Source: Curvibacter microcysteis (GTDB taxonomy: Bacteria; Pseudomonadota; Gammaproteobacteria; Burkholderiales; Burkholderiaceae_C). Taken from it: a stretch of 64,000 bases of DNA. The stretch is taken from assembly GCF_028649455.1 (NCBI RefSeq), contig NZ_JAQSIO010000008.1, forward strand, positions 1 to 64,000, written 5' to 3'. Positions 1 through 64,000 of the stretch are shown here, piece after piece; position 1 is the stretch's first letter, and every line of letters begins with the position of its first letter. The notes below the pieces were generated by a model. That model was not told where the DNA came from. It was given only the letters and a program-made list of their open reading frames with translations, and searched no databases. The translations under genes and the position numbers were made by a program.

Positions 1-71
1 ATGGCGAACTGAAGAACCCGGCCATCACCTTGTACACGTACAAGGACGGCAAGAAGGTGGCTCTGAACTGA
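1..71 (+). CDS. C-terminal end of an unidentified protein
   Basis: Only the last 22 codons of a plus-strand gene are inside the window. They begin with GEL at base 3, end in GKKVALN, and stop at TGA (69-71). The composition (Lys, Thr and Tyr, with strong G/C third positions) matches real coding sequence, and a rho-independent terminator follows 25 bases later. The fragment is too short to identify a family. It converges on the minus-strand binding-protein gene that ends at 161. Confidence 0.6.
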   Translation, partial: GELKNPAITLYTYKDGKKVALN

Positions 72-96
72 TCCTCAGTTCCTGAGCTTCCCACGC

Positions 97-123
97 AAAA
101 GGCCACCTTCGGGTGGCCTTTTT
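97..123 (+). terminator. rho-independent terminator
   Basis: A perfect 7-bp stem, GGCCACC with GGTGGCC, closes a TTCG tetraloop. It is preceded by four A and followed by TTTTT. It lies after the truncated plus-strand gene (stop at 71) and before the end of the converging gene (161), so it probably ends the plus-strand transcript and may work in both directions. Confidence 0.9.
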
Positions 124-160
124 GCTGGGCGCCCCCGCCTGGCGCGGGGGGCTGTGGACT

Positions 161-1222
161 TCAACGCTCGATGGTCTTGTTCCAGCGCGTGTTCCAGGCC
201 GGGCGGCTTTCGTTGATGGCGTCCCAGTCCAGGGTGACGGCGTTCTTCATGTAGCCGTTGATCATCTTGACCTGTTCCACGCCATCGCCCACCACCGGGG
301 CCTTGGGGTTGGTCGGGATCTGCGCGCCAAACTGCAGCACATTGGCCTGGGCCAGCGGCGACAGCAGGAACTGCGCGAGCTTCTGTGCCAGGTCTGGCTC
401 GCTGTTCTTGGCGATCACGCACTGCGCCACCATCAGCACCACCGAGCCTTCCTTGGGCTGGGCGTACTCGACCGGGATGCCCTTGGTCTTGAGCGCGGCC
501 ACGGCGGTGGGCGTGAGCGGGAACAGCGCGGCCTCGCCGGTCTGCACCATCTCAGAGATCTTGGCCGAGCTGGGGATGTACTCCAGCACATTGGGGCCGA
601 TGCTGCCGCCCCAGGCCTTGAAGCCGGGCTCCACATTCTTGTCGGTGCCGCCCTGGATGCGGTTGAACATCAGGAAGCCATGCAGGCCGAAGGTCGATGA
701 GGGCATGGACTGGAACACCACCTTGCCCTTGTACTTGGGGTCGGCCAGGTCCATCCAGGACGTGGGCGCGGCCCAGCCCTTTTCTGTGAACATTTTCTTG
801 TTGTAGGCCAGGCCTGTCATGCCCAGGCTGACGCCGGTGGCCATGTCGTTCTTCAGGCGGGCGGCGGGGTAGATGTCGTTGAGCACCGGGCTGGCTTGTT
901 GCTTTTCGCACAGGCCCATGCCGATGGCGCGGTACATGATGCCGTCGTCCAGGAACATCAGGTGCATCTGCGGCTTGTCCTTGTTGGCCTGCGCCTTGGC
1001 CAGGATGTCCGACGAGGTGCCGGGCACCACCACCACCTTGGCGCCGTGCAGCTTTTCAAAGGCCGGGAACACGTACTGGGTGTAGGCCTTCTCCATCGTG
1101 CCGCCGTTCATGCCGATGTAGATCGTCTTGGTCTGGGCTGTGGCGGCGCCGGCCGCGCAAAGCAGGCTGGTGGCAGCCAGCACCGCGCCGCAGCGCAACT
1201 GGAAGGTAGAGGTTTTTTTCAT
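161..1222 (-). CDS. ABC transporter substrate-binding protein, PotD/opine-type
   Basis: This 353-residue protein is the periplasmic binding protein of the importer encoded upstream in the same operon. Residues 1-29 form a signal peptide (basic MKK start, hydrophobic core, AATA cleavage region). The mature part follows the iron/spermidine/opine binding-protein fold (SBP_bac_6/PotD group), with early motifs YIGMNGGTMEKAY and FLDDGIMYRAIGMG. The start is supported by AGGAG five bases upstream. It is the last gene of the operon, 35 bases behind the FAD oxidase gene. PotD relatives bind polyamines, but members of this group linked to opine-type oxidases bind modified amino acids, so the ligand is open. 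Confidence 0.88.
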   Translation of the reverse strand: MKKTSTFQLRCGAVLAATSLLCAAGAATAQTKTIYIGMNGGTMEKAYTQYVFPAFEKLHGAKVVVVPGTSSDILAKAQANKDKPQMHLMFLDDGIMYRAIGMGLCEKQQASPVLNDIYPAARLKNDMATGVSLGMTGLAYNKKMFTEKGWAAPTSWMDLADPKYKGKVVFQSMPSSTFGLHGFLMFNRIQGGTDKNVEPGFKAWGGSIGPNVLEYIPSSAKISEMVQTGEAALFPLTPTAVAALKTKGIPVEYAQPKEGSVVLMVAQCVIAKNSEPDLAQKLAQFLLSPLAQANVLQFGAQIPTNPKAPVVGDGVEQVKMINGYMKNAVTLDWDAINESRPAWNTRWNKTIER

Positions 1223-1257
1223 GGGGACTCCTGGGTCAACGGGGGTGAAAAAAGCGC

Positions 1258-2412
1258 TCAGTCGGTGCTGGGCGGGGGGCTGAAACGGGCCATGTCAAAA
1301 GCATCGATGGGCGTGCTGCTGCGACCGTCGCAGGCCAGCTCGGCCAGCACCTCGCCGGCGGCGGGGCCAATCTGGAAGCCGGCGCCGGCAAAGCCAAACC
1401 CATGCAGCAGGCCGGGCACGCGGTGGCTGGGGCCCAGCACCGGTTGGCGGTCCGGCAGGTAGCCCTCGGTGCCGCTCCAGGTGCGGATGATGTGGGCCGA
1501 ACGCAGCGCGGGCAGCAGCTCGATGGCCTGCTGCATCAGGCTGCTCAGCGCCTCGCTGCTGCTGCGTGCGCGCAGCGGGTCCAGCGCCAAGCCGGAGCCG
1601 CCGCCCAGCACCAGGTTGCCGCGCAGCACTTGGCGGCCGTAGATGCCGCCACCCTCCACCCCCAGGCTCAGGGGCATGAAGAAGGGCAGGGGCTCGGTCA
1701 CGGCCATGGCCGGGTGGCCCGACACCATGGGCACGGGTTCGCCAAACTGCGCGGCCAGCGGGGCGGCCCAGGCGCCGGCGCAGTTGATCAGTTGGGCCGC
1801 GTGCACCCGCAGGCCGGCCTGGGTGTGGACCTCAAAGCCGGCGGCGCTGTGCTCGACCGCGCTGACGGCCTGGCGCTCCAGCACCTGGGCGCCGGCGCGG
1901 GCGGCGGCACGGGCAAAAGCGGGCGACACCAGGCGGGGGTTGGCCTGACCATCTTCGGGGCACAGCGAGCCGCCGATCGCGCGCTCACCCAGCCAGGGGC
2001 AGCGCGCGCGCAGGGCGGCGCGGTCCAGCAGCTGCAGGCCCAGGTCGAAGTCGCGGGTCAGTGCGCGGTACTGTTCGAGCGCGGCCAGGTCGGCCTCGCT
2101 GCGCGCCAATTTGAGGTGGCCGCTGCGTTGGTATTCGCCGTCGGTGCCCAGCAGCTCGGGCAAACGGCCCCAGATGGCGTGGGCACGCTGGGCCAGTGGC
2201 AGTTGGTTGAGCGGGCGGCCCTGGCGGCGCACACCGCCGTAGTTGACGCCGCTGGAGCGGGCGCCGCACAGGTCGCGCTCCAGCAGCACCACGCGCCGGC
2301 CCGCGCGGGCCAGGGCCAGGGCGGCCGAGCTGCCGACAATGCCGCCGCCGACGATGACCACGTCACAGTCCAGGCGCTGGCCGCTGGGCGAATTGGTGCT
2401 GGGTGCGTTCAT
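1258..2412 (-). CDS. FAD-dependent amine/imino-acid oxidoreductase, catalytic (beta-type) subunit
   Basis: A 384-residue DAO-family flavoprotein. The Rossmann motif GGGIVG lies at residues 22-27, inside DVVIVGGGIVGSSAALALA, and is followed by an acidic residue in LLERD. Near the C-terminus is the FAD-contact region HGFGFAGAGFQIGPAAGE. It overlaps the preceding gene by ATGA (2409-2412), which implies translational coupling. A DAO subunit with a partner pyridine-nucleotide-type flavoprotein and a small [2Fe-2S] protein is the architecture of D-hydroxyproline dehydrogenase, octopine/nopaline oxidase and HCN synthase (HcnABC). These all oxidise a C-N bond next to a carboxylate. The substrate here is not evident from sequence; a cyclic imino acid is my inference from the nearby ALDH7 gene. 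Confidence 0.9.
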   Translation of the reverse strand: MNAPSTNSPSGQRLDCDVVIVGGGIVGSSAALALARAGRRVVLLERDLCGARSSGVNYGGVRRQGRPLNQLPLAQRAHAIWGRLPELLGTDGEYQRSGHLKLARSEADLAALEQYRALTRDFDLGLQLLDRAALRARCPWLGERAIGGSLCPEDGQANPRLVSPAFARAAARAGAQVLERQAVSAVEHSAAGFEVHTQAGLRVHAAQLINCAGAWAAPLAAQFGEPVPMVSGHPAMAVTEPLPFFMPLSLGVEGGGIYGRQVLRGNLVLGGGSGLALDPLRARSSSEALSSLMQQAIELLPALRSAHIIRTWSGTEGYLPDRQPVLGPSHRVPGLLHGFGFAGAGFQIGPAAGEVLAELACDGRSSTPIDAFDMARFSPPPSTD

Positions 2413-3830
2413 GGGGCCTCCGGGGCAGCGGGCTCGCAGACCATGGCCAGGGGCAGCGGCTTGAGCGGCGCCTGGGCGCGCAGCCGGCCCACTTGGGCAA
2501 TGTCCTGGCCGCTGGCGTGGGCCAGGATTTCAGCGGCTGCGGCGCCGCACATGCGGCCCTGGCAGCGGCCCATGCCGACGCGGCTGAGGGCTTTCAGGCG
2601 GTTCATCTCGGGCGCACCGGCTTCACGCACCTGGCGGCGCAGTTCACCGGCGGTGATTTCTTCACATCGGCACACGACCAAATCGTCAGGCGCTTGCGCG
2701 GCCCAGTGCACGGGGAAGGGGAAGGCCCGCTCCAGTCCTTGGCGAAAGGGCTGCAGTCGGGCCAGACGCTGCTCCAGCGCCTGGGCGCGCTGGCCGTCCA
2801 CGGCCAGGCCCCGGTCCTGCAGCAAGGCCAGGGCGGCGCGTTCGCCGGCCCATTCGGCGGCGTCCGCGCCTTGGATCCCGGCGCCGTCACCAGCCAGGTA
2901 GACGCCGCCCACGCTGCTGCGTCCGGCGCTGTCGCGTTCGGGCACCTGGGCGCGGTTGAGGGCGTCAAAGTGAAAGCGGCAGTCCAGCAAATCAGCCAGT
3001 TGGCTTTCGGGGCGCAGCGCGTAGCCCAGGGCCACGGCGTCGCATTCGGTGTGCTGGGGGCGGCCCTGGCGGTCACGCCACTGCAGGCCCTGCACCTGGG
3101 TCAGACCCTGCACGCGCTCGGGCTGCACGCCCCAGTGCACGGGCACGCCGTGGGCGCGCAACCAGGCCAGGTAGTAGCTGCCCTTGGCCAGGGTGGCGGG
3201 TTGGCTCAGCAGGCCGGGTGTGCCGGCCAGTTTGTCGCGCCAGTGGGCGGTGTCCAGCACGGCGGCCACGCTCACGCCGTGGCCGCGCCCGGCCCGGGCG
3301 TACTGGTAAGCCACGAGGTAAAGCAGGGGGCCGGTGCCCATCAACACCACGCGCTGACCAATGGCGCAGCCTTGGGCTTTGAGCGCTACTTGGGCGCCGC
3401 CCAGGCTGTAGACGCCGGGCAGGGTCCAGCCCGGCAGGGGCAGGATGCGGTCGGTGGCGCCTGTGGCCACGATCACATCGCGCCAGGGCAGGCGCTGGCT
3501 GCGCGTTTGGTGCAACACGTCCAGCCAGCCCGGGCCGGCGTTCCAGACCAGGCGCTCGGGCCGGTAGTCGATGCGACTGAGGTTGTCGTCCAGGGCCGCG
3601 TGCACGGCTTGGGCGCGGCGGGCTTCAAAGCCATACAAGGCCTTGGCGCTGCGCGCAAAGCCCGTGGGGGGCTGGCGGTAAATCTGGCCACCGCCACGTG
3701 CGCCTTCGTCCAGCACGATGGGGCGCAGGCCGTGCGCGGCCAGGGTTTGTGCGGCGCGGATGCCGGCCGGGCCGGCGCCGACGATCACCGGAGGCAGCTC
3801 GGTTTCGGGGGGGAGGGTGGCGCGGCTCAT
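2409..3830 (-). CDS. FAD/NAD(P)-type oxidoreductase with BFD-like [2Fe-2S] domain, alpha-type subunit
   Basis: A 473-residue electron-transfer subunit of the same enzyme complex. The N-terminus has the dinucleotide-binding motif GAGPAG (residues 18-23). A second nucleotide-binding region follows (VVLMGTGPLL). The C-terminus has a Fer2_BFD-like Cys set, CRC in VVCRCEEIT and a pair in GRCQGRMCG, expected to hold [2Fe-2S]. The frame stays open upstream to 3953, but the ATG at 3830 is chosen because it overlaps the gamma gene by ATGA and the extra N-terminus is the antisense-like shadow of that gene. Relatives are OoxA/NoxA, HcnB and the D-hydroxyproline dehydrogenase alpha subunit. Confidence 0.9.
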   Translation of the reverse strand: MSRATLPPETELPPVIVGAGPAGIRAAQTLAAHGLRPIVLDEGARGGGQIYRQPPTGFARSAKALYGFEARRAQAVHAALDDNLSRIDYRPERLVWNAGPGWLDVLHQTRSQRLPWRDVIVATGATDRILPLPGWTLPGVYSLGGAQVALKAQGCAIGQRVVLMGTGPLLYLVAYQYARAGRGHGVSVAAVLDTAHWRDKLAGTPGLLSQPATLAKGSYYLAWLRAHGVPVHWGVQPERVQGLTQVQGLQWRDRQGRPQHTECDAVALGYALRPESQLADLLDCRFHFDALNRAQVPERDSAGRSSVGGVYLAGDGAGIQGADAAEWAGERAALALLQDRGLAVDGQRAQALEQRLARLQPFRQGLERAFPFPVHWAAQAPDDLVVCRCEEITAGELRRQVREAGAPEMNRLKALSRVGMGRCQGRMCGAAAAEILAHASGQDIAQVGRLRAQAPLKPLPLAMVCEPAAPEAP

Positions 3831-4150
3831 GTGGGTCCTTGCGGGCGGCGGGTCAGCACGCTCAAGCCTGGGCTGACCGGGGTGGCGCAGGCGCGCAGGC
3901 GCTGGCCGTCTTCGGTGCCCACCCAGCAGTCTTGGCAGGCGCCCATCAGGCAAAAGCCGGCGCGCGGCTCCAGGCTGAAGTCGCTCTGGCGCAGCACGGC
4001 GCCGTGGGTCAGCATGGCGGTCAGCACGGTGTCGCCCGCCAGCGCGGTGATGGCTTGGCCGTCGACGCGCATGGGCACGGGCTCGCGCGCCAGTTCAGTC
4101 ACGCGGTGCAACAGGCCGGGGCCGGTTTTCTTCAGGGCATGGGGGTTCAT
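3827..4150 (-). CDS. small [2Fe-2S] protein, gamma-type subunit of the oxidase complex
   Basis: A 107-residue Fer2_4-type ferredoxin. Cys67, Cys72, Cys75 and Cys88 form the pattern C-x4-C-x2-C-x12-C in CLMGACQDCW and RACAT, which would ligate one [2Fe-2S] cluster. It starts inside the stop of the permease gene (ATGA at 4147-4150) and its own stop overlaps the alpha subunit start, so all three oxidase genes are tightly coupled to the transporter genes. Known homologues (HcnA, gamma subunit of D-hydroxyproline dehydrogenase) pass electrons between the flavins and the acceptor. Confidence 0.9.
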   Translation of the reverse strand: MNPHALKKTGPGLLHRVTELAREPVPMRVDGQAITALAGDTVLTAMLTHGAVLRQSDFSLEPRAGFCLMGACQDCWVGTEDGQRLRACATPVSPGLSVLTRRPQGPT

Positions 4151-4965
4151 TTGCTGCCTCCGACCAAGACCTTGTCGAGTCCGTAGAGGCGGTCCAGCAC
4201 CAGCATGGCCAGCGCGGTCACGCCCACCATCAGGGCCGAGACGGCCGCCATCAGCGGGTCGATGGACTCGGTCGCGTACATGTACATGCGCACCGGCAGG
4301 GTCACGGTGGCGGGGGAGGTGACGAAGATCGACATGGTCACTTCGTCAAAACTGTTGATGAAGGCCAGCAACCAGCCGCCGCTGACGCCGGGCAGGATCA
4401 GGGGCACGGTGACGCGCCAGAAGGTGCGCGCCGGCGTCGCGCCCAGTGACAGCGCCGCTTGCTCGATGCTGCGGTCAAAACCCACCAGCGAGGCCACCAC
4501 CAGGCGCAGCGTGTAAGGCGTGACCACCAGGGCGTGGGCCAGCAGCAAGAAGCCAAAGCTGCCCGAGCCACCCACCAGGTTGGACAGGCGCAGCAAGGCC
4601 ACACCCAGCACCAGGTGGGGGATGATCAGCGGTGACAGGAACAGGCCGTTGAGCAGGTTGCGGCCGGCAAATTGGTAGCGCGTCAGCGCCATCGCAGCGG
4701 GCACGGCCAGCGCGGTGGACAGGGTGGCCGAGCCCAGGGCCAGCCACAGGCTGTTCCAGAAGGACTGCACAAAGTCCGGGTGCTCGAACACCGCCCGGAA
4801 CCAGCGCAGCGACAGGCTGTGCGTGGGCAGGGTCAGCGTGTTCTCGGGCGTGAAAGCGACCACGCAGACGATGAGCAGCGGGGCCAGCATGAAGCTGACC
4901 ACCAGCGCATTGAAGACCAGGGCGATGGGGCCGTTGCGGCCAGGGCTTTGGCTTGATTGGGACAT
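4147..4965 (-). CDS. ABC transporter permease, PotC-like
   Basis: A 272-residue inner-membrane permease with about six hydrophobic segments. The EAA loop reads EQAALSLGATPARTFWRV and docks the ATPase. It lies six bases after the sister permease gene and overlaps the [2Fe-2S] subunit gene by four bases. By family it belongs to the polyamine/opine ABC importer group (TC 3.A.1.11). It works with the permease at 4972-5820, the ATPase at 5817-6899 and the binding protein at 161-1222. Confidence 0.92.
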   Translation of the reverse strand: MSQSSQSPGRNGPIALVFNALVVSFMLAPLLIVCVVAFTPENTLTLPTHSLSLRWFRAVFEHPDFVQSFWNSLWLALGSATLSTALAVPAAMALTRYQFAGRNLLNGLFLSPLIIPHLVLGVALLRLSNLVGGSGSFGFLLLAHALVVTPYTLRLVVASLVGFDRSIEQAALSLGATPARTFWRVTVPLILPGVSGGWLLAFINSFDEVTMSIFVTSPATVTLPVRMYMYATESIDPLMAAVSALMVGVTALAMLVLDRLYGLDKVLVGGSK

Positions 4966-4971
4966 GGTGAT

Positions 4972-5816
4972 TCACCCCAGCGCTTTTTGGTAGCGCCGCT
5001 CCAGCAGGCGGTTGTAGCTCAGCATCACGATCAGGTTGGCCACCAGCAGGGTCAGGGCCACGGCCGCGCCCTGGGGCCAGTTGAGTTCGTGCAGGTACTC
5101 GTCGTAGACGATGGTGGCCACCATCTTCAGGCGGCGCCCACCCAGCAGGCCGGGAATGGCAAAAGAACTTGCGGCCAGGCCAAACACAATCAGGCTGCCC
5201 GACAAAATGCCTGGCAAGACCTGCGGCAGCACAATGCGCCGCGCGATCGTGAACGGCCCCGCGCGCAGCGAGGCCGCGGCCTGGGCCACGCTCGGGTCCA
5301 GCTTTTGCAGCGAGGTCCAGACCGGGATGATCATGAAGGGCAGCATCACATGCACCAAGGCGATCAGCACGGCGGCCTCGGTGTAGAGCAGCTTGACCCG
5401 GCCGATGCCCACGGCCATCAGCGCCTGGTTGATCAGGCCTTCGGGGCCCAGCAGCATGGACCAGCCAAAAGCCCGCACCACCACCGACACCAGCAGCGGG
5501 GCCAGCACCACCAGCAGCAAGATGGAACGCCATGGGCTGCCCATGCGGCTGAGCACATAGGCTTGCGGCGCGCCGATCAGCACGCAGATCAAGGTGGTCA
5601 GGCCCGCTGTCCAGAAGGTGCGCCAGAAGATGCCCAGGTAGTAGCTGTCGGTGAACACCGTGGCGTAGTGCGCCAGGGTGTAGGCCCCCTCTTTGACGCC
5701 CGTGGCGGGGTCAAACACATTGAAGGACAGCAAGGCGGTGAGCAGCAGCGGCGTCACCAGCAGGGTGGCAAACAGGCTCAACGCCGGGGCGCTGAGCAGC
5801 CAGGGCGTGCGCGCTG

Positions 5817-5820
<4 letters not shown>
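4972..5820 (-). CDS. ABC transporter permease, PotB-like
   Basis: A 282-residue inner-membrane permease. It has an N-terminal hydrophobic segment (SAPALSLFATLLVTPLLLT), several further spans and the EAA loop AQAAASLRAGPFTIARR. Its start overlaps the stop of the ATPase gene by ATGA (5817-5820). It pairs with the following PotC-like permease as the membrane channel of the importer. Confidence 0.92.
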
Positions 5821-6899
<1,079 letters not shown>

Positions 6900-6986
6900 C
6901 GTCTGAGCCTTTGGCAGCGGTTTCAAAAGAGGGTGAATGAAGAGGCCTGCTTTTTTTCACTCTATTGCAAAGGTCGGGCCAGAAAC

Positions 6987-7041
6987 AATGGTGAATTCCA
7001 TTAATCGGAAGGTTTATTTAAAATATTCCATTGAATGAAAT
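6987..7041. promoter_or_regulatory. two inverted repeats in the divergent promoter region
   Basis: The 183-base region between the ATPase start (6899) and the IclR start (7083) is AT-rich compared with its surroundings. It holds AATGG (6987-6991) and CCATT (6998-7002) six bases apart. It also holds ATTCCATT (7025-7032), one base, then AATGAAAT (7034-7041), which match in 7 of 8 pairs. Both repeats share the half-site ATTCCATT. They are good candidates for the operators through which the IclR protein controls itself and the operon. Confidence 0.5.
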
Positions 7042-7082
7042 CATTGGCGAGATAATCCCCCAAGAATTCCACCGAGGTGAAG

Positions 7083-7925
7083 ATGAGCACTCCAGAACCA
7101 GCCAGCGGCGGCGTGCCGCGCGTGTTTGCCGTGATCCGGGCCCTGAGCCGGGTGCCCCCCGAAGGTGCGCGCGTCACCCATCTGGCGCAAAGCGTGGGCC
7201 TGACCCAGGCCACCACGCACCGTTTGCTGCAGGCCCTGGTGGCCGAGGGCATGGTCGAGCAAGACGAGCGCAGCAAGCTGTACCGCCTGAGCGTCGACTT
7301 CTTCGCCCTGGCCGCGCAGGCGGGCAACACGGGAGGGCTGCGCGCGCTGTGCCGCCCGGCCTTGCTGCGCCTGTGTGCCAGCCTGGGGGACACCTTGTTC
7401 CTGCTGGTGCGCAGCGGCTTTGATGCGGTCTGCCTGGACCGGGCCGAGGGGCCGTTCCCGATCCGCTCTTTCACCGGCGACATCGGCGGGCGCGTGGCCC
7501 TGGGCGTGGGCCAGGGCGCGCTGGCCATCCTGGCCTTCCTGCCCGAGGACGAGCGCGAGGAGGTGATCCGTTTCAACCTGTCGCGGGTGCGCGAGTTCGG
7601 TGTCTATGACGAGGTTTACCTGCGCACCGAAATCGAGCGTGTGCGCCAGCTCGGCTACGCCGGGCGCAACACCGGGCTGTTGGACGGCATGGCGGGCGTG
7701 GCGGTGCCGGTGCTCAGCGCCGAGGGCCGGCCGGTGGCCGCGCTCAGCGTGGGCACCATTGCCGACCGCCTCAACCCCGAGCGCCTGCCCACCGTGGTGG
7801 CGCTCCTGCAACGCGAGGCGGCCCAGTTGGGGCCGCGCATCAACCCCTTTGATCCGGTGCTGCGCCGGCCCTCGCAAAGCCTGGCCGAGCCCTGGCCCGA
7901 GTCGGGGAGCGCTTCGGTCAGCTGA
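7083..7925 (+). CDS. IclR-family transcriptional regulator
   Basis: A 280-residue regulator. It has an N-terminal winged helix-turn-helix (residues about 8-65, with VTHLAQSVGLTQATTHRLLQALV) and a C-terminal IclR effector domain (for example RNTGLLDGMAGVAVPVL). ATG 7083 is preferred over the in-frame GTG at 7077 because GAGG at 7074-7077 sits at proper spacing. It is divergent from the transporter/oxidase operon and followed by the aldehyde dehydrogenase gene, so it probably responds to the imported substrate or an intermediate of its breakdown. Confidence 0.93.
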   Translation: MSTPEPASGGVPRVFAVIRALSRVPPEGARVTHLAQSVGLTQATTHRLLQALVAEGMVEQDERSKLYRLSVDFFALAAQAGNTGGLRALCRPALLRLCASLGDTLFLLVRSGFDAVCLDRAEGPFPIRSFTGDIGGRVALGVGQGALAILAFLPEDEREEVIRFNLSRVREFGVYDEVYLRTEIERVRQLGYAGRNTGLLDGMAGVAVPVLSAEGRPVAALSVGTIADRLNPERLPTVVALLQREAAQLGPRINPFDPVLRRPSQSLAEPWPESGSASVS

Positions 7926-7998
7926 TGCGGCGATCGCATCATGTGCGCCCGATCAATCGAATAGGCTGTGGGGACTTGATGCCGTCAAGGCATCAAGT
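7923..7998. promoter_or_regulatory. two perfect inverted repeats between iclR and the ALDH gene
   Basis: Two repeats lie in the 199-base gap. TGATGCG (7923-7929) and CGCATCA (7935-7941) sit on the IclR stop codon. ACTTGATGCC (7974-7983) and GGCATCAAGT (7989-7998) have a 5-base loop. Neither is followed by a T-run, so they may be operators or transcript hairpins rather than a classical terminator. Confidence 0.4.
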
Positions 7999-8124
7999 CT
8001 TGCCAAACATTCGATAGCCAAGGCCTGCGCCATCTTGGATAGTCGGCCGCAATCTCCGGGCCCTGGGCCTGGGGTGTTGACCTTCCGGGCCCCGCGCCCC
8101 GGGCTTTGCTGACCAGGACTTGCC

Positions 8125-9693
8125 ATGACTGCTTCCCTTGCTTCCCTCCCCGCTTCTTCATCCGCCACGCCGTCCAGCGTCACGGCCCAGGCCCACGCGC
8201 TGTTGCAGGCCTTGGGGGTGCCCCTGGACCAGGTGCAGGCCGAAGGCGGCTGGCCGGTTCGTTCGCCCTTGACGGGCGAGTTGCTGGGCCAGGTCGCGCT
8301 GCAGCCCGCCAGCGCCGTGACGGCGGTGGTGGACCAGGCACAGCGCGCCTTCTTGGCCTGGCGCGAGGTGCCGGCACCGCGCCGCGGCGAGTTGGTGCGC
8401 TTGTTGGGCGAAGAGCTGCGCGCGGCCAAGACCCAACTGGGCCAACTGGTCACGCTGGAGGTGGGCAAGAGCCCGTCCGAAGGCGAGGGCGAGGTGCAAG
8501 AGATGATCGACATCTGCGACTTTGCCGTCGGCCTGTCACGCCAATTGCATGGCCTGACCCTGGCCACCGAACGGGCTCAGCACCGCATGATGGAAACCTG
8601 GCACCCGCTGGGCGTTTGCGGCGTCATCTCGGCCTTCAACTTCCCGGTGGCCGTGTGGTCCTGGAACGCGGCGCTGGCGCTGGTCTGTGGCGACCCGGTG
8701 GTCTGGAAGCCGTCTGAGAAAACCCCGCTCACGGCCCTGGCCACGCACGCCATTGCGCAGCGCGCCCTGGCGCGTTTTGGCGATGCCCCCGAGGGTTTGC
8801 TGAGCCTCTTGATCGGCGAACGCGACACCGGCGCCGACTTGGTGGACGACCCGCGCGTGGCCTTGGTCTCGGCCACGGGCTCCACCGCCATGGGCCGGGC
8901 GGTGGCGCCCAAGCTGGCGGCGCGTTTTGCGCGTGCCTTGCTGGAGCTGGGCGGCAACAACGCCGCCATCGTGGCGCCCTCGGCCGACCTGGACCTGGCG
9001 CTGCGCGGCATCGCTTTTGCCGCCATGGGCACAGCCGGCCAGCGCTGCACCACGCTGCGCCGCCTGTTCGTGCATGAATCGATTTACGACACCCTGGTGC
9101 CGCGCCTGGTGCGCGCCTACGCCAGCGTGGGGGTGGGGGATCCGCGCGAGCCTGGCAATTTGGTTGGCCCGCTGATCGACGAGGCCGCTTGGCAGGCCAT
9201 GCAACAGGCGCTGGACGCGGCCCGCGCGGCTGGCGGCACGGTGCATGGTGGCGAGCGGGTGCTGACCGCCGCTGGCGCCGCCGCCTGCTACGCGCGTCCG
9301 GCGCTGGTGGAAATGCCCACCCACACCGGCCCGGTGCTGCACGAGACCTTTGCGCCCATCCTTTACGTGCTGCGCTACCAGACGCTGGACGAGGCGATCG
9401 CGCTGAACAACGCTGTGGGTGCGGGCTTGTCCTCGTCGATCTTCACGCTCAATCTGCGCGAGGCCGAGCGCTTTGTCTCCGCCACCGGCTCGGACTGTGG
9501 CATTGCCAATGTGAACATCGGCCCCAGCGGGGCTGAAATCGGCGGGGCTTTTGGCGGCGAGAAGGAAACCGGCGGTGGCCGCGAAGCCGGCTCAGACAGC
9601 TGGAAGGCCTACATGCGCCGCGCCACCAACACCATCAACTACTCCACCGAGCTGCCGCTGGCCCAGGGCGTCAAGTTCGACTTGGACGCCTGA
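8125..9693 (+). CDS. ALDH7-type aldehyde dehydrogenase (piperideine-6-carboxylate/aminoadipate-semialdehyde dehydrogenase-like)
   Basis: A 522-residue NAD(P)-dependent aldehyde dehydrogenase. The active-site Glu is residue 274 in LELGGNNAAIV, and the nucleophile Cys308 lies in AGQRCTTLRRLFVH. These two signatures are typical of the antiquitin/ALDH7 subgroup, whose best-known bacterial member (AmaB) oxidises delta-1-piperideine-6-carboxylate to 2-aminoadipate in lysine/pipecolate catabolism. AGGA lies six bases before the ATG. The position behind the IclR gene links it to the divergent amine oxidase and transporter. The exact aldehyde is inferred from family only. Confidence 0.9.
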   Translation: MTASLASLPASSSATPSSVTAQAHALLQALGVPLDQVQAEGGWPVRSPLTGELLGQVALQPASAVTAVVDQAQRAFLAWREVPAPRRGELVRLLGEELRAAKTQLGQLVTLEVGKSPSEGEGEVQEMIDICDFAVGLSRQLHGLTLATERAQHRMMETWHPLGVCGVISAFNFPVAVWSWNAALALVCGDPVVWKPSEKTPLTALATHAIAQRALARFGDAPEGLLSLLIGERDTGADLVDDPRVALVSATGSTAMGRAVAPKLAARFARALLELGGNNAAIVAPSADLDLALRGIAFAAMGTAGQRCTTLRRLFVHESIYDTLVPRLVRAYASVGVGDPREPGNLVGPLIDEAAWQAMQQALDAARAAGGTVHGGERVLTAAGAAACYARPALVEMPTHTGPVLHETFAPILYVLRYQTLDEAIALNNAVGAGLSSSIFTLNLREAERFVSATGSDCGIANVNIGPSGAEIGGAFGGEKETGGGREAGSDSWKAYMRRATNTINYSTELPLAQGVKFDLDA

Positions 9694-9705
9694 GGCTCCA
9701 GCGCT

Positions 9706-9748
9706 GGGCCCGCGAACCGCGAACACGCCTGGGGCGTGTTGCGGGCCC
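9706..9748. terminator. two-tier hairpin between convergent genes
   Basis: An outer stem GGGCCCGC (9706-9713) with GCGGGCCC (9741-9748) encloses an inner stem AACACGCC (9722-9729) with GGCGTGTT (9733-9740). The two are separated only by an 8-base bulge on the left. It lies between the convergent ALDH and mscS genes. There is no T-run, so a bidirectional terminator or transcript-end stabiliser is likely but not proven. Confidence 0.5.
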
Positions 9749-9752
9749 CCGT

Positions 9753-10562
9753 TCACAGGGTGCGGTGCGCCACCGGGGTTTCGGGCACCGGGTAGCCGGC
9801 CGCTCCGAAGGTGCTGACCACGGCCTTGTGGGTGTCGAAGTAGACCTGCCAGTAGTGGTCGGTGTGGGTGTAGGGGCGCACGCACAGCAGCGGGCCTTCG
9901 GGCGTGAATTGCAGAATTTCCACGTCGGGCGCGGGCTGGGCTGCGACATGGGGCAGGGCGCTCACCGCGGCCTTGAGGCGGGCCATGGCGTCCTGCACGT
10001 CCACCCCGTTGGCCACCTTGGCCACGCAGTCCACGCGGCGCACGGCCAGGGTGCTGTAGTTCTGGATGGTGTCCGAGAACACCTTGTTGTTGCCCACGAT
10101 GGTGATCACGTTGTCGGGCGTGATGATGGTGGTGCCGAACAGGCCCAGTTCCTTGACCGTGCCGGTGACGCCGCCTGCGCTGACAAAGTCACCCACCTTG
10201 TAGGGCCGCAGCACCTGCAGGAAGACCCCGGCTGCAAAGTGGGTCAGCAAGCCGCCCCAGGCGGTGCCGATGGCCAGGCCCGCTCCCGCCAGCAAGGCGG
10301 CAAACGAGGTGGTGCTGACGCCAAAGATGTCCAGGATGGCCAGCACCAGGACGATGTTCAGCAAGACGCTGAGAATGGACCTCAGGTACTCGGCCAGGGT
10401 GGCGTCGACCCGGCTGCCGCGCGCCAGGACCTTGCCCAGCAGTTGCAGCGTGAGGCTGATCAGCCAGCGCCCAATCACCCAGGCGGCGATGGCGCCCAGG
10501 ACCTTGAGGCCGAAATCGGCCCCTTGTGTGCTCAGAAAATGCCAGATGACTTCGGTGTTCAT
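9753..10562 (-). CDS. small-conductance mechanosensitive channel, MscS family
   Basis: A 269-residue inner-membrane channel that would release solutes on osmotic downshift. Three hydrophobic segments come first (about residues 15-40, 58-85 and 90-115). The pore-lining region and the start of the beta domain follow, with AWGGLLTHFAAGVFLQ, RPYKVGDFV, and ITPDNVITIVGNNKVFSDTIQNYS, the typical MscS signature. The length is close to that of E. coli MscS (286). It is transcribed alone and converges on the ALDH gene. Confidence 0.92.
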   Translation of the reverse strand: MNTEVIWHFLSTQGADFGLKVLGAIAAWVIGRWLISLTLQLLGKVLARGSRVDATLAEYLRSILSVLLNIVLVLAILDIFGVSTTSFAALLAGAGLAIGTAWGGLLTHFAAGVFLQVLRPYKVGDFVSAGGVTGTVKELGLFGTTIITPDNVITIVGNNKVFSDTIQNYSTLAVRRVDCVAKVANGVDVQDAMARLKAAVSALPHVAAQPAPDVEILQFTPEGPLLCVRPYTHTDHYWQVYFDTHKAVVSTFGAAGYPVPETPVAHRTL

Positions 10563-10665
10563 GGGGTTCCTCCGAACCGGAGCTTACTTCTGCTCACAGA
10601 TTGAGGCGAGGGTGGAACCGTGCGAAAAGTCTCCATCAAGGGCGCTGTTGGCGGCTGATGGGGAC

Positions 10666-10689
10666 ATTTGTCGTTTCAGCGTGACAAAT
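10666..10689. promoter_or_regulatory. 24-bp inverted repeat upstream of mscS
   Basis: The 222-base gap between mscS and tgt has no gene. It contains ATTTGTC (10666-10672) and GACAAAT (10683-10689), a perfect 7-bp inverted repeat with a 10-base spacer. It lies about 100 bases upstream of the mscS start and could be an operator. Confidence 0.35.
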
Positions 10690-10784
10690 TGCACTGTTGA
10701 GCCCCAGCCTGGCCACGCCGTCGCGCGAGAGGATCTGGCCTGGGCGAGCGGCCGGGCGGCGCTGGCCCGGCAGGTGCCCAGGGC

Positions 10785-11966
<1,182 letters not shown>

Positions 11967-12055
11967 TTAGGAGGGGGGTGTCCGGGGCACCAGGCCCCGG
12001 TGGCCAGCGTGGGCGCCGGCCTGGAATGCGTTGTGAGGGAGCGGCGCCGTGGGCT

Positions 12056-13108
12056 TCAAGCTGGGCGCTGGCGCTCCAGCAGCATGGCGTCGCCATAGCT
12101 GAAGAAGCGGTAGCCCTGGGCGATGGCGTGGCGGTACAGGCCCATGATGCGTTCGTATCCGGCCAAGGCGCTGACCAGCATCATCAGGGTGCTTTTGGGC
12201 AGGTGGAAGTTGGTGATCAGCACATCGACCACCTGGAAGTCAAAGCCCGGGGTGATGAAGATCTGCGTGTCGCCCGTGGTCTGGCCCGACTGGGCCCAGG
12301 ACTCCAGGGTGCGCACGGTGGTGGTGCCCACGGCCACCACGCGGCCGCCGCGCTGGCGGCAGCGCTCCAGTGCGGCCAGGGTGGCGACTGGCACCTGGTA
12401 CCACTCGCGGTGCATTTTGTGCTCGGCCAGGTTGTCTGTTTTGACGGGCTGGAAGGTGCCCGCGCCCACATGCAGGGTGACGCTGGCGCGCTCGATGCCT
12501 TGGGCGCTCAATTGGTCCAGCAAGGCCTGGTCAAAGTGCAGCGCGGCGGTGGGCGCGGCCACGGCGCCGGGGTGGCGCGCGAACACGGTCTGGTAGCGCT
12601 GCTCGTCCTCGGCGGAGTCACTGTGTTCGATGTAGGGCGGCAGCGGCACATGGCCATGGGCGGCCATCAGCGCGTGCGGTTCGCCACTGAAGCGGAAGCG
12701 GAACAGCGCGCCGTCCTCGTCGGGCCAGCGGCCCAGCAAGGTGGCGCTGAAGCCGCCCACCATGTGCAGGGTGCTGCCCACGGGCGGCTTTTTGCTGACC
12801 TTCATGTGGGCCACCACCTCGTGGTCCTGCAGCACGCGCTCAACCAGCAGCTCGACTTTGCCGCCGGTGGCTTTCTCGCCAAACAGGCGGGCCTTGATCA
12901 CTTGCGTGTCATTGAAGACCAGCAGGTCCCCGGCGCGCAGCAGGCTGGGCAGTTCACGGAAGATGCGGTCCGTTGGGGTGTCGTTGCGGCCGTCCAGCAG
13001 GCGCGAGGCGCTGCGTTCGGCGGCGGGGTGTTGGGCGATCAGTTCAGGCGGCAGCTCGAAGTCGAAATCGGCCAGCGTGAACGGACGGGAAGCGGGGTGA
13101 AGCGTCAT
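12056..13108 (-). CDS. queA: S-adenosylmethionine:tRNA ribosyltransferase-isomerase
   Basis: A 350-residue enzyme that moves the ribosyl part of AdoMet onto preQ1-tRNA to form epoxyqueuosine. Conserved blocks include [16 protein letters not shown] near residue 22, [24 protein letters not shown] and the C-terminal [17 protein letters not shown]. The frame remains open far upstream, opposite recG, but ATG 13108 gives the normal N-terminus and length. It is divergent from recG and upstream of tgt. Confidence 0.97.
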
Positions 13109-13117
13109 GGTGCTTGA

Positions 13118-13132
13118 GGGCCTGACAGGCCC
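13118..13132. promoter_or_regulatory. 15-bp palindrome between queA and recG
   Basis: GGGCCTG and CAGGCCC flank a single A, ten bases upstream of the queA start. This is a perfect odd palindrome in the short divergent gap (13109-13207). It could be an operator or a chance GC-rich palindrome. Confidence 0.25.
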
Positions 13133-13207
13133 GTGCCAAGTGGGAAAAGGCCGGGATTTTCTCATGCCAAGGCCCCCAGGCTTGAATCCCTGGGTAAAAA
13201 TACAGGT

Positions 13208-15340
13208 ATGGCCTCCTCGCCCACTGCCCCAGCCAAAGCCCCCGCCAAGACCGCGGCGGCTGGCGCTGGGCGTGAGCTGTCGCCGCCCCAAAAGGCCTTG
13301 ATCAAGATGGGCCTGACGCGCGACATCGACCTGGCCCTGCACCTGCCGCTGCGCTACGAGGACGAAACCCGCATCACCTTGCTGCGCAATGCCCGCGACG
13401 GCGACACGGTACAGATCGAGGCCACGGTGGTGAAGAGCGAGATCTCCATGCGTCCGCGCCGCCAGCTGGTGGTGACGGTGGAGGACGAGAGCGGCAGCTG
13501 CGAGCTGCGCTTTTTCAGCTTCTACCCCTCGCACCAAAAGACCCTGGCGGTGGGCGCTTTGCTGCGCGTGCGCGGCGAGATCAAAGGTGGTTTTTGGGGG
13601 CGGCAAATGCTGCACCCGGCGTTCCGCCTGGCCGGGGGCGAGCTGCCCACCGCGCTGACGCCGATCTACCCCACGGTGGCCCAACTGCCCCAGCCCTACC
13701 TGCGCCGCGCCGTGCAGTCGGGCCTGATGCGCGCGGACCTGAGCGAGACCATCCCCGCCCCGGTGCTGCAGGGCATCGACTACCTGCGCCTGTCCGACCT
13801 GCGCTCGGCGCTGGTCTTTTTGCACCACCCGACGCCCGATGTGTCGCTGGCCGCATTGGAAGACCACAGCCACCCGGCCTGGCAGCGCCTGAAGGCCGAA
13901 GAGCTGCTGGCCCAGCAGCTGTCGCAACTCGAGTCCAAGCGCGAGCGCGCCCGCCTGCGCGCGCCGGCGCTCAAGCCGCTGCACCAGCGGGGCGTGCTGT
14001 CGCTGCACGAACAATTGCTGGCGGTGCTGCCCTTTGCCCTGACCGCCGCCCAGCGCCGGGTGTGCGAAGAGATCGCCGGTGATTTGGCGCGCGGGGTGCC
14101 CATGCACCGCCTGCTGCAAGGCGACGTGGGCTCGGGCAAGACGGTGGTGGCGGCGCTGGCCGCGGCCATCTGCATCGACTCGGGCTGGCAGTGCGCGTTG
14201 ATGGCGCCGACCGAAATCCTGGCCGAGCAGCACTTTGGCAAGCTCATCGGCTGGCTGGAGCCCCTGCTCGCGCCCCTGGGCAAGAAAGTGGCCTGGCTGG
14301 CGGGCGCGCAGAAAAAGAAGGAGCGCACGGCCGCCCTGGCCCTGGTGGAGAGCGGCGAGGCCGCGCTGGTGGTGGGCACCCACGCGGTGATCCAGGAACA
14401 GGTCAAGTTCAAGAACCTGGCCCTGGCCTTGATCGACGAGCAGCACCGTTTTGGCGTGGCCCAGCGCCTGGCCTTGCGCAGCAAGCTCGACGATGGCACG
14501 GGGCGCGAGCCGCACCTGCTGATGATGAGCGCCACCCCCATCCCGCGCACCCTGGCCATGAGCTATTACGCCGACCTCGACGTCTCCACGATCGACGAGT
14601 TGCCGCCTGGGCGCACCCCCATCGTCACCAAGCTGGTGTCGGACAGCCGCCGCGACGAGGTGGTGGCGCGCATCGCCGACCAGATCGCCCAGGGCCGCCA
14701 GGTGTACTGGGTCTGCCCGCTGATCGAGGAGAGCGAGGCGCTGGACCTGAGCAACGCCACCGCCACCCACGCCGACCTCAGCGACGCCCTGCCCGGCGTC
14801 ATGGTGGGTCTGCTGCATTCACGCATGCCCACGGCCGAGAAGAAAGCGGTGATGGACTTGTTCACGCGTGGCGAGATGGGCGTGCTGGTCAGCACCACGG
14901 TGATCGAGGTGGGCGTGGACGTGCCCAATGCCTCGTTGATGGTGATCGAACACGCCGAGCGCTTTGGCCTGAGCCAGCTGCACCAGTTGCGCGGCCGGGT
15001 CGGGCGGGGGGCTGCGGCCTCGGCCTGCGTGCTGCTTTACGCCACCAACGAAAGCGGCCGCTTGGGCGAGACGGCGCGCGAGCGGCTGCGCGCCATGGCC
15101 GAGACCGCCGATGGGTTCGAGATCGCGCGCCGCGACCTCGAGATCCGGGGGCCGGGCGAGTTTTTGGGGGCTCGCCAGTCGGGCGCGCCACTGCTGCGTT
15201 TTGCCGACCTGGCCACCGACACCGTGCTGCTGGACTGGGCCCGCGAGGCCGCACCCGTGATGCTGGACCAGCACCCGGTGCAAGCCCGTTTGCACGTCGG
15301 GCGCTGGTTGGGAGGAAAATCCGAATTCCTCAAAGCCTGA
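13208..15340 (+). CDS. recG: ATP-dependent DNA helicase RecG
   Basis: A 710-residue branch-migrating helicase that remodels stalled forks and Holliday junctions. An N-terminal OB-fold wedge domain (about residues 60-170) precedes helicase motifs: Walker A in [14 protein letters not shown] in [25 protein letters not shown], and the late motifs [14 protein letters not shown] and [13 protein letters not shown] 13208 is chosen over an upstream in-frame start (13133) that lies in the queA promoter area. Its ribosome site is poor (AGG only one base away), so the start is the least certain part. oxyR follows 45 bases later. Confidence 0.95.
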
Positions 15341-15385
15341 GCCTGGCGCCGACCTCCACCGGTGCGCGGGCCTGAATGCCACCCC

Positions 15386-16342
15386 ATGACCCTGACCGAA
15401 CTCAAATACATCGTTGCCGTGGCCCGCGAAAAGCACTTTGGCAAGGCCGCTGAGGCCTGCTTTGTGTCCCAGCCCACGCTGTCGGTGGCCATCCGCAAGC
15501 TCGAAGACGAGCTGGAAGTGAAGCTGTTCGAGCGCAGCGCCAACGAAGTCAGCGTCACCCCGCTGGGCGAGGAAATCGTGCGCCAAGCGCAAAGCGTGTT
15601 GGAGCAGGCCGCCGCCATCAAGGAGATCGCCAAGCGCGGCAAAGACCCCTTGGCCGGCGCCCTGAAGCTCGGCGTGATCTACACCATCGGCCCCTACCTG
15701 CTGCCCGACCTGGTGCGCCAGGCGATTGCGCGCACGCCGCAAATGCCCCTGATGCTGCAGGAGAACTTCACCGTCAAGCTGATGGAGATGCTGCGTACCG
15801 GTGAGATCGACTGCGCCATCATGGCCGAGCCTTTTCCCGACACCGGCCTGGCGCTGGCGCCGCTGTACGACGAGCCCTTCATGGCCGCAGTGCCCAGCAC
15901 CCACCCGCTGGCCAGCCGTAAGCACATCACTGCCGAGGAGATGAAGAGCGAAACCATGCTGCTGCTGGGCAATGGCCACTGCTTTCGCGACCATGTGCTC
16001 GAGGTCTGCCCCGAGTTCGCGCGCTTCTCCAGCAACGCTGAAGGCATTCGCAAGAGCTTCGAGGGCTCCTCGCTGGAGACCATCAAGCACATGGTGGCTG
16101 CCGGCATGGGCGTGACACTGGTGCCGCGCCTGAGCGTGCCCAAGGAGGCGCTGGCGCCGCGCGCGCGCCGGCGCAAGGCCGACAGCGAAGCCCATGTGGT
16201 CTACCTGCCGTTTGAGGGCGACGTGCCCTACCGCCGCGTGTCCCTGGCCTGGCGGCGCAGCTTCACCCGCTACGAGGCCATTGCGGCCTTGCGCAACGCC
16301 ATCTACGCCTGCGAACTGCCGGGCGTGAAGCGCCTGTCCTGA
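15386..16342 (+). CDS. oxyR: hydrogen-peroxide sensor OxyR (LysR family)
   Basis: A 318-residue LysR regulator with an N-terminal helix-turn-helix (VSQPTLSVAIRKLEDELEV region) and an effector domain. The two redox cysteines fall at residues 199 and 208, in GHCFRDHVLEVC. These are the exact positions known for E. coli OxyR, where they form the peroxide-induced disulfide, so the assignment is firm. The start MTLTELKYIVA matches the family. It follows recG and precedes dps, a classic OxyR target. Confidence 0.97.
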   Translation: MTLTELKYIVAVAREKHFGKAAEACFVSQPTLSVAIRKLEDELEVKLFERSANEVSVTPLGEEIVRQAQSVLEQAAAIKEIAKRGKDPLAGALKLGVIYTIGPYLLPDLVRQAIARTPQMPLMLQENFTVKLMEMLRTGEIDCAIMAEPFPDTGLALAPLYDEPFMAAVPSTHPLASRKHITAEEMKSETMLLLGNGHCFRDHVLEVCPEFARFSSNAEGIRKSFEGSSLETIKHMVAAGMGVTLVPRLSVPKEALAPRARRRKADSEAHVVYLPFEGDVPYRRVSLAWRRSFTRYEAIAALRNAIYACELPGVKRLS

Positions 16343-16482
16343 GCCCCAAGTGCGCCACTGTGGATTGGCCCGCCCGTGCGACAGCGCCCGGCGCTTGGCG
16401 TTACAGTGTTTGGTAGGCCTTCGCCCTGCCAAGCGCGGCATGGCGTCGGCCTTTTGTTGACCTGTTTTCTGGAGTTTCTCGC

Positions 16483-16995
16483 ATGGCCAAATCCCCCCGC
16501 AGCAGCAGCGCCAAGTCGGCGCCTGTCATCAATATCGGCATCAGCGACAAAGACCGCGCTGCCATCGCCAAGGGTTTGTCGCGCCTGCTGGCCGACACCT
16601 ACACCCTGTACCTGACCACGCACAACTTCCACTGGAACGTGACGGGTCCGATGTTCAACACCCTGCACACCATGTTCATGACCCAGTACACCGAGCTGTG
16701 GACGGCGGTGGACCCGATCGCTGAGCGCATCCGCTCGCTGGGCCATCCCGCGCCGGGTTCGTACGCGGACTTTGGTCGTCTGGCCAGCGTGCCGGACGCG
16801 CCCGGCACGCCACCCAAGGCGCTGGAAATGGTGCGCATCCTCGTCACCGGCCACGAGGCGGTGGCCCGCACGGCCCGTGAACTGTTCCCCTTGGCCGACA
16901 AAGCCAGTGACGAGCCCACGGCCGACCTGCTGACCCAGCGCCTGACGGTGCACGAGCAAACCGCCTGGATGCTGCGTTCCCTGTTGGAAGAGTGA
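16483..16995 (+). CDS. dps: Dps ferritin-like DNA-protection protein
   Basis: A 170-residue Dps/ferritin-like protein, expected to form a dodecamer that oxidises and stores iron and shields DNA from peroxide. The ferroxidase motif region [18 protein letters not shown] (from about residue 45) and the acidic partner segment [15 protein letters not shown] are present. The Ser/Lys-rich N-terminus ([12 protein letters not shown]) could bind DNA. It lies 140 bases after oxyR, and oxidative control by that gene product is likely. No clear OxyR site was recognised in the gap. Confidence 0.95.
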
Positions 16996-17077
16996 GGCTG
17001 AGCGCACGGTCGGGTTCGGGCTTGCTGCGAAAATCAAGGTCTTTCTGCTTTGGCGGTGGCCCCCGCCGCACCGTGCG

Positions 17078-17959
17078 ATGACTGCTTCTACTGCCCCCCG
17101 GCCCCGTGGCCGGCTTTCGCTGTACTTGGACCTGATCCGCTGGGACCGGCCTGCTGGCTGGTTGCTGTTGCTGTGGCCCACGCTGAGTGCGCTGTGGGTG
17201 GCGGCGGGCGGGTTCCCGGGTTGGCACCTGCTGCTGGTGTTCACCCTGGGGACCATCTTGATGCGCAGCGCGGGCTGCTGCATCAACGACGTGGCCGACC
17301 GCGACTTTGATCGCCACGTCAAACGCACGGCGCAGCGCCCCGTGACCAGCGGCGCGGTGTCGGTGCGCGAGGCCCTGCTGCTGGCCGCGGGCCTGGCCCT
17401 GCTGTCCTTGGTGCTGGTGCTGAGCACCAACACCGTGACGGTGTTCTGGTCCCTGGGTGCGCTGGCGGTGACCCTGCTCTACCCCTATGCCAAACGCTGG
17501 GTGTCCATGCCCCAGGCGGTGCTGGGCGTGGCCTTCAGCTTTGGCATTCCGATGGCTTTCACCGCCTTGGCTGTGCCGCTGAGCCCGCTGGTGGCCTGGC
17601 TGGTGCTGAGCAATTTGCTGTGGGTGCTGGCTTACGACACCGAGTACGCCATGGTGGACCGGGACGACGACCTGAAGATCGGCATGAAGACTTCCGCCAT
17701 CACCCTGGGCCGCTGGGATGTCATGGCCGTGACGGCTTTCTACCTGGGCAGCCTGTTGATCTGGGTGGCGGTCTTGTGGGATCGGTGGCCCGCCTGGAGC
17801 CTGGTGCTGGGCTCGCTGGGGGCGCTGGGCCAGGTGGGCTGGCACGTCAGCCTGATTCGCCGGCGCGAGCGCGCGGGTTGTTTTCAGGCGTTTCGAGCCA
17901 ACCACTGGCTGGGCGCCACGCTGTTCGCGGCGCTGGTCTTGGGCTCGCTGCTGGGCTGA
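17078..17959 (+). CDS. ubiA: 4-hydroxybenzoate octaprenyltransferase
   Basis: A 293-residue integral membrane prenyltransferase that attaches the polyprenyl tail to 4-hydroxybenzoate in ubiquinone synthesis. Both Asp-rich motifs are present: NDVADRDFD (about residues 69-77) and [12 protein letters not shown] in the second loop. Around eight hydrophobic segments are visible. It begins 82 bases after dps on the same strand. Confidence 0.96.
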
Positions 17960-18004
17960 TCGACCCGCCGGACCACCTGTGGGCAGCCCGACTCAGGGCG
18001 GGGC

Positions 18005-18259
18005 TCAGTAAGCGTGGTGAATCTTCGTCTTGGCCTTGGGCAGGTTGTTCTTGCCGGCCTTGGCGGCCTTGGCGGCCTTGGCGTGCTTGCTGCTCTTGGC
18101 TTTTTTGGCGTGCTTGCCAGCCTTCTTGCCGGCTTTGGCATGGGCCTTGGCATGCGGCTTGGCGCTGCTGCTGGTCTTGGCCGCAGCGGGGGTGCTGGTC
18201 ACTGCCAGGGGCAGGACCACCAGGGCAGCCGACAGGATGGCGGTCATCAGTTTTTTCAT
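18005..18259 (-). CDS. small secreted Lys/Ala/His-rich protein
   Basis: An 84-residue protein with a clear signal peptide (MKKLMTAILSAALVV through STPAAA) and a mature part built almost wholly of Lys, Ala, His and Ser in repeats such as KAHAKAGKKAGKHAKKAK and AKAAKAAKAG. GAGAAACACC precedes the ATG. No family is recognised. The repeats look like the tails of histone H1-type proteins, but the leader implies export. It is the last gene of the minus-strand run below glpR, 114 bases after proC. A metal- or polyanion-binding role is possible and unproven. Confidence 0.7.
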   Translation of the reverse strand: MKKLMTAILSAALVVLPLAVTSTPAAAKTSSSAKPHAKAHAKAGKKAGKHAKKAKSSKHAKAAKAAKAGKNNLPKAKTKIHHAY

Positions 18260-18372
18260 GGTGTTTCTCGTTCTGCGAAAAAGGTGGTTGATGGACGAGG
18301 CCCCTCTTGGCCCCGTGGGTTTGTCTCTTGTCGGGCGCTATTCTGACCGAATTTGGGGCGCGCTTGCGCCCC

Positions 18373-19188
18373 TCAAACGGTACCGAATTCGTTACCCAAC
18401 TCCACAGCACGCGCGCGCGCCTTCTCCATCGCAAGCATGAAGTGTTCCTTGATGCGGCTTTCTTCCATCGAGCTCAGGGCTGCGTAGGTGGTGCCCCCCT
18501 TGGAGGTGACGCGCTGGCGCAGCACCTCGGGGCCTTCGGTCGACGCCTGGGCCAGATCGGCTGCCCCCACAAAGGTGCCAATGGCGAGTTGGAGCGATTG
18601 CTCCGGGCTCAGGCCCATCTGGGCGCCTGCGGCGGCCATGGCCTCGATGAAATAGAACACATAGGCCGGGCCAGAGCCCGACAGCGCGGTCACGGCGTCG
18701 AGTTGGGTTTCTTGCGCCACCCACAGCAGGTCGCCGGTGGTTCGGACCACCTGTTCGACCTGCTGGCGGTCGGCGTCGGTGACGGCCGCGCGGGCAAACA
18801 GGCCCGTCATGCCCTTGCCCACCAGGGCCGGGGTGTTGGGCATGCAGCGCACCACGCGCTCGGTGCCCAGCCAGGCGGCGATGCTGTCGCTGCGGATGCC
18901 GGCGGCCACGCTGAGGTGCAGCGCGCCCGTGGCATGCGCTTGCACGGCGGCCGCCGCGTCGCGGAAGGTCTGTGGCTTGACGGCCCAGACCACCAGGCCG
19001 GCTTGGGCCAGGCGGGCATCGGCGACTTCTTGCGCGTGCACGCCCAAGTCACGCGCCAGGCGCTCGCGGGCCTCGGCAAAGGGCTCCACCACCAGGATGT
19101 CGGCCGCCTTCAGGCCTTGCTTGAGCAGGCCTCCGATGATGGCGCTGGCCATGTTGCCGCCGCCGATGAATGCGATTTTCGAGGTCAT
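18373..19188 (-). CDS. proC: pyrroline-5-carboxylate reductase
   Basis: A 271-residue NAD(P)H-dependent enzyme for the last step of proline synthesis. The N-terminal Rossmann motif is IAFIGGGNMASAIIGGLL, and the substrate/dimer region contains ALSGSGPAYVFYFIEAMA. Its ATG overlaps the stop of the upstream phytase-like gene (ATGA at 19185-19188), so the two are translated together although their functions look unrelated. Confidence 0.96.
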   Translation of the reverse strand: MTSKIAFIGGGNMASAIIGGLLKQGLKAADILVVEPFAEARERLARDLGVHAQEVADARLAQAGLVVWAVKPQTFRDAAAAVQAHATGALHLSVAAGIRSDSIAAWLGTERVVRCMPNTPALVGKGMTGLFARAAVTDADRQQVEQVVRTTGDLLWVAQETQLDAVTALSGSGPAYVFYFIEAMAAAGAQMGLSPEQSLQLAIGTFVGAADLAQASTEGPEVLRQRVTSKGGTTYAALSSMEESRIKEHFMLAMEKARARAVELGNEFGTV

Positions 19189-20399
19189 GTCAGAGAGGGA
19201 TCCAAATATTCAAAGGCCAGAAACTGGGTGATTTGCAGGGGGTTGAAATTGTCATCGCTGACGAACACCAGGGTGCGGTGGCCGTTGGGCAGGGTGGGGC
19301 CCCAGCACATGCCTTCCGTGTTGTCCAAGCGCGAGATGCCGAGCTGGCTGAAGTCGGCCACCAGGGTCTTGCGGGCGGGCTCGAAGCGGCCGGCCTGCAA
19401 GGTGGCTTGGTTCAGGGTGTCGCTGGCCTGGCGGGTGTCGATGCGGTACAGCGCCAGGGACAGGCCCACGCCGCTCATGTAGGCGCGCTCCAGCACCAGC
19501 ATCTCGTGCGCGTTGAGCATCAGGATTTCGCTCAGGCCGTTGTCCGCTGGCGCCCCAGGCGGGATGGGTTGGTGGGGCAGGGCGTCGGGCACGTAGGCGA
19601 TTTGCCGGTCGGCCCGGCCGCTGCGCAGGTCAAAGCGGGTCAGGCGCACTGGGCCGCCGACCTGACCCACGCGAGGCTCGGGGCCATCTTGCAGCAAGGG
19701 GCCTTCCATGGCGACCCAGGCGTGGCTTTCGTTGGGCGTCAGGGCCAGGCCTTCAAAGCACTGGTTCTTGCGCGGGCCGCGGGCGGGGTCGCTGCCCACG
19801 CGCAGCATGTCGGGCAGGGTGAAGTCGCGCAGGTGGCGACCGTCCAGGCTGATTTCGCGCAGCGCTGGCGACAGGCCCAGGCGCACATCGCCCTCGCTGG
19901 TCCAGAGCAGGGTGCCGGTCCCGGCGCGGTAGCGGATGGCCTCAGGGTCGGGAATGTCGGGCTGGGGCTGGCCGGGCGCCGCACTGTGCTGACGCCCAGG
20001 GTAGGGCAGGCCGTTGGCCGCCAAGAGGGGCGTGCTGCGCAGCAGTTGGGGGTCGCCCAGGCCCTGAGCGGAGACGTCCAGGTTCAGGGTGTAGAAGCGC
20101 GCCGCCTGGCGGTCCGATCGGTCGTCGCTGATGGCGATCCACTGGCCCGTGCCGGGGTGGTAGTCCAGGCCCGACAGGCCCCCCACGGTGGTGTCCTGAA
20201 AAGGGTGTCGGTAGGGGATTCGCGACTCACCCAGCAAGCGCAACTGGCGCGGGCTGGGCGTGTGGGGCTGGCGTGGGCCGAGCGGCGCGCAGCCGGGCAG
20301 GGCCGCGCCCAGGGTGGCGACGCCGGCCCATTGCAGCCATTGGCGGCGGCGCAGGGGCTGGGGCGCAGGGGACGGAGAAGAAGCGTTGTCGGTGCTCAC
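19185..20399 (-). CDS. phytase-like esterase-domain lipoprotein
   Basis: A 404-residue protein of the 'esterase-like activity of phytase' family (PF13449), probably a periplasmic or outer-membrane-anchored beta-propeller. The N-terminus has RRRQWLQWAG, a Tat-like leader, ending in the lipobox LPGC. Family segments include GGLSGLDYHPGTGQW and, late, DNTEGMCWGPTLP and LVFVSDDNFNPLQ. GTG 20399 is the best start in reach; the frame above it is the shadow of glpK. The ribosome site is weak. The substrate is unknown. It lies 53 bases after glpK and overlaps proC by four bases. Confidence 0.82.
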   Translation of the reverse strand: MSTDNASSPSPAPQPLRRRQWLQWAGVATLGAALPGCAPLGPRQPHTPSPRQLRLLGESRIPYRHPFQDTTVGGLSGLDYHPGTGQWIAISDDRSDRQAARFYTLNLDVSAQGLGDPQLLRSTPLLAANGLPYPGRQHSAAPGQPQPDIPDPEAIRYRAGTGTLLWTSEGDVRLGLSPALREISLDGRHLRDFTLPDMLRVGSDPARGPRKNQCFEGLALTPNESHAWVAMEGPLLQDGPEPRVGQVGGPVRLTRFDLRSGRADRQIAYVPDALPHQPIPPGAPADNGLSEILMLNAHEMLVLERAYMSGVGLSLALYRIDTRQASDTLNQATLQAGRFEPARKTLVADFSQLGISRLDNTEGMCWGPTLPNGHRTLVFVSDDNFNPLQITQFLAFEYLDPSLT

Positions 20400-20452
20400 G
20401 AGGCCGAAGTCTAGAGCCTTTGAGGCGCTGGCCCGGCCGGTACTGGGCTTTT

Positions 20453-21946
<1,494 letters not shown>

Positions 21947-21973
21947 GGGGAGAAAGTCCGGGGCAAAAGAGGG

Positions 21974-22741
21974 TCAGTCCAGGCACAGCTCCAGCCGCAC
22001 GCCCGCGTCTTCCAGCAGCTGCGGGAAGGGGGCGGGGGGCTGGGCGTCGGTGAACAGGCGGTCGATCTGGGCCAGTGTGGCGGCCTCGACCATGGCAGGG
22101 CGGTTGAACTTGCTGGCGTCGGCGGCCAGCCACACCTCGCGCGCGTGCTCGATGATGGTCTGGGCGACTTTCACCTCCCTGTAATCGTAGTCACGCAATG
22201 ATCCATCGGACTCGATGCCCGAGATGCCGATCAGCGCGATGTCGACCTTGAACTGGCGGATGAAGTCGACCGCCGCCTCGCCCACGATGCCGCGGTCACG
22301 GGCGCGCACCACGCCGCCGGCCACGATCACTTCAAAGCTGGGGTTGCGGCACAGGATGGTGGCCACGTTGAGGTTGTTGGTGATCACGCGCAGGCCGGTG
22401 TGGTGCAGCAAGGCTTCGGCGATGGCCTCGGTGGTGGTGCCGATGTTGAGGATCAGCGAACAGTCATTGGGCACCTGGCGTGCCACAGCGCGCGCGATGC
22501 GGGCCTTGCCCTCGGCGTGCAGGTTCTGGCGCTGCGGGTGGGCGATGTTCTCCGTGGTGGAGCTGGGCACGCGCACCCCGCCATGGAAGCGGGTCAGGGT
22601 GCCGCTTTCAGCCAGACGTTGCACATCGCGGCGCACGGTCTGCAGGGTGACCGAGAGTTCTTCGGCCAGATCTTCCACGGTCACCGAGCCACGCTCGCGC
22701 ACGACGTCGATCAGTCTGAGTTGTCGGGGGTTGAAGTTCAC
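21974..22741 (-). CDS. glpR: glycerol-3-phosphate regulon repressor, DeoR family
   Basis: A 255-residue DeoR-family repressor. The N-terminal helix-turn-helix has SVTLQTVRRDVQRLAESG followed by LTRFHGGV. The sugar-phosphate sensing part includes LNIGTTTEAIAEALL and VAGGVVRARDRGIVGE. The frame is open to a TTG at 22789, but GTG 22741 gives MNFNPRQLRLIDVV, matching the start and length of GlpR (252 in E. coli). It is divergent from glpS and upstream of glpK, so it should repress both sides until glycerol-3-phosphate builds up. Confidence 0.93.
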   Translation of the reverse strand: MNFNPRQLRLIDVVRERGSVTVEDLAEELSVTLQTVRRDVQRLAESGTLTRFHGGVRVPSSTTENIAHPQRQNLHAEGKARIARAVARQVPNDCSLILNIGTTTEAIAEALLHHTGLRVITNNLNVATILCRNPSFEVIVAGGVVRARDRGIVGEAAVDFIRQFKVDIALIGISGIESDGSLRDYDYREVKVAQTIIEHAREVWLAADASKFNRPAMVEAATLAQIDRLFTDAQPPAPFPQLLEDAGVRLELCLD

Positions 22742-22793
22742 GGGGCAGTGGGAGGCAAGGTTGAAGTCAAGGACTTTAAAGGGAAACAAAAGG

Positions 22794-22861
22794 AACCCGT
22801 TAAGGGTTAACCAGAATCAAAAACGAATCAAAAAGAACAATAATCGCAAAATTCCGAAAAA
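22794..22861. promoter_or_regulatory. A-tract direct repeats and inverted repeat in the glpR-glpS promoter region
   Basis: The 188-base divergent gap contains an unusually A-rich stretch. AATCAAAAA occurs at 22815-22823 and 22826-22834, exactly 11 bases apart, with further A-tracts near 22848 and 22857. Just before it, AACCC (22794-22798) and GGGTT (22804-22808) form an inverted repeat. Helically phased repeats beside a DeoR regulator gene suggest GlpR operators or an intrinsically bent promoter. Confidence 0.45.
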
Positions 22862-22929
22862 TTGGAACCGGGGTGTGTGCCGCTGTTGGCGCGACCCGTC
22901 TCAGAGACAAAACGTTGAAAGGTTGCGTG

Positions 22930-24006
22930 ATGCAGCTGGTATTGGAAGGCATTGGCAAGAAAGTGGGGGCGGAGAGCTGGCTCTACCCCATGGACCTGGC
23001 CTTGCAAAGCGGCGCCGTGACGGTGCTCTTGGGCGCGACCCAGGCAGGCAAGACCAGCCTGATGCGCATCATGGCGGGCCTGGACACCCCGAGCCAGGGC
23101 CGGGTCCTGGTCGACGGGCGCGATGTGACCGGGGTGCCGGTGCGTCAGCGCGATGTGTCCATGGTCTACCAGCAGTTCATCAACTACCCGTCGATGACGG
23201 TGGCGCGCAACATCGCCTCGCCCCTGCTGCTGCGCAAGGACCCGCAAGTGGACCAGCGCGTGCGCGAGCTGGCCACCAAGCTGCACATCGACATGTTCCT
23301 GGAGCGCCTGCCAGCCGAGCTGTCGGGCGGCCAGCAGCAGCGTGTGGCCCTGGCCCGCGCGCTGGCCAAGAAGGCCCCCTTGATGCTGCTGGATGAGCCC
23401 CTGGTGAACCTGGACTACAAGCTGCGCGAAGAACTTCGCGAAGAGCTGACCCAGCTGTTTGCCACCGGCGACTCGACCGTCGTCTATGCCACCACCGAGC
23501 CCGGCGAAGCCCTGCTGCTGGGCGGCTACACCGCGGTGCTGGACCAGGGCGAGTTGCTGCAGTACGGCCCAACGGCTGAGGTCTTCCACCGCCCGCGCTC
23601 GCTGCGCGTGGCGCGCGCCTTCAGCGATCCGCCGATGAACCTGCTGACCGCTGACGCGCAAGACCAGACCTTGAGCCTGCGCGGTGGCCCCAGCCTGGCG
23701 CTGGGCCTGCCCAGCCGGGTGTCGGGCTCGCAAGTCACGGTGGGCCTGCGTGCCCCGGCGCTGCGCGTGCAGGCCCGTCCGGGCGATGTGGCACTGGCAG
23801 GGCAGGTGGAGCTGGCCGAGATCTCCGGCTCCGACACCTTCGTCCACGTCCACACGGCGGTGGGCGAGCTGGTGGCCCAGCTGACCGGGGTGCACTACTT
23901 TGACCTGGGCGCGCCGATCACGATGTATTTCAGCCCCGCCCAGGCCTATGTCTTTGACGGCAGCGGCGACCTGGCCGTGGCCCCCGAACGCGCCAAAGGA
24001 CACTGA
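22930..24006 (+). CDS. glpS: glycerol ABC importer ATP-binding subunit GlpS
   Basis: A 358-residue importer ATPase of the GlpSTPQUV glycerol system (described in Rhizobium leguminosarum). Walker A is GATQAGKT (residues 35-42), the signature LSGGQ lies at 131-135, and Walker B is LMLLDEPLVNLD. The usual H-loop His is absent: VYATTEPGEAL has Thr189 where VTHDQ is expected. A TOBE-like C-terminal domain follows. ATG 22930 is chosen for GAAAGG at 7 bases spacing; the frame above it is leader. glpT starts 2 bases after the stop. Confidence 0.93.
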   Translation: MQLVLEGIGKKVGAESWLYPMDLALQSGAVTVLLGATQAGKTSLMRIMAGLDTPSQGRVLVDGRDVTGVPVRQRDVSMVYQQFINYPSMTVARNIASPLLLRKDPQVDQRVRELATKLHIDMFLERLPAELSGGQQQRVALARALAKKAPLMLLDEPLVNLDYKLREELREELTQLFATGDSTVVYATTEPGEALLLGGYTAVLDQGELLQYGPTAEVFHRPRSLRVARAFSDPPMNLLTADAQDQTLSLRGGPSLALGLPSRVSGSQVTVGLRAPALRVQARPGDVALAGQVELAEISGSDTFVHVHTAVGELVAQLTGVHYFDLGAPITMYFSPAQAYVFDGSGDLAVAPERAKGH

Positions 24007-24008
24007 AG

Positions 24009-26783
<2,775 letters not shown>

Positions 26784-26793
26784 GGAGACCGCA

Positions 26794-27102
26794 ATGCTTG
26801 AATGGATGGCCTGGACCTTGCCGGTCGCGGTGTTCTTCATCTCCATCGTCCTGATGCTGATTGGCATGACGGTGTGGGAAATCCGCTCGCCCACCGTGGA
26901 GCGCAAGGGCTTCTTGCCGCTGCGCACCACGCGTGGCGATCGCCTCTTCATTGGCCTGCTCAGCGCGGCCTATGTGAACCTGATGTTTGTGGGCCTCAGC
27001 GACAAGTTCCAAGCTTGGCTGAGCCTCGATTCAGAGCCCTCGGTGTGGGTCAGCTTCGTGCTGTCCATGGGGGTTCTGGCGCTGGTCATGCACAAGGGCT
27101 GA
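26794..27102 (+). CDS. glpU: small membrane protein of the glycerol importer (DUF2160, GlpU)
   Basis: A 102-residue protein with three predicted membrane spans (about residues 5-25, 45-65 and 80-100) and the conserved middle segment EIRSPTVERKGFLPLRTTRGDRLF. It matches the DUF2160 family that always accompanies glycerol ABC importers. Its role in transport is unknown. ATG 26794 follows AAGGAGA at good spacing; the longer open frame above is inside glpQ. Confidence 0.9.
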   Translation: MLEWMAWTLPVAVFFISIVLMLIGMTVWEIRSPTVERKGFLPLRTTRGDRLFIGLLSAAYVNLMFVGLSDKFQAWLSLDSEPSVWVSFVLSMGVLALVMHKG

Positions 27103-27197
27103 GGGGCTCTGTGGACAGACAGGAATTCGGCTCGACCCTTCCCCGGGGCCGGACAACCTTTTCATAAACCGGGGATTTGCACTTGAGGAGACATCTC

Positions 27198-28928
<1,731 letters not shown>

Positions 28929-28950
28929 GCCCCGGCTGAGCGAACAGGTT

Positions 28951-29015
28951 CCGGCGCCCGCCTGATCGGGTGGGCGCCGGATTGAAATCCACGCGGGGCC
29001 CGATCAAGGCCCCGC
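28951..29015 (+). other. pair of hairpins between glpV and glpD
   Basis: First hairpin: CCGGCGCCC (28951-28959) pairs with GGGCGCCGG (28972-28980). Second: GCGGGGCC (28993-29000) pairs perfectly with GGCCCCGC (29008-29015) across a 7-base loop. Neither has a T-run. They probably protect the upstream glpS-V mRNA 3' end or reduce read-through, and so lower glpD expression relative to glpV. Confidence 0.6.
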
Positions 29016-29066
29016 CCTGAATGCCAGGCTGCCGGCTTTTTGGCCGAGCGGTCTGCCTGTAAAGAC

Positions 29067-30656
29067 ATGAGCGATACCCCACTGCCCCAAGCGACCCTGC
29101 GAGCCGACCTCATCGAGCGTCTGGCCCAGCCGCATGTCTATGACCTGGCCATCATCGGTGGCGGGGCGACCGGTCTGGGGGTCGCGCTGGACGCCGCCCT
29201 GCGCGGCCTGAGCGTGGTGCTGCTGGAATCGCACGACTTTGCCAAGGGCACCTCCTCGCGCGCCACCAAGCTGGTGCACGGCGGCGTGCGCTACCTGGCG
29301 CAGGGCAATATTTCCCTGGTGCGCGAAGCGCTGCACGAGCGCACCACCCTGTTGAACAATGCGCCCCATTTGGCGCAACCGCTGCCTTTTGTGATGCCTT
29401 CCTACCACTGGTGGGAGTCGCCCTTTTATGGCATCGGTCTCAAGATGTATGACGCCCTGGCTGGCAAAGCAGGCCTGGGCCCGACCGAATTCCTGGGTCA
29501 GGCGCGCACCCGCGCTTGCCTGCCCACCATCAGCGAAGACCACCTCTGGGGCGGCGTGAAGTACTGGGATGGCCAGTTTGACGACGCGCGCCTGGCGCTG
29601 GTGCTGGCGCGCTCGGCCGCCCAGTTGGGCGCTTTGCTGGTCAATTACTGTGCCGTCACCGGTCTGCACCACACGCAAGGGCGCATCGACGGTCTGAGCT
29701 GTGTCGACCAGGAAAGCGGCCAAAGCTACGACGTGCGCGCCCGCTGCGTGGTGAATGCCGCAGGCGTCTGGGTCGATGCCCTGCGTCAAATGGACGGTGA
29801 GGCCATGGGCCGGACCAGCAAGCCCATGGTGGCCCCCAGCCAGGGGGTGCACGTGGTGGTGGACCGCGAATTCCTGCCTGGCGACCATGCCTTGCTGGTG
29901 CCCAAAACGGCCGATGGCCGCGTGCTGTTTGCCGTGCCCTGGTTGGGCAAGGTCATCCTGGGCACCACCGACACCCCACGCGACGACCTGGCGCGTGAGC
30001 CCGAGGCCTTTGCCGACGAGGTGGCCTTCATCCTGGAAGAGTCTGCTCGCTACTTGAAGCGTGCGCCGCGCCGCGAAGACGTGCGCAGCGTCTGGGTCGG
30101 CCTGCGCCCGCTGGTCAAGCCGGTCGAAGACGATGGCAATACCAAGGGCATCAGCCGAGAGCACACCGTGGCGGTCAGCAAATCCGGCCTGGTCACGGTG
30201 ACGGGTGGCAAATGGACCACTTACCGGGCCATGGCCGAGGATGTGTTGCAAAAATGCGAACAGGCGGGGCTGCTGCCGACGTTGCCGGCATCCACCACCG
30301 CGCAACACCGGCTGGTCGGTGCGCCTGAGGTCGGTGCGCCCACGGTGCGCTTGAGTCAGCCGCCTGGTGCGCATCTGTACGGCCAGGAAGCGGCGCTGCT
30401 GGCCAGTCTGCCGGGGGCTGACCACTGGGTCGGTCCGAACCTGTCCGAAGCAATGGTACGATTCGCCGCCCGGTATGAATACGCGCGCACCATTGAAGAT
30501 GTGCTCGCGCGCCGTCACCGCATGCTCTTCCTGGACGCCCGCGCCGCTGCTGCCGCGGCGCCCGCCGTGGCCCTCATCCTCGAGCAGGAACTGGGTCTGC
30601 CCCAGTCGGTGGAAGACTTTCTCGCGCTGGCCCAGCGCTATGCGACCCTGCCCTGA
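29067..30656 (+). CDS. glpD: aerobic glycerol-3-phosphate dehydrogenase
   Basis: A 529-residue membrane-associated FAD enzyme that oxidises glycerol-3-phosphate to dihydroxyacetone phosphate and feeds quinone. The FAD motif GGGATG is at residues 31-36, in YDLAIIGGGATGLG. Family blocks GTSSRATKLVHGGVRYL, GTTDTP and TVTGGKWTTYRAMAEDV are all present. ATG 29067 is taken because MSDTPLP gives the usual short leader. It completes the glycerol regulon begun at glpR and glpK. Confidence 0.97.
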   Translation: MSDTPLPQATLRADLIERLAQPHVYDLAIIGGGATGLGVALDAALRGLSVVLLESHDFAKGTSSRATKLVHGGVRYLAQGNISLVREALHERTTLLNNAPHLAQPLPFVMPSYHWWESPFYGIGLKMYDALAGKAGLGPTEFLGQARTRACLPTISEDHLWGGVKYWDGQFDDARLALVLARSAAQLGALLVNYCAVTGLHHTQGRIDGLSCVDQESGQSYDVRARCVVNAAGVWVDALRQMDGEAMGRTSKPMVAPSQGVHVVVDREFLPGDHALLVPKTADGRVLFAVPWLGKVILGTTDTPRDDLAREPEAFADEVAFILEESARYLKRAPRREDVRSVWVGLRPLVKPVEDDGNTKGISREHTVAVSKSGLVTVTGGKWTTYRAMAEDVLQKCEQAGLLPTLPASTTAQHRLVGAPEVGAPTVRLSQPPGAHLYGQEAALLASLPGADHWVGPNLSEAMVRFAARYEYARTIEDVLARRHRMLFLDARAAAAAAPAVALILEQELGLPQSVEDFLALAQRYATLP

Positions 30657-30674
30657 CATTTCAGCGGCAGGGGC

Positions 30675-30703
30675 TTGACGCCACCTGGATTTTTTGCAAT
30701 ACT
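30675..30703 (+). promoter_or_regulatory. predicted sigma-70 promoter for the rplN (spc) operon
   Basis: TTGACG (30675-30680) and AATACT (30698-30703) are 17 bases apart and match the -35 and -10 consensus in 5 and 4 of 6 positions. It lies just after the glpD stop, and the -35 follows a 7-bp hairpin (CCCTGCC 30646-30652 with GGCAGGG 30666-30672). Initiation near 30710 would leave a leader of about 130 bases before rplN. Confidence 0.55.
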
Positions 30704-30746
30704 CACAGGCTTCGCTGTAAAAAGTGAAGTTTCTTGCCCAGCGGAA

Positions 30747-30769
30747 GCGCCGCAAATGGTTTGCGGCGC
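30747..30769 (+). other. hairpin in the rplN leader
   Basis: GCGCCGCAAA (30747-30756) and TTTGCGGCGC (30760-30769) form a perfect 10-bp stem with a 3-base loop (TGG). It sits between the predicted promoter and the rplN start. Without a T-run it is not a classical terminator. It could be an autoregulatory or processing element. Confidence 0.55.
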
Positions 30770-30839
30770 GGACGACGGGCCCAAGACTGACTGGTGCTTT
30801 TGATGGTCAAGAGCCCTGGTACAAGTTGGGAATATTGAA

Positions 30840-31208
30840 ATGATCCAGACAGAATCTCGGTTAGAGGTTGCCGACAACACTGGCGCCAAGTCCGTCCTGT
30901 GCATCAAGGTGCTCGGCGGTTCCAAGCGTCGCTATGCAAGTGTTGGCGACATCATCAAGGTGAGCATCAAAGAAGCCGCTCCGCGTGGTCGCGTCAAAAA
31001 AGGCGAGATCTATAGCGCAGTGGTCGTTCGCACCGCCAAGGGCATCCGCCGTGGCGATGGCTCGCTCGTTAAATTTGACGGCAATGCAGCAGTGCTGCTG
31101 AACGCCAAGCTGGAGCCCATCGGCACCCGCATCTTTGGACCCGTGACGCGTGAACTGCGTAACGAAAAGTTCATGAAGATCGTGTCCCTGGCTCCTGAAG
31201 TTCTCTGA
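30840..31208 (+). CDS. rplN: 50S ribosomal protein L14
   Basis: A 122-residue L14 beginning [17 protein letters not shown], which is diagnostic. It binds 23S rRNA near the L19 and subunit-bridge region. It is the first gene of the block here. In most bacteria rpmC and rpsQ of the S10 operon precede it directly, whereas here glpD does. rplX follows after 11 bases. Confidence 0.98.
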
Positions 31209-31219
31209 GGACGCGAATC

Positions 31220-31540
31220 ATGAACAAGATCCGCAAAGGCGATGAAGTGATCGTGCTCACAGGGCGCGACAAGGGCAAGCGTGGCCAAGTTGTGCTGCGC
31301 AAAGACGACTCCCACGTGATTGTGGAAGGCGTCAACCTGGTTAAGAAGCACACCAAGCCGAACCCCCTGAAGGGTACGACCGGTGGCATCGTTGAAAAGA
31401 CCATGCCTATCCACCAGTCCAACGTGGCCATTTTCAATGCCGCCACTGGCAAGGCTGACCGCGTGGGCATCAAGCTGCAAGCTGACGGCAAGCGCGTTCG
31501 CGTTTACAAGTCCAGCGGCGAAGAAATCAAGGTGGCATGA
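31220..31540 (+). CDS. rplX: 50S ribosomal protein L24
   Basis: A 106-residue L24 with the KOW motif near the start ([20 protein letters not shown]). It is an early 23S rRNA assembly protein. The stop region overlaps the ribosome site of rplE (AAGGTGG). Confidence 0.98.
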
Positions 31541-31542
31541 CC

Positions 31543-32082
31543 ATGGCACGACTGCAACAACACTACCGCGAAAAAGTGGCTCCGGAACTGATGGCCAAGT
31601 TTGGCTACACGTCTCCGATGCAAGTGCCGCGTCTGACCAAGATCACCCTGAACATGGGCGTGAGCGAAGCTGTGTCGGACAAGAAGGTCATGGACAACGC
31701 CGTTGGCGACCTGACCAAGATTGCCGGCCAAAAGCCCGTGGTGACCAAGGCCAAGAAGGCTATCGCTGGTTTCAAGATCCGTGAAGGCCAAGCCATTGGC
31801 TGCATGGTGACCCTGCGTGGCGTTCAGATGTATGAATTCCTGGACCGTTTTGTGACGGTTGCTCTGCCCCGCGTCCGCGACTTCCGCGGTATCTCGGGTC
31901 GTGCCTTTGACGGCCGTGGCAACTACAACATCGGCGTCAAGGAACAAATCATCTTCCCGGAAATTGAGTACGACAAGGTCGATGCCCTGCGCGGTCTCAA
32001 TATCAGCATCACCACGACGGCCAAGACGGACGAAGAGTGCAAGGCACTGCTCGCCGGCTTCCGTTTCCCGTTCAAGAACTGA
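31543..32082 (+). CDS. rplE: 50S ribosomal protein L5
   Basis: A 179-residue L5 ([17 protein letters not shown]) that carries 5S rRNA into the central protuberance. ATG 31543 is preferred to 31537: AAGGTGG at 31529-31535 is then 7 bases away and the length equals the family norm. Confidence 0.97.
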
Positions 32083-32090
32083 GGTGTCGT

Positions 32091-32396
32091 GTGGCTAAAG
32101 TAGCTTTGATCGAGCGCGAGCTCAAGCGAGAAAAACTGGTTGCTAAGTTCGCGAAAAAACACGCCGAACTGAAGGCCATCGCCAACGATTCCAAGCGTAG
32201 CGAAGAAGAGCGTGCTGCTGCCCGTCTGGGTCTGCAAAAGCTCCCGCGCAACGCCAACCCGACCCGTCAACGCAACCGTTGCGAGATCACGGGCCGTCCG
32301 CGTGGCACCTTCCGTCAATTCGGTCTGGGCCGTGCAAAGATTCGTGAACTGGCATTTGCTGGTGATATCCCCGGTATCACCAAAGCCAGCTGGTAA
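32091..32396 (+). CDS. rpsN: 30S ribosomal protein S14
   Basis: A 101-residue zinc-free-type S14 starting at a GTG codon (32091) with GAGGTG just upstream. The C-terminal [20 protein letters not shown] block is conserved. The open frame continues above the GTG into rplE but matches nothing there. The length is the same as in E. coli. Confidence 0.97.
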
Positions 32397-32416
32397 GCAG
32401 GCAGGAGAGATTAAAC

Positions 32417-32812
32417 ATGAGCATGAGTGATCCCATCGCTGACTTGCTGACCCGCATCCGCAACGCACAAATGGTGGCCAAGGCTACCGTGTTGGTTCCT
32501 TCGTCCAAAGTGAAGGTTGCCATCGCCCAAGTGCTGAAAGATGAAGGCTATATCGACGGCTTCCAAGTGAAGGCAGTTGAAGGCAAGTCCGAACTCGAAA
32601 TTTCCCTGAAGTACTACGCTGGTCGCCCGGTGATTGAGCGCATTGAGCGCGTCAGCCGCCCCGGTCTGCGTGTCTACAAGGGCCGTGACGCCATCCCCCA
32701 AGTCATGAATGGCCTCGGCGTGGCCATCGTCACCACCCCCAAGGGCGTGATGACTGATCGCAAAGCACGTGCTACCGGTGTCGGTGGCGAAGTGCTCTGC
32801 TATGTGGCTTAA
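32417..32812 (+). CDS. rpsH: 30S ribosomal protein S8
   Basis: A 131-residue S8 ([18 protein letters not shown]) ending in [11 protein letters not shown]8 binds helix 21 of 16S rRNA and in E. coli represses the spc operon by binding near the rplE start. GGAGAG lies 8 bases before ATG 32417. Confidence 0.98.
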
Positions 32813-32837
32813 ACCGTGACATTGAGGAGAAACTGAA

Positions 32838-33371
32838 ATGTCCCGCGTAGGCAAAGCACCGGTCGCCATCCCCCAAGGTGTGGATGTGCAGATCAAAGAA
32901 GACCAAATCAGCGTGAAGGGCACCGGCGGTGCTCTGACCCTGGCGCAAAACGCCCTGGTGAAGGTCGCAATCGAAGACGGCAAGCTGACGTTTGCTCCCG
33001 TGAATGACTCCCGCGAAGCGAACGCCATGTATGGCACGTTCCGCCAGTTGGTCAACAACATGGTGTTGGGCGTCAGCAAGGGTTTTGAGAAGAAGCTGAC
33101 TCTGGTCGGCGTGGGCTACAAGGCCGCTGCTCAAGGCACCAAGCTGAACCTGGCTGTGGGTTACTCCCACCCCGTGAACATCGAAATGCCCCAAGGCATT
33201 ACCGTGGCCACTCCGACGGCAACTGAAATCTTGATCAAGGGCGCTGACCGTCAGCGCGTGGGTCAAGTGGCTGCCGAGATCCGTGCTGTTCGTCCTCCCG
33301 AGCCTTACAAGGGCAAGGGTATCCGTTATTCGGACGAAAAGATCACGATCAAAGAGACCAAGAAGAAGTAA
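32838..33371 (+). CDS. rplF: 50S ribosomal protein L6
   Basis: A 177-residue L6 ([17 protein letters not shown]) with the C-terminal signature [13 protein letters not shown]. It binds near the sarcin-ricin loop of 23S rRNA. It is preceded by GAGGAG and followed after 11 bases by rplR. Confidence 0.98.
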
Positions 33372-33382
33372 GGAGCTGCAGC

Positions 33383-33748
33383 ATGTTGACCAAAAAAGAG
33401 CAGCGTCTGCGCCGTGCACGTCAAACTCGCATTCGCATTGCCAATCAAGGCGTTGCGCGTCTGAGCGTGAACCGCACCAACCTGCACATCTACGCCACTG
33501 TGATCTCTGGTTGCGGCACCAAGGTGTTGGCTGCCGCATCGACGGCAGAAGCCGAAGTGCGCACCACCCTGGGTGCTTCCGGCAAGGGCGGCAACGCCGC
33601 TGCCGCTCAACTGATCGGCAAGCGCATCGCTGAAAAGGCGAAGGCTGCCGGCGTTGAGAAGGTTGCATTCGATCGCGCTGGTTTCGCATACCACGGTCGC
33701 GTCAAGGCTTTGGCCGACGCAGCCCGTGAAGCAGGCCTGCAGTTCTAA
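33383..33748 (+). CDS. rplR: 50S ribosomal protein L18
   Basis: A 121-residue L18 ([19 protein letters not shown]) with a basic N-terminus that contacts 5S rRNA and the conserved end [20 protein letters not shown]. It is in the usual place between rplF and rpsE. Confidence 0.98.
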
Positions 33749-33765
33749 GCGGACGGGAATAAAAA

Positions 33766-34284
33766 ATGGCTAAATTTTCACCCCAAGTAAAAGACGAAGG
33801 TCGTGACGACGGCATGCGCGAGAAGATGATCGCCGTGAACCGCGTGACCAAAGTGGTTAAGGGCGGCCGAATTCTCGGTTTCGCAGCCCTGACCGTGGTC
33901 GGCGATGGCGATGGTCGTGTTGGCATGGGCAAGGGCAAGTCGAAAGAAGTGCCTGCTGCTGTGCAAAAGGCGATGGAAGAAGCCCGTCGCAACATGACCA
34001 AGGTCTCCTTGAAGAACGGCACCATTTTCCACAACGTGACCGGCCACCATGGCGCCGCTGTTGTGATGATGGCTCCCGCTCCCAAGGGTACCGGCATCAT
34101 TGCTGGCGGCCCGATGCGTGCTGTGTTCGAAGTGATGGGCGTGACGGACATCGTGGCCAAGAGCCATGGTTCCTCGAACCCTTACAACATGGTTCGCGCA
34201 ACGTTTGACGCGCTGAAGAACTCCACGACGCCTTCGAACGTCGCGGCCAAGCGCGGCAAGTCTGTTGAAGACCTCTTTGTCTAA
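33766..34284 (+). CDS. rpsE: 30S ribosomal protein S5
   Basis: A 172-residue S5 with the double-stranded RNA-binding N-terminal domain ([15 protein letters not shown]) and the C-terminal domain ending in GKSVEDLFV. It takes part in decoding fidelity and is the usual site of spectinomycin resistance changes (loop near VTKVVKGG). Confidence 0.98.
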
Positions 34285-34296
34285 GGAAGCCTCCAC

Positions 34297-34479
34297 ATGA
34301 CAACGCAAAACACCGTGAAGATCCAGCTGGTTCGCAGCCCGATCGGCACCAAGGAATCGCACCGCGCCACCGTTCGTGGTCTGGGCCTGCGCAAGCTGAA
34401 CAGCATCAGCGAACTGCAGGACAGCCCTGAAGTGCGCGGCATGATTAACAAGATCAGCTACCTGGTCAAAGTGCTCTGA
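34297..34479 (+). CDS. rpmD: 50S ribosomal protein L30
   Basis: A 60-residue L30 with the diagnostic [18 protein letters not shown]-type start and GLGLRKLNS block. The length is normal. It is 12 bases after rpsE and 11 before rplO. Confidence 0.97.
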
Positions 34480-34490
34480 GAGAAGAGAAC

Positions 34491-34925
34491 ATGGAACTCA
34501 ATAGCATCAAGCCCGCAGCTGGCGCCAAGCACGCCAAGCGTCGCGTTGGCCGTGGCATTGGCTCCGGTCTCGGCAAGACGGCCGGCCGTGGTCACAAGGG
34601 TCAGAAGTCGCGTTCGGGCGGCTACCACAAGGTGGGTTTCGAAGGCGGTCAAATGCCTCTGCAACGTCGCCTGCCCAAGCGCGGTTTCAAGTCGCATCTG
34701 CTGAAGTTCAACGCTGAGATCACCCTGGGCGATCTGGAAGTGTTGGGCCTGGCCGAAGTTGATCTGGGCGCTCTGAAGGTCGCTGGTCTGGTTGGCGAAT
34801 TGGCCAAGGTTGTCAAGGTCGTCAAGACCGGCACCCTGACCAAGGCTGTCAAGCTCAATGGCATCGGCGCTACCGCCGGCGCCAAGGCCGTGATCGAAGC
34901 CGCCGGCGGCAGTTTCGCCGCCTGA
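34491..34925 (+). CDS. rplO: 50S ribosomal protein L15
   Basis: A 144-residue L15 with the Gly/Arg-rich N-terminal extension ([18 protein letters not shown]) and globular C-terminal part ([19 protein letters not shown]). It is a late 50S assembly protein. secY follows after 23 bases. Confidence 0.98.
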
Positions 34926-34948
34926 TCGGTCTTTGAAAGACGTCCATC

Positions 34949-36268
34949 GTGGCAACTAGCGCAGCACAAATGGCAAAGACTGGGAAGTTCGGCGATCTGC
35001 GCCGGCGCCTGGTGTTTCTGTTGCTCGCGCTCGTGGTGTATCGCATTGGCGCCCACATCCCTGTGCCGGGCATTGACCCGGCGCAACTCCAGCAGCTCTT
35101 CAAGGGCCAGCAGGGTGGGATTCTGAATCTGTTCAACATGTTCTCCGGTGGAGCACTGTCCAGATTCACGGTGTTCGCACTGGGCATCATGCCGTACATC
35201 TCGGCGTCGATCATCATGCAACTTCTGTCTTACGTCCTTCCTGCCATGGAGCAGCTCAAGAAGGAAGGTGAGGCAGGTCGTCGCAAGATCACCCAATACA
35301 CCCGTTATGGGACACTGGGTCTGGCGCTTTTTCAGTCCCTCGGCATTGCCGTGGCACTGGAAGGCACCGCAGGTCTGGTCATCGCTCCCGGTTTTGGCTT
35401 CCGCCTGACCGCTGTGGTGAGTCTGACGGCAGGGACCATGTTCCTGATGTGGCTGGGTGAACAGATCACTGAGCGCGGTTTGGGTAACGGCATCTCGATC
35501 CTGATTTTTGCAGGTATCGCAGCAGGTCTTCCGAATTCCATCGGCGGCTTGTTGGAGCTGGTCAGCACGGGTGCGATGAGCATTCTGGCCGCCCTGTTCA
35601 TTGTGACTGTGGTGATTTTGGTGACCTACTTCGTCGTTTTCGTCGAACGTGGTCAGCGGAAGATCCTAGTCAACTATGCCCGGCGTCAAGTTGGCAACAA
35701 GGTTTATGGGGGCCAGTCTTCCCATCTGCCCTTGAAGCTCAACATGGCTGGTGTGGTGCCGCCGATCTTTGCTTCGTCGATCATCCTGTTGCCGGCAACG
35801 GTGGTGGGTTGGTTCAGCACCGGTGAATCGATGCGTTGGTTGAAGGACATTGCAGGTGCGTTGACCCCGGGTCAGCCCATCTACGTCATGTTCTACGCCG
35901 CCGCGATCGTATTTTTCTGCTTCTTCTATACGGCGCTGGTTTTCAACAGCCGTGAGACAGCAGATAACTTGAAGAAGAGTGGGGCTTTCGTCCCTGGAAT
36001 TCGGCCTGGTGACCAGACCGCACGCTACATCGATAAGATTCTCGTGCGCCTGACCTTGGCTGGTGCGGCTTACATCACGTTTGTGTGTTTGCTGCCTGAG
36101 TTCCTGATCCTGAAGTACAACGTTCCGTTTTACTTTGGGGGTACTTCCCTGTTGATCATCGTGGTGGTGACCATGGACTTCATGGCCCAGGTTCAAAACT
36201 ACATGATGTCGCAGCAGTACGAGTCACTCCTTAAGAAGGCTAACTTCAAGACATCGCCGGGTGCTTGA
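34949..36268 (+). CDS. secY: preprotein translocase channel SecY
   Basis: A 439-residue channel subunit of the Sec translocon with ten membrane spans. Conserved parts include [17 protein letters not shown], the plug region [20 protein letters not shown] and the cytoplasmic loop [15 protein letters not shown]. The start is a GTG (34949), giving [15 protein letters not shown], the normal betaproteobacterial form. An internal ATG at 34970 is possible but less likely. Confidence 0.97.
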
Positions 36269-36286
36269 TTTGACAGGACCTGGCCA

Positions 36287-36309
36287 CCTTGCCCAGATGA
36301 TGGGCAAGG
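36287..36309 (+). other. perfect hairpin in the secY-rpmJ gap
   Basis: CCTTGCCCA (36287-36295) and TGGGCAAGG (36301-36309) form a 9-bp stem with loop GATGA, 18 bases after the secY stop. There is no T-run. The gap (36269-36423) holds no infA gene. The hairpin may mark transcript processing or partial termination between the spc and alpha parts. Confidence 0.6.
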
Positions 36310-36423
36310 CGATCAGAACCCCGCCAGGTCACTGTTGAGTTCACGCCCTGCGATCTGTCTCGGGCACGTATTGTTTTCCGCGCCAAGTGATGGTTGCGGT
36401 TTGAAGAGTTTTAGGAGAATGAA

Positions 36424-36537
36424 ATGAGAGTTTCGGCTTCGGTCAAGAAAATTTGCCGCAACTGCAAAATCATCCGCCGCAAGGGCGTGGTGCGTGTGAT
36501 CTGCACAGATGCACGTCACAAGCAGCGCCAAGGTTGA
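36424..36537 (+). CDS. rpmJ: 50S ribosomal protein L36
   Basis: A 37-residue L36 ([20 protein letters not shown] start). Cys11, Cys14, Cys27 and His32 form the C-x2-C-x12-C-x4-H zinc site, so this is the zinc-binding type. TTTAGGAGAATGAA upstream supplies the ribosome site. It lies between secY and rpsM as expected. Confidence 0.97.
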
Positions 36538-36563
36538 TTTAGACAAGTTATAGAGGACGCACC

Positions 36564-36929
36564 ATGGCACGTATTGCTGGGATTAACATTCCTCCGCACA
36601 AGCATGCGGAAATCGGTCTGACCGCCATCTTTGGCATCGGTCGCACCCGCGCTCGCAAGATTTGCGAAGCAACCGGTATCGCTTACACCAAGAAGATCAA
36701 AGATCTGACGGACGGCGATCTGGAAAAAATTCGCGAACAAATCGAGCAGTTCACCATTGAAGGTGACCTGCGTCGCGAAACGACGATGAACATCAAGCGC
36801 TTGATGGACATCGGTTGCTACCGTGGCTTCCGTCACCGCCGTGGCCTGCCGATGCGTGGTCAACGTACCCGCACCAATGCCCGTACTCGCAAGGGTCCGC
36901 GTAAGGCAGCAGCCGCTCTGAAGAAATAA
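36564..36929 (+). CDS. rpsM: 30S ribosomal protein S13
   Basis: A 121-residue S13 ([19 protein letters not shown]) with the helix-hairpin-helix region and the basic tail [18 protein letters not shown]. It contacts P-site tRNA and bridges to the 50S subunit. It is the first 30S gene of the alpha operon. Confidence 0.98.
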
Positions 36930-36942
36930 TTGAGAGATCAAT

Positions 36943-37347
36943 ATGGCAAAAGCACCCGCCAATAACGCAGCACAACGCGTGCGCAAGAAGGTCCGCAAGA
37001 ACGTTTCGGACGGTATTGCTCACGTTCACGCATCGTTCAACAACACGATCATCACCATCACGGACCGTCAGGGCAACGCCCTGTCCTGGGCTTCGTCGGG
37101 TGGTCAAGGCTTCAAGGGCTCCCGCAAGTCCACGCCCTTTGCGGCCCAGGTCGCGTCGGAAGTGGCTGGTCGCGCTGCCATTGAGCAAGGCATCAAGAAC
37201 CTGGACGTCGAGATCAAGGGCCCCGGTCCTGGTCGCGAGTCTTCCGTTCGTGCACTGGGTGCCCTGGGCATCCGCATCACGTCCATCTCTGATGTGACGC
37301 CGGTGCCGCACAACGGCTGCCGCCCGCAAAAGCGTCGTCGTATCTGA
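36943..37347 (+). CDS. rpsK: 30S ribosomal protein S11
   Basis: A 134-residue S11 with [21 protein letters not shown] and the conserved end [17 protein letters not shown], including the Asn-Gly deamidation/isoaspartate site. It is 13 bases after rpsM. Confidence 0.98.
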
Positions 37348-37362
37348 TTTTGTAAGCCCACC

Positions 37363-37385
37363 GCCATCGGCTGCGCGCCGATGGC
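37363..37385 (+). other. hairpin between rpsK and rpsD
   Basis: GCCATCGG (37363-37370) and CCGATGGC (37378-37385) form a perfect 8-bp stem with a 7-base loop, 15 bases after the rpsK stop and 43 before rpsD. There is no T-run. It may be a transcript processing or pausing element. Confidence 0.55.
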
Positions 37386-37428
37386 TCCCGCACGTTTCGT
37401 GTGGAAGATGACATAAAAGGAAGCTCAA

Positions 37429-38052
37429 GTGGCACGTTACCTCGGCCCCAAGGCCAAACTCTCCCGCCGTGAAGGCACCGACCTGTTCCTGAAGAGCGCT
37501 CGCCGTTCGATCGCGGACAAGGCCAAGTTTGATTCCAAGCCCGGTCAGCACGGCCGCACCTCCGGTGCCCGTACCTCTGACTTCGGTCTGCAACTGCGTG
37601 AAAAGCAGAAGGTCAAGCGCATGTACGGCGTGCTGGAAAAGCAATTCCGCCGTTACTTCGAAGAAGCTGATCGCCGCCGTGGCAACACCGGCGCCAACCT
37701 GCTGTTCATCCTCGAGTCCCGCCTGGACAACGTGGTGTACCGCATGGGCTTCGGTTCGACCCGCGCTGAAGCACGTCAGCTGGTTTCGCACAAGGCCATC
37801 ACCGTCAACGGTCAATCGGTCAACATCCCGTCTTACCTGGTCAAGGCCGGTGACGTGATCGCTGTTCGCGAAAAGTCCAAGAAGCAAGGCCGTGTGGCTG
37901 AAGCTCTGCAATTGGCTCAACAAGTCGGCATCCCGGCTTGGGTTGAAGTCAATGCGGACAAGGTCGAAGGCACTTTCAAGAAGTCGCCCGACCGTGATGA
38001 ATTCGGTGCAGACATCAACGAATCGCTGATCGTTGAACTGTATTCGCGTTAA
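37429..38052 (+). CDS. rpsD: 30S ribosomal protein S4
   Basis: A 207-residue S4 starting at GTG 37429 behind AAAGGAAG. The sequence opens [19 protein letters not shown] and carries the S4 RNA-binding domain ([15 protein letters not shown], with [17 protein letters not shown]). S4 nucleates 30S assembly and in E. coli represses the alpha operon. Confidence 0.98.
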
Positions 38053-38075
38053 TCATCCGTTCAATTGAAATCGTT

Positions 38076-38103
38076 CCTATACCGCGGGGCACCGCGGTAT
38101 AGG
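38076..38103 (+). other. strong 12-bp hairpin between rpsD and rpoA
   Basis: CCTATACCGCGG (38076-38087) pairs perfectly with CCGCGGTATAGG (38092-38103) around the loop GGCA. It sits in the middle of the 105-base gap, 54 bases before the rpoA start. There is no T-run. It would be very stable in RNA, so it may stop exonucleases, attract RNase III or tune rpoA output. Confidence 0.7.
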
Positions 38104-38157
38104 TGCTTCACCAGCCTTACCGGTGTAACGAGCCGGGGGTATTGAGAGGAAGTCTGA

Positions 38158-39147
38158 ATGCAAACCAATTTGCTGAAACCCAAAGCAATTACCGTGGAAC
38201 AGCTTGGCAACAACCGCGCCAAGGTCGCTCTGGAACCGTTTGAACGCGGCTACGGGCACACGCTGGGCAACGCCATTCGGCGCGTCCTGCTCTCTTCCAT
38301 GGTGGGGTACGCAGCGACTGAAGTCACGATCGCCGGTGTTCTGCATGAGTACTCGTCGATCGACGGTGTTCAGGAAGACGTCGTCAACATCCTTCTGAAC
38401 CTGAAGGGCGTTGTGTTCAAGTTGCACAACCGTGACGAAGTGACCCTGAGCCTGCGCAAAGATGGCGAAGGCGTGGTGACGGCTGGTGACATCCAAACCC
38501 CGCACGATGTCGAGATCATCAACCCCGAACACGTGATCGCCACGTTGTCGGCTGGTGGCAAGCTGGACATGCAGATCAAGGTGGAAAAGGGCCGTGGCTA
38601 TGTGCCGGGCAACATCCGTCGTTTTGCCGATGAGTCGACCAAGTCGATTGGCCGCATTGTTCTCGATGCATCGTTCTCCCCGGTTCGTCGCGTGAGCTAC
38701 ACCGTGGAAAGCGCTCGTGTTGAACAGCGCACCGACCTTGACAAGCTGGTCGTTGAAATCGAAACCAACGGTGCCATCACCGCTGAAGACGCTGTGCGCG
38801 CTTCGGCCAAGATCCTGGTGGAACAGCTGGCGGTGTTCGCTCAGCTCGAAGGCGGCGAACTCGCTGCATTCGACCAACCGGCTCCTCGTGGTGGTGCGTC
38901 GTTCGACCCGATCCTGCTGCGTCCGGTGGACGAGCTGGAACTCACGGTGCGTTCGGCCAACTGCCTGAAGGCCGAGAACATCTACTACATCGGCGATCTG
39001 ATTCAGCGCACCGAAAACGAGTTGCTCAAGACCCCGAACCTGGGTCGCAAGTCGCTCAACGAAATCAAGGAAGTCTTGGCTTCGCGCGGTTTGACCTTGG
39101 GCATGAAGCTCGAAAGCTGGCCGCCCGCCGGCTTGGACAAGCGTTAA
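38158..39147 (+). CDS. rpoA: RNA polymerase alpha subunit
   Basis: A 329-residue alpha subunit. The N-terminal assembly domain contains [21 protein letters not shown]. The C-terminal DNA- and activator-binding domain contains [18 protein letters not shown] and [13 protein letters not shown]. Length equals E. coli alpha. It is preceded by a stable hairpin and followed by rplQ. Confidence 0.98.
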
Positions 39148-39188
39148 GTTATAATTTTGGGCTTCGCTCTTTTTGGGCGAACAACCCA

Positions 39189-39213
39189 GCTGCCCGGCTC
39201 ACGCCAGGGCAGC
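39189..39213 (+). other. stem-loop in the rpoA-rplQ gap
   Basis: GCTGCCC (39189-39195) pairs with GGGCAGC (39207-39213) around an 11-base loop. The 126-base gap also holds a TATAAT (39150-39155) with no matching -35, so no promoter is claimed. The hairpin is moderate and its role is unknown. Confidence 0.4.
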
Positions 39214-39273
39214 AAGTGCAACGGCCAGTACCTGATCCGGCTGGCTGTTTTTAAATAAAGAAAGGAAAGCACT

Positions 39274-39672
39274 ATGCGTCACGGACACGGCCTTCGTAAA
39301 CTCAACCGCACCAGCTCGCACCGCCTGGCGATGCTGCAAAACATGATGAACTCGCTCATCGAGCACGAAGTCATCAAGACCACCGTCCCCAAGGCCAAGG
39401 AACTGCGCCGCGTGGTCGAGCCCATGATCACCCTGGCCAAGGTTGACACTGTGGCCAACCGCCGTCTGGCATTCGACCGCCTGCGCGACCGCGACAGCGT
39501 CACCAAGCTGTTCACCGACCTGGGCCCGCGTTTCAACGCCCGTCCTGGTGGCTACACCCGCATCTTGAAGATGGGTTACCGTGTTGGCGATAACGCCCCC
39601 ATGGCCCTGGTTGAGCTGGTTCAGCGCGCTGAAGAAAATAATTCCGCTGAAGCCGGTCAAGCTGCTGAATAA
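39274..39672 (+). CDS. rplQ: 50S ribosomal protein L17
   Basis: A 132-residue L17 ([20 protein letters not shown]), the last gene of the alpha operon. It has the conserved block [35 protein letters not shown] precedes the ATG. Confidence 0.98.
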
Positions 39673-39693
39673 GCGCTTATACTACTAGCTTAC

Positions 39694-39770
<77 letters not shown>

Positions 39771-39796
39771 AATACAAGCGGTTGCCCGCTGGTTTC

Positions 39797-39822
39797 AAAA
39801 AGCCCACTTCGGTGGGCTTTTT
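39797..39822 (+). terminator. rho-independent terminator after tRNA-fMet
   Basis: GCCCAC (39802-39807) and GTGGGC (39812-39817) close a TTCG loop. The stem is flanked by five A and five T, then GTTTTT, and extends through the A/T flanks. It ends the ribosomal/tRNA transcript and may also act on the opposite strand for allA. Confidence 0.93.
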
Positions 39823-39879
39823 GTTTTTGAGCTCGGGTTTTCTTTGAGGCGGTTTGATGCGCCTCTGGTGCTCTAGCGC

Positions 39880-40422
39880 TCAAGCTGCGTTGGGGTCTTG
39901 AACCTGCAGGGGGGCCGCCAGCCAAGTGACATCACAGTCCACTGGGGCTCCCAGCGGCACATGCCGCTCCAGCACCACAAAAGCACCCGCCTGGACGGCC
40001 AGCAAGGCGTGGTGCCAGGTCCCCGGGTGCAGCACCACCCCTTGGCGGCCATTGGTGACAAAGGCCTGAACATCATCCGGCCCGGGCAAGGTATTGGCGG
40101 GGGCGACCACCACCACAAAGCGTTGTCCTTCCAGGGGGATGAAGCTCTGGCTGCCCAGCGCGTGGCGCTCCATCTCATGCACCATGATCGGAAAGTGACG
40201 GGCCTGGGCTTGGTAGATGGCCAAGCCTGCTTGGCCGCTGGCATGGCTCAAGGCCAGAGGGATGGCCAGGTCAAGCCGCCAGCAACTGCCATTGTTGATG
40301 GGCCGTGCGGCGGTGGGCGCATCGCTGCTGTCAAAGCCTTCCAGCACCGTGCCATAAGGCGCGAAGGCGGAAGGGGTCAGGGGCCGCAGAAGAAGCTGGG
40401 CGGGGGTGTCAAGGGCGATCAT
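39880..40422 (-). CDS. allA: ureidoglycolate lyase
   Basis: A 180-residue cupin-like enzyme that splits ureidoglycolate into glyoxylate and urea, the last step of allantoin/purine breakdown. Family blocks LTPSAFAPYGTVLEG, RHALGSQSFIPLEGQRFVVVVA and VVLHPGTWHHALLAV are present. ATG 40422 is chosen; the frame above it extends 90 bases without family match. It is the third gene behind the peptidase and PHA-region genes, 55 bases downstream. No other purine catabolic genes are in the window. Confidence 0.88.
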   Translation of the reverse strand: MIALDTPAQLLLRPLTPSAFAPYGTVLEGFDSSDAPTAARPINNGSCWRLDLAIPLALSHASGQAGLAIYQAQARHFPIMVHEMERHALGSQSFIPLEGQRFVVVVAPANTLPGPDDVQAFVTNGRQGVVLHPGTWHHALLAVQAGAFVVLERHVPLGAPVDCDVTWLAAPLQVQDPNAA

Positions 40423-40477
40423 GGCCTGCCAGCAAGCAGGAGCCGTGCCGCGCCTCTGGCGCCAGGCCTTCCCGGTC

Positions 40478-40813
40478 TCAGCCTGCCGGGGTATCCGATG
40501 CCTCTGCTGCACCGCCCGGGGCTTGTGCAGCGATCAACTCATCGAGCTGACGTGTGATTTCAGCTTCAATTTGGCTTTGAAATGAACCCAGCAAAAAGCC
40601 CAGCTTGGCGTTGAGCTCGAAGGCCTCGCTGTCGACCTGCAAGGTGCCGCTCGCCCCGGTGCGGGAGAACTGCAGCAGGTCTTGCGCGTCCCCTTCTTCG
40701 TAAGTGCATTGCATGTCGAGCTTGCGTTCGGCCTTGTCGGCCCAGCTGCGGGCCACTTCGCGCGCAGCGACCAGTCCCAGGTGATGAAGGCGGTGAATAT
40801 GAATGTCGGGCAA
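40478..40813 (-). CDS. polyhydroxyalkanoic acid system protein (PHA granule-region family)
   Basis: A 111-residue protein of the PHA_gran_rgn/TIGR02610 family, found near PHA synthesis genes in many Burkholderiales. It contains the start MPDIHIHRLHHLGLVAAREVA and the later block LGFLLGSFQSQIEAEI. Its biochemical role is unknown. It begins 2 bases after the peptidase gene stop, so the two share a transcript. Confidence 0.85.
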   Translation of the reverse strand: MPDIHIHRLHHLGLVAAREVARSWADKAERKLDMQCTYEEGDAQDLLQFSRTGASGTLQVDSEAFELNAKLGFLLGSFQSQIEAEITRQLDELIAAQAPGGAAEASDTPAG

Positions 40814-40815
40814 GG

Positions 40816-42039
40816 TCAGTCTCCGGGAGCGGCTCGATAGGGGGTGGGCAGGGCCTGGCGCCGTTGTTCGGCAGTCAGGGGCGCCAATTGGCGGACTGCA
40901 TCATAAAACGCGGGCCAGGGCTGGGCGTGTTTTTGGCGCACTTGCTCAAATAAGCGCTCGAATGCGGGGACCAGCGCGTCATAGGCGGCCTGTGTCCCGA
41001 AGCTGGCGTTGTTGGCCTGGGCCACCCACAGGTCATAGCCCGAGCGCTGGTCTGGCTGGAGTCCCCATTGCGAGCGCAGTTCGGCATAGCGGGTGCGGAA
41101 AAGGGCCATGGTCTCGGACTTGCGGGACAAGGCCTCTTGCGCTTGCTCGGGTGTACCGGTCCAGTGGCGAGGCGGCGTGGTGTCGGTCTGCTCGCTGGAG
41201 GGGCCAGGGGGGCGCTGCTCGACCTGGGCTGGTGGCCTCGGCGCGCGGTAAATGTCCAGCAGGGCCTTGCGCGTCTCGCGCACCAGTTGGCGGAACTCGC
41301 GTCGCTGGCGGTCGGATCGCGCGTAGGCCTCGCGGGCCGAGGGGCTGGCTTGCTCGTTCAACCACTGGCGCACCCCCAGTTGCTCGACGGCAGTGGCGAA
41401 GGATTCGTTGAAGGTGGTGTCATCGTGCACATAGACCACTTGGTGGGCCAGCTCGTGGAAGATGAGCCGGGCCAACTCACCCTCCGGGTAGCCGATGAAG
41501 GTGTTGAGCAAGGGGTCGCCGCCCAGCCAATTGAGCCAGCCCAGGGTGGAGTAGGTTGGCACACCGTAAACCAGCGTCTCCAAGCCTTGCGCTTGCAAGG
41601 TCTGACCCATGGCTTGGGCTTCGGCCGGGTCGTAGTAGCCCCGGTAGCCAATGCAGCCAGTGACTGGGAAACACCAGGTGCGCAGCGTCAGCGACAAGGG
41701 CTCGGCGGCCGTCACGTTCCAGACGGCCGCTGGGCGCTTCAGGTCGGCATAGCGTTGGTAGCTGGCGTTGTCGGGCAAGCCCAGGGCTTGCACCGCGTAG
41801 CGGCGCAAATGGACGGCCGAGCGCAGTTGGGTTTGCAGGGGGGCAGGGGTCTGCGGGTCGGCCAGCCAGTCGTCAATGGGGCGGGCGGCTTGCATCAGCT
41901 TCAAGTGGCCACTGACCGATTGCCAGTAGTAGCCGAACTGGGCGCAGCCACTCAGACCCAGCAGCGCGAGGACCAACAAGCACGCAGCCAAGCCACGGCG
42001 CAGGGGGAAGACACGGGAAGGCAAGCAGGGCAGGCGCAT
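40816..42039 (-). CDS. putative zinc aminopeptidase lipoprotein
   Basis: A 407-residue protein of the PF10023 putative aminopeptidase family. The N-terminus is a lipoprotein leader (LACLLVLALLGLSGC, lipobox LSGC, Cys at about residue 32). The zinc motif HELAHQ (HExxH) lies in ARLIFHELAHQVVYV, with the downstream acidic FNESFATAVEQLG segment. It is likely anchored in the envelope and faces the periplasm. The natural substrate is unknown. Confidence 0.88.
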   Translation of the reverse strand: MRLPCLPSRVFPLRRGLAACLLVLALLGLSGCAQFGYYWQSVSGHLKLMQAARPIDDWLADPQTPAPLQTQLRSAVHLRRYAVQALGLPDNASYQRYADLKRPAAVWNVTAAEPLSLTLRTWCFPVTGCIGYRGYYDPAEAQAMGQTLQAQGLETLVYGVPTYSTLGWLNWLGGDPLLNTFIGYPEGELARLIFHELAHQVVYVHDDTTFNESFATAVEQLGVRQWLNEQASPSAREAYARSDRQRREFRQLVRETRKALLDIYRAPRPPAQVEQRPPGPSSEQTDTTPPRHWTGTPEQAQEALSRKSETMALFRTRYAELRSQWGLQPDQRSGYDLWVAQANNASFGTQAAYDALVPAFERLFEQVRQKHAQPWPAFYDAVRQLAPLTAEQRRQALPTPYRAAPGD

Positions 42040-42084
42040 GGCCTAACGATAACCCGGCCGGGCCTGCTGTGGCACCTGCAGGGA

Positions 42085-42119
42085 TGGAGCCCCCGCGCCG
42101 CGCGGGCGGCGGGGCTCCA
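42085..42119 (-). other. GC-rich hairpin upstream of the peptidase and after the CsgG-like gene
   Basis: TGGAGCCCC (42085-42093) and GGGGCTCCA (42111-42119) pair perfectly around a GC-rich loop in the 87-base gap. It lies just past the stop of the CsgG-like gene (42127), so it may end or protect that transcript. The T-run is missing. Confidence 0.45.
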
Positions 42120-42126
42120 GCGGGCC

Positions 42127-43170
42127 TTATTTGGCCAGTTCAGCCTTGGTGGCTTCGTCCAGTTCGCCGGTGGCCGGCAATTGGCGCGACTTCTGGAACT
42201 TGGTCAATTCGCCCTTGGTGCGCGCGCCCATGGAGCCATCGGGCTTGCCCACGTTGAAGCCAAGCGCATTGAGCTTTTGCTGAGCCGCCTGCACGGTCAT
42301 GCCAGCGCCCGCGGCAGGGGCTGCGGCAGCGCGCGGTGCATTGGGGTTGACGCCGCCGTCCACGTTGAGTCGGCCGCCGGTGCCCAGGCCACCCTTGACG
42401 GTTTGGGCCTTGTAGTTTTGCACCGCCTTCACGATGTTGGCATACGAGTCCAGGAAGGCGGCCACGATGACCTTGCCTTCGGCTGTGTTCGTGTAGCCGC
42501 CACCCATGGCGCCGAAGCCGGCGCCGAGCATGCCGCCGAAGGCCCCGAAGTCCATGTTGCGCGCGCTGCCTTCAGCCGCGGCAATTTGCACGCTGGAGCG
42601 GTTGTCGTCCAAGGTCAGCAAGGTGCTGGCTTCCTTGGCGCTCATGTTGCCACCCACCAGGGCACCGACCGGGCCCAACAGGCCACCCACCATGGCGCCG
42701 GCGCCACCGGCGTTGTTGTTGGAGAACGTGATCGAGGGCGTCAGCGAGTAGTCGGCCGACACCATCTGGCCCTTGCCGAAATTGGAGTTGTTGCGCAGCT
42801 CACCCGACTGGGCCAGGGCTCGCTCTTGCATCATGTTGTTCATGGCGCGGCCGCGGTCCACCACGACAAAGCAGTTCGACTGCTGGATCAGGAGCTTCAA
42901 CACCGGGGTGGTCGGACCCAGGTGACGTTGCTGGGTCAGCATCACATACCAAGGTGCGTTGGTGTCTTCCACGATGGCGATCGTGCCCAGGGTCTCTTCG
43001 CAGCGCGGCAGCTTGCTGTTGGCGCCCTGGCTGTTGGCACCACCGGCCGAGCCGGTGGCTTCGGTCTTGGCCTGGGCCGAGCCGGTGTCCATGGTGGCAC
43101 AGCCCGACAGGGCGGCGAGGGTCGCGGCCAGGGCCAGCAGGGTCAGGGAAGATGGGTGAGTTTTTGCCAT
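42127..43170 (-). CDS. CsgG/HfaB-like lipoprotein with C-terminal peptidoglycan-binding domain
   Basis: A 347-residue envelope protein. The lipoprotein leader has lipobox LSGC (Cys about 23). A CsgG-like middle domain follows (VLKLLIQQSNCFVVVDRG, then a Gly-rich hydrophobic stretch GAMVGGLLGPVGALVGG). The last 70 residues form a PG_binding_1 domain (VQAAQQKLNALGFNVGKPDG with ARTKGELTKFQK). ATG 43170 is used; the longer frame above lacks a ribosome site and family match. CsgG proteins form outer-membrane secretion pores for curli, but no curli genes are nearby, so a pore or anchor function is only suggested. Confidence 0.82.
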   Translation of the reverse strand: MAKTHPSSLTLLALAATLAALSGCATMDTGSAQAKTEATGSAGGANSQGANSKLPRCEETLGTIAIVEDTNAPWYVMLTQQRHLGPTTPVLKLLIQQSNCFVVVDRGRAMNNMMQERALAQSGELRNNSNFGKGQMVSADYSLTPSITFSNNNAGGAGAMVGGLLGPVGALVGGNMSAKEASTLLTLDDNRSSVQIAAAEGSARNMDFGAFGGMLGAGFGAMGGGYTNTAEGKVIVAAFLDSYANIVKAVQNYKAQTVKGGLGTGGRLNVDGGVNPNAPRAAAAPAAGAGMTVQAAQQKLNALGFNVGKPDGSMGARTKGELTKFQKSRQLPATGELDEATKAELAK

Positions 43171-43479
43171 GTTGTAACTTTGTTGATTGAACAGAGCGAC
43201 CCTCCTCAGGTCGCCGTTGGGCACGGGCGTCGGCTCCTCCTGAATCCCTGAGCCTGACCTGGGCGCTTTCTCACGGCACGACGGTCTCTTCATCGCGGTG
43301 GCGCGCACCAGTCCACGGGCCGCAAGCGGCCTGTACCCAACTTGTAAATGCTAACCCGAGCATTTACATATTCGCAAAGTTTTGTGGCATTTGTTGTGGT
43401 GGACGAAGCCAATCCGTCGGAAACCCACCACCCTACTTCCGCCGCTTTGGCGGGGCGTGGCCCCACTGGCGGGATGCAC
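43171..43479. promoter_or_regulatory. 309-base intergenic region with a perfect 26-bp inverted repeat
   Basis: No gene was found here. The main element is TGTAAATGC (43343-43351) and GCATTTACA (43360-43368), a perfect 9-bp inverted repeat with an 8-base spacer. It is AT-rich within GC-rich surroundings and lies 173 bases upstream of the CsgG-like start. A small GC hairpin (GGGGC 43452-43456, GCCCC 43460-43464) lies just past the end of the 2-aminobenzoate operon and could slow read-through. Confidence 0.5.
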
Positions 43480-43875
43480 TCAGTCGGGTCGAACCGCGGT
43501 GACTTCGATCTCCACCTGGGCCCGGGCCTCCACCAGCGCCGCCACCTGCACGCAACTCATGGCGGGGAAATGGCGGCCCATCACCTCACGGTAGACCGCG
43601 CCCAACTCGCGCAGACGGGCGTTGTACTCGTCGCGGTCCACGATGTACCAGGTCATGCGCACCATGTGCTCGGGGCTGGCCTGGCCCGCTTCCAGTACGG
43701 CACGCACGTTGAGCAGCGCCTGCCGGGTCTGGGCGATGAAGTCGTCGCTCTCAAACTGTTGGTCGGCGTTCCAACCGATCTGGCCGCCGACAAAAATCAT
43801 CGTGCCTCGGGCGGCCACGCCATTGGCATAGCCCTTGGGGGCGGCCCAGCCGGGCGGTTGCAGGTGCTCGATCAT
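43480..43875 (-). CDS. RidA-family (YjgF/YER057c/UK114) protein
   Basis: A 131-residue Rid-family protein. RidA proteins are trimers that hydrolyse reactive enamines/imines to ketones and ammonia. Conserved parts include FVGGQIGWNADQQFESDDFIAQ and VRMTWYIVDRDEYNARLRELG. It is the last gene of the six-gene operon, overlapping the CoA ligase gene by four bases. Its place there suggests a specific deamination step for an enamine intermediate of 2-aminobenzoate breakdown. This is an inference. Confidence 0.88.
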   Translation of the reverse strand: MIEHLQPPGWAAPKGYANGVAARGTMIFVGGQIGWNADQQFESDDFIAQTRQALLNVRAVLEAGQASPEHMVRMTWYIVDRDEYNARLRELGAVYREVMGRHFPAMSCVQVAALVEARAQVEIEVTAVRPD

Positions 43876-45542
43876 GGCGCGGGGTTCCTCAGTTTGAAGC
43901 GTTGCAGTTTGCCGGTCTCGGTGCGGGGCAGGCTGCTGCGAAATTCGATCTGGCGCGGGTACTTGTAGGGGGCGATGCTGGCCTTGACGTGGTCCTGCAG
44001 CACCCGCACCAGGGCCGCGTCACCGACCTGGCCGGGGCGCAGCACGCAAAAGGCCTTGACCACCATGCCGCGTTCCTCGTCGGGCACGCCGATGACGGCG
44101 CACTCGGCCACGGCGGGGTGGCGCATCAGGGCGTCTTCGACCTCGGGGCCGCCCACGTTGTAGCCCGCGGTGATGATCATGTCGTCATCGCGCGCCTGGT
44201 AGTAGAAGTAGCCGTCATCGTCCTCGACAAAGGCATCGCCGGGGTAGTTCCAGCTGTCCTTCACGTACTGCGTCTGGCGGGGTTCGTCCAGGTAACGGCA
44301 GCCGGTCAGGCCCGTGACGGCCAGCTTGCCGACCTGGCCGCGTGGCAGCTCGCGGCCCGAGTCGTCCACCACACGTGCCACGTAGCCCGGCACGACGCGG
44401 CCAATGGCGGTGCCGTGGGAGCTGCGCCGCACCTCGTGGGCGGGCGAGGAGATGAAGATGTGGAACATCTCGGTGGCGCCAATGCCGTCGACCAACTCCA
44501 GCCCGGTGGCCGCGTGCCAGAGCTGGCGCGTGGCCTCGGGCAAGGCCTCACCCGCACTGACACAGGCCCGCAGCGTGGGCACGCCCAGGGCCTGGGCCAC
44601 GGGCGACATCTGGCGGTAAAAGGTGGGCGCGGTGTAGCAAATCGTGGCGCCCACGTTCTGGATGGTGCGCACCATGGACTCGGGCGTGTAGCCCGCATCC
44701 GGAAAATACACCGAGGCCCCGGCCCACATCGGGAACACCAGCAGCCCGCCCAGGCCAAAGGTGAAGGCCAGCGGGGGCGAACCCAGCACGATGTCGTCGG
44801 GCGTGGCGCGCAGCACATGGCGCGGCCAGGCCTCGCAAGCCATCAGCACATCGCGGTGGGTGTGGACCGCCGCCTTGGGGCGGCCGGTGGTGCCGGAGGT
44901 GAAGGCCAGCAAAGCCACATCCGTGGCGGCTGTGGGGCAGGGCGTGAAATGATCAGGCTGCCCGGCCACCAGCGCGCCCAGGTCCTGCGGGTCGCCTGCG
45001 GCGCCAAAGCACACGATGCGGCGCAGCACCGGGTGCTCGGCCTGGGCCTGGGCCAATTCATCGACCAAGCGGGCGTCGCACAAGGCCAGCACGGGCAGGG
45101 CCTTGTCGATGATGTCACCCAGTTCCCGCGCACGCAGCAACGGCATGCTGGCCACCGCGATGCCGCCCGCCTTGACCACGGCCAGCCAGGCCAGGGCCAT
45201 GCCGATCGAGTTGCCGCCGCGCAGCAGCACGCGCTGCCCTGGCACCAGGTCGGCCTCGCGGCACAGCCAATGGGCGATTCGGTCGACCCGCTGACGCACC
45301 TCGGCATAGCTCAGGGTGAGGTGGGCCGAGCGCAACAAGGGGCGCGGGCCCCAGCCGCGCAGGGCGGCCTTGTCCAGCAGTTCTTCCACCAGGTTCAGCT
45401 GGCCGCCCAGGGGCAGGTCGGGCAAGTCGTAGTGCAGGCGCGGCCACTGCGCGGGGGGCGGCAGGCGGTCGTGCACAAAGCGGTCGAGTTGGGCGCTGGG
45501 CGCGCTGTGCTCGGGCGATGGGGTGGGGGTGGGCGTGGCCAT
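43872..45542 (-). CDS. abmG: 2-aminobenzoate-CoA ligase (benzoate-CoA ligase family)
   Basis: A 556-residue acyl-adenylate-forming enzyme that would activate 2-aminobenzoate (anthranilate) with ATP and CoA. The phosphate loop FTSGTTGRPKAAVHTH is at residues 214-229. Later motifs are SAGEALPEATRQLWHA, YQARDDDMIITAGYNVGGPEVE and the Lys-bearing end LPRTETGKLQRF. Benzoate-CoA ligase is the nearest alternative, but the neighbouring monooxygenase/reductase makes the 2-aminobenzoate assignment more likely. Three bases separate it from the acyl-CoA dehydrogenase gene. Confidence 0.88.
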   Translation of the reverse strand: MATPTPTPSPEHSAPSAQLDRFVHDRLPPPAQWPRLHYDLPDLPLGGQLNLVEELLDKAALRGWGPRPLLRSAHLTLSYAEVRQRVDRIAHWLCREADLVPGQRVLLRGGNSIGMALAWLAVVKAGGIAVASMPLLRARELGDIIDKALPVLALCDARLVDELAQAQAEHPVLRRIVCFGAAGDPQDLGALVAGQPDHFTPCPTAATDVALLAFTSGTTGRPKAAVHTHRDVLMACEAWPRHVLRATPDDIVLGSPPLAFTFGLGGLLVFPMWAGASVYFPDAGYTPESMVRTIQNVGATICYTAPTFYRQMSPVAQALGVPTLRACVSAGEALPEATRQLWHAATGLELVDGIGATEMFHIFISSPAHEVRRSSHGTAIGRVVPGYVARVVDDSGRELPRGQVGKLAVTGLTGCRYLDEPRQTQYVKDSWNYPGDAFVEDDDGYFYYQARDDDMIITAGYNVGGPEVEDALMRHPAVAECAVIGVPDEERGMVVKAFCVLRPGQVGDAALVRVLQDHVKASIAPYKYPRQIEFRSSLPRTETGKLQRFKLRNPAP

Positions 45543-45545
45543 GGT

Positions 45546-46733
45546 TCAGCCCTGCAGTGCGGCTTTGCCGAGGATCAGTTGCTGCACCTCGGTCGCGCCT
45601 TCGTAAATGCGCAGCGCGCGGATGTCGCGGTACAGGCTCTCGACCTTGCAGCCCACCTGCACGCCGCGCCCGCCGTGCATTTGCAGCGCCATGTCGATCA
45701 CGCGTTGGGCGTTTTCGGTGGCCACCATCTTGGCGCAGGCCGCCGCCTGGGTGCGTTCAGCCTGGGGTGCGCCGGTGTCGCGCAGCCAGGCCGCGCGGTA
45801 GGTCAGCAGGGCACCGGCCTCGATCAGGGCGCTCATCTCGCCGAGCTTGGCCTGCGTCAGCTGGAAGTCGGCCAGGGTGGCGCCAAACATGCGGCGCTGA
45901 CGCGCGTGCGCCACCGCCTCGGCCAGGGCACGACGCGCCATGCCCAGGGCCGCCGCCGCCACCGAGGGGCGGAAGATGTCCAGCGTCTGCAAAGCCAGTT
46001 TGAAGCCGCCGCCGGCCTCGCCCAGCAAGGCCTCGGTGCCGACCTCGCAGCCCTCAAAGCGCAGCGTGGCCAGCGGGTGTGGGGCCATCACCTGCAGGTG
46101 TTCGTGATCGTCCAGGCCGGGCGTTCCGGCCTCCACCACCAGGGCGGACAGGCCGCGTGTGCCCGGGGCTTCGCCGGTGCGGGCGAAGACGCAGTAAAAG
46201 TCCGCCAGGCCGCCGTTGCTGATCCAGGTCTTGACGCCGTTCAGGCGGTAGCGGGCCGGACCGGCCAGGGTGGCTTCGGTGGCGATGGCGGCCACGTCCG
46301 AGCCGGCCTCGGGTTCGGTCAGGGCAAAAGCGGCGATCTTCTCGCCACGCGCCACGGCCGGCAGCCAGCGCGCCTGTTGGGCGGGGCTGCCCGCCAGCGT
46401 GATGGCGCCACTGCCCAGGCCCTGCATGGCGAAGGCAAAGTCGGCCAGCGGCGAGTGAAACGCCAGCGTTTCGCGCAGCAGCACCAGGGCCCGCGAGTCG
46501 AGCTGTGCCAGTGCCCCGCCATGGGCCGCGGGCACGCAGTAGCGCAGCCAGCCGGCCTGGCCCAGGCGCTGCACCCAGTCGCGGCAAGCGGCGCGGTCGT
46601 CGCCCTCGTCCACCTGCTGGGCCTCGGTCCAGGGCAGCAGCTCGGCCACCAGCGTGCGGTGCGCCGCGTCAAAAAAAGGCAGACCCAGGTGCTGGGTGTT
46701 GGGCCGCGCGGGCCAAGGGGCGGGGTGCTGCAT
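45546..46733 (-). CDS. acyl-CoA dehydrogenase
   Basis: A 395-residue FAD acyl-CoA dehydrogenase. Typical blocks are [18 protein letters not shown] (FAD and substrate site), the middle beta domain [19 protein letters not shown], and the C-terminal [19 protein letters not shown] with IYEGATEVQ. In this operon it should act in the beta-oxidation-like steps on the reduced ring or opened chain of the CoA ester. The next gene upstream is one base away. Confidence 0.93.
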
Positions 46734-46734
46734 C

Positions 46735-47585
<851 letters not shown>

Positions 47586-47589
<4 letters not shown>

Positions 47590-48080
47590 GGGGTCTCCGG
47601 GTCAGGTTCGGGGGTTTGGGCTTGGGCTTTGACCTTGCCCAGCAGGCGGTGCAGGGTGCTGACTTCGCGTTCGCTGAGGGCGCTCAAGGCGTCGACGATC
47701 CAGCCTTCGTGCTCGCGCGCCATGGCGTGGAATTGCTCGCGCCCCTGTGCGGTCAGGCGCACGCGGTAGGCGCGGCGGTCGTCAGGGACTTCGACGCGCT
47801 CCACCAGTTGCTCGGCCACCAGTTGGTCGGTGATGCCGGTCACATTGCCACCGGTCACCATCAGGCGCCGCGACAGGTCTTTCATCTTCAGACCCTCGGG
47901 CTCGCGCTCGAGTTGGGCCATCAGGTCAAAGCGCGGCAAGGTGGTGTCAAAGCGTTCACGCAGGCGGCTGCGCACCTGCTTTTCGATCAATTGCGTGCAG
48001 GTCAGCAGGCGCAGCCAGAGGCGCAAAGCCTCGGGGTGCTCGCTGGGGGCGCTGTCTTGGAGACGGGCTTCCAGGTCCAT
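47586..48080 (-). CDS. MarR-family transcriptional regulator of the 2-aminobenzoate operon
   Basis: A 164-residue MarR protein with winged helix ([20 protein letters not shown], then [22 protein letters not shown], and the wing [15 protein letters not shown]). ATG 48080 is chosen as it starts 2 bases after the monooxygenase stop and gives the normal length; the longer frame is a shadow of that gene. It probably binds the 24-bp operator at 50475-50498 and is released by the substrate or its CoA ester, as known for other MarR proteins of aromatic pathways. Confidence 0.92.
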
Positions 48081-48082
48081 GG

Positions 48083-50470
48083 TCAGTGGTCTTCTTTGGG
48101 GGCCGGTGGCCGGTTGGCGGCCTCGGCCTGGCTTTGTTTGAGTTGCTCGCGGTAGAGCTGGTCGCGCCCGCTCCAGTACGCGCGTGGCCAGTCCACGGCG
48201 GGGCTGACCGTGCATTGCTGGCGCGCGGCCTGGTGCAGCGTCCAGGCCGGGTCGGCCAGGTGCGGGCGGGCCACCGCGCACAGGTCGGCGCGGCCGGCGG
48301 CGATGATGCTGTTGGCCTGATCGGCGTCGGTGATGGCGCCCACGGCGATGGTCAGGATGCCGGCCTCGTTGCGGATGCGGTCGGCAAACGGCGTTTGGTA
48401 CATGCGGCCATAGACTGGCTTGGCGGCCCGCGAGGTCTGGCCCGAGGAGACGTCAATCACATCGCAGCCGGCGGCCTTGAACAGGCGGGCGATGGCCACG
48501 GCCTCGTCGGGCGTGGTGCCGCCATCCACCCAGTCGTGGGCGGACAGGCGCACGCTCATGGGGCGCTCGGCAGGCCAGGCGGCGCGCATGGCGGAAAACA
48601 CCTCCAGCGGGAAGCGGCAGCGGTTCTCCAGCGAGCCGCCGTAGGCGTCCTGGCGCTGGTTGCTCAAGGGGCTGATGAAGGCGCTGAGCAGGTAGCCGTG
48701 GGCCGCGTGCAGCTCCAGCCAGTCAAAGCCGATGGCCGCAGCGCGCCGGGTGGCGGCCACGAACTCGTCGCGCACCCGGGCCATGTCGGCCGCGGTCATG
48801 GCCTGCGGGGTTTGGTTTTGTGCGCCATAGGGCAGGGCGCTGGCGCCCAACAGGGGCCAGTTGGGGGCGGCGTCGGGCGCGCCGCTGGCGCTGGGCAGGG
48901 GCTCGTCGGTGGCTTCCCAGCCGCGCTGGGTCGAGCCCTTGGGACCGGCATGGCCCAGCTGCACCCCGATCAGGGCGCTGCTCTGGCCGTGCACAAAGTC
49001 CACGACGCGGCGCCAGGCCTGGGCTTGCGCGTCGTTCCACAGGCCGGGGCAGCCCAGGGTGATGCGGCCATCGGGGCTGGGGCTGGTCATCTCCACCATC
49101 ACCAAGGCGGCGCCACCCAGCGCACGCGCGCCCAGGTGCACCAGGTGAAAGTCCTGCACCAGGCCGTCCACCGCGCTGTAGGTGGCCATGGGCGAGACCA
49201 CGATGCGGTTTTTCAGGCGAGCGCTGCGCACTGACAGCGGGGTGAACATGGGCGGCACGGCCTGCGCCGGGGCGCCGCTGCGCTGGGCCAGCCAGGTCTC
49301 GTAGCCGGCGATCCACTGCGGGTCGCGCAGGCGCAGGTTGTCGTGGCTGATGCGCTGTGAGCGCGTCAGCAGCGAGTAGCTGAACTGCTCGATCTCCATG
49401 CCGCTGTAGCGCGACACGTTCTCGAACCACTCGGTCGAGTTGCGCGCCGCGTTCTGGATCTTCAGCACCTCCACGCTGCGCCGCGCCTGGTACTGCTGCA
49501 GCACCTCGCTTACCGAGGCGCCGCTGTCGGCGGCCGCTGCGAACGTGTCGGCCAGGTCGATGGCGTCTTCCAGCGCGAGCTTGCTGCCGCTGCCGATCGA
49601 GAAGTGCGCGGTGTGGGCGGCGTCGCCCATCAGCACCACGGGCCAGGCGCGGTCCGGGCCCTGCACCTCGTGCACCCAGTTCTGGCAGATCACGCGCGGG
49701 AAGTTGATCCAGATCGCCGAGCCGCGCAGGTGCTTGGCGTTGCTGATCAATGCGTGGCCGTCCAGGTAGCGCGCGAACAGGCGCTCGCAAAAAGCCACGC
49801 CTTCTTCTTGCGACATCTGGTCCAGGCCGTGCGCCTTCCAGACCGCTTCAGGGGTTTCGACAATGAAGGTCGAGGTGTCGGCGTTGAACTTGTAGGCATG
49901 GGCCTGGAACCAGCCGTGCTCGGTCTCTTCGAACGCGAAGGTGAAGGCGTCAAAGGTCTTCTTGGTGCCCAGCCAGACAAAGCGGCAGCGCCGGGTGTCG
50001 ATGTCGGGCTGGAAGGTGTCGGCGTAGCGCGTGCGGATGCGGCTGTTGAGCCCGTCGCTGGCGATCACCAGGTCGGCCTGGTACTGCGCGGCCAGAGTCT
50101 GGTCGTCCTGCACATCGCACTCGAACACCAAGTCCACCCCCAGGGCTTGGCAACGGTCCTGCAGGATGTTGAGCAGGTGCTTGCGCCCAATGCCGCAAAA
50201 GCCGTGGCCGGTGGAGCGCTGGCTGCGGCCTTTGAAAAACACCTCGATGTCGTCCCAGTGGTTGAAGGCGTCGCCAATCAGTTGGGCACTGGGTGCGTCG
50301 GCGGCGCGCAGTTTGTCCAGGGTTTGGTCGCTCAGCACCACGCCCCAGCCAAAGGTGTCGTAGGGGCGGTTGCGCTCCACAACGGTGACGCGGTGCGCCG
50401 GGTTCTGCTGCTTCATGAGCAGGGCGAAGTAGAGTCCGGCGGGCCCACCGCCAATGCAGAGGATGTTCAT
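48083..50470 (-). CDS. abmA: 2-aminobenzoyl-CoA monooxygenase/reductase (salicylyl-CoA 5-hydroxylase-like fusion)
   Basis: A 795-residue fusion. Residues 1-400 are a class A flavin monooxygenase ([22 protein letters not shown] ribityl block [18 protein letters not shown]). From about residue 407 an old-yellow-enzyme reductase follows ([20 protein letters not shown], then [19 protein letters not shown]). This pairing hydroxylates and reduces 2-aminobenzoyl-CoA to a non-aromatic product, the key step of the aerobic CoA pathway known from Azoarcus evansii. It is the first gene of the operon, with the MarR operator immediately upstream of its ATG. Confidence 0.92.
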
Positions 50471-50474
50471 GTGG

Positions 50475-50498
50475 AAATAGTTTAGGTCTAAACTATTT
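50475..50498. promoter_or_regulatory. 24-bp perfect operator for the MarR regulator
   Basis: AAATAGTTTAG (50475-50485) and CTAAACTATTT (50488-50498) form a perfect 11-bp inverted repeat around two bases, ending five bases from the abmA start codon. Its size and AT content are typical of MarR sites. It covers the predicted -10 and spacer. Confidence 0.75.
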
Positions 50499-50506
50499 CT
50501 CAACAA
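50479..50506 (-). promoter_or_regulatory. predicted promoter of the 2-aminobenzoate operon
   Basis: On the minus strand TTGTTG (50501-50506) and TAAACT (50479-50484) are 16 bases apart. Initiation 6-8 bases after the -10 would fall at the abmA ATG (50470), giving a leaderless or nearly leaderless mRNA. In agreement, no Shine-Dalgarno sequence is visible. Confidence 0.5.
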
Positions 50507-50615
50507 TAGGGTTTGCCTGGGGGCCGTGTCAGGGACGGTGTCCCGGCCGCCAGACACGGCGCGGCAATGGGTGCAGAATTAAGCGGCTGCGGCCCTGCGC
50601 CGCCAGGAAGACGTG

Positions 50616-50939
50616 ATGCTTTACAAGTTCAAATCCAAATCGACCGCCGACCTGATCATGCTCGAGCCCAACGGGCGCCGGGTGCTGGAGATCATTGGCA
50701 AGACGCCAGGCCCGCAAGGCATTGTGTTGGCCTCGCAAATCGCCGCTGCGCTGGGGGCTTTGGAGTCGGCGCTGGCGGCCGAAGATGCACTGGCCGCCCA
50801 GGCGCGAGCAGAGTCGCCCGAGGAAGACGAGGACAGCCAGCGCTCAGCCGCGGTGTCGCTGCGCCAGCGCGTGGCGCCCTTCATGGACATGCTGCGCCGC
50901 AGCGAGGCCGAAGGCCACGATGTGACCTGGGGCGTTTGA
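50616..50939 (+). CDS. DUF1840 family protein
   Basis: A 107-residue protein of the DUF1840 family, common in betaproteobacteria and of unknown function. It begins MLYKFKSKSTADLIML and ends with EGHDVTWGV; the middle is Ala/Glu-rich and helical. ATG 50616 follows AGGAAG at five bases; a GTG just before (50613) is less likely. It is transcribed alone, divergent from abmA. Confidence 0.85.
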   Translation: MLYKFKSKSTADLIMLEPNGRRVLEIIGKTPGPQGIVLASQIAAALGALESALAAEDALAAQARAESPEEDEDSQRSAAVSLRQRVAPFMDMLRRSEAEGHDVTWGV

Positions 50940-50980
50940 GCCCCCGATCAGGCGCCCACGCAGGCGCGGGCCTGCGCGCT

Positions 50981-52051
50981 TCAGTCGACCTTGGCGCCCG
51001 AGGTCTTGACCACCTGGGCCCACTTCTTGTGTTCGCTGTCGATGAGCTTGGCGAACTCGGCCGGTGTGATGCCGCTGGGGATGGCGCCTTGGGCCAGCAG
51101 CTTTTCTTTGACTGCGGGGCTGGCCAGTGACTTGGCCACTTCTTGCTGAATGCGGTTGATCACCTCGGGCGGGGTGCCGGCTGGGGCCAGCAGGCCGAAC
51201 CAGGAGCTGGCGTCAAAGCCTTTCAGGCTGGGGCCGCCGGCCTCGGCCAGGGTGGGCACATCCGGCAGGGCCGGCGAGCGCTGGGCGCTGGTCACGGCCA
51301 GGGCCTTGAGCTTGCCCGCCTTGATCTGCGGCATGGCCGAGGGCAGGTTGTCGAACATCACGTCCATGTTGCCGCCCACCAGGTCCATCAGAGCGGGGCC
51401 TGAGCCGCGGTAGGGAAAGTGGATCAAGTAGGTGCCCGTCATGCTTTTGAACAGCTCACCCGCCAGGTGGATCGAGGTGCCGTTGCCGCTGGACGCCATG
51501 TTCAGCTTGCCCGGGCTGGCCTTGGCCACTTTGATGAAGTCCTGCACGGTGTTGATCTTCAGCTCGCGTGCCTTGTCGGGGTTGACCACCATGACGTTGG
51601 GCACTGCCGCCACCAGGGAGATGGGGGCGAAGTCCTTGATCGGGTCGAAGGGCATTTTTTCATACAGCGCGCGGTTGATGCCGTGCGTGCCCACCGTGCC
51701 CATCAGCAGGGTGTAGCCGTCAGCCGGCGCCTTGGCCACCATGTCGGCGCCCACGTTGCCGCCGGCGCCGGCGCGGTTGTCCACCACAAAAGCTTGGCCG
51801 AAGGCTTTTTGCAGTTCGACCGCCATGGCCCGGCCCAGCAAGTCGGTGGTGCCGCCCGCCGCAAAGGGCACGACGATGCGCACCGGCTTGGTTGGCCAGG
51901 TGCTTTGCGCCAGGGCCGAACTGGTGGCCAGCCCACCCAGGCCTGCTGCCACCAGGGCCAGGCCCAGCGGTGCGCGCAGCCATTGGCGGCGGGAGGCAGA
52001 TTGGACGGAAGCGCCGGTCGTGGCGCCGAACGAATGGGGGTGAGAAGTCAT
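50981..52051 (-). CDS. Bug/TctC-family extracytoplasmic solute-binding protein
   Basis: A 356-residue periplasmic binding protein of the Bug family. The leader has [11 protein letters not shown], Tat-like, ending in SALAQ. The mature part starts [19 protein letters not shown], followed by [21 protein letters not shown], both diagnostic. ATG 52051 with GGAGA upstream is preferred to ATG 52063. There are no TctA/TctB membrane genes beside it, as with most Bug proteins. The ligand (often a carboxylate) is unknown. Confidence 0.92.
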
Positions 52052-52171
52052 GCAGGTCTCCATGGGCTCACCGGCGGGTGCCGGAGGCAGTTTTTTGTTT
52101 CAGGTCTTCACTCTAACCCGCCCACCCGCCGAGGATGTTGAGGGAATCCCGGTTCAGCGTGCGGGGGGGCG

Positions 52172-52208
52172 AAAAAAAACCGCCAACCTCTGGTGAGGCT
52201 TGGCGGTT
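52172..52208 (-). terminator. rho-independent terminator of the second Bug gene
   Basis: Read on the minus strand, AACCGCCAA (52200-52208) pairs perfectly with TTGGCGGTT (52178-52186) and is followed by a run of eight T (52172-52179, overlapping the stem end). It lies 26 bases after the stop at 52234. Confidence 0.92.
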
Positions 52209-52233
52209 GGGCTGGATCAGCGCAGGGGGATCA

Positions 52234-53211
52234 TCAGTCGGCGTAAACGCCTGCGGCCTTGATGATGGGGGTCCACTTGGCAATTTCAGCTTGCACGAAC
52301 TTCTTGTGCTCGGCTGGCTCGATGCGCTTGTCGGTGGCCACCACGGCGCCCAGGGCTTCTTCCTTCTTGATGAAGTCCGGGTCTTTCAGCGCTGCCTTGA
52401 GGGCGGTGCTGATCTTGGCCAGCACGTCGGCGGGCGTGCCCTTGGGGGCGTACAGGCCGTGCCAGATGGTGATCTGGAAGTCCTTCACGCCGGACTCGGC
52501 CAGCGTGGGCAGGTCCTTCAGCGAGGGGGTGCTCAGGCGCTTGGGCGTGGTGACGGCGAAGGCCTTGACCTTCTTGCCTTCGATCTGGCTGCTGGTGTTG
52601 GTGGTCTGGTCACACAGCAGGTCGATCTGGCCGCCAATCAGGTCAGTGATGGCCGGGGCCGTGCCTTTGTAGGGCACGGTGGTCATGTCGGTTTCGATGG
52701 CGTTTTGGTAGAGCAGGCCGCACAGGTGCGAAGCCGAGCCCACACCGGCATTGCCCAGGTTGATCTTGCCCTTGTTTTGGGCAATCCAGGCGCTCAGCTC
52801 TTTGTAGTTGTTGGCCGGCATGCTGGGCTTGGCGATCAGGGTCATGGGCACGTCGTTGATGATGCCCAGGTACTCAAAGTCGCTTTCCACCTTGAACGGC
52901 AGGTTGCGCACCAGCGCGGGCATGGTGGCCATGCCGATGTGGTTGACCAGCAGGGTGTGGCCGTCCGGGGTGGCGCGGGCCACTTTGGCCGAGCCGATGG
53001 AGCTGCCTGCACCGGCGGCATTCTCGATCACGACAGAGGTGCCCAGTTGCTTGCGCAGGGCTTCGGACAGGTCACGCGCCACGCGGTCGGTGGGGCCACC
53101 AGCCGAGAAGGGCACCACCAGGGTGATGGGCTTGTCCTTCAGGGGGTAGTCGGTGGCCAGGGCGTTCCAGGCCATGCTCAGCATCGCAGCCAGGGTGAGC
53201 AGTTTCTTCAT
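52234..53211 (-). CDS. Bug/TctC-family extracytoplasmic solute-binding protein
   Basis: A 325-residue second Bug protein. The signal peptide MKKLLTLAAMLSMAWNALA is followed by ITLVVPFSAGGPTDRVAR and AGSSIGSAKVARATPDGHTLL. GGAGACACC precedes ATG 53211. It is about as long as the family mean, differs clearly from its neighbour and has its own terminator, so the two are separate transcription units. Confidence 0.93.
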   Translation of the reverse strand: MKKLLTLAAMLSMAWNALATDYPLKDKPITLVVPFSAGGPTDRVARDLSEALRKQLGTSVVIENAAGAGSSIGSAKVARATPDGHTLLVNHIGMATMPALVRNLPFKVESDFEYLGIINDVPMTLIAKPSMPANNYKELSAWIAQNKGKINLGNAGVGSASHLCGLLYQNAIETDMTTVPYKGTAPAITDLIGGQIDLLCDQTTNTSSQIEGKKVKAFAVTTPKRLSTPSLKDLPTLAESGVKDFQITIWHGLYAPKGTPADVLAKISTALKAALKDPDFIKKEEALGAVVATDKRIEPAEHKKFVQAEIAKWTPIIKAAGVYAD

Positions 53212-53313
53212 GGTGTCTCCTATGTGATCTGTCGGTAAATCATACCGACGGGTCACGCGCAGAACATCACGGGAACTACTTATCACCCAAGGCCCGTGCG
53301 GGCTTGCGTCTGT

Positions 53314-54057
53314 TCAATGCGGACGCACCGCCCGGCGGCGACTTTGCCAGCAGGTCAGGCCGCCCAGCAGGGCCGCGCAGCTCAGCAAAGCCCATTCGCT
53401 GAGCGTGGGCACGGGGGTGGTCACCGCGGCAGCTGCAGCGGGCGCGGCCACGCTGGTGTTGTTGAGCACCACGTTGTCCAGGGTCACGCCTGCCACACCC
53501 CGCCAACCGTTGTCCAGGCAGCTGGTGGCGGTGGCGATGATGCGCACCGTGGTGCCGTTTTGAGCCGTCAGGTCCACCGCGGGCTGTGGAGCCAGTGCCG
53601 CCCGGTTGGTGGCGGTCGCTTGGTACACCGTGGTGATCAGGTTCCCATTGGTATCGGTGACCTCGACTTTGACACCGCAGTTGGGGGCGCCGCGTTCATC
53701 TCTGTCCCAGACTTTGTAGCCCGCAGCCAAATTCAGGGTGCTGTTGCCTGCGGCCGGCAAGGTCACATCCTGGTACACCTTGCAAACGGCGGCCGTGCTG
53801 GTGGAGTCGGTGATCAGGGCCAGCGCGCCGTCCGTGGGTTGGTCGCTGTTGTGGCTGCGGTACGGGTTGGTGGTGACATTGTTCCCCAGGGCTTGCCAGC
53901 TGCACTGGTTGGCTGGGGTGGAGCTGGTGGTCCAGTTGGCCAGCCCCGACTCGAACGATGGGTTTTGCACCAGGTTGGCGGCCCAATTGGCGCCGCAGAA
54001 GGTCAGTGCGGCCAAGCCGCAAACGGTGGGACGAAGGAGGTGAAGAAATGTCTGCAC
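53314..54057 (-). CDS. IPTL-CTERM sorting-domain surface protein
   Basis: A 247-residue secreted protein. After a signal peptide (LRPTVCGLAALTFCGANWA) comes a carbohydrate-binding-like region (NLVQNPSFESGLANWTTSS). The C-terminus is an IPTL-CTERM anchor: VPTLSEWALLSCAALLGG then a basic RRR tail. The start is uncertain: GTG 54057 is chosen because it gives a proper leader, TTG 54063 also fits, and the frame is open to 54174. No sorting enzyme is in the window. Confidence 0.72.
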   Translation of the reverse strand: MQTFLHLLRPTVCGLAALTFCGANWAANLVQNPSFESGLANWTTSSTPANQCSWQALGNNVTTNPYRSHNSDQPTDGALALITDSTSTAAVCKVYQDVTLPAAGNSTLNLAAGYKVWDRDERGAPNCGVKVEVTDTNGNLITTVYQATATNRAALAPQPAVDLTAQNGTTVRIIATATSCLDNGWRGVAGVTLDNVVLNNTSVAAPAAAAAVTTPVPTLSEWALLSCAALLGGLTCWQSRRRAVRPH

Positions 54058-54401
54058 AAACAAGGTGCCGCCAGCGCGGCCGTCGGTTGGGGGCTGCGCT
54101 GGCTGGAGGTCGCCCGCGCGGGGGAGCGGGGTGACCTCGTGTTGAGGGGCGCGGCACGCCTGCGCCGCCCCCATGCCTTGTCCGACCCGGGCCGCCCAGG
54201 GGCGGCGGGTCTGTCGGTCAAGCGACCTGAAATCACTCCCATTTTTTTCTTGATGCCCAGTGCCTTGGCAGGCGCTGGTGACAGCAAGCCCAAGTCTAGG
54301 GATGGCCCCCGGCGGCGTCGACGGAAAGCCCTGGGATCGCGCGCGCTGCGCGCTAACGGGGCTCTAACGGTGCTGTGTTAGAGCCCGGGCGCAGGCGCGG
54401 C
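54058..54401. other. 344-base gap with a perfect hairpin
   Basis: No convincing gene was found. A 10-bp stem GGGCTCTAAC (54359-54368) with GTTAGAGCCC (54377-54386) and an 8-base loop lies 15 bases past the stop of the CoA ligase gene at 54402. It is probably the end of the Liv operon transcript, though a T-run is missing. The remaining bases should hold the promoter of the IPTL-CTERM gene, which I could not define. Confidence 0.5.
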
Positions 54402-55655
54402 TCATTGGTAGCTGCGTGCGTCTTCGATCACCTTGCCGTCGTTGGGCAGGCTGCCGGGGTTGAGCAATTCGACCTCGCCGCGCAGCTTGGTCACGTCGCG
54501 GATGGCCTCGCCAATGGCCCGCGCCAGGCCTTCGGCCACCTCGGTGGTTTCGACCTTGAGCAGCATCTGGTCGTTGGCCATTTCACCGCTGACCACGAGG
54601 CGGGCCTTTTGCACCTGCGGAAAGCGGCGCGCGATCTCGGCCACCTGGCTGGGGTGCACGAACATGCCGCGCACCTTGGTGGTTTGGTCGGCGCGCCCCA
54701 TCCAGCCCTTGATGCGGGTGTTGGTGCGGCCGCTGGGGCAGTGACCCGGCAGCACGGCCGACAGGTCGCCCGTGCCGAAGCGGATCAGCGGGTAGCCTGC
54801 GCTCAGGGTGGTGACCACCACCTCTCCGACCTCGCCTTCAGGCACCGGGTCACCGGTGCCGGGGCGCACGATCTCGACGATCACGCCCTCGTCCAGCACC
54901 AGGCCCTGGCGGGCCGTGGTTTCGTACGCGATCAGGCCCAGGTCGGCCGTGGCGTAGCACTGGTAGCCGTCCACGCCTTGGGCCAGGAACCAGTCGCGCA
55001 GGCTGGGCGGAAAGGCTTCGCCGCCAAACAAGGCCTTCTTGAGGCTGGGCAGCGGCGTCTTCAGTTCAGCGGCTTTCTCGAGCAGGATTTTCAAAAAGCT
55101 GGGGGTGCCGATGTAGCCGGCCGGCTGCAGCTCTGCCATGGCCTGCACCTGCTGCTCGGTCTGGCCCGTGCCGCCCGGGAAGACGCTGCAACCCAGCGCG
55201 TGGGCGCCGGTCTCCATCATCGAGCCGGCGGGCACAAAGTGGTAGCTGAAGCTGTTGTGGATCAGCTCGCCCGCGCGAAAACCGGCCGCGTAGATCGAGC
55301 GCGCCAGGCGCCAGTGGTCGCGGCCGACGCCTTCGGGCTCGTACAGCGTGCCGGGGCTGGCGAACACGCGCGGCAGCTGGGCACCAAAGCGCAGCGCGCT
55401 GAAGCCGCCAAACACATCACCGCCCGCGGCGCGCGAGGCTTTTTGCTGCTCCAGCAGCTCGTGCTTGCGCGTCACGGGCAGGCGGGCCAACGCGGCGCGG
55501 CTGTTGATCTGGGTGGGGTCCACCTCGGCCAACAAGCGGGCGAAGGCCGGCGCGTGGGCTTTGGCGTGGGCCACCTGGGTGGGCAGGGCTTGCATCAGCG
55601 CGGCCTCACGCTCGGCGGGGGAGCGCGTTTCCAGCGCGTCGTAGAAAGAGGTCAT
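54402..55655 (-). CDS. phenylacetate-CoA ligase family (PaaK-like) enzyme
   Basis: A 417-residue AMP-forming ligase of the PaaK type. Family parts are the N-terminal helical start MTSFYDALETRSPAEREA, the central GTPSFLKILLEKAAEL and LKKALFGGEAFPP, and the late GWMGRADQTTKVRGMFVHPSQV. PaaK makes phenylacetyl-CoA, but this shorter clade accompanies Liv-type transporters in betaproteobacteria and its acid is not defined. It is the last gene of the Liv operon. Confidence 0.87.
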   Translation of the reverse strand: MTSFYDALETRSPAEREAALMQALPTQVAHAKAHAPAFARLLAEVDPTQINSRAALARLPVTRKHELLEQQKASRAAGGDVFGGFSALRFGAQLPRVFASPGTLYEPEGVGRDHWRLARSIYAAGFRAGELIHNSFSYHFVPAGSMMETGAHALGCSVFPGGTGQTEQQVQAMAELQPAGYIGTPSFLKILLEKAAELKTPLPSLKKALFGGEAFPPSLRDWFLAQGVDGYQCYATADLGLIAYETTARQGLVLDEGVIVEIVRPGTGDPVPEGEVGEVVVTTLSAGYPLIRFGTGDLSAVLPGHCPSGRTNTRIKGWMGRADQTTKVRGMFVHPSQVAEIARRFPQVQKARLVVSGEMANDQMLLKVETTEVAEGLARAIGEAIRDVTKLRGEVELLNPGSLPNDGKVIEDARSYQ

Positions 55656-55766
55656 GGCAAGGTCCTGTGGGAGAGGGGCTCAGGCAGGGGCAAGGACAGG
55701 GTGTCGCCGGGTTGCGACCAGGCGCAGGGGCGCAGCCAAGCCGCATCCTGACCGGGCAGACGGCTG

Positions 55767-55799
55767 GGCTGGCGGTCGGGGCTGGCGGTCGGGGCTGGC
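55767..55799. repeat. 13-bp tandem repeat, 2.5 copies
   Basis: The unit GGCTGGCGGTCGG is present at 55767-55779 and 55780-55792, with a partial third copy to 55799. It lies in the 229-base gap between livF and the PaaK-like gene, which contains no gene. Confidence 0.7.
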
Positions 55800-55884
55800 C
55801 CAGATGCAGGGCGCGCGCCAGGCGTTGTTGGCGGAGTGCAGGGGGTGGGAGGAGGCCATGGCGGTCATCGTGCGCAATCGGTGC

Positions 55885-56694
55885 TCAGGCCAGCCAGCGC
55901 TTGCGGCGCTTGTAGCTCTTCACGTCCTTGAAGCTCTTGCGTTCGCCTCCGCCCACGCCGAGGTAGAACTCTTTGACGTCTTCGTTGCTGGCCAGGTCAG
56001 CGGCGGCGCCGTCCATGACCACGCGGCCGCTTTCCATGATGTAGCCGTAGTCGGCGTACTTCAGGGCCATGTTGGTGTTTTGCTCGGCCAGCAAGAAGGT
56101 GACCTTCTCTTTGGCGTTCAGGTCCTTGACGATGTTGAACACCTCTTCGACGATTTGCGGCGCCAGGCCCATCGAGGGTTCATCGAGCAAGACCATGCTG
56201 GGGTTGGCCATGATGGCGCGGCCAATGGCGCACATTTGCTGCTCACCGCCCGAGGTGTAGGCCGCTTGCGAGGTCCGGCGCGTCTTCAGGCGCGGGAAAT
56301 AGGTGTAGACCTTGTCCAGGTTGGCGGCGATCTCGCCCTTGTCCTTGCGGGTGTAGGACCCGGTCATCAGGTTTTCTTCGATGGTCAGGTGGGCGAAGCA
56401 ATGGCGGCCCTCCATCACCTGCACCACGCCGCGCTGCACCAGCTCGGCGGGGCTGAGGTTCTCAATGCGTTCGCCGCGCAGCTCGATCGAGCCTTTGGTG
56501 ACCTGGCCGCGCTCGCCTTGCAGCAGGTTGGAGATGGCGCGCAACGTGGTCGTCTTGCCAGCGCCGTTGCCGCCCAGGATGGCCACGATGCCGCCTTCGG
56601 GCACTTGCAGCGACACGCCCTTGAGCACGAGGATCACGTGGTTGTAAATGACCTCGATGCCGTTGACGTTGAGAACGATGTTGGGTTGGTCCAT
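55885..56694 (-). CDS. livF: branched-chain-type ABC transporter ATPase LivF
   Basis: A 269-residue ATPase. Walker A is in LGGNGAGKTTTLRAI, the signature is SGGEQQM, and Walker B reads VLLDEPSMGLAP, all in LivF form. ATG 56694 gives MDQPNIVLNVNGIEV; a longer frame to 56787 has no support. It pairs with LivG at 60470. Confidence 0.94.
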   Translation of the reverse strand: MDQPNIVLNVNGIEVIYNHVILVLKGVSLQVPEGGIVAILGGNGAGKTTTLRAISNLLQGERGQVTKGSIELRGERIENLSPAELVQRGVVQVMEGRHCFAHLTIEENLMTGSYTRKDKGEIAANLDKVYTYFPRLKTRRTSQAAYTSGGEQQMCAIGRAIMANPSMVLLDEPSMGLAPQIVEEVFNIVKDLNAKEKVTFLLAEQNTNMALKYADYGYIMESGRVVMDGAAADLASNEDVKEFYLGVGGGERKSFKDVKSYKRRKRWLA

Positions 56695-56802
56695 GGCTGT
56701 TCTTCGGGGTGGGGGCCAGGCCGCTGGCCCCCGGTTTTTCAGGCTTCCGGCCGCCGCCCGGTCAGGGCGGGCGGCTGGTGGGTTCACCAGGCCGTCAGGC
56801 CA

Positions 56803-58140
56803 TCAGGATTGGCAGTCGGCCGGGGTGCGCGGCGTCAGCTTCTTCTCGGCGGCGTACTTGGCCGCAGCGGCCTTGACCATGGGCTTGATGATCTGCTCAT
56901 CGCCTTGCATCCAGTCGCTGGTGATCTTCCAGGCCTTGCCGTCCCAGCTGTGGATGCGCGCCCAGTAAGCGCCCATGTGGTCCTGGCACGAGGTGCTGAT
57001 GGGGCGCAGCACGCCGCCAAAGCCCAGCGCGTCGAGCTTGGCTTGGGTCAGGTTCAGGTTTTCCAGGCCCCAGCGCACTTGCTCGCCGGTCATGACCTTG
57101 CCCTTGCCGAAGCGCTCTTGCGCGGCACGGATGCCTTCGACCGTCAGCATGGCGCTCATGGCGCCGCGCAGCCACAGCACCTGGCCCACTTCTTCCTTCG
57201 GACCCGTGCCCTGGCCCTTGCCGTGCAGGGTGGCCAGGGTTTCTTTGACCAGCTTGGCGTCGTAGTCGGCGCTGTTTTGCAGCGCGACGGCGTTGTAGCC
57301 CTTGGCGCCATCCCCCACGTCACGCACATCGGGCTCAGCACCCGACCACCACACGCCATACATCTTTTCGCGCGGGTAGCCCGTGGCCTGGGCTTCTTTC
57401 AGGGCGGTGGAGTTCATCACGCCAAAGCCCCACAAGATGGTGTAGTCCGGACGCGATTGGCGCACCTGCAGCCAGGTGGCTTTTTGCTCCACGCCAGGGG
57501 CGGTCACCGGCAGCAGCTGCAACTCAAAGCCGTGGGCGCGGGCGCGCTCCTGGATGATGGGCAGGGCTTCTTTGCCGAAGGGGCTGTCGTGGTAGACCAA
57601 GGCGATCTTCTTGCCCTTGAGCTTGTCCAGGCCGCCTTCTTTCTTGGCAATGGCCTGGATGATCACGTCACCGGCCACCCAGTAATTGCCGGCCAGGGGG
57701 AAGTTCCACTTGAACACCGTGCCGTCCGCGCTTTCGCTGCGGCCATAGCCCAGGGTCACCAGCGGGATCTTGTCGGCCGGGGCCTTTTCAGTGATGGCGA
57801 AGGTGGCGCCGGTAGACCAGGGTTGGATCACGGCCGCGCCGCCGTTGTTGCCCTTCAGGCGTTCATAGCATTCCACGCTGCGGGCCGTGTCGTAGCCGGT
57901 CTCGCACTCTTCCACCAACAGCTTCACGCCGTTGATGCCGCCGCGGGCGTTGACCAGCTTGTAGTAGTCGACGATGCCGTTGGCAATCGGTGTGCCGTTG
58001 GGCGCGTAGGGGCCGGTGCGGTAAGAGAGCACCGGCATGTACTGCTCTTTCGCTTGCGCGAAAGCCGCGCTGCTGAGCAGGGTCGAGCCGCCGAGGGCCA
58101 GCACGGCGGTAGCGAGGGCCAATTGACGAAACTTCTTCAT
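56803..58140 (-). CDS. branched-chain-type ABC transporter substrate-binding protein
   Basis: A 445-residue LivK/Peripla_BP_6 protein. The signal peptide runs MKKFRQLALATAVLALGG to AFAQ. Conserved segments are GGINGVKLLVEECETGYD and IALVYHDSPFGKEALPI. It is longer than LivK (about 370), like binding proteins linked to aromatic or other acids. GGAGACATCC precedes the start. The ligand is not evident. It lies between livM and livF. Confidence 0.92.
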   Translation of the reverse strand: MKKFRQLALATAVLALGGSTLLSSAAFAQAKEQYMPVLSYRTGPYAPNGTPIANGIVDYYKLVNARGGINGVKLLVEECETGYDTARSVECYERLKGNNGGAAVIQPWSTGATFAITEKAPADKIPLVTLGYGRSESADGTVFKWNFPLAGNYWVAGDVIIQAIAKKEGGLDKLKGKKIALVYHDSPFGKEALPIIQERARAHGFELQLLPVTAPGVEQKATWLQVRQSRPDYTILWGFGVMNSTALKEAQATGYPREKMYGVWWSGAEPDVRDVGDGAKGYNAVALQNSADYDAKLVKETLATLHGKGQGTGPKEEVGQVLWLRGAMSAMLTVEGIRAAQERFGKGKVMTGEQVRWGLENLNLTQAKLDALGFGGVLRPISTSCQDHMGAYWARIHSWDGKAWKITSDWMQGDEQIIKPMVKAAAAKYAAEKKLTPRTPADCQS

Positions 58141-58236
58141 GGATGTCTCCTGTTGGTTTTAAGGGGAAGCACAGTCAGTAAACGGATTCAGCGTTCAAAA
58201 AGCATCGGGACTTGCGAGCATGGCGCCCTGGTGGGC

Positions 58237-59313
58237 TCAATGCGGGAAGGGCCACAGACGGAGTTTTTGCTTGGCGGTGGACCACAGCTTGGCCAGGCCA
58301 TGCGGCTCCACGATCAGGAACCAGACGATCAGGCCGCCGAAGATCATCAACTCGGCGTGCGAGGCGGCGGTGGTCGAGATCTCGAACCCCGTCAGGCCGG
58401 CCAGCAGGGGCAGCACCTGGTTGAGCACGATGGGCAGGATGACGATGAAGGCGGCGCCAAAAAAGCCCCCCATCACCGAGCCCAGGCCACCGATGATCAC
58501 CATGAACAGCAGCTTGAAGGACAGGTCCACCGAGAAGGCCCCCGGCTCCCAGGCGCCGAGGTAGAAGAAGGCCCACAGGGCGCCCGCCACACCGATGATG
58601 AAGGAGCTGACCGCGAACGCGCTGAGCTTGGCGTACATGGGGCGGATGCCGATCACGGCGGCGGCCACGTCCATGTCGCGGATGGCCATCCACTCGCGGC
58701 CGATGGCGCCACGCACCAGGTTCTTGGCCCCCAGTGCGATGACGGCCAGCATGCCCAGGCAGAACAGGTACTTGCTGACGTCGCTGTCCAGCGGCATGCC
58801 AAACACCTGCAGGTTGGACACGGCCACCGAGCCCGAGGAGTTGTCCAGCGTGAACCACTTGATGCGCAGGAACATCCAGTCCGCGAAGAACTGCGCGGCC
58901 AGCGTGGCCACCGCCAGGTACAGGCCCTTGACGCGCAGGCTGGGCAGGCCGAACAAGATGCCGAAGACCGTGGCGCACAGGCCGCCGAGGATCAGGGTCG
59001 GGATCAGCGGCATGCCGGGAATGCGGGCGAAGAAGTTGTAGGCCCCGTAAGCGCCCACGGCCATGAAGGCGCCCGAGCCCAGCGAGATCTGGCCGCAGTA
59101 GCCCACGAGGATGTTCACCCCCAGGGCGGCCAGCGACATGATCACAAACGGAATCAGGATGGCGCGGAACATGTAGTCGCTGGCCACCATGGGCACCACG
59201 GCAAAGGCCAGCACCAGCAGCAGGGCCATGGCGATGCGGTCCTGGGCGATCGGGAAGATCTGCTGGTCGGCCCGGTAAGTGGTCTTGAATTGACCGTTTT
59301 CACGGTAGAACAT
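58237..59313 (-). CDS. livM: branched-chain-type ABC transporter permease LivM
   Basis: A 358-residue permease with about nine hydrophobic spans. The LivM-type blocks are VNILVGYCGQISLGSGAFMAVGAYG, broken here to its key part NILVGYCGQISLG, and IGREWMAIRDMDVAAAVIG. It partners LivH; 30 bases separate them. Confidence 0.94.
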   Translation of the reverse strand: MFYRENGQFKTTYRADQQIFPIAQDRIAMALLLVLAFAVVPMVASDYMFRAILIPFVIMSLAALGVNILVGYCGQISLGSGAFMAVGAYGAYNFFARIPGMPLIPTLILGGLCATVFGILFGLPSLRVKGLYLAVATLAAQFFADWMFLRIKWFTLDNSSGSVAVSNLQVFGMPLDSDVSKYLFCLGMLAVIALGAKNLVRGAIGREWMAIRDMDVAAAVIGIRPMYAKLSAFAVSSFIIGVAGALWAFFYLGAWEPGAFSVDLSFKLLFMVIIGGLGSVMGGFFGAAFIVILPIVLNQVLPLLAGLTGFEISTTAASHAELMIFGGLIVWFLIVEPHGLAKLWSTAKQKLRLWPFPH

Positions 59314-59343
59314 GGTTGTCTCCTGGGAATTCTTGTTGTGGGG

Positions 59344-60273
59344 TCACACGCGATCGATGATCTTCTCGCCGAACAACCCTTGGGGGCGGAACAGCAGGAA
59401 CACCAAGGCCAGCACGTAGGCAAACCAGATCTCGATGCCGCCGCCCACGAAGGGGCCCAGGTAGACCTCGGACAGCTTCTCGCCCACGCCGATGATCAGG
59501 CCGCCGATGATGGCGCCGGGCACCGAGGTCAGGCCGCCCAGGATCACCACCGGCAGGGCCCGCAAGGCCACGGTGGCGAGCGAGAACTGCACGCCCAGCT
59601 TGCTGCCCCAGATCATCCCGGCCACCAGGGCCACGACGCCGGCCACGCACCACACGATGACCCAGATGCGGTTCAGAGGGATGCCAATCGACTGGGCTGC
59701 CTGGTGGTCGTCGGCCACGGCGCGCAGCGCGCGGCCGGTGGCGGTCTTCTGGAAGAACACGCTCAAGGCGGCCACCAGCGCGGCGGCGATGGCGGCGGCG
59801 ATCACGTCTTCCTTGTTGATCAGGATGCCGCCTTCAAACATCGACTCCAGCGCGAAGATGGGGTCCTTGGGCATGCCGATGTCGATTTTGTAGACGTCGC
59901 TGCCAAAGATGCTTTGACCCAGGCCTTCAAGGAAGTAGGTGATGCCCAGCGTGGCCATCAGCAAGGTGGCGCCTTCCTGGTTGACCAGGTGGCGCAGCAC
60001 CAGGCGTTCGATCAGCCAGGCCACCGCGAACATCACACCGCCCGCAGCGATGAAGGCCAGCACATTGGCCGCCACTGGGTGGGTGATGCCCGTCCAGGCC
60101 GGGATCCATTCGGCAAAGCGGGCCATCGCCAGAGCGGCGAACAGCACCATCGCGCCCTGCGCAAAGTTGAACACGCCCGAGGCCTTGTAAATCAGCACAA
60201 AGCCGAGCGCGACCAGGGAATACAGCATGCCGGCCATGAGGCCGCCAGTGAGGGTTTCGAGAAAGAATGCCAT
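59344..60273 (-). CDS. livH: branched-chain-type ABC transporter permease LivH
   Basis: A 309-residue permease with eight or so spans, starting MAFFLETLTGGLMAGMLYSL. Typical parts are GVFNFAQGAMVLFAALA and TATGRALRAVADDHQAAQSI. ATG 60273 has GGAGAAC at good distance; the TTG at 60285 is rejected. A 196-base gap with the 77-bp repeats separates it from livG. Confidence 0.94.
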   Translation of the reverse strand: MAFFLETLTGGLMAGMLYSLVALGFVLIYKASGVFNFAQGAMVLFAALAMARFAEWIPAWTGITHPVAANVLAFIAAGGVMFAVAWLIERLVLRHLVNQEGATLLMATLGITYFLEGLGQSIFGSDVYKIDIGMPKDPIFALESMFEGGILINKEDVIAAAIAAALVAALSVFFQKTATGRALRAVADDHQAAQSIGIPLNRIWVIVWCVAGVVALVAGMIWGSKLGVQFSLATVALRALPVVILGGLTSVPGAIIGGLIIGVGEKLSEVYLGPFVGGGIEIWFAYVLALVFLLFRPQGLFGEKIIDRV

Positions 60274-60294
60274 AGGGTTCTCCAATCAGATTCG

Positions 60295-60371
60295 GTCGCC
60301 GCCGGGCCGCCCCAAGGCGACCGAGGCCCCCTTGGGGGGCAGCGCAGCACACGAAGTGGCAAGCGTGGGGG
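60295..60371. repeat. 77-bp GC-rich intergenic repeat, copy 1
   Basis: This unit is identical, base for base as far as I can read, to 60382-60458. It contains internal hairpin-forming parts such as GCCCCCTTGGGGGGC. Similar elements are familiar from intergenic regions of Comamonadaceae, so it is probably a REP-like dispersed repeat. It lies in the livG-livH gap. Confidence 0.9.
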
Positions 60372-60381
60372 GCATGTTCGA

Positions 60382-60458
60382 GTCGCCGCCGGGCCGCCCC
60401 AAGGCGACCGAGGCCCCCTTGGGGGGCAGCGCAGCACACGAAGTGGCAAGCGTGGGGG
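60382..60458. repeat. 77-bp GC-rich intergenic repeat, copy 2
   Basis: The second copy, in direct orientation at a period of 87 bases, is separated from the first by 10 unique bases. It ends 11 bases before the stop codon of livG. Perfect identity implies recent duplication or ongoing homogenisation. Confidence 0.9.
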
Positions 60459-60469
60459 TCTTCATAACT

Positions 60470-61255
60470 TCAGTGGGAGGTGCCCAAATAGGCTCGGATC
60501 ACGTCTTCGTTGTTGCGCACTTCGTCCGGCGCGCCGTCACCGATCTTCTTGCCGTAGTCCAACACCACCACGCGGTCAGAGATGTCCATCACCACGCCCA
60601 TGTCGTGCTCGATCAGCACGATGGTGGTGCCGAACTCGTCGTTCACGTCGAGGATGAAGCGGCACATGTCCTGTTTCTCTTCGACGTTCATGCCCGCCAT
60701 GGGCTCGTCGAGCAGCAGCACCTGCGGCTCCATCGCCAGGGCTCGGCCCAGGTCGACGCGCTTTTGCAGGCCGTAGGGCAGTTGGCCCACGGGGGTCTTG
60801 CGGAAGGCCTGGATCTCCAGGAAGTCGATGATGCGTTCGACAAACTCGCGGTGCTTGATTTCCTCGCGCTCGGCCGGGCCGATGCGCAGGGCCTGCAGCA
60901 GCAGGTTGCTTTTGATCTTCAGGTTGCGGCCCGACATGATGTTGTCGAGCACGCTCATGCCCTTGAACAAGGCCAGGTTCTGAAAGGTGCGGGCCACGCC
61001 CATCTCGGCCACCTGGCGCGAGTTCATGTGGTCAAAGGTCTTGCCACGGAAGGTGATCGAACCCTCGGACGGGGTGTACACCCCGTTGATGCAGTTGAGC
61101 ATGGAGCTCTTGCCCGCGCCGTTGGGGCCGATGATGGAGCGGATCTCGTGCTCGCGCACATTGAAGGAGATGTCGGTCAGCGCCTTCACGCCGCCGAATC
61201 TCAGGCTGATGTTTTGCACGTCGAGGATGACGTCGCCAATCTTTTTGGTGCTCAT
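60470..61255 (-). CDS. livG: branched-chain-type ABC transporter ATPase LivG
   Basis: A 261-residue ATPase. Walker A is in IIGPNGAGKSSMLNCI, the signature region reads LPYGLQKRVDLGRAL (LivG-like, replacing LSGGQ by LPYGLQ), and Walker B is LLLDEPMAGMN. It starts 18 bases after the acyl-CoA synthetase gene. Confidence 0.94.
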   Translation of the reverse strand: MSTKKIGDVILDVQNISLRFGGVKALTDISFNVREHEIRSIIGPNGAGKSSMLNCINGVYTPSEGSITFRGKTFDHMNSRQVAEMGVARTFQNLALFKGMSVLDNIMSGRNLKIKSNLLLQALRIGPAEREEIKHREFVERIIDFLEIQAFRKTPVGQLPYGLQKRVDLGRALAMEPQVLLLDEPMAGMNVEEKQDMCRFILDVNDEFGTTIVLIEHDMGVVMDISDRVVVLDYGKKIGDGAPDEVRNNEDVIRAYLGTSH

Positions 61256-61273
61256 GGGGTGTCAGCTTCCTGC

Positions 61274-63220
61274 TCAGGCTGCGGTCTTGACCGAGGCAAA
61301 GGTTTTGGCGTCCGACAGTTGGAGCGTGGCGCTCACGCTGCCGGTGCGGCCGTCTTCGAACTTGACCTGGGTCTCGATGTACTGCTCGGTCTTGTTGCCG
61401 TACAGCGCGTCGACCAGCACCGCGTACTTCTCGCCGATGAAGCCTCGGCGGACCTTGTTGGTGCGGGTCAGTTCGCCGTCGTCGGCGTCCAGCTCCTTGT
61501 GCAGCACCAGGAAGCGGCTGACCTGCGAGCCGGCCAACAGGCTGTCGTTGGCCAGGTCGGCGTTGACCTTTTCGACGCACTCGCGCATCAGCTGGTAGAC
61601 CTCGGGCTTTTGCGCCAGGTCGGTGTAGCCGGCATAGGCCAGGTTGCGCCGCTCGGCCCAGTTGCCCACGGCATCGAAGTCGATGTTCAGCATCACGCAG
61701 ACGCGGTCGCGGCCGTCGCCCAGGGCCACCACCTCCTTGATGTGGGGGAAGAACTTGAGTTTGTTCTCCACGTACTTGGGCGCGAACATGGCGCCGTCGT
61801 TGGCACCGCCCTTGAGGCGGCCCACGTCTTTCACGCGGTCGATGATCTTCAGGTGACCGTGCGCGTCGATGAAGCCTGCGTCACTGGTGTGGTACCAGCC
61901 GTCGGCGGTCAGCACCTCGGCCGTGGCCTTGGGGTTCTTGTAGTACTCCTTGAGCAGGCCGGGCGACTTGACCAAAATCTCACCGTTGTCGGCGACCTTG
62001 ATCTCCACGCCCTTGCAGGGCACGCCCACGGTGTCGGCGCGGGCCTGGTTGTCGGGCTGCAGGCAGACGAACACGGCGGTTTCGGTCGAGCCGTAAAGCT
62101 GCTTGAGATTGATGCCAATCGAGCGGTAGAAGGTGAACAGGTCGGGCCCGATCGCCTCGCCCGCGGTGTAAGCCACCCGCACCCGCGACAGGCCCAGGGT
62201 GTTGCGCAGCGGTCCGTACACCAGCAGGTTGCCCAGCCAGTACTGCAGCGAGGCGAGCAGGCCAATCGATTGGCCGTCCATGCGTGCCGGGCCAAAGCGG
62301 CGGGCGATGTCCATGCAGGCGTGGAACATGCTGCGCTTGAGCCAGCCCGCGTCTTCCATGCGGATCATCACGCTGGTGAGCAGGCCTTCAAACACGCGCG
62401 GCGGGGCAAAGTAATAGGTGGGACCGACCTCACGCAGGTCGATGGCCACGGTGGCCGCCGACTCGGGGCAGTTCACCACATAGCCGCAGGCCAGCCACTG
62501 CGAGTAGCTGAAGATGTTCTGCCCGATCCAGGCCGGCGGCAGGTAGGCCAGCACGTCTTCGTTGGCCGTCAGGTGGTCGAACTCGGCGCCGGCTTGGGCG
62601 CGGTCGATCAGGGCCTGGTGGGTGTGCACCACGCCCTTGGGGTTGCCTGTGGTGCCCGAGGTGAAGAACATGGCGCCCACGTCCGAGGGCTGGGCCTGTT
62701 CGATCTCATCGCGCCAGAAGCTGGGGTGGTTGCCGGCGAACACGGCGCCGCTGGCCACCAGTTCATCCAGCGCGCCCAGGCCCGGGTCCACGTAGTTGCG
62801 CAGGCCGCGCGGGTCGTCATAGATGATGTGGCTGAGCGCGGGGTACTGTTCGCGCACCTCCAGCATCTTGTCGACCTGCTCCTGGTCTTCGACCAGGCAA
62901 AAGCGCACTTCGGCGTTGTTCAGGGGGAACACGCACTCGGCGGCGGCCGCGTCCTGGTACAGCGGGATGGGGATGGCGCCCAGCGACTGCACCGCCAGCA
63001 TGGTGGCGTACAGGCGTGGCCGGTTGGCACCGATCACAACCATGTGCTCACCCCGCACCAAGCCGGCCTGGTGCAGGCCGCAGGCGATGTGCTCCACCAG
63101 TTGGGCCAGGCTGGACCAGGTCTGGGTTTGCCAGATGCCGTACTCTTTTTCTCGGATCGCGGGCGCTTGGGGCCGTTCGGTCGCATGCTTCAGCAGCAGG
63201 CGGGGAAACGTGGTTTGCAT
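61274..63220 (-). CDS. long-chain acyl-CoA synthetase-type AMP-dependent ligase
   Basis: A 648-residue AMP-forming ligase of the FadD15/FAA type. The phosphate loop FFTSGTTGNPKGVVHTH is at about residues 185-201. Other motifs are YGSTETAVFV, DGWYHTSDAGFIDAHGHLKIIDR and TRTNKVRRGFIGEKY. It is first in the Liv operon. With the PaaK-like ligase it suggests that the imported acid is converted at once to a CoA thioester. AGGAAC lies upstream of the ATG. Confidence 0.91.
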   Translation of the reverse strand: MQTTFPRLLLKHATERPQAPAIREKEYGIWQTQTWSSLAQLVEHIACGLHQAGLVRGEHMVVIGANRPRLYATMLAVQSLGAIPIPLYQDAAAAECVFPLNNAEVRFCLVEDQEQVDKMLEVREQYPALSHIIYDDPRGLRNYVDPGLGALDELVASGAVFAGNHPSFWRDEIEQAQPSDVGAMFFTSGTTGNPKGVVHTHQALIDRAQAGAEFDHLTANEDVLAYLPPAWIGQNIFSYSQWLACGYVVNCPESAATVAIDLREVGPTYYFAPPRVFEGLLTSVMIRMEDAGWLKRSMFHACMDIARRFGPARMDGQSIGLLASLQYWLGNLLVYGPLRNTLGLSRVRVAYTAGEAIGPDLFTFYRSIGINLKQLYGSTETAVFVCLQPDNQARADTVGVPCKGVEIKVADNGEILVKSPGLLKEYYKNPKATAEVLTADGWYHTSDAGFIDAHGHLKIIDRVKDVGRLKGGANDGAMFAPKYVENKLKFFPHIKEVVALGDGRDRVCVMLNIDFDAVGNWAERRNLAYAGYTDLAQKPEVYQLMRECVEKVNADLANDSLLAGSQVSRFLVLHKELDADDGELTRTNKVRRGFIGEKYAVLVDALYGNKTEQYIETQVKFEDGRTGSVSATLQLSDAKTFASVKTAA

Positions 63221-63306
63221 GACGGTTCCTTGTCTCCATGAAATGGGTTGGTCCAGGGGCCATCCCGTTGATTTACAGAGATCGTAGGCAAGCGTTTGAC
63301 GTCGCG

Positions 63307-63324
63307 TTGTCGTTGCAATGACAA
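63307..63324. promoter_or_regulatory. 18-bp quasi-palindrome, likely Crp/Fnr-type operator
   Basis: TTGTCGTTGCAATGACAA matches its own reverse complement at all but one symmetric pair. It lies 55 bases before the Crp/Fnr-type gene start and 87 bases before the ligase start on the other strand. Family operators have TTG...CAA ends, so self-regulation and control of the Liv operon are plausible. Confidence 0.6.
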
Positions 63325-63378
63325 TTTATGGGTTATCCCTTGTTCGGACTTTCCCGAGGCTTGTCACGGAGGTATTGC

Positions 63379-64000
63379 ATGGTCACCGAGTCCCCGCTGT
63401 ATCAGCGCCGCCGCGCCCCCACGGCCGATGAGTTGACCGGCATTCCCTGGCTGAGCCAGTTGCAGCCCTCGGAGCGCGATCGCATCGTGCCGGGCCTGGT
63501 GGTCGGGGATGCCTTGCCGGGCGACTACATCTGCCGCATGGGCCGGCCAGTGACCTTCTGGTTTGGTGTGGTCGAAGGCCTGCTCAAGATGAGCGCCGAC
63601 AGCGCGCAGGGCCACCCCATCACCTTCACCGGCGTGCCGCCGGGCGGGTGGTTTGGCGAGGGCACGGCCATGAAGCGCGAGCCCTACCGCTACAACATCC
63701 AGGCCCTGCGCAAGAGCGTGGTAGCCGGGCTGCCGCTGGACAGCTTTCACTGGCTGCTGGACCACTCGCTGGGTTTCAACCGCTTTGTCATGAACCAACT
63801 CAACGAGCGCCTGGGCCAGTTCATCGCGGCGCGCGAAATCGACCGCATGAACAACCCCGACGTGCGCGTGGCGCGCAGCCTGGCCGCGCTGTTCAACCCG
63901 GTGCTTTACCCCGGCGTGGGCGAGGTGCTGCGCATCACCCAACAAGAGCTGGCCTACCTGGTGGGCCTGTCACGCCAGCGCGTGAACGAGGCGTTGCGCA
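63379..64000 (+). CDS. Crp/Fnr-family transcriptional regulator (3' end beyond window)
   Basis: The first 207 codons are present. The effector domain (cyclic-nucleotide-binding-like) contains GDYICRMGRPVTFWFGVVEGLLKM, here given by its parts GDYICRMG and FWFGVVEGLLKM, and PGGWFGEGTAMKREPYRYNI. Near the end is the helix-turn-helix ITQQELAYLVGLSRQRVNEAL. No N-terminal Fnr cysteine cluster is visible. GGAGG six bases before ATG 63379 fixes the start. It is divergent from the ligase/Liv operon. Confidence 0.92.
   Translation, partial: MVTESPLYQRRRAPTADELTGIPWLSQLQPSERDRIVPGLVVGDALPGDYICRMGRPVTFWFGVVEGLLKMSADSAQGHPITFTGVPPGGWFGEGTAMKREPYRYNIQALRKSVVAGLPLDSFHWLLDHSLGFNRFVMNQLNERLGQFIAAREIDRMNNPDVRVARSLAALFNPVLYPGVGEVLRITQQELAYLVGLSRQRVNEALR

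Follow-up and report, generated by a model that had tools for sequence, protein, structure and literature searches.

We find that the abmA gene is preceded by a σ70-type promoter that is covered by a perfect palindrome. We consider it probable that a MarR protein represses the promoter at this palindrome and that the transcript begins 0–2 nt from the abmA AUG, so that the mRNA would be leaderless or almost so. Comparison with the sequences of related operons establishes the layout of the promoter, its spacing to the ATG, the absence of a Shine–Dalgarno (SD) sequence, the conservation of the dyad and the linkage of a marR gene.

Promoter, palindrome and gene order at abmA

The window, that is the whole 64,000-nt stretch of DNA that was analysed, carries the following features.

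50503–50532, minus strand: rival promoter-like site CTGACA-18-TATTGT, potential leader of about 26 nt; −35 not kept in sister genome L003
50501–50506, minus strand: −35 position, TTGTTG in the window; exact TTGACA in 46/68 leaderless sister operons
50474–50499, no strand: palindrome, a perfect 12-2-12 repeat and predicted MarR operator; its dyad bases do not vary among relatives
50479–50484, minus strand: −10 hexamer TAAACT, part of the right palindrome arm; 1.91 bits per column over 59 aligned loci
50468–50472, minus strand: predicted transcription start region (0–2 nt before the A of the ATG) and start codon, deduced from the 8-nt spacing between −10 and ATG
48083–50470, minus strand: abmA, flavin monooxygenase/old-yellow-enzyme fusion of 795 aa (NF006101, 1347 bits, cut-off 1078)
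47586–48080, minus strand: marR, second operon gene, predicted repressor (Pfam MarR_2 and MarR above cut-off)
46735–47589, minus strand: enoyl-CoA hydratase family protein (NF006107, 503 bits, cut-off 330)
45546–46733, minus strand: acyl-CoA dehydrogenase-like protein (22 families matched, none above its own cut-off)
43872–45542, minus strand: benzoate/2-aminobenzoate-CoA ligase-like protein (TIGR02262, 347 bits, under the cut-off of 375)
43480–43875, minus strand: RidA-type protein (Endoribonuclease L-PSP family), last of the compact run (PF01042, 83 bits, cut-off 27.3)

The six genes from abmA to that of the RidA-type protein all lie on the minus strand and follow each other almost without gaps, with marR directly behind abmA. 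The NCBIfam model passed by AbmA is named bifunctional salicylyl-CoA 5-hydroxylase/oxidoreductase, and the ligase-like protein of the run resembles benzoate-CoA ligases at a score below cut-off. The run appears to be an anthranilate-type degradation operon, the abm names being taken from the sequence-only reading that preceded this work and the sequence itself not separating anthranilate from salicylate as the substrate. The MarR protein scores 44.7 bits against Pfam MarR_2 (cut-off 27), and its best PDB chain is 3boq (2e-19). On the plus strand a DUF1840 gene (50613–50939; PF08895, 106 bits) diverges from abmA; its promoter may lie in the 142 nt that separate the two gene starts. A search of 43000–52500 for Rfam families gave none at threshold.

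The palindrome reads GAAATAGTTTAG-GT-CTAAACTATTTC. It had been described as a perfect 11-2-11 repeat ending five bases from the abmA ATG. Perfect it is, but 11-2-11 is only the inner part of a 12-2-12 repeat, and the gap to the ATG (50470–50468, minus strand) measures 3 nt, with CAC in between on the minus strand. The overlap with the −10 was correctly seen: TAAACT lies inside the right arm, where (at 50484–50479, minus strand) it is 8 nt ahead of the ATG and is separated from the upstream TTGTTG by 16 nt. The start of transcription had been put at the ATG; a position near the ATG stands, the exact one does not, as the predicted start falls 0–2 nt before the A and not necessarily at the ATG. 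Allowing up to 3 mismatches, the 26-mer is single-copy in the window (0/100 shuffles) and its 20-mer core occurs in one place in the 4.82 Mb genome. Three inverted repeats with perfect 12-nt arms and spacers of 0–8 nt are found in the window, compared with 0.05 per 64 kb expected from 40 first-order Markov simulations, and the abmA palindrome is the only one of the three with a 2-nt spacer. The other two, at 38076 and 39796, are perfect 12-4-12 repeats, likewise above chance, and are possibly terminators.

Distance from the promoter to the start codon in relatives

AbmA homologues were found in 175 of 299 genomes of the family to which the organism of the window belongs. We collected 190 loci, made up of the 110 best-scoring listed matches (30 + 80) and 80 from a scan of named species in which 80 loci were kept out of at least 588 confirmed; 11 of the 190 were duplicates, leaving 179 distinct loci. 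Within the stretch of sequence covered at each locus, a MarR homologue was found in 170 of the 190, in four cases upstream on the other strand. Using limits of our own choosing (at least 60% MarR identity for the near subtype, and no more than 2.7 kb from the abmA start for a close MarR gene), the distinct loci divide into 93 with the near subtype, 66 with a more distant subtype and 20 without a MarR match, and 90 of the 93 have their MarR gene within 2.7 kb. Three loci of the near subtype with a MarR gene further away (L164, L187 and L188) were left out, and three others (L108, L076 and L087) are ambiguous.

In these 90 sister operons the distance from −10 to ATG, counted to the closest ATG that follows the −10 by 5 nt or more, with only ATG considered as a start, as it is in the window, is 6–8 nt in 68 and 31–61 nt in 22, and no operon falls at 9–30 nt. 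The fraction becomes 68/93 when the three excluded loci, none of which has leaderless spacing, are included, and 68/89 without L072, which was counted as near subtype (60.7% identity) but groups with the other subtype in the tree. Two further loci with leaderless spacing, L112 and L043, lie outside the 90. The exact gaps are 6 nt (n=2), 7 nt (n=3) and 8 nt (n=63), and the 8-nt stretch itself comes in 42 versions among the 63 loci. A −35 matching TTGACA at five or six positions, with a spacing of 15–18 nt, is found in 54/68, where the −35 lies 29–31 nt from the ATG; in 14/68, including all ten rows of a Hydrogenophaga clade, the match is at four positions or fewer. A TANNNT box of the kind expected for leaderless mRNAs stands directly ahead of the start codon, at 8 nt in the window and at 6–8 nt in the 68.

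The start codon follows the promoter even where the protein is longer. Relative to the AbmA of the window, 24 of the 68 proteins (from Variovorax, Xenophilus, Hydrogenophaga and a few others) carry 5–16 extra residues before the conserved flavin-binding motif, and their ATG still lies 7–8 nt behind the −10. In 19 of these 24 genes the sequence ahead of the third conserved codon offers no alternative in-frame start (ATG, GTG or TTG). Provided that transcription uses the conserved promoter, a start elsewhere in the extended genes is hardly possible, and their transcripts must then be leaderless or nearly so.

The sequence-only reading had noted that no SD is visible at abmA, and the energy of its duplex with the anti-SD, +0.7 kcal/mol, bears this out; the other genes of the run give −1.8 (marR), −6.6 (third gene), −8.2 (fourth), −3.1 (ligase) and −6.1 kcal/mol (last gene). 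The duplex with the 16S tail has a mean energy of 0.04 kcal/mol across the 68 leaderless operons, with 0/68 at −4 or lower; the corresponding values are −3.8 and 8/22 for leadered sister operons, and −5.4 and 48/66 for operons with the distant MarR subtype. Fewer than three bases agree in place with AAGGAGGT in 65 of the 68. A C before the ATG was considered as an initiation mark and rejected, being found in 57/68 leaderless and in 19/22 and 49/64 leadered cases. We also note that Cupriavidus homologues (L165–L168, L170, L173 and L174) have long upstream regions with GGAG before the ATG and, at a greater distance, an AT-rich dyad. They gave no MarR match, two of these loci ending soon after abmA.

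The near-constant spacing in 68/90, the weak or absent SD contact and the tracking of the promoter by the ATG despite longer N-termini all support the leaderless reading first proposed for abmA. The layout is kept by many relatives and, on these comparisons, looks real.

The operon might alternatively be transcribed from the upstream CTGACA-18-TATTGT. The leader, about 26 nt long, would then hold most of the palindrome, and the leaderless look would be only apparent. This site is the sole match to a simple σ70 scan in 50201–50800 (0.0, sd 0.2, expected in shuffles), and it scores higher than the leaderless promoter, whose −35 is weak in the window (TTGTTG, 3/6). However, its own −35 is not kept in a sister genome (L003, AbmA 96% identical) that keeps the 8-nt spacing, its leader would also be without an SD, and exact TTGACA occupies the leaderless position in 46/68 sister operons. 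We regard transcription from the upstream site as unlikely. A weak −35 occurs in the window, in L003 (TTGTCG) and in the ten Hydrogenophaga-clade rows, and the palindrome of the window is the most perfect of 179. Hairpin formation by the palindrome was weighed as an argument against the 26-nt leader and set aside as weak either way. From the predicted rival start at 50496 the hairpin has 8 pairs, and the first 66 nt fold no better than shuffles (z −0.2); the full palindrome stem would form only from a start at 50502 (z −2.0).

The usual distance from −10 to +1 is 6 nt, which at abmA would place the start 2 nt before the ATG. The transcript may therefore carry a leader of 1–2 nt and be translated by ordinary SD-independent initiation, not by true leaderless initiation, a possibility that we consider real if rather doubtful. 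TA boxes lie about 12 bp before the start codon in bacterial leaderless genes (excerpt of PMC3160421), and the box of abmA begins 14 nt before it. However, a leader of this length leaves no room for SD contact, and a start-site survey counts leaders of up to 10 nt as leaderless (excerpt of PMC4603805).

The predicted operator and the linked regulator

For a measure of conservation we aligned 59 loci. All were selected to have a gap of 8 nt and a spacer of 16 nt, and these spacings are therefore themselves no evidence in the alignment. Conservation, in bits per column, is 1.43 for the −35, 0.99 for the spacer, 1.91 for the −10, 0.95 for the last 8 nt and 0.15 for the region 90–41 nt upstream of the ATG. 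Within the spacer, the bases at −25 (58/59) and at −22, −21 and −19 (59/59 each) are fixed, and they are dyad-paired with fixed bases at −8, −11, −12 and −14, in or behind the −10. Since a σ70 promoter has no need of fixed spacer bases, a dimeric protein is the likely reason. These invariant dyad bases in the promoter spacer, together with the marR gene behind abmA, support the earlier prediction of a MarR operator: a palindromic candidate operator over the promoter is kept in relatives, with a gene for a MarR-type winged-helix protein nearby.

A perfect palindrome is not a requirement; pairing of 12/12 positions is found only in the window among 179 loci, and 46/68 leaderless operons have 7 or 8 pairs. 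The mean number of dyad pairs out of 12 is 7.6 in the 68 leaderless operons, 6.8 in the 22 leadered ones, 5.6 with the other subtype and 6.7 in 23 loci that have no close near-subtype MarR, where positions were picked by a score favouring pairing and some of the 23 loci end soon after abmA. In these comparisons dyads at the operator position are not restricted to operons with a linked MarR. The combination of an operator score of at least 12 (on a consensus written after the alignments had been viewed, which biases scores towards it) with an ATG at 5–9 nt is found in 68 loci with a near-subtype MarR gene within 2.7 kb and in two others, L112 (no MarR) and L043 (other subtype).

A regulator other than the linked MarR might bind the palindrome. 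L112 has the same operator and spacing, but its 7.2 kb beginning with abmA contain no MarR homologue. Similar dyads also occur in some of the loci that lack a close MarR of the near subtype. Against this, the near-subtype gene lies within 2.7 kb in 68 loci with two exceptions, and the genome has no second copy of the palindrome; we judge another regulator quite improbable and favour the linked MarR. L112 is a Curvibacter MAG whose AbmA is 84% identical and which has the leaderless operator layout. We also looked for subtype-specific reading of the DNA by comparing 86 and 65 aligned MarR proteins of the two subtypes. They differ at four well-conserved positions, one of which (V or E at 90) is placed, by eye, where the putative recognition helix ends, and nothing firm emerged.

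Proposed regulation, precedents and distribution in the family

In the mechanism that we propose, the palindrome would serve as operator for the MarR repressor, whose gene is second in the operon, and would extend across the spacer and −10 of the σ70 promoter, which is placed such that transcription would start at the A of the abmA AUG or at most 2 nt before it. With no inducer, MarR would block RNA polymerase. Accumulation of an aromatic acid or its CoA thioester would release MarR; 2-aminobenzoyl-CoA is the inducer suggested by the sequence-only reading. The polycistronic mRNA then made would have no leader or almost none, and translation of its first gene, an enzyme, would start without SD contact. 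We infer the 5' end, the binding of MarR, repression, the inducer, a single transcript of all six genes and initiation of the leaderless type. Since 22/90 operons of the same subtype have a longer distance from −10 to ATG, leaderlessness is not essential for the regulation.

We followed the leaderless and leadered states on a tree of 102 AbmA proteins, the 90 plus 12 outgroup rows, made by a quick method with a simple model. The outgroup rows were hand-picked from 66, and one of them did not group cleanly with the outgroup. The states require at least 4 changes, 3 of them forced by well-supported branches, compared with 28.7 when labels are shuffled; this count does not separate gain from loss. 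All sampled members of Acidovorax, Pseudorhodoferax, Variovorax with Xenophilus, Hydrogenophaga and the lineage of the window are leaderless. By contrast, every row is leadered in a clade of 13, ten of which carry the name Polaromonas, with the same kind of operator and regulator; the ATG in Polaromonas lies 31–37 nt behind the −10. Both states are found in another clade, of nine rows.

We counted 271 matches to the pattern TTGACA-15..18-TANNNT-5..8-ATG in 120 genomes of the family, compared with 44 for the reversed pattern; with the ATG 17–20 nt away the counts are 118 and 52. Leaderless starts thus seem to form a genuine minority class in the family. A looser form of the pattern has 20 matches in the genome of the window and 11 when reversed, and the one exact match in this genome is ahead of another MarR gene (Pfam MarR). 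This second MarR gene (L192/L241, contig C10:10959–11521) has TTGACA-17-TAATAT-6-ATG, and the spacer between its −35 and −10 carries a palindrome different from that of abmA, the dyad TTTGC-4-GCAAA. At the threshold used it is present in 35 of the 120 genomes, and its leaderless layout is found in 19/30 loci, the own genome included (exact TTGACA in 15/19), by a pattern that allowed any −35 and was written after the sequences had been viewed. In five other genomes of the family (G041, G047, G076, G082 and G114) a leaderless-type promoter has a TAGACCGACCGGTCTA-like palindrome in its spacer, which we take to resemble NemR boxes; the genes are perhaps autoregulated and TetR-type. Outside the family, the operator-plus-ATG pattern gave 59 listed places and about 86 reversed (both hand-counted) in a draw of 274 genomes of the class, three of them from the family of the window, and so gave no indication of the design there.

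We offer tentatively, as something less likely than its opposite, that repressor-controlled leaderless promoters recur in the family, with operator, promoter, transcription start site and start codon forming one conserved unit in which the start codon evolves with the promoter and not with the protein. The second MarR gene has the same layout in 19/30 loci, and abmA would extend the design from autoregulated repressors to a catabolic enzyme.

The promoters of lambda cI and Tn1721 tetR are under repressor control. Both genes are leaderless but encode repressors needed in small amounts (cited in PMC3017554, excerpt), and verified leaderless mRNAs in Proteobacteria mostly code for such regulators (same excerpt). 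The closest precedent of the abmA layout is the acuR-acuI-dddL operon of Rhodobacter sphaeroides, in which the start mapped by 5' RACE is exactly at the AUG of the first gene, without an SD, and similar layouts are predicted in other lineages (excerpt of PMC3017554). It resembles abm in being a catabolic operon with an inverted-repeat operator over the promoter and a repressor encoded within, but its leaderless first gene is a TetR-family repressor that is translated less than the next genes (same excerpt), whereas the abm operon has the enzyme gene abmA first, a predicted MarR repressor second and another operator sequence. Leaderless genes of beta-proteobacteria have a TANNNT box just ahead of the start codon and no SD (excerpts of PMC3160421 and PMC4603805), about 2 nt closer to the start codon than the box of abmA. 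In Burkholderia cenocepacia transcription begins precisely at the annotated start in 72 genes and within 10 nt of it in another 42, and the 114 include 24 tRNAs (excerpt of PMC4603805); transcription regulators are over-represented (28 CDS) in the excerpted account of such genes, whereas abmA encodes a large enzyme. IacR is similarly a MarR-family repressor of a catabolic locus, with an operator upstream of the controlled genes and release by ligand, but its locus concerns other substrates and enzymes (excerpt of PMC9613470). Leaderless genes with a TANNNT box and a leaderless catabolic operon whose repressor acts at an overlapping inverted repeat are thus already known, and the predicted leaderless enzyme gene is the difference. 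A search of the open-access literature found no report of a leaderless abm operon.

A catabolic enzyme gene predicted to be leaderless in several genera of one family, beside a leadered one in the sampled Polaromonas with the same kind of operator and regulator, constitutes a natural experiment in which the effect of a leaderless start on the expression and timing of an inducible pathway is directly testable. For gene calling, the start codon of abmA seems to be set by the promoter, and the N-termini of the protein hence differ between genera.
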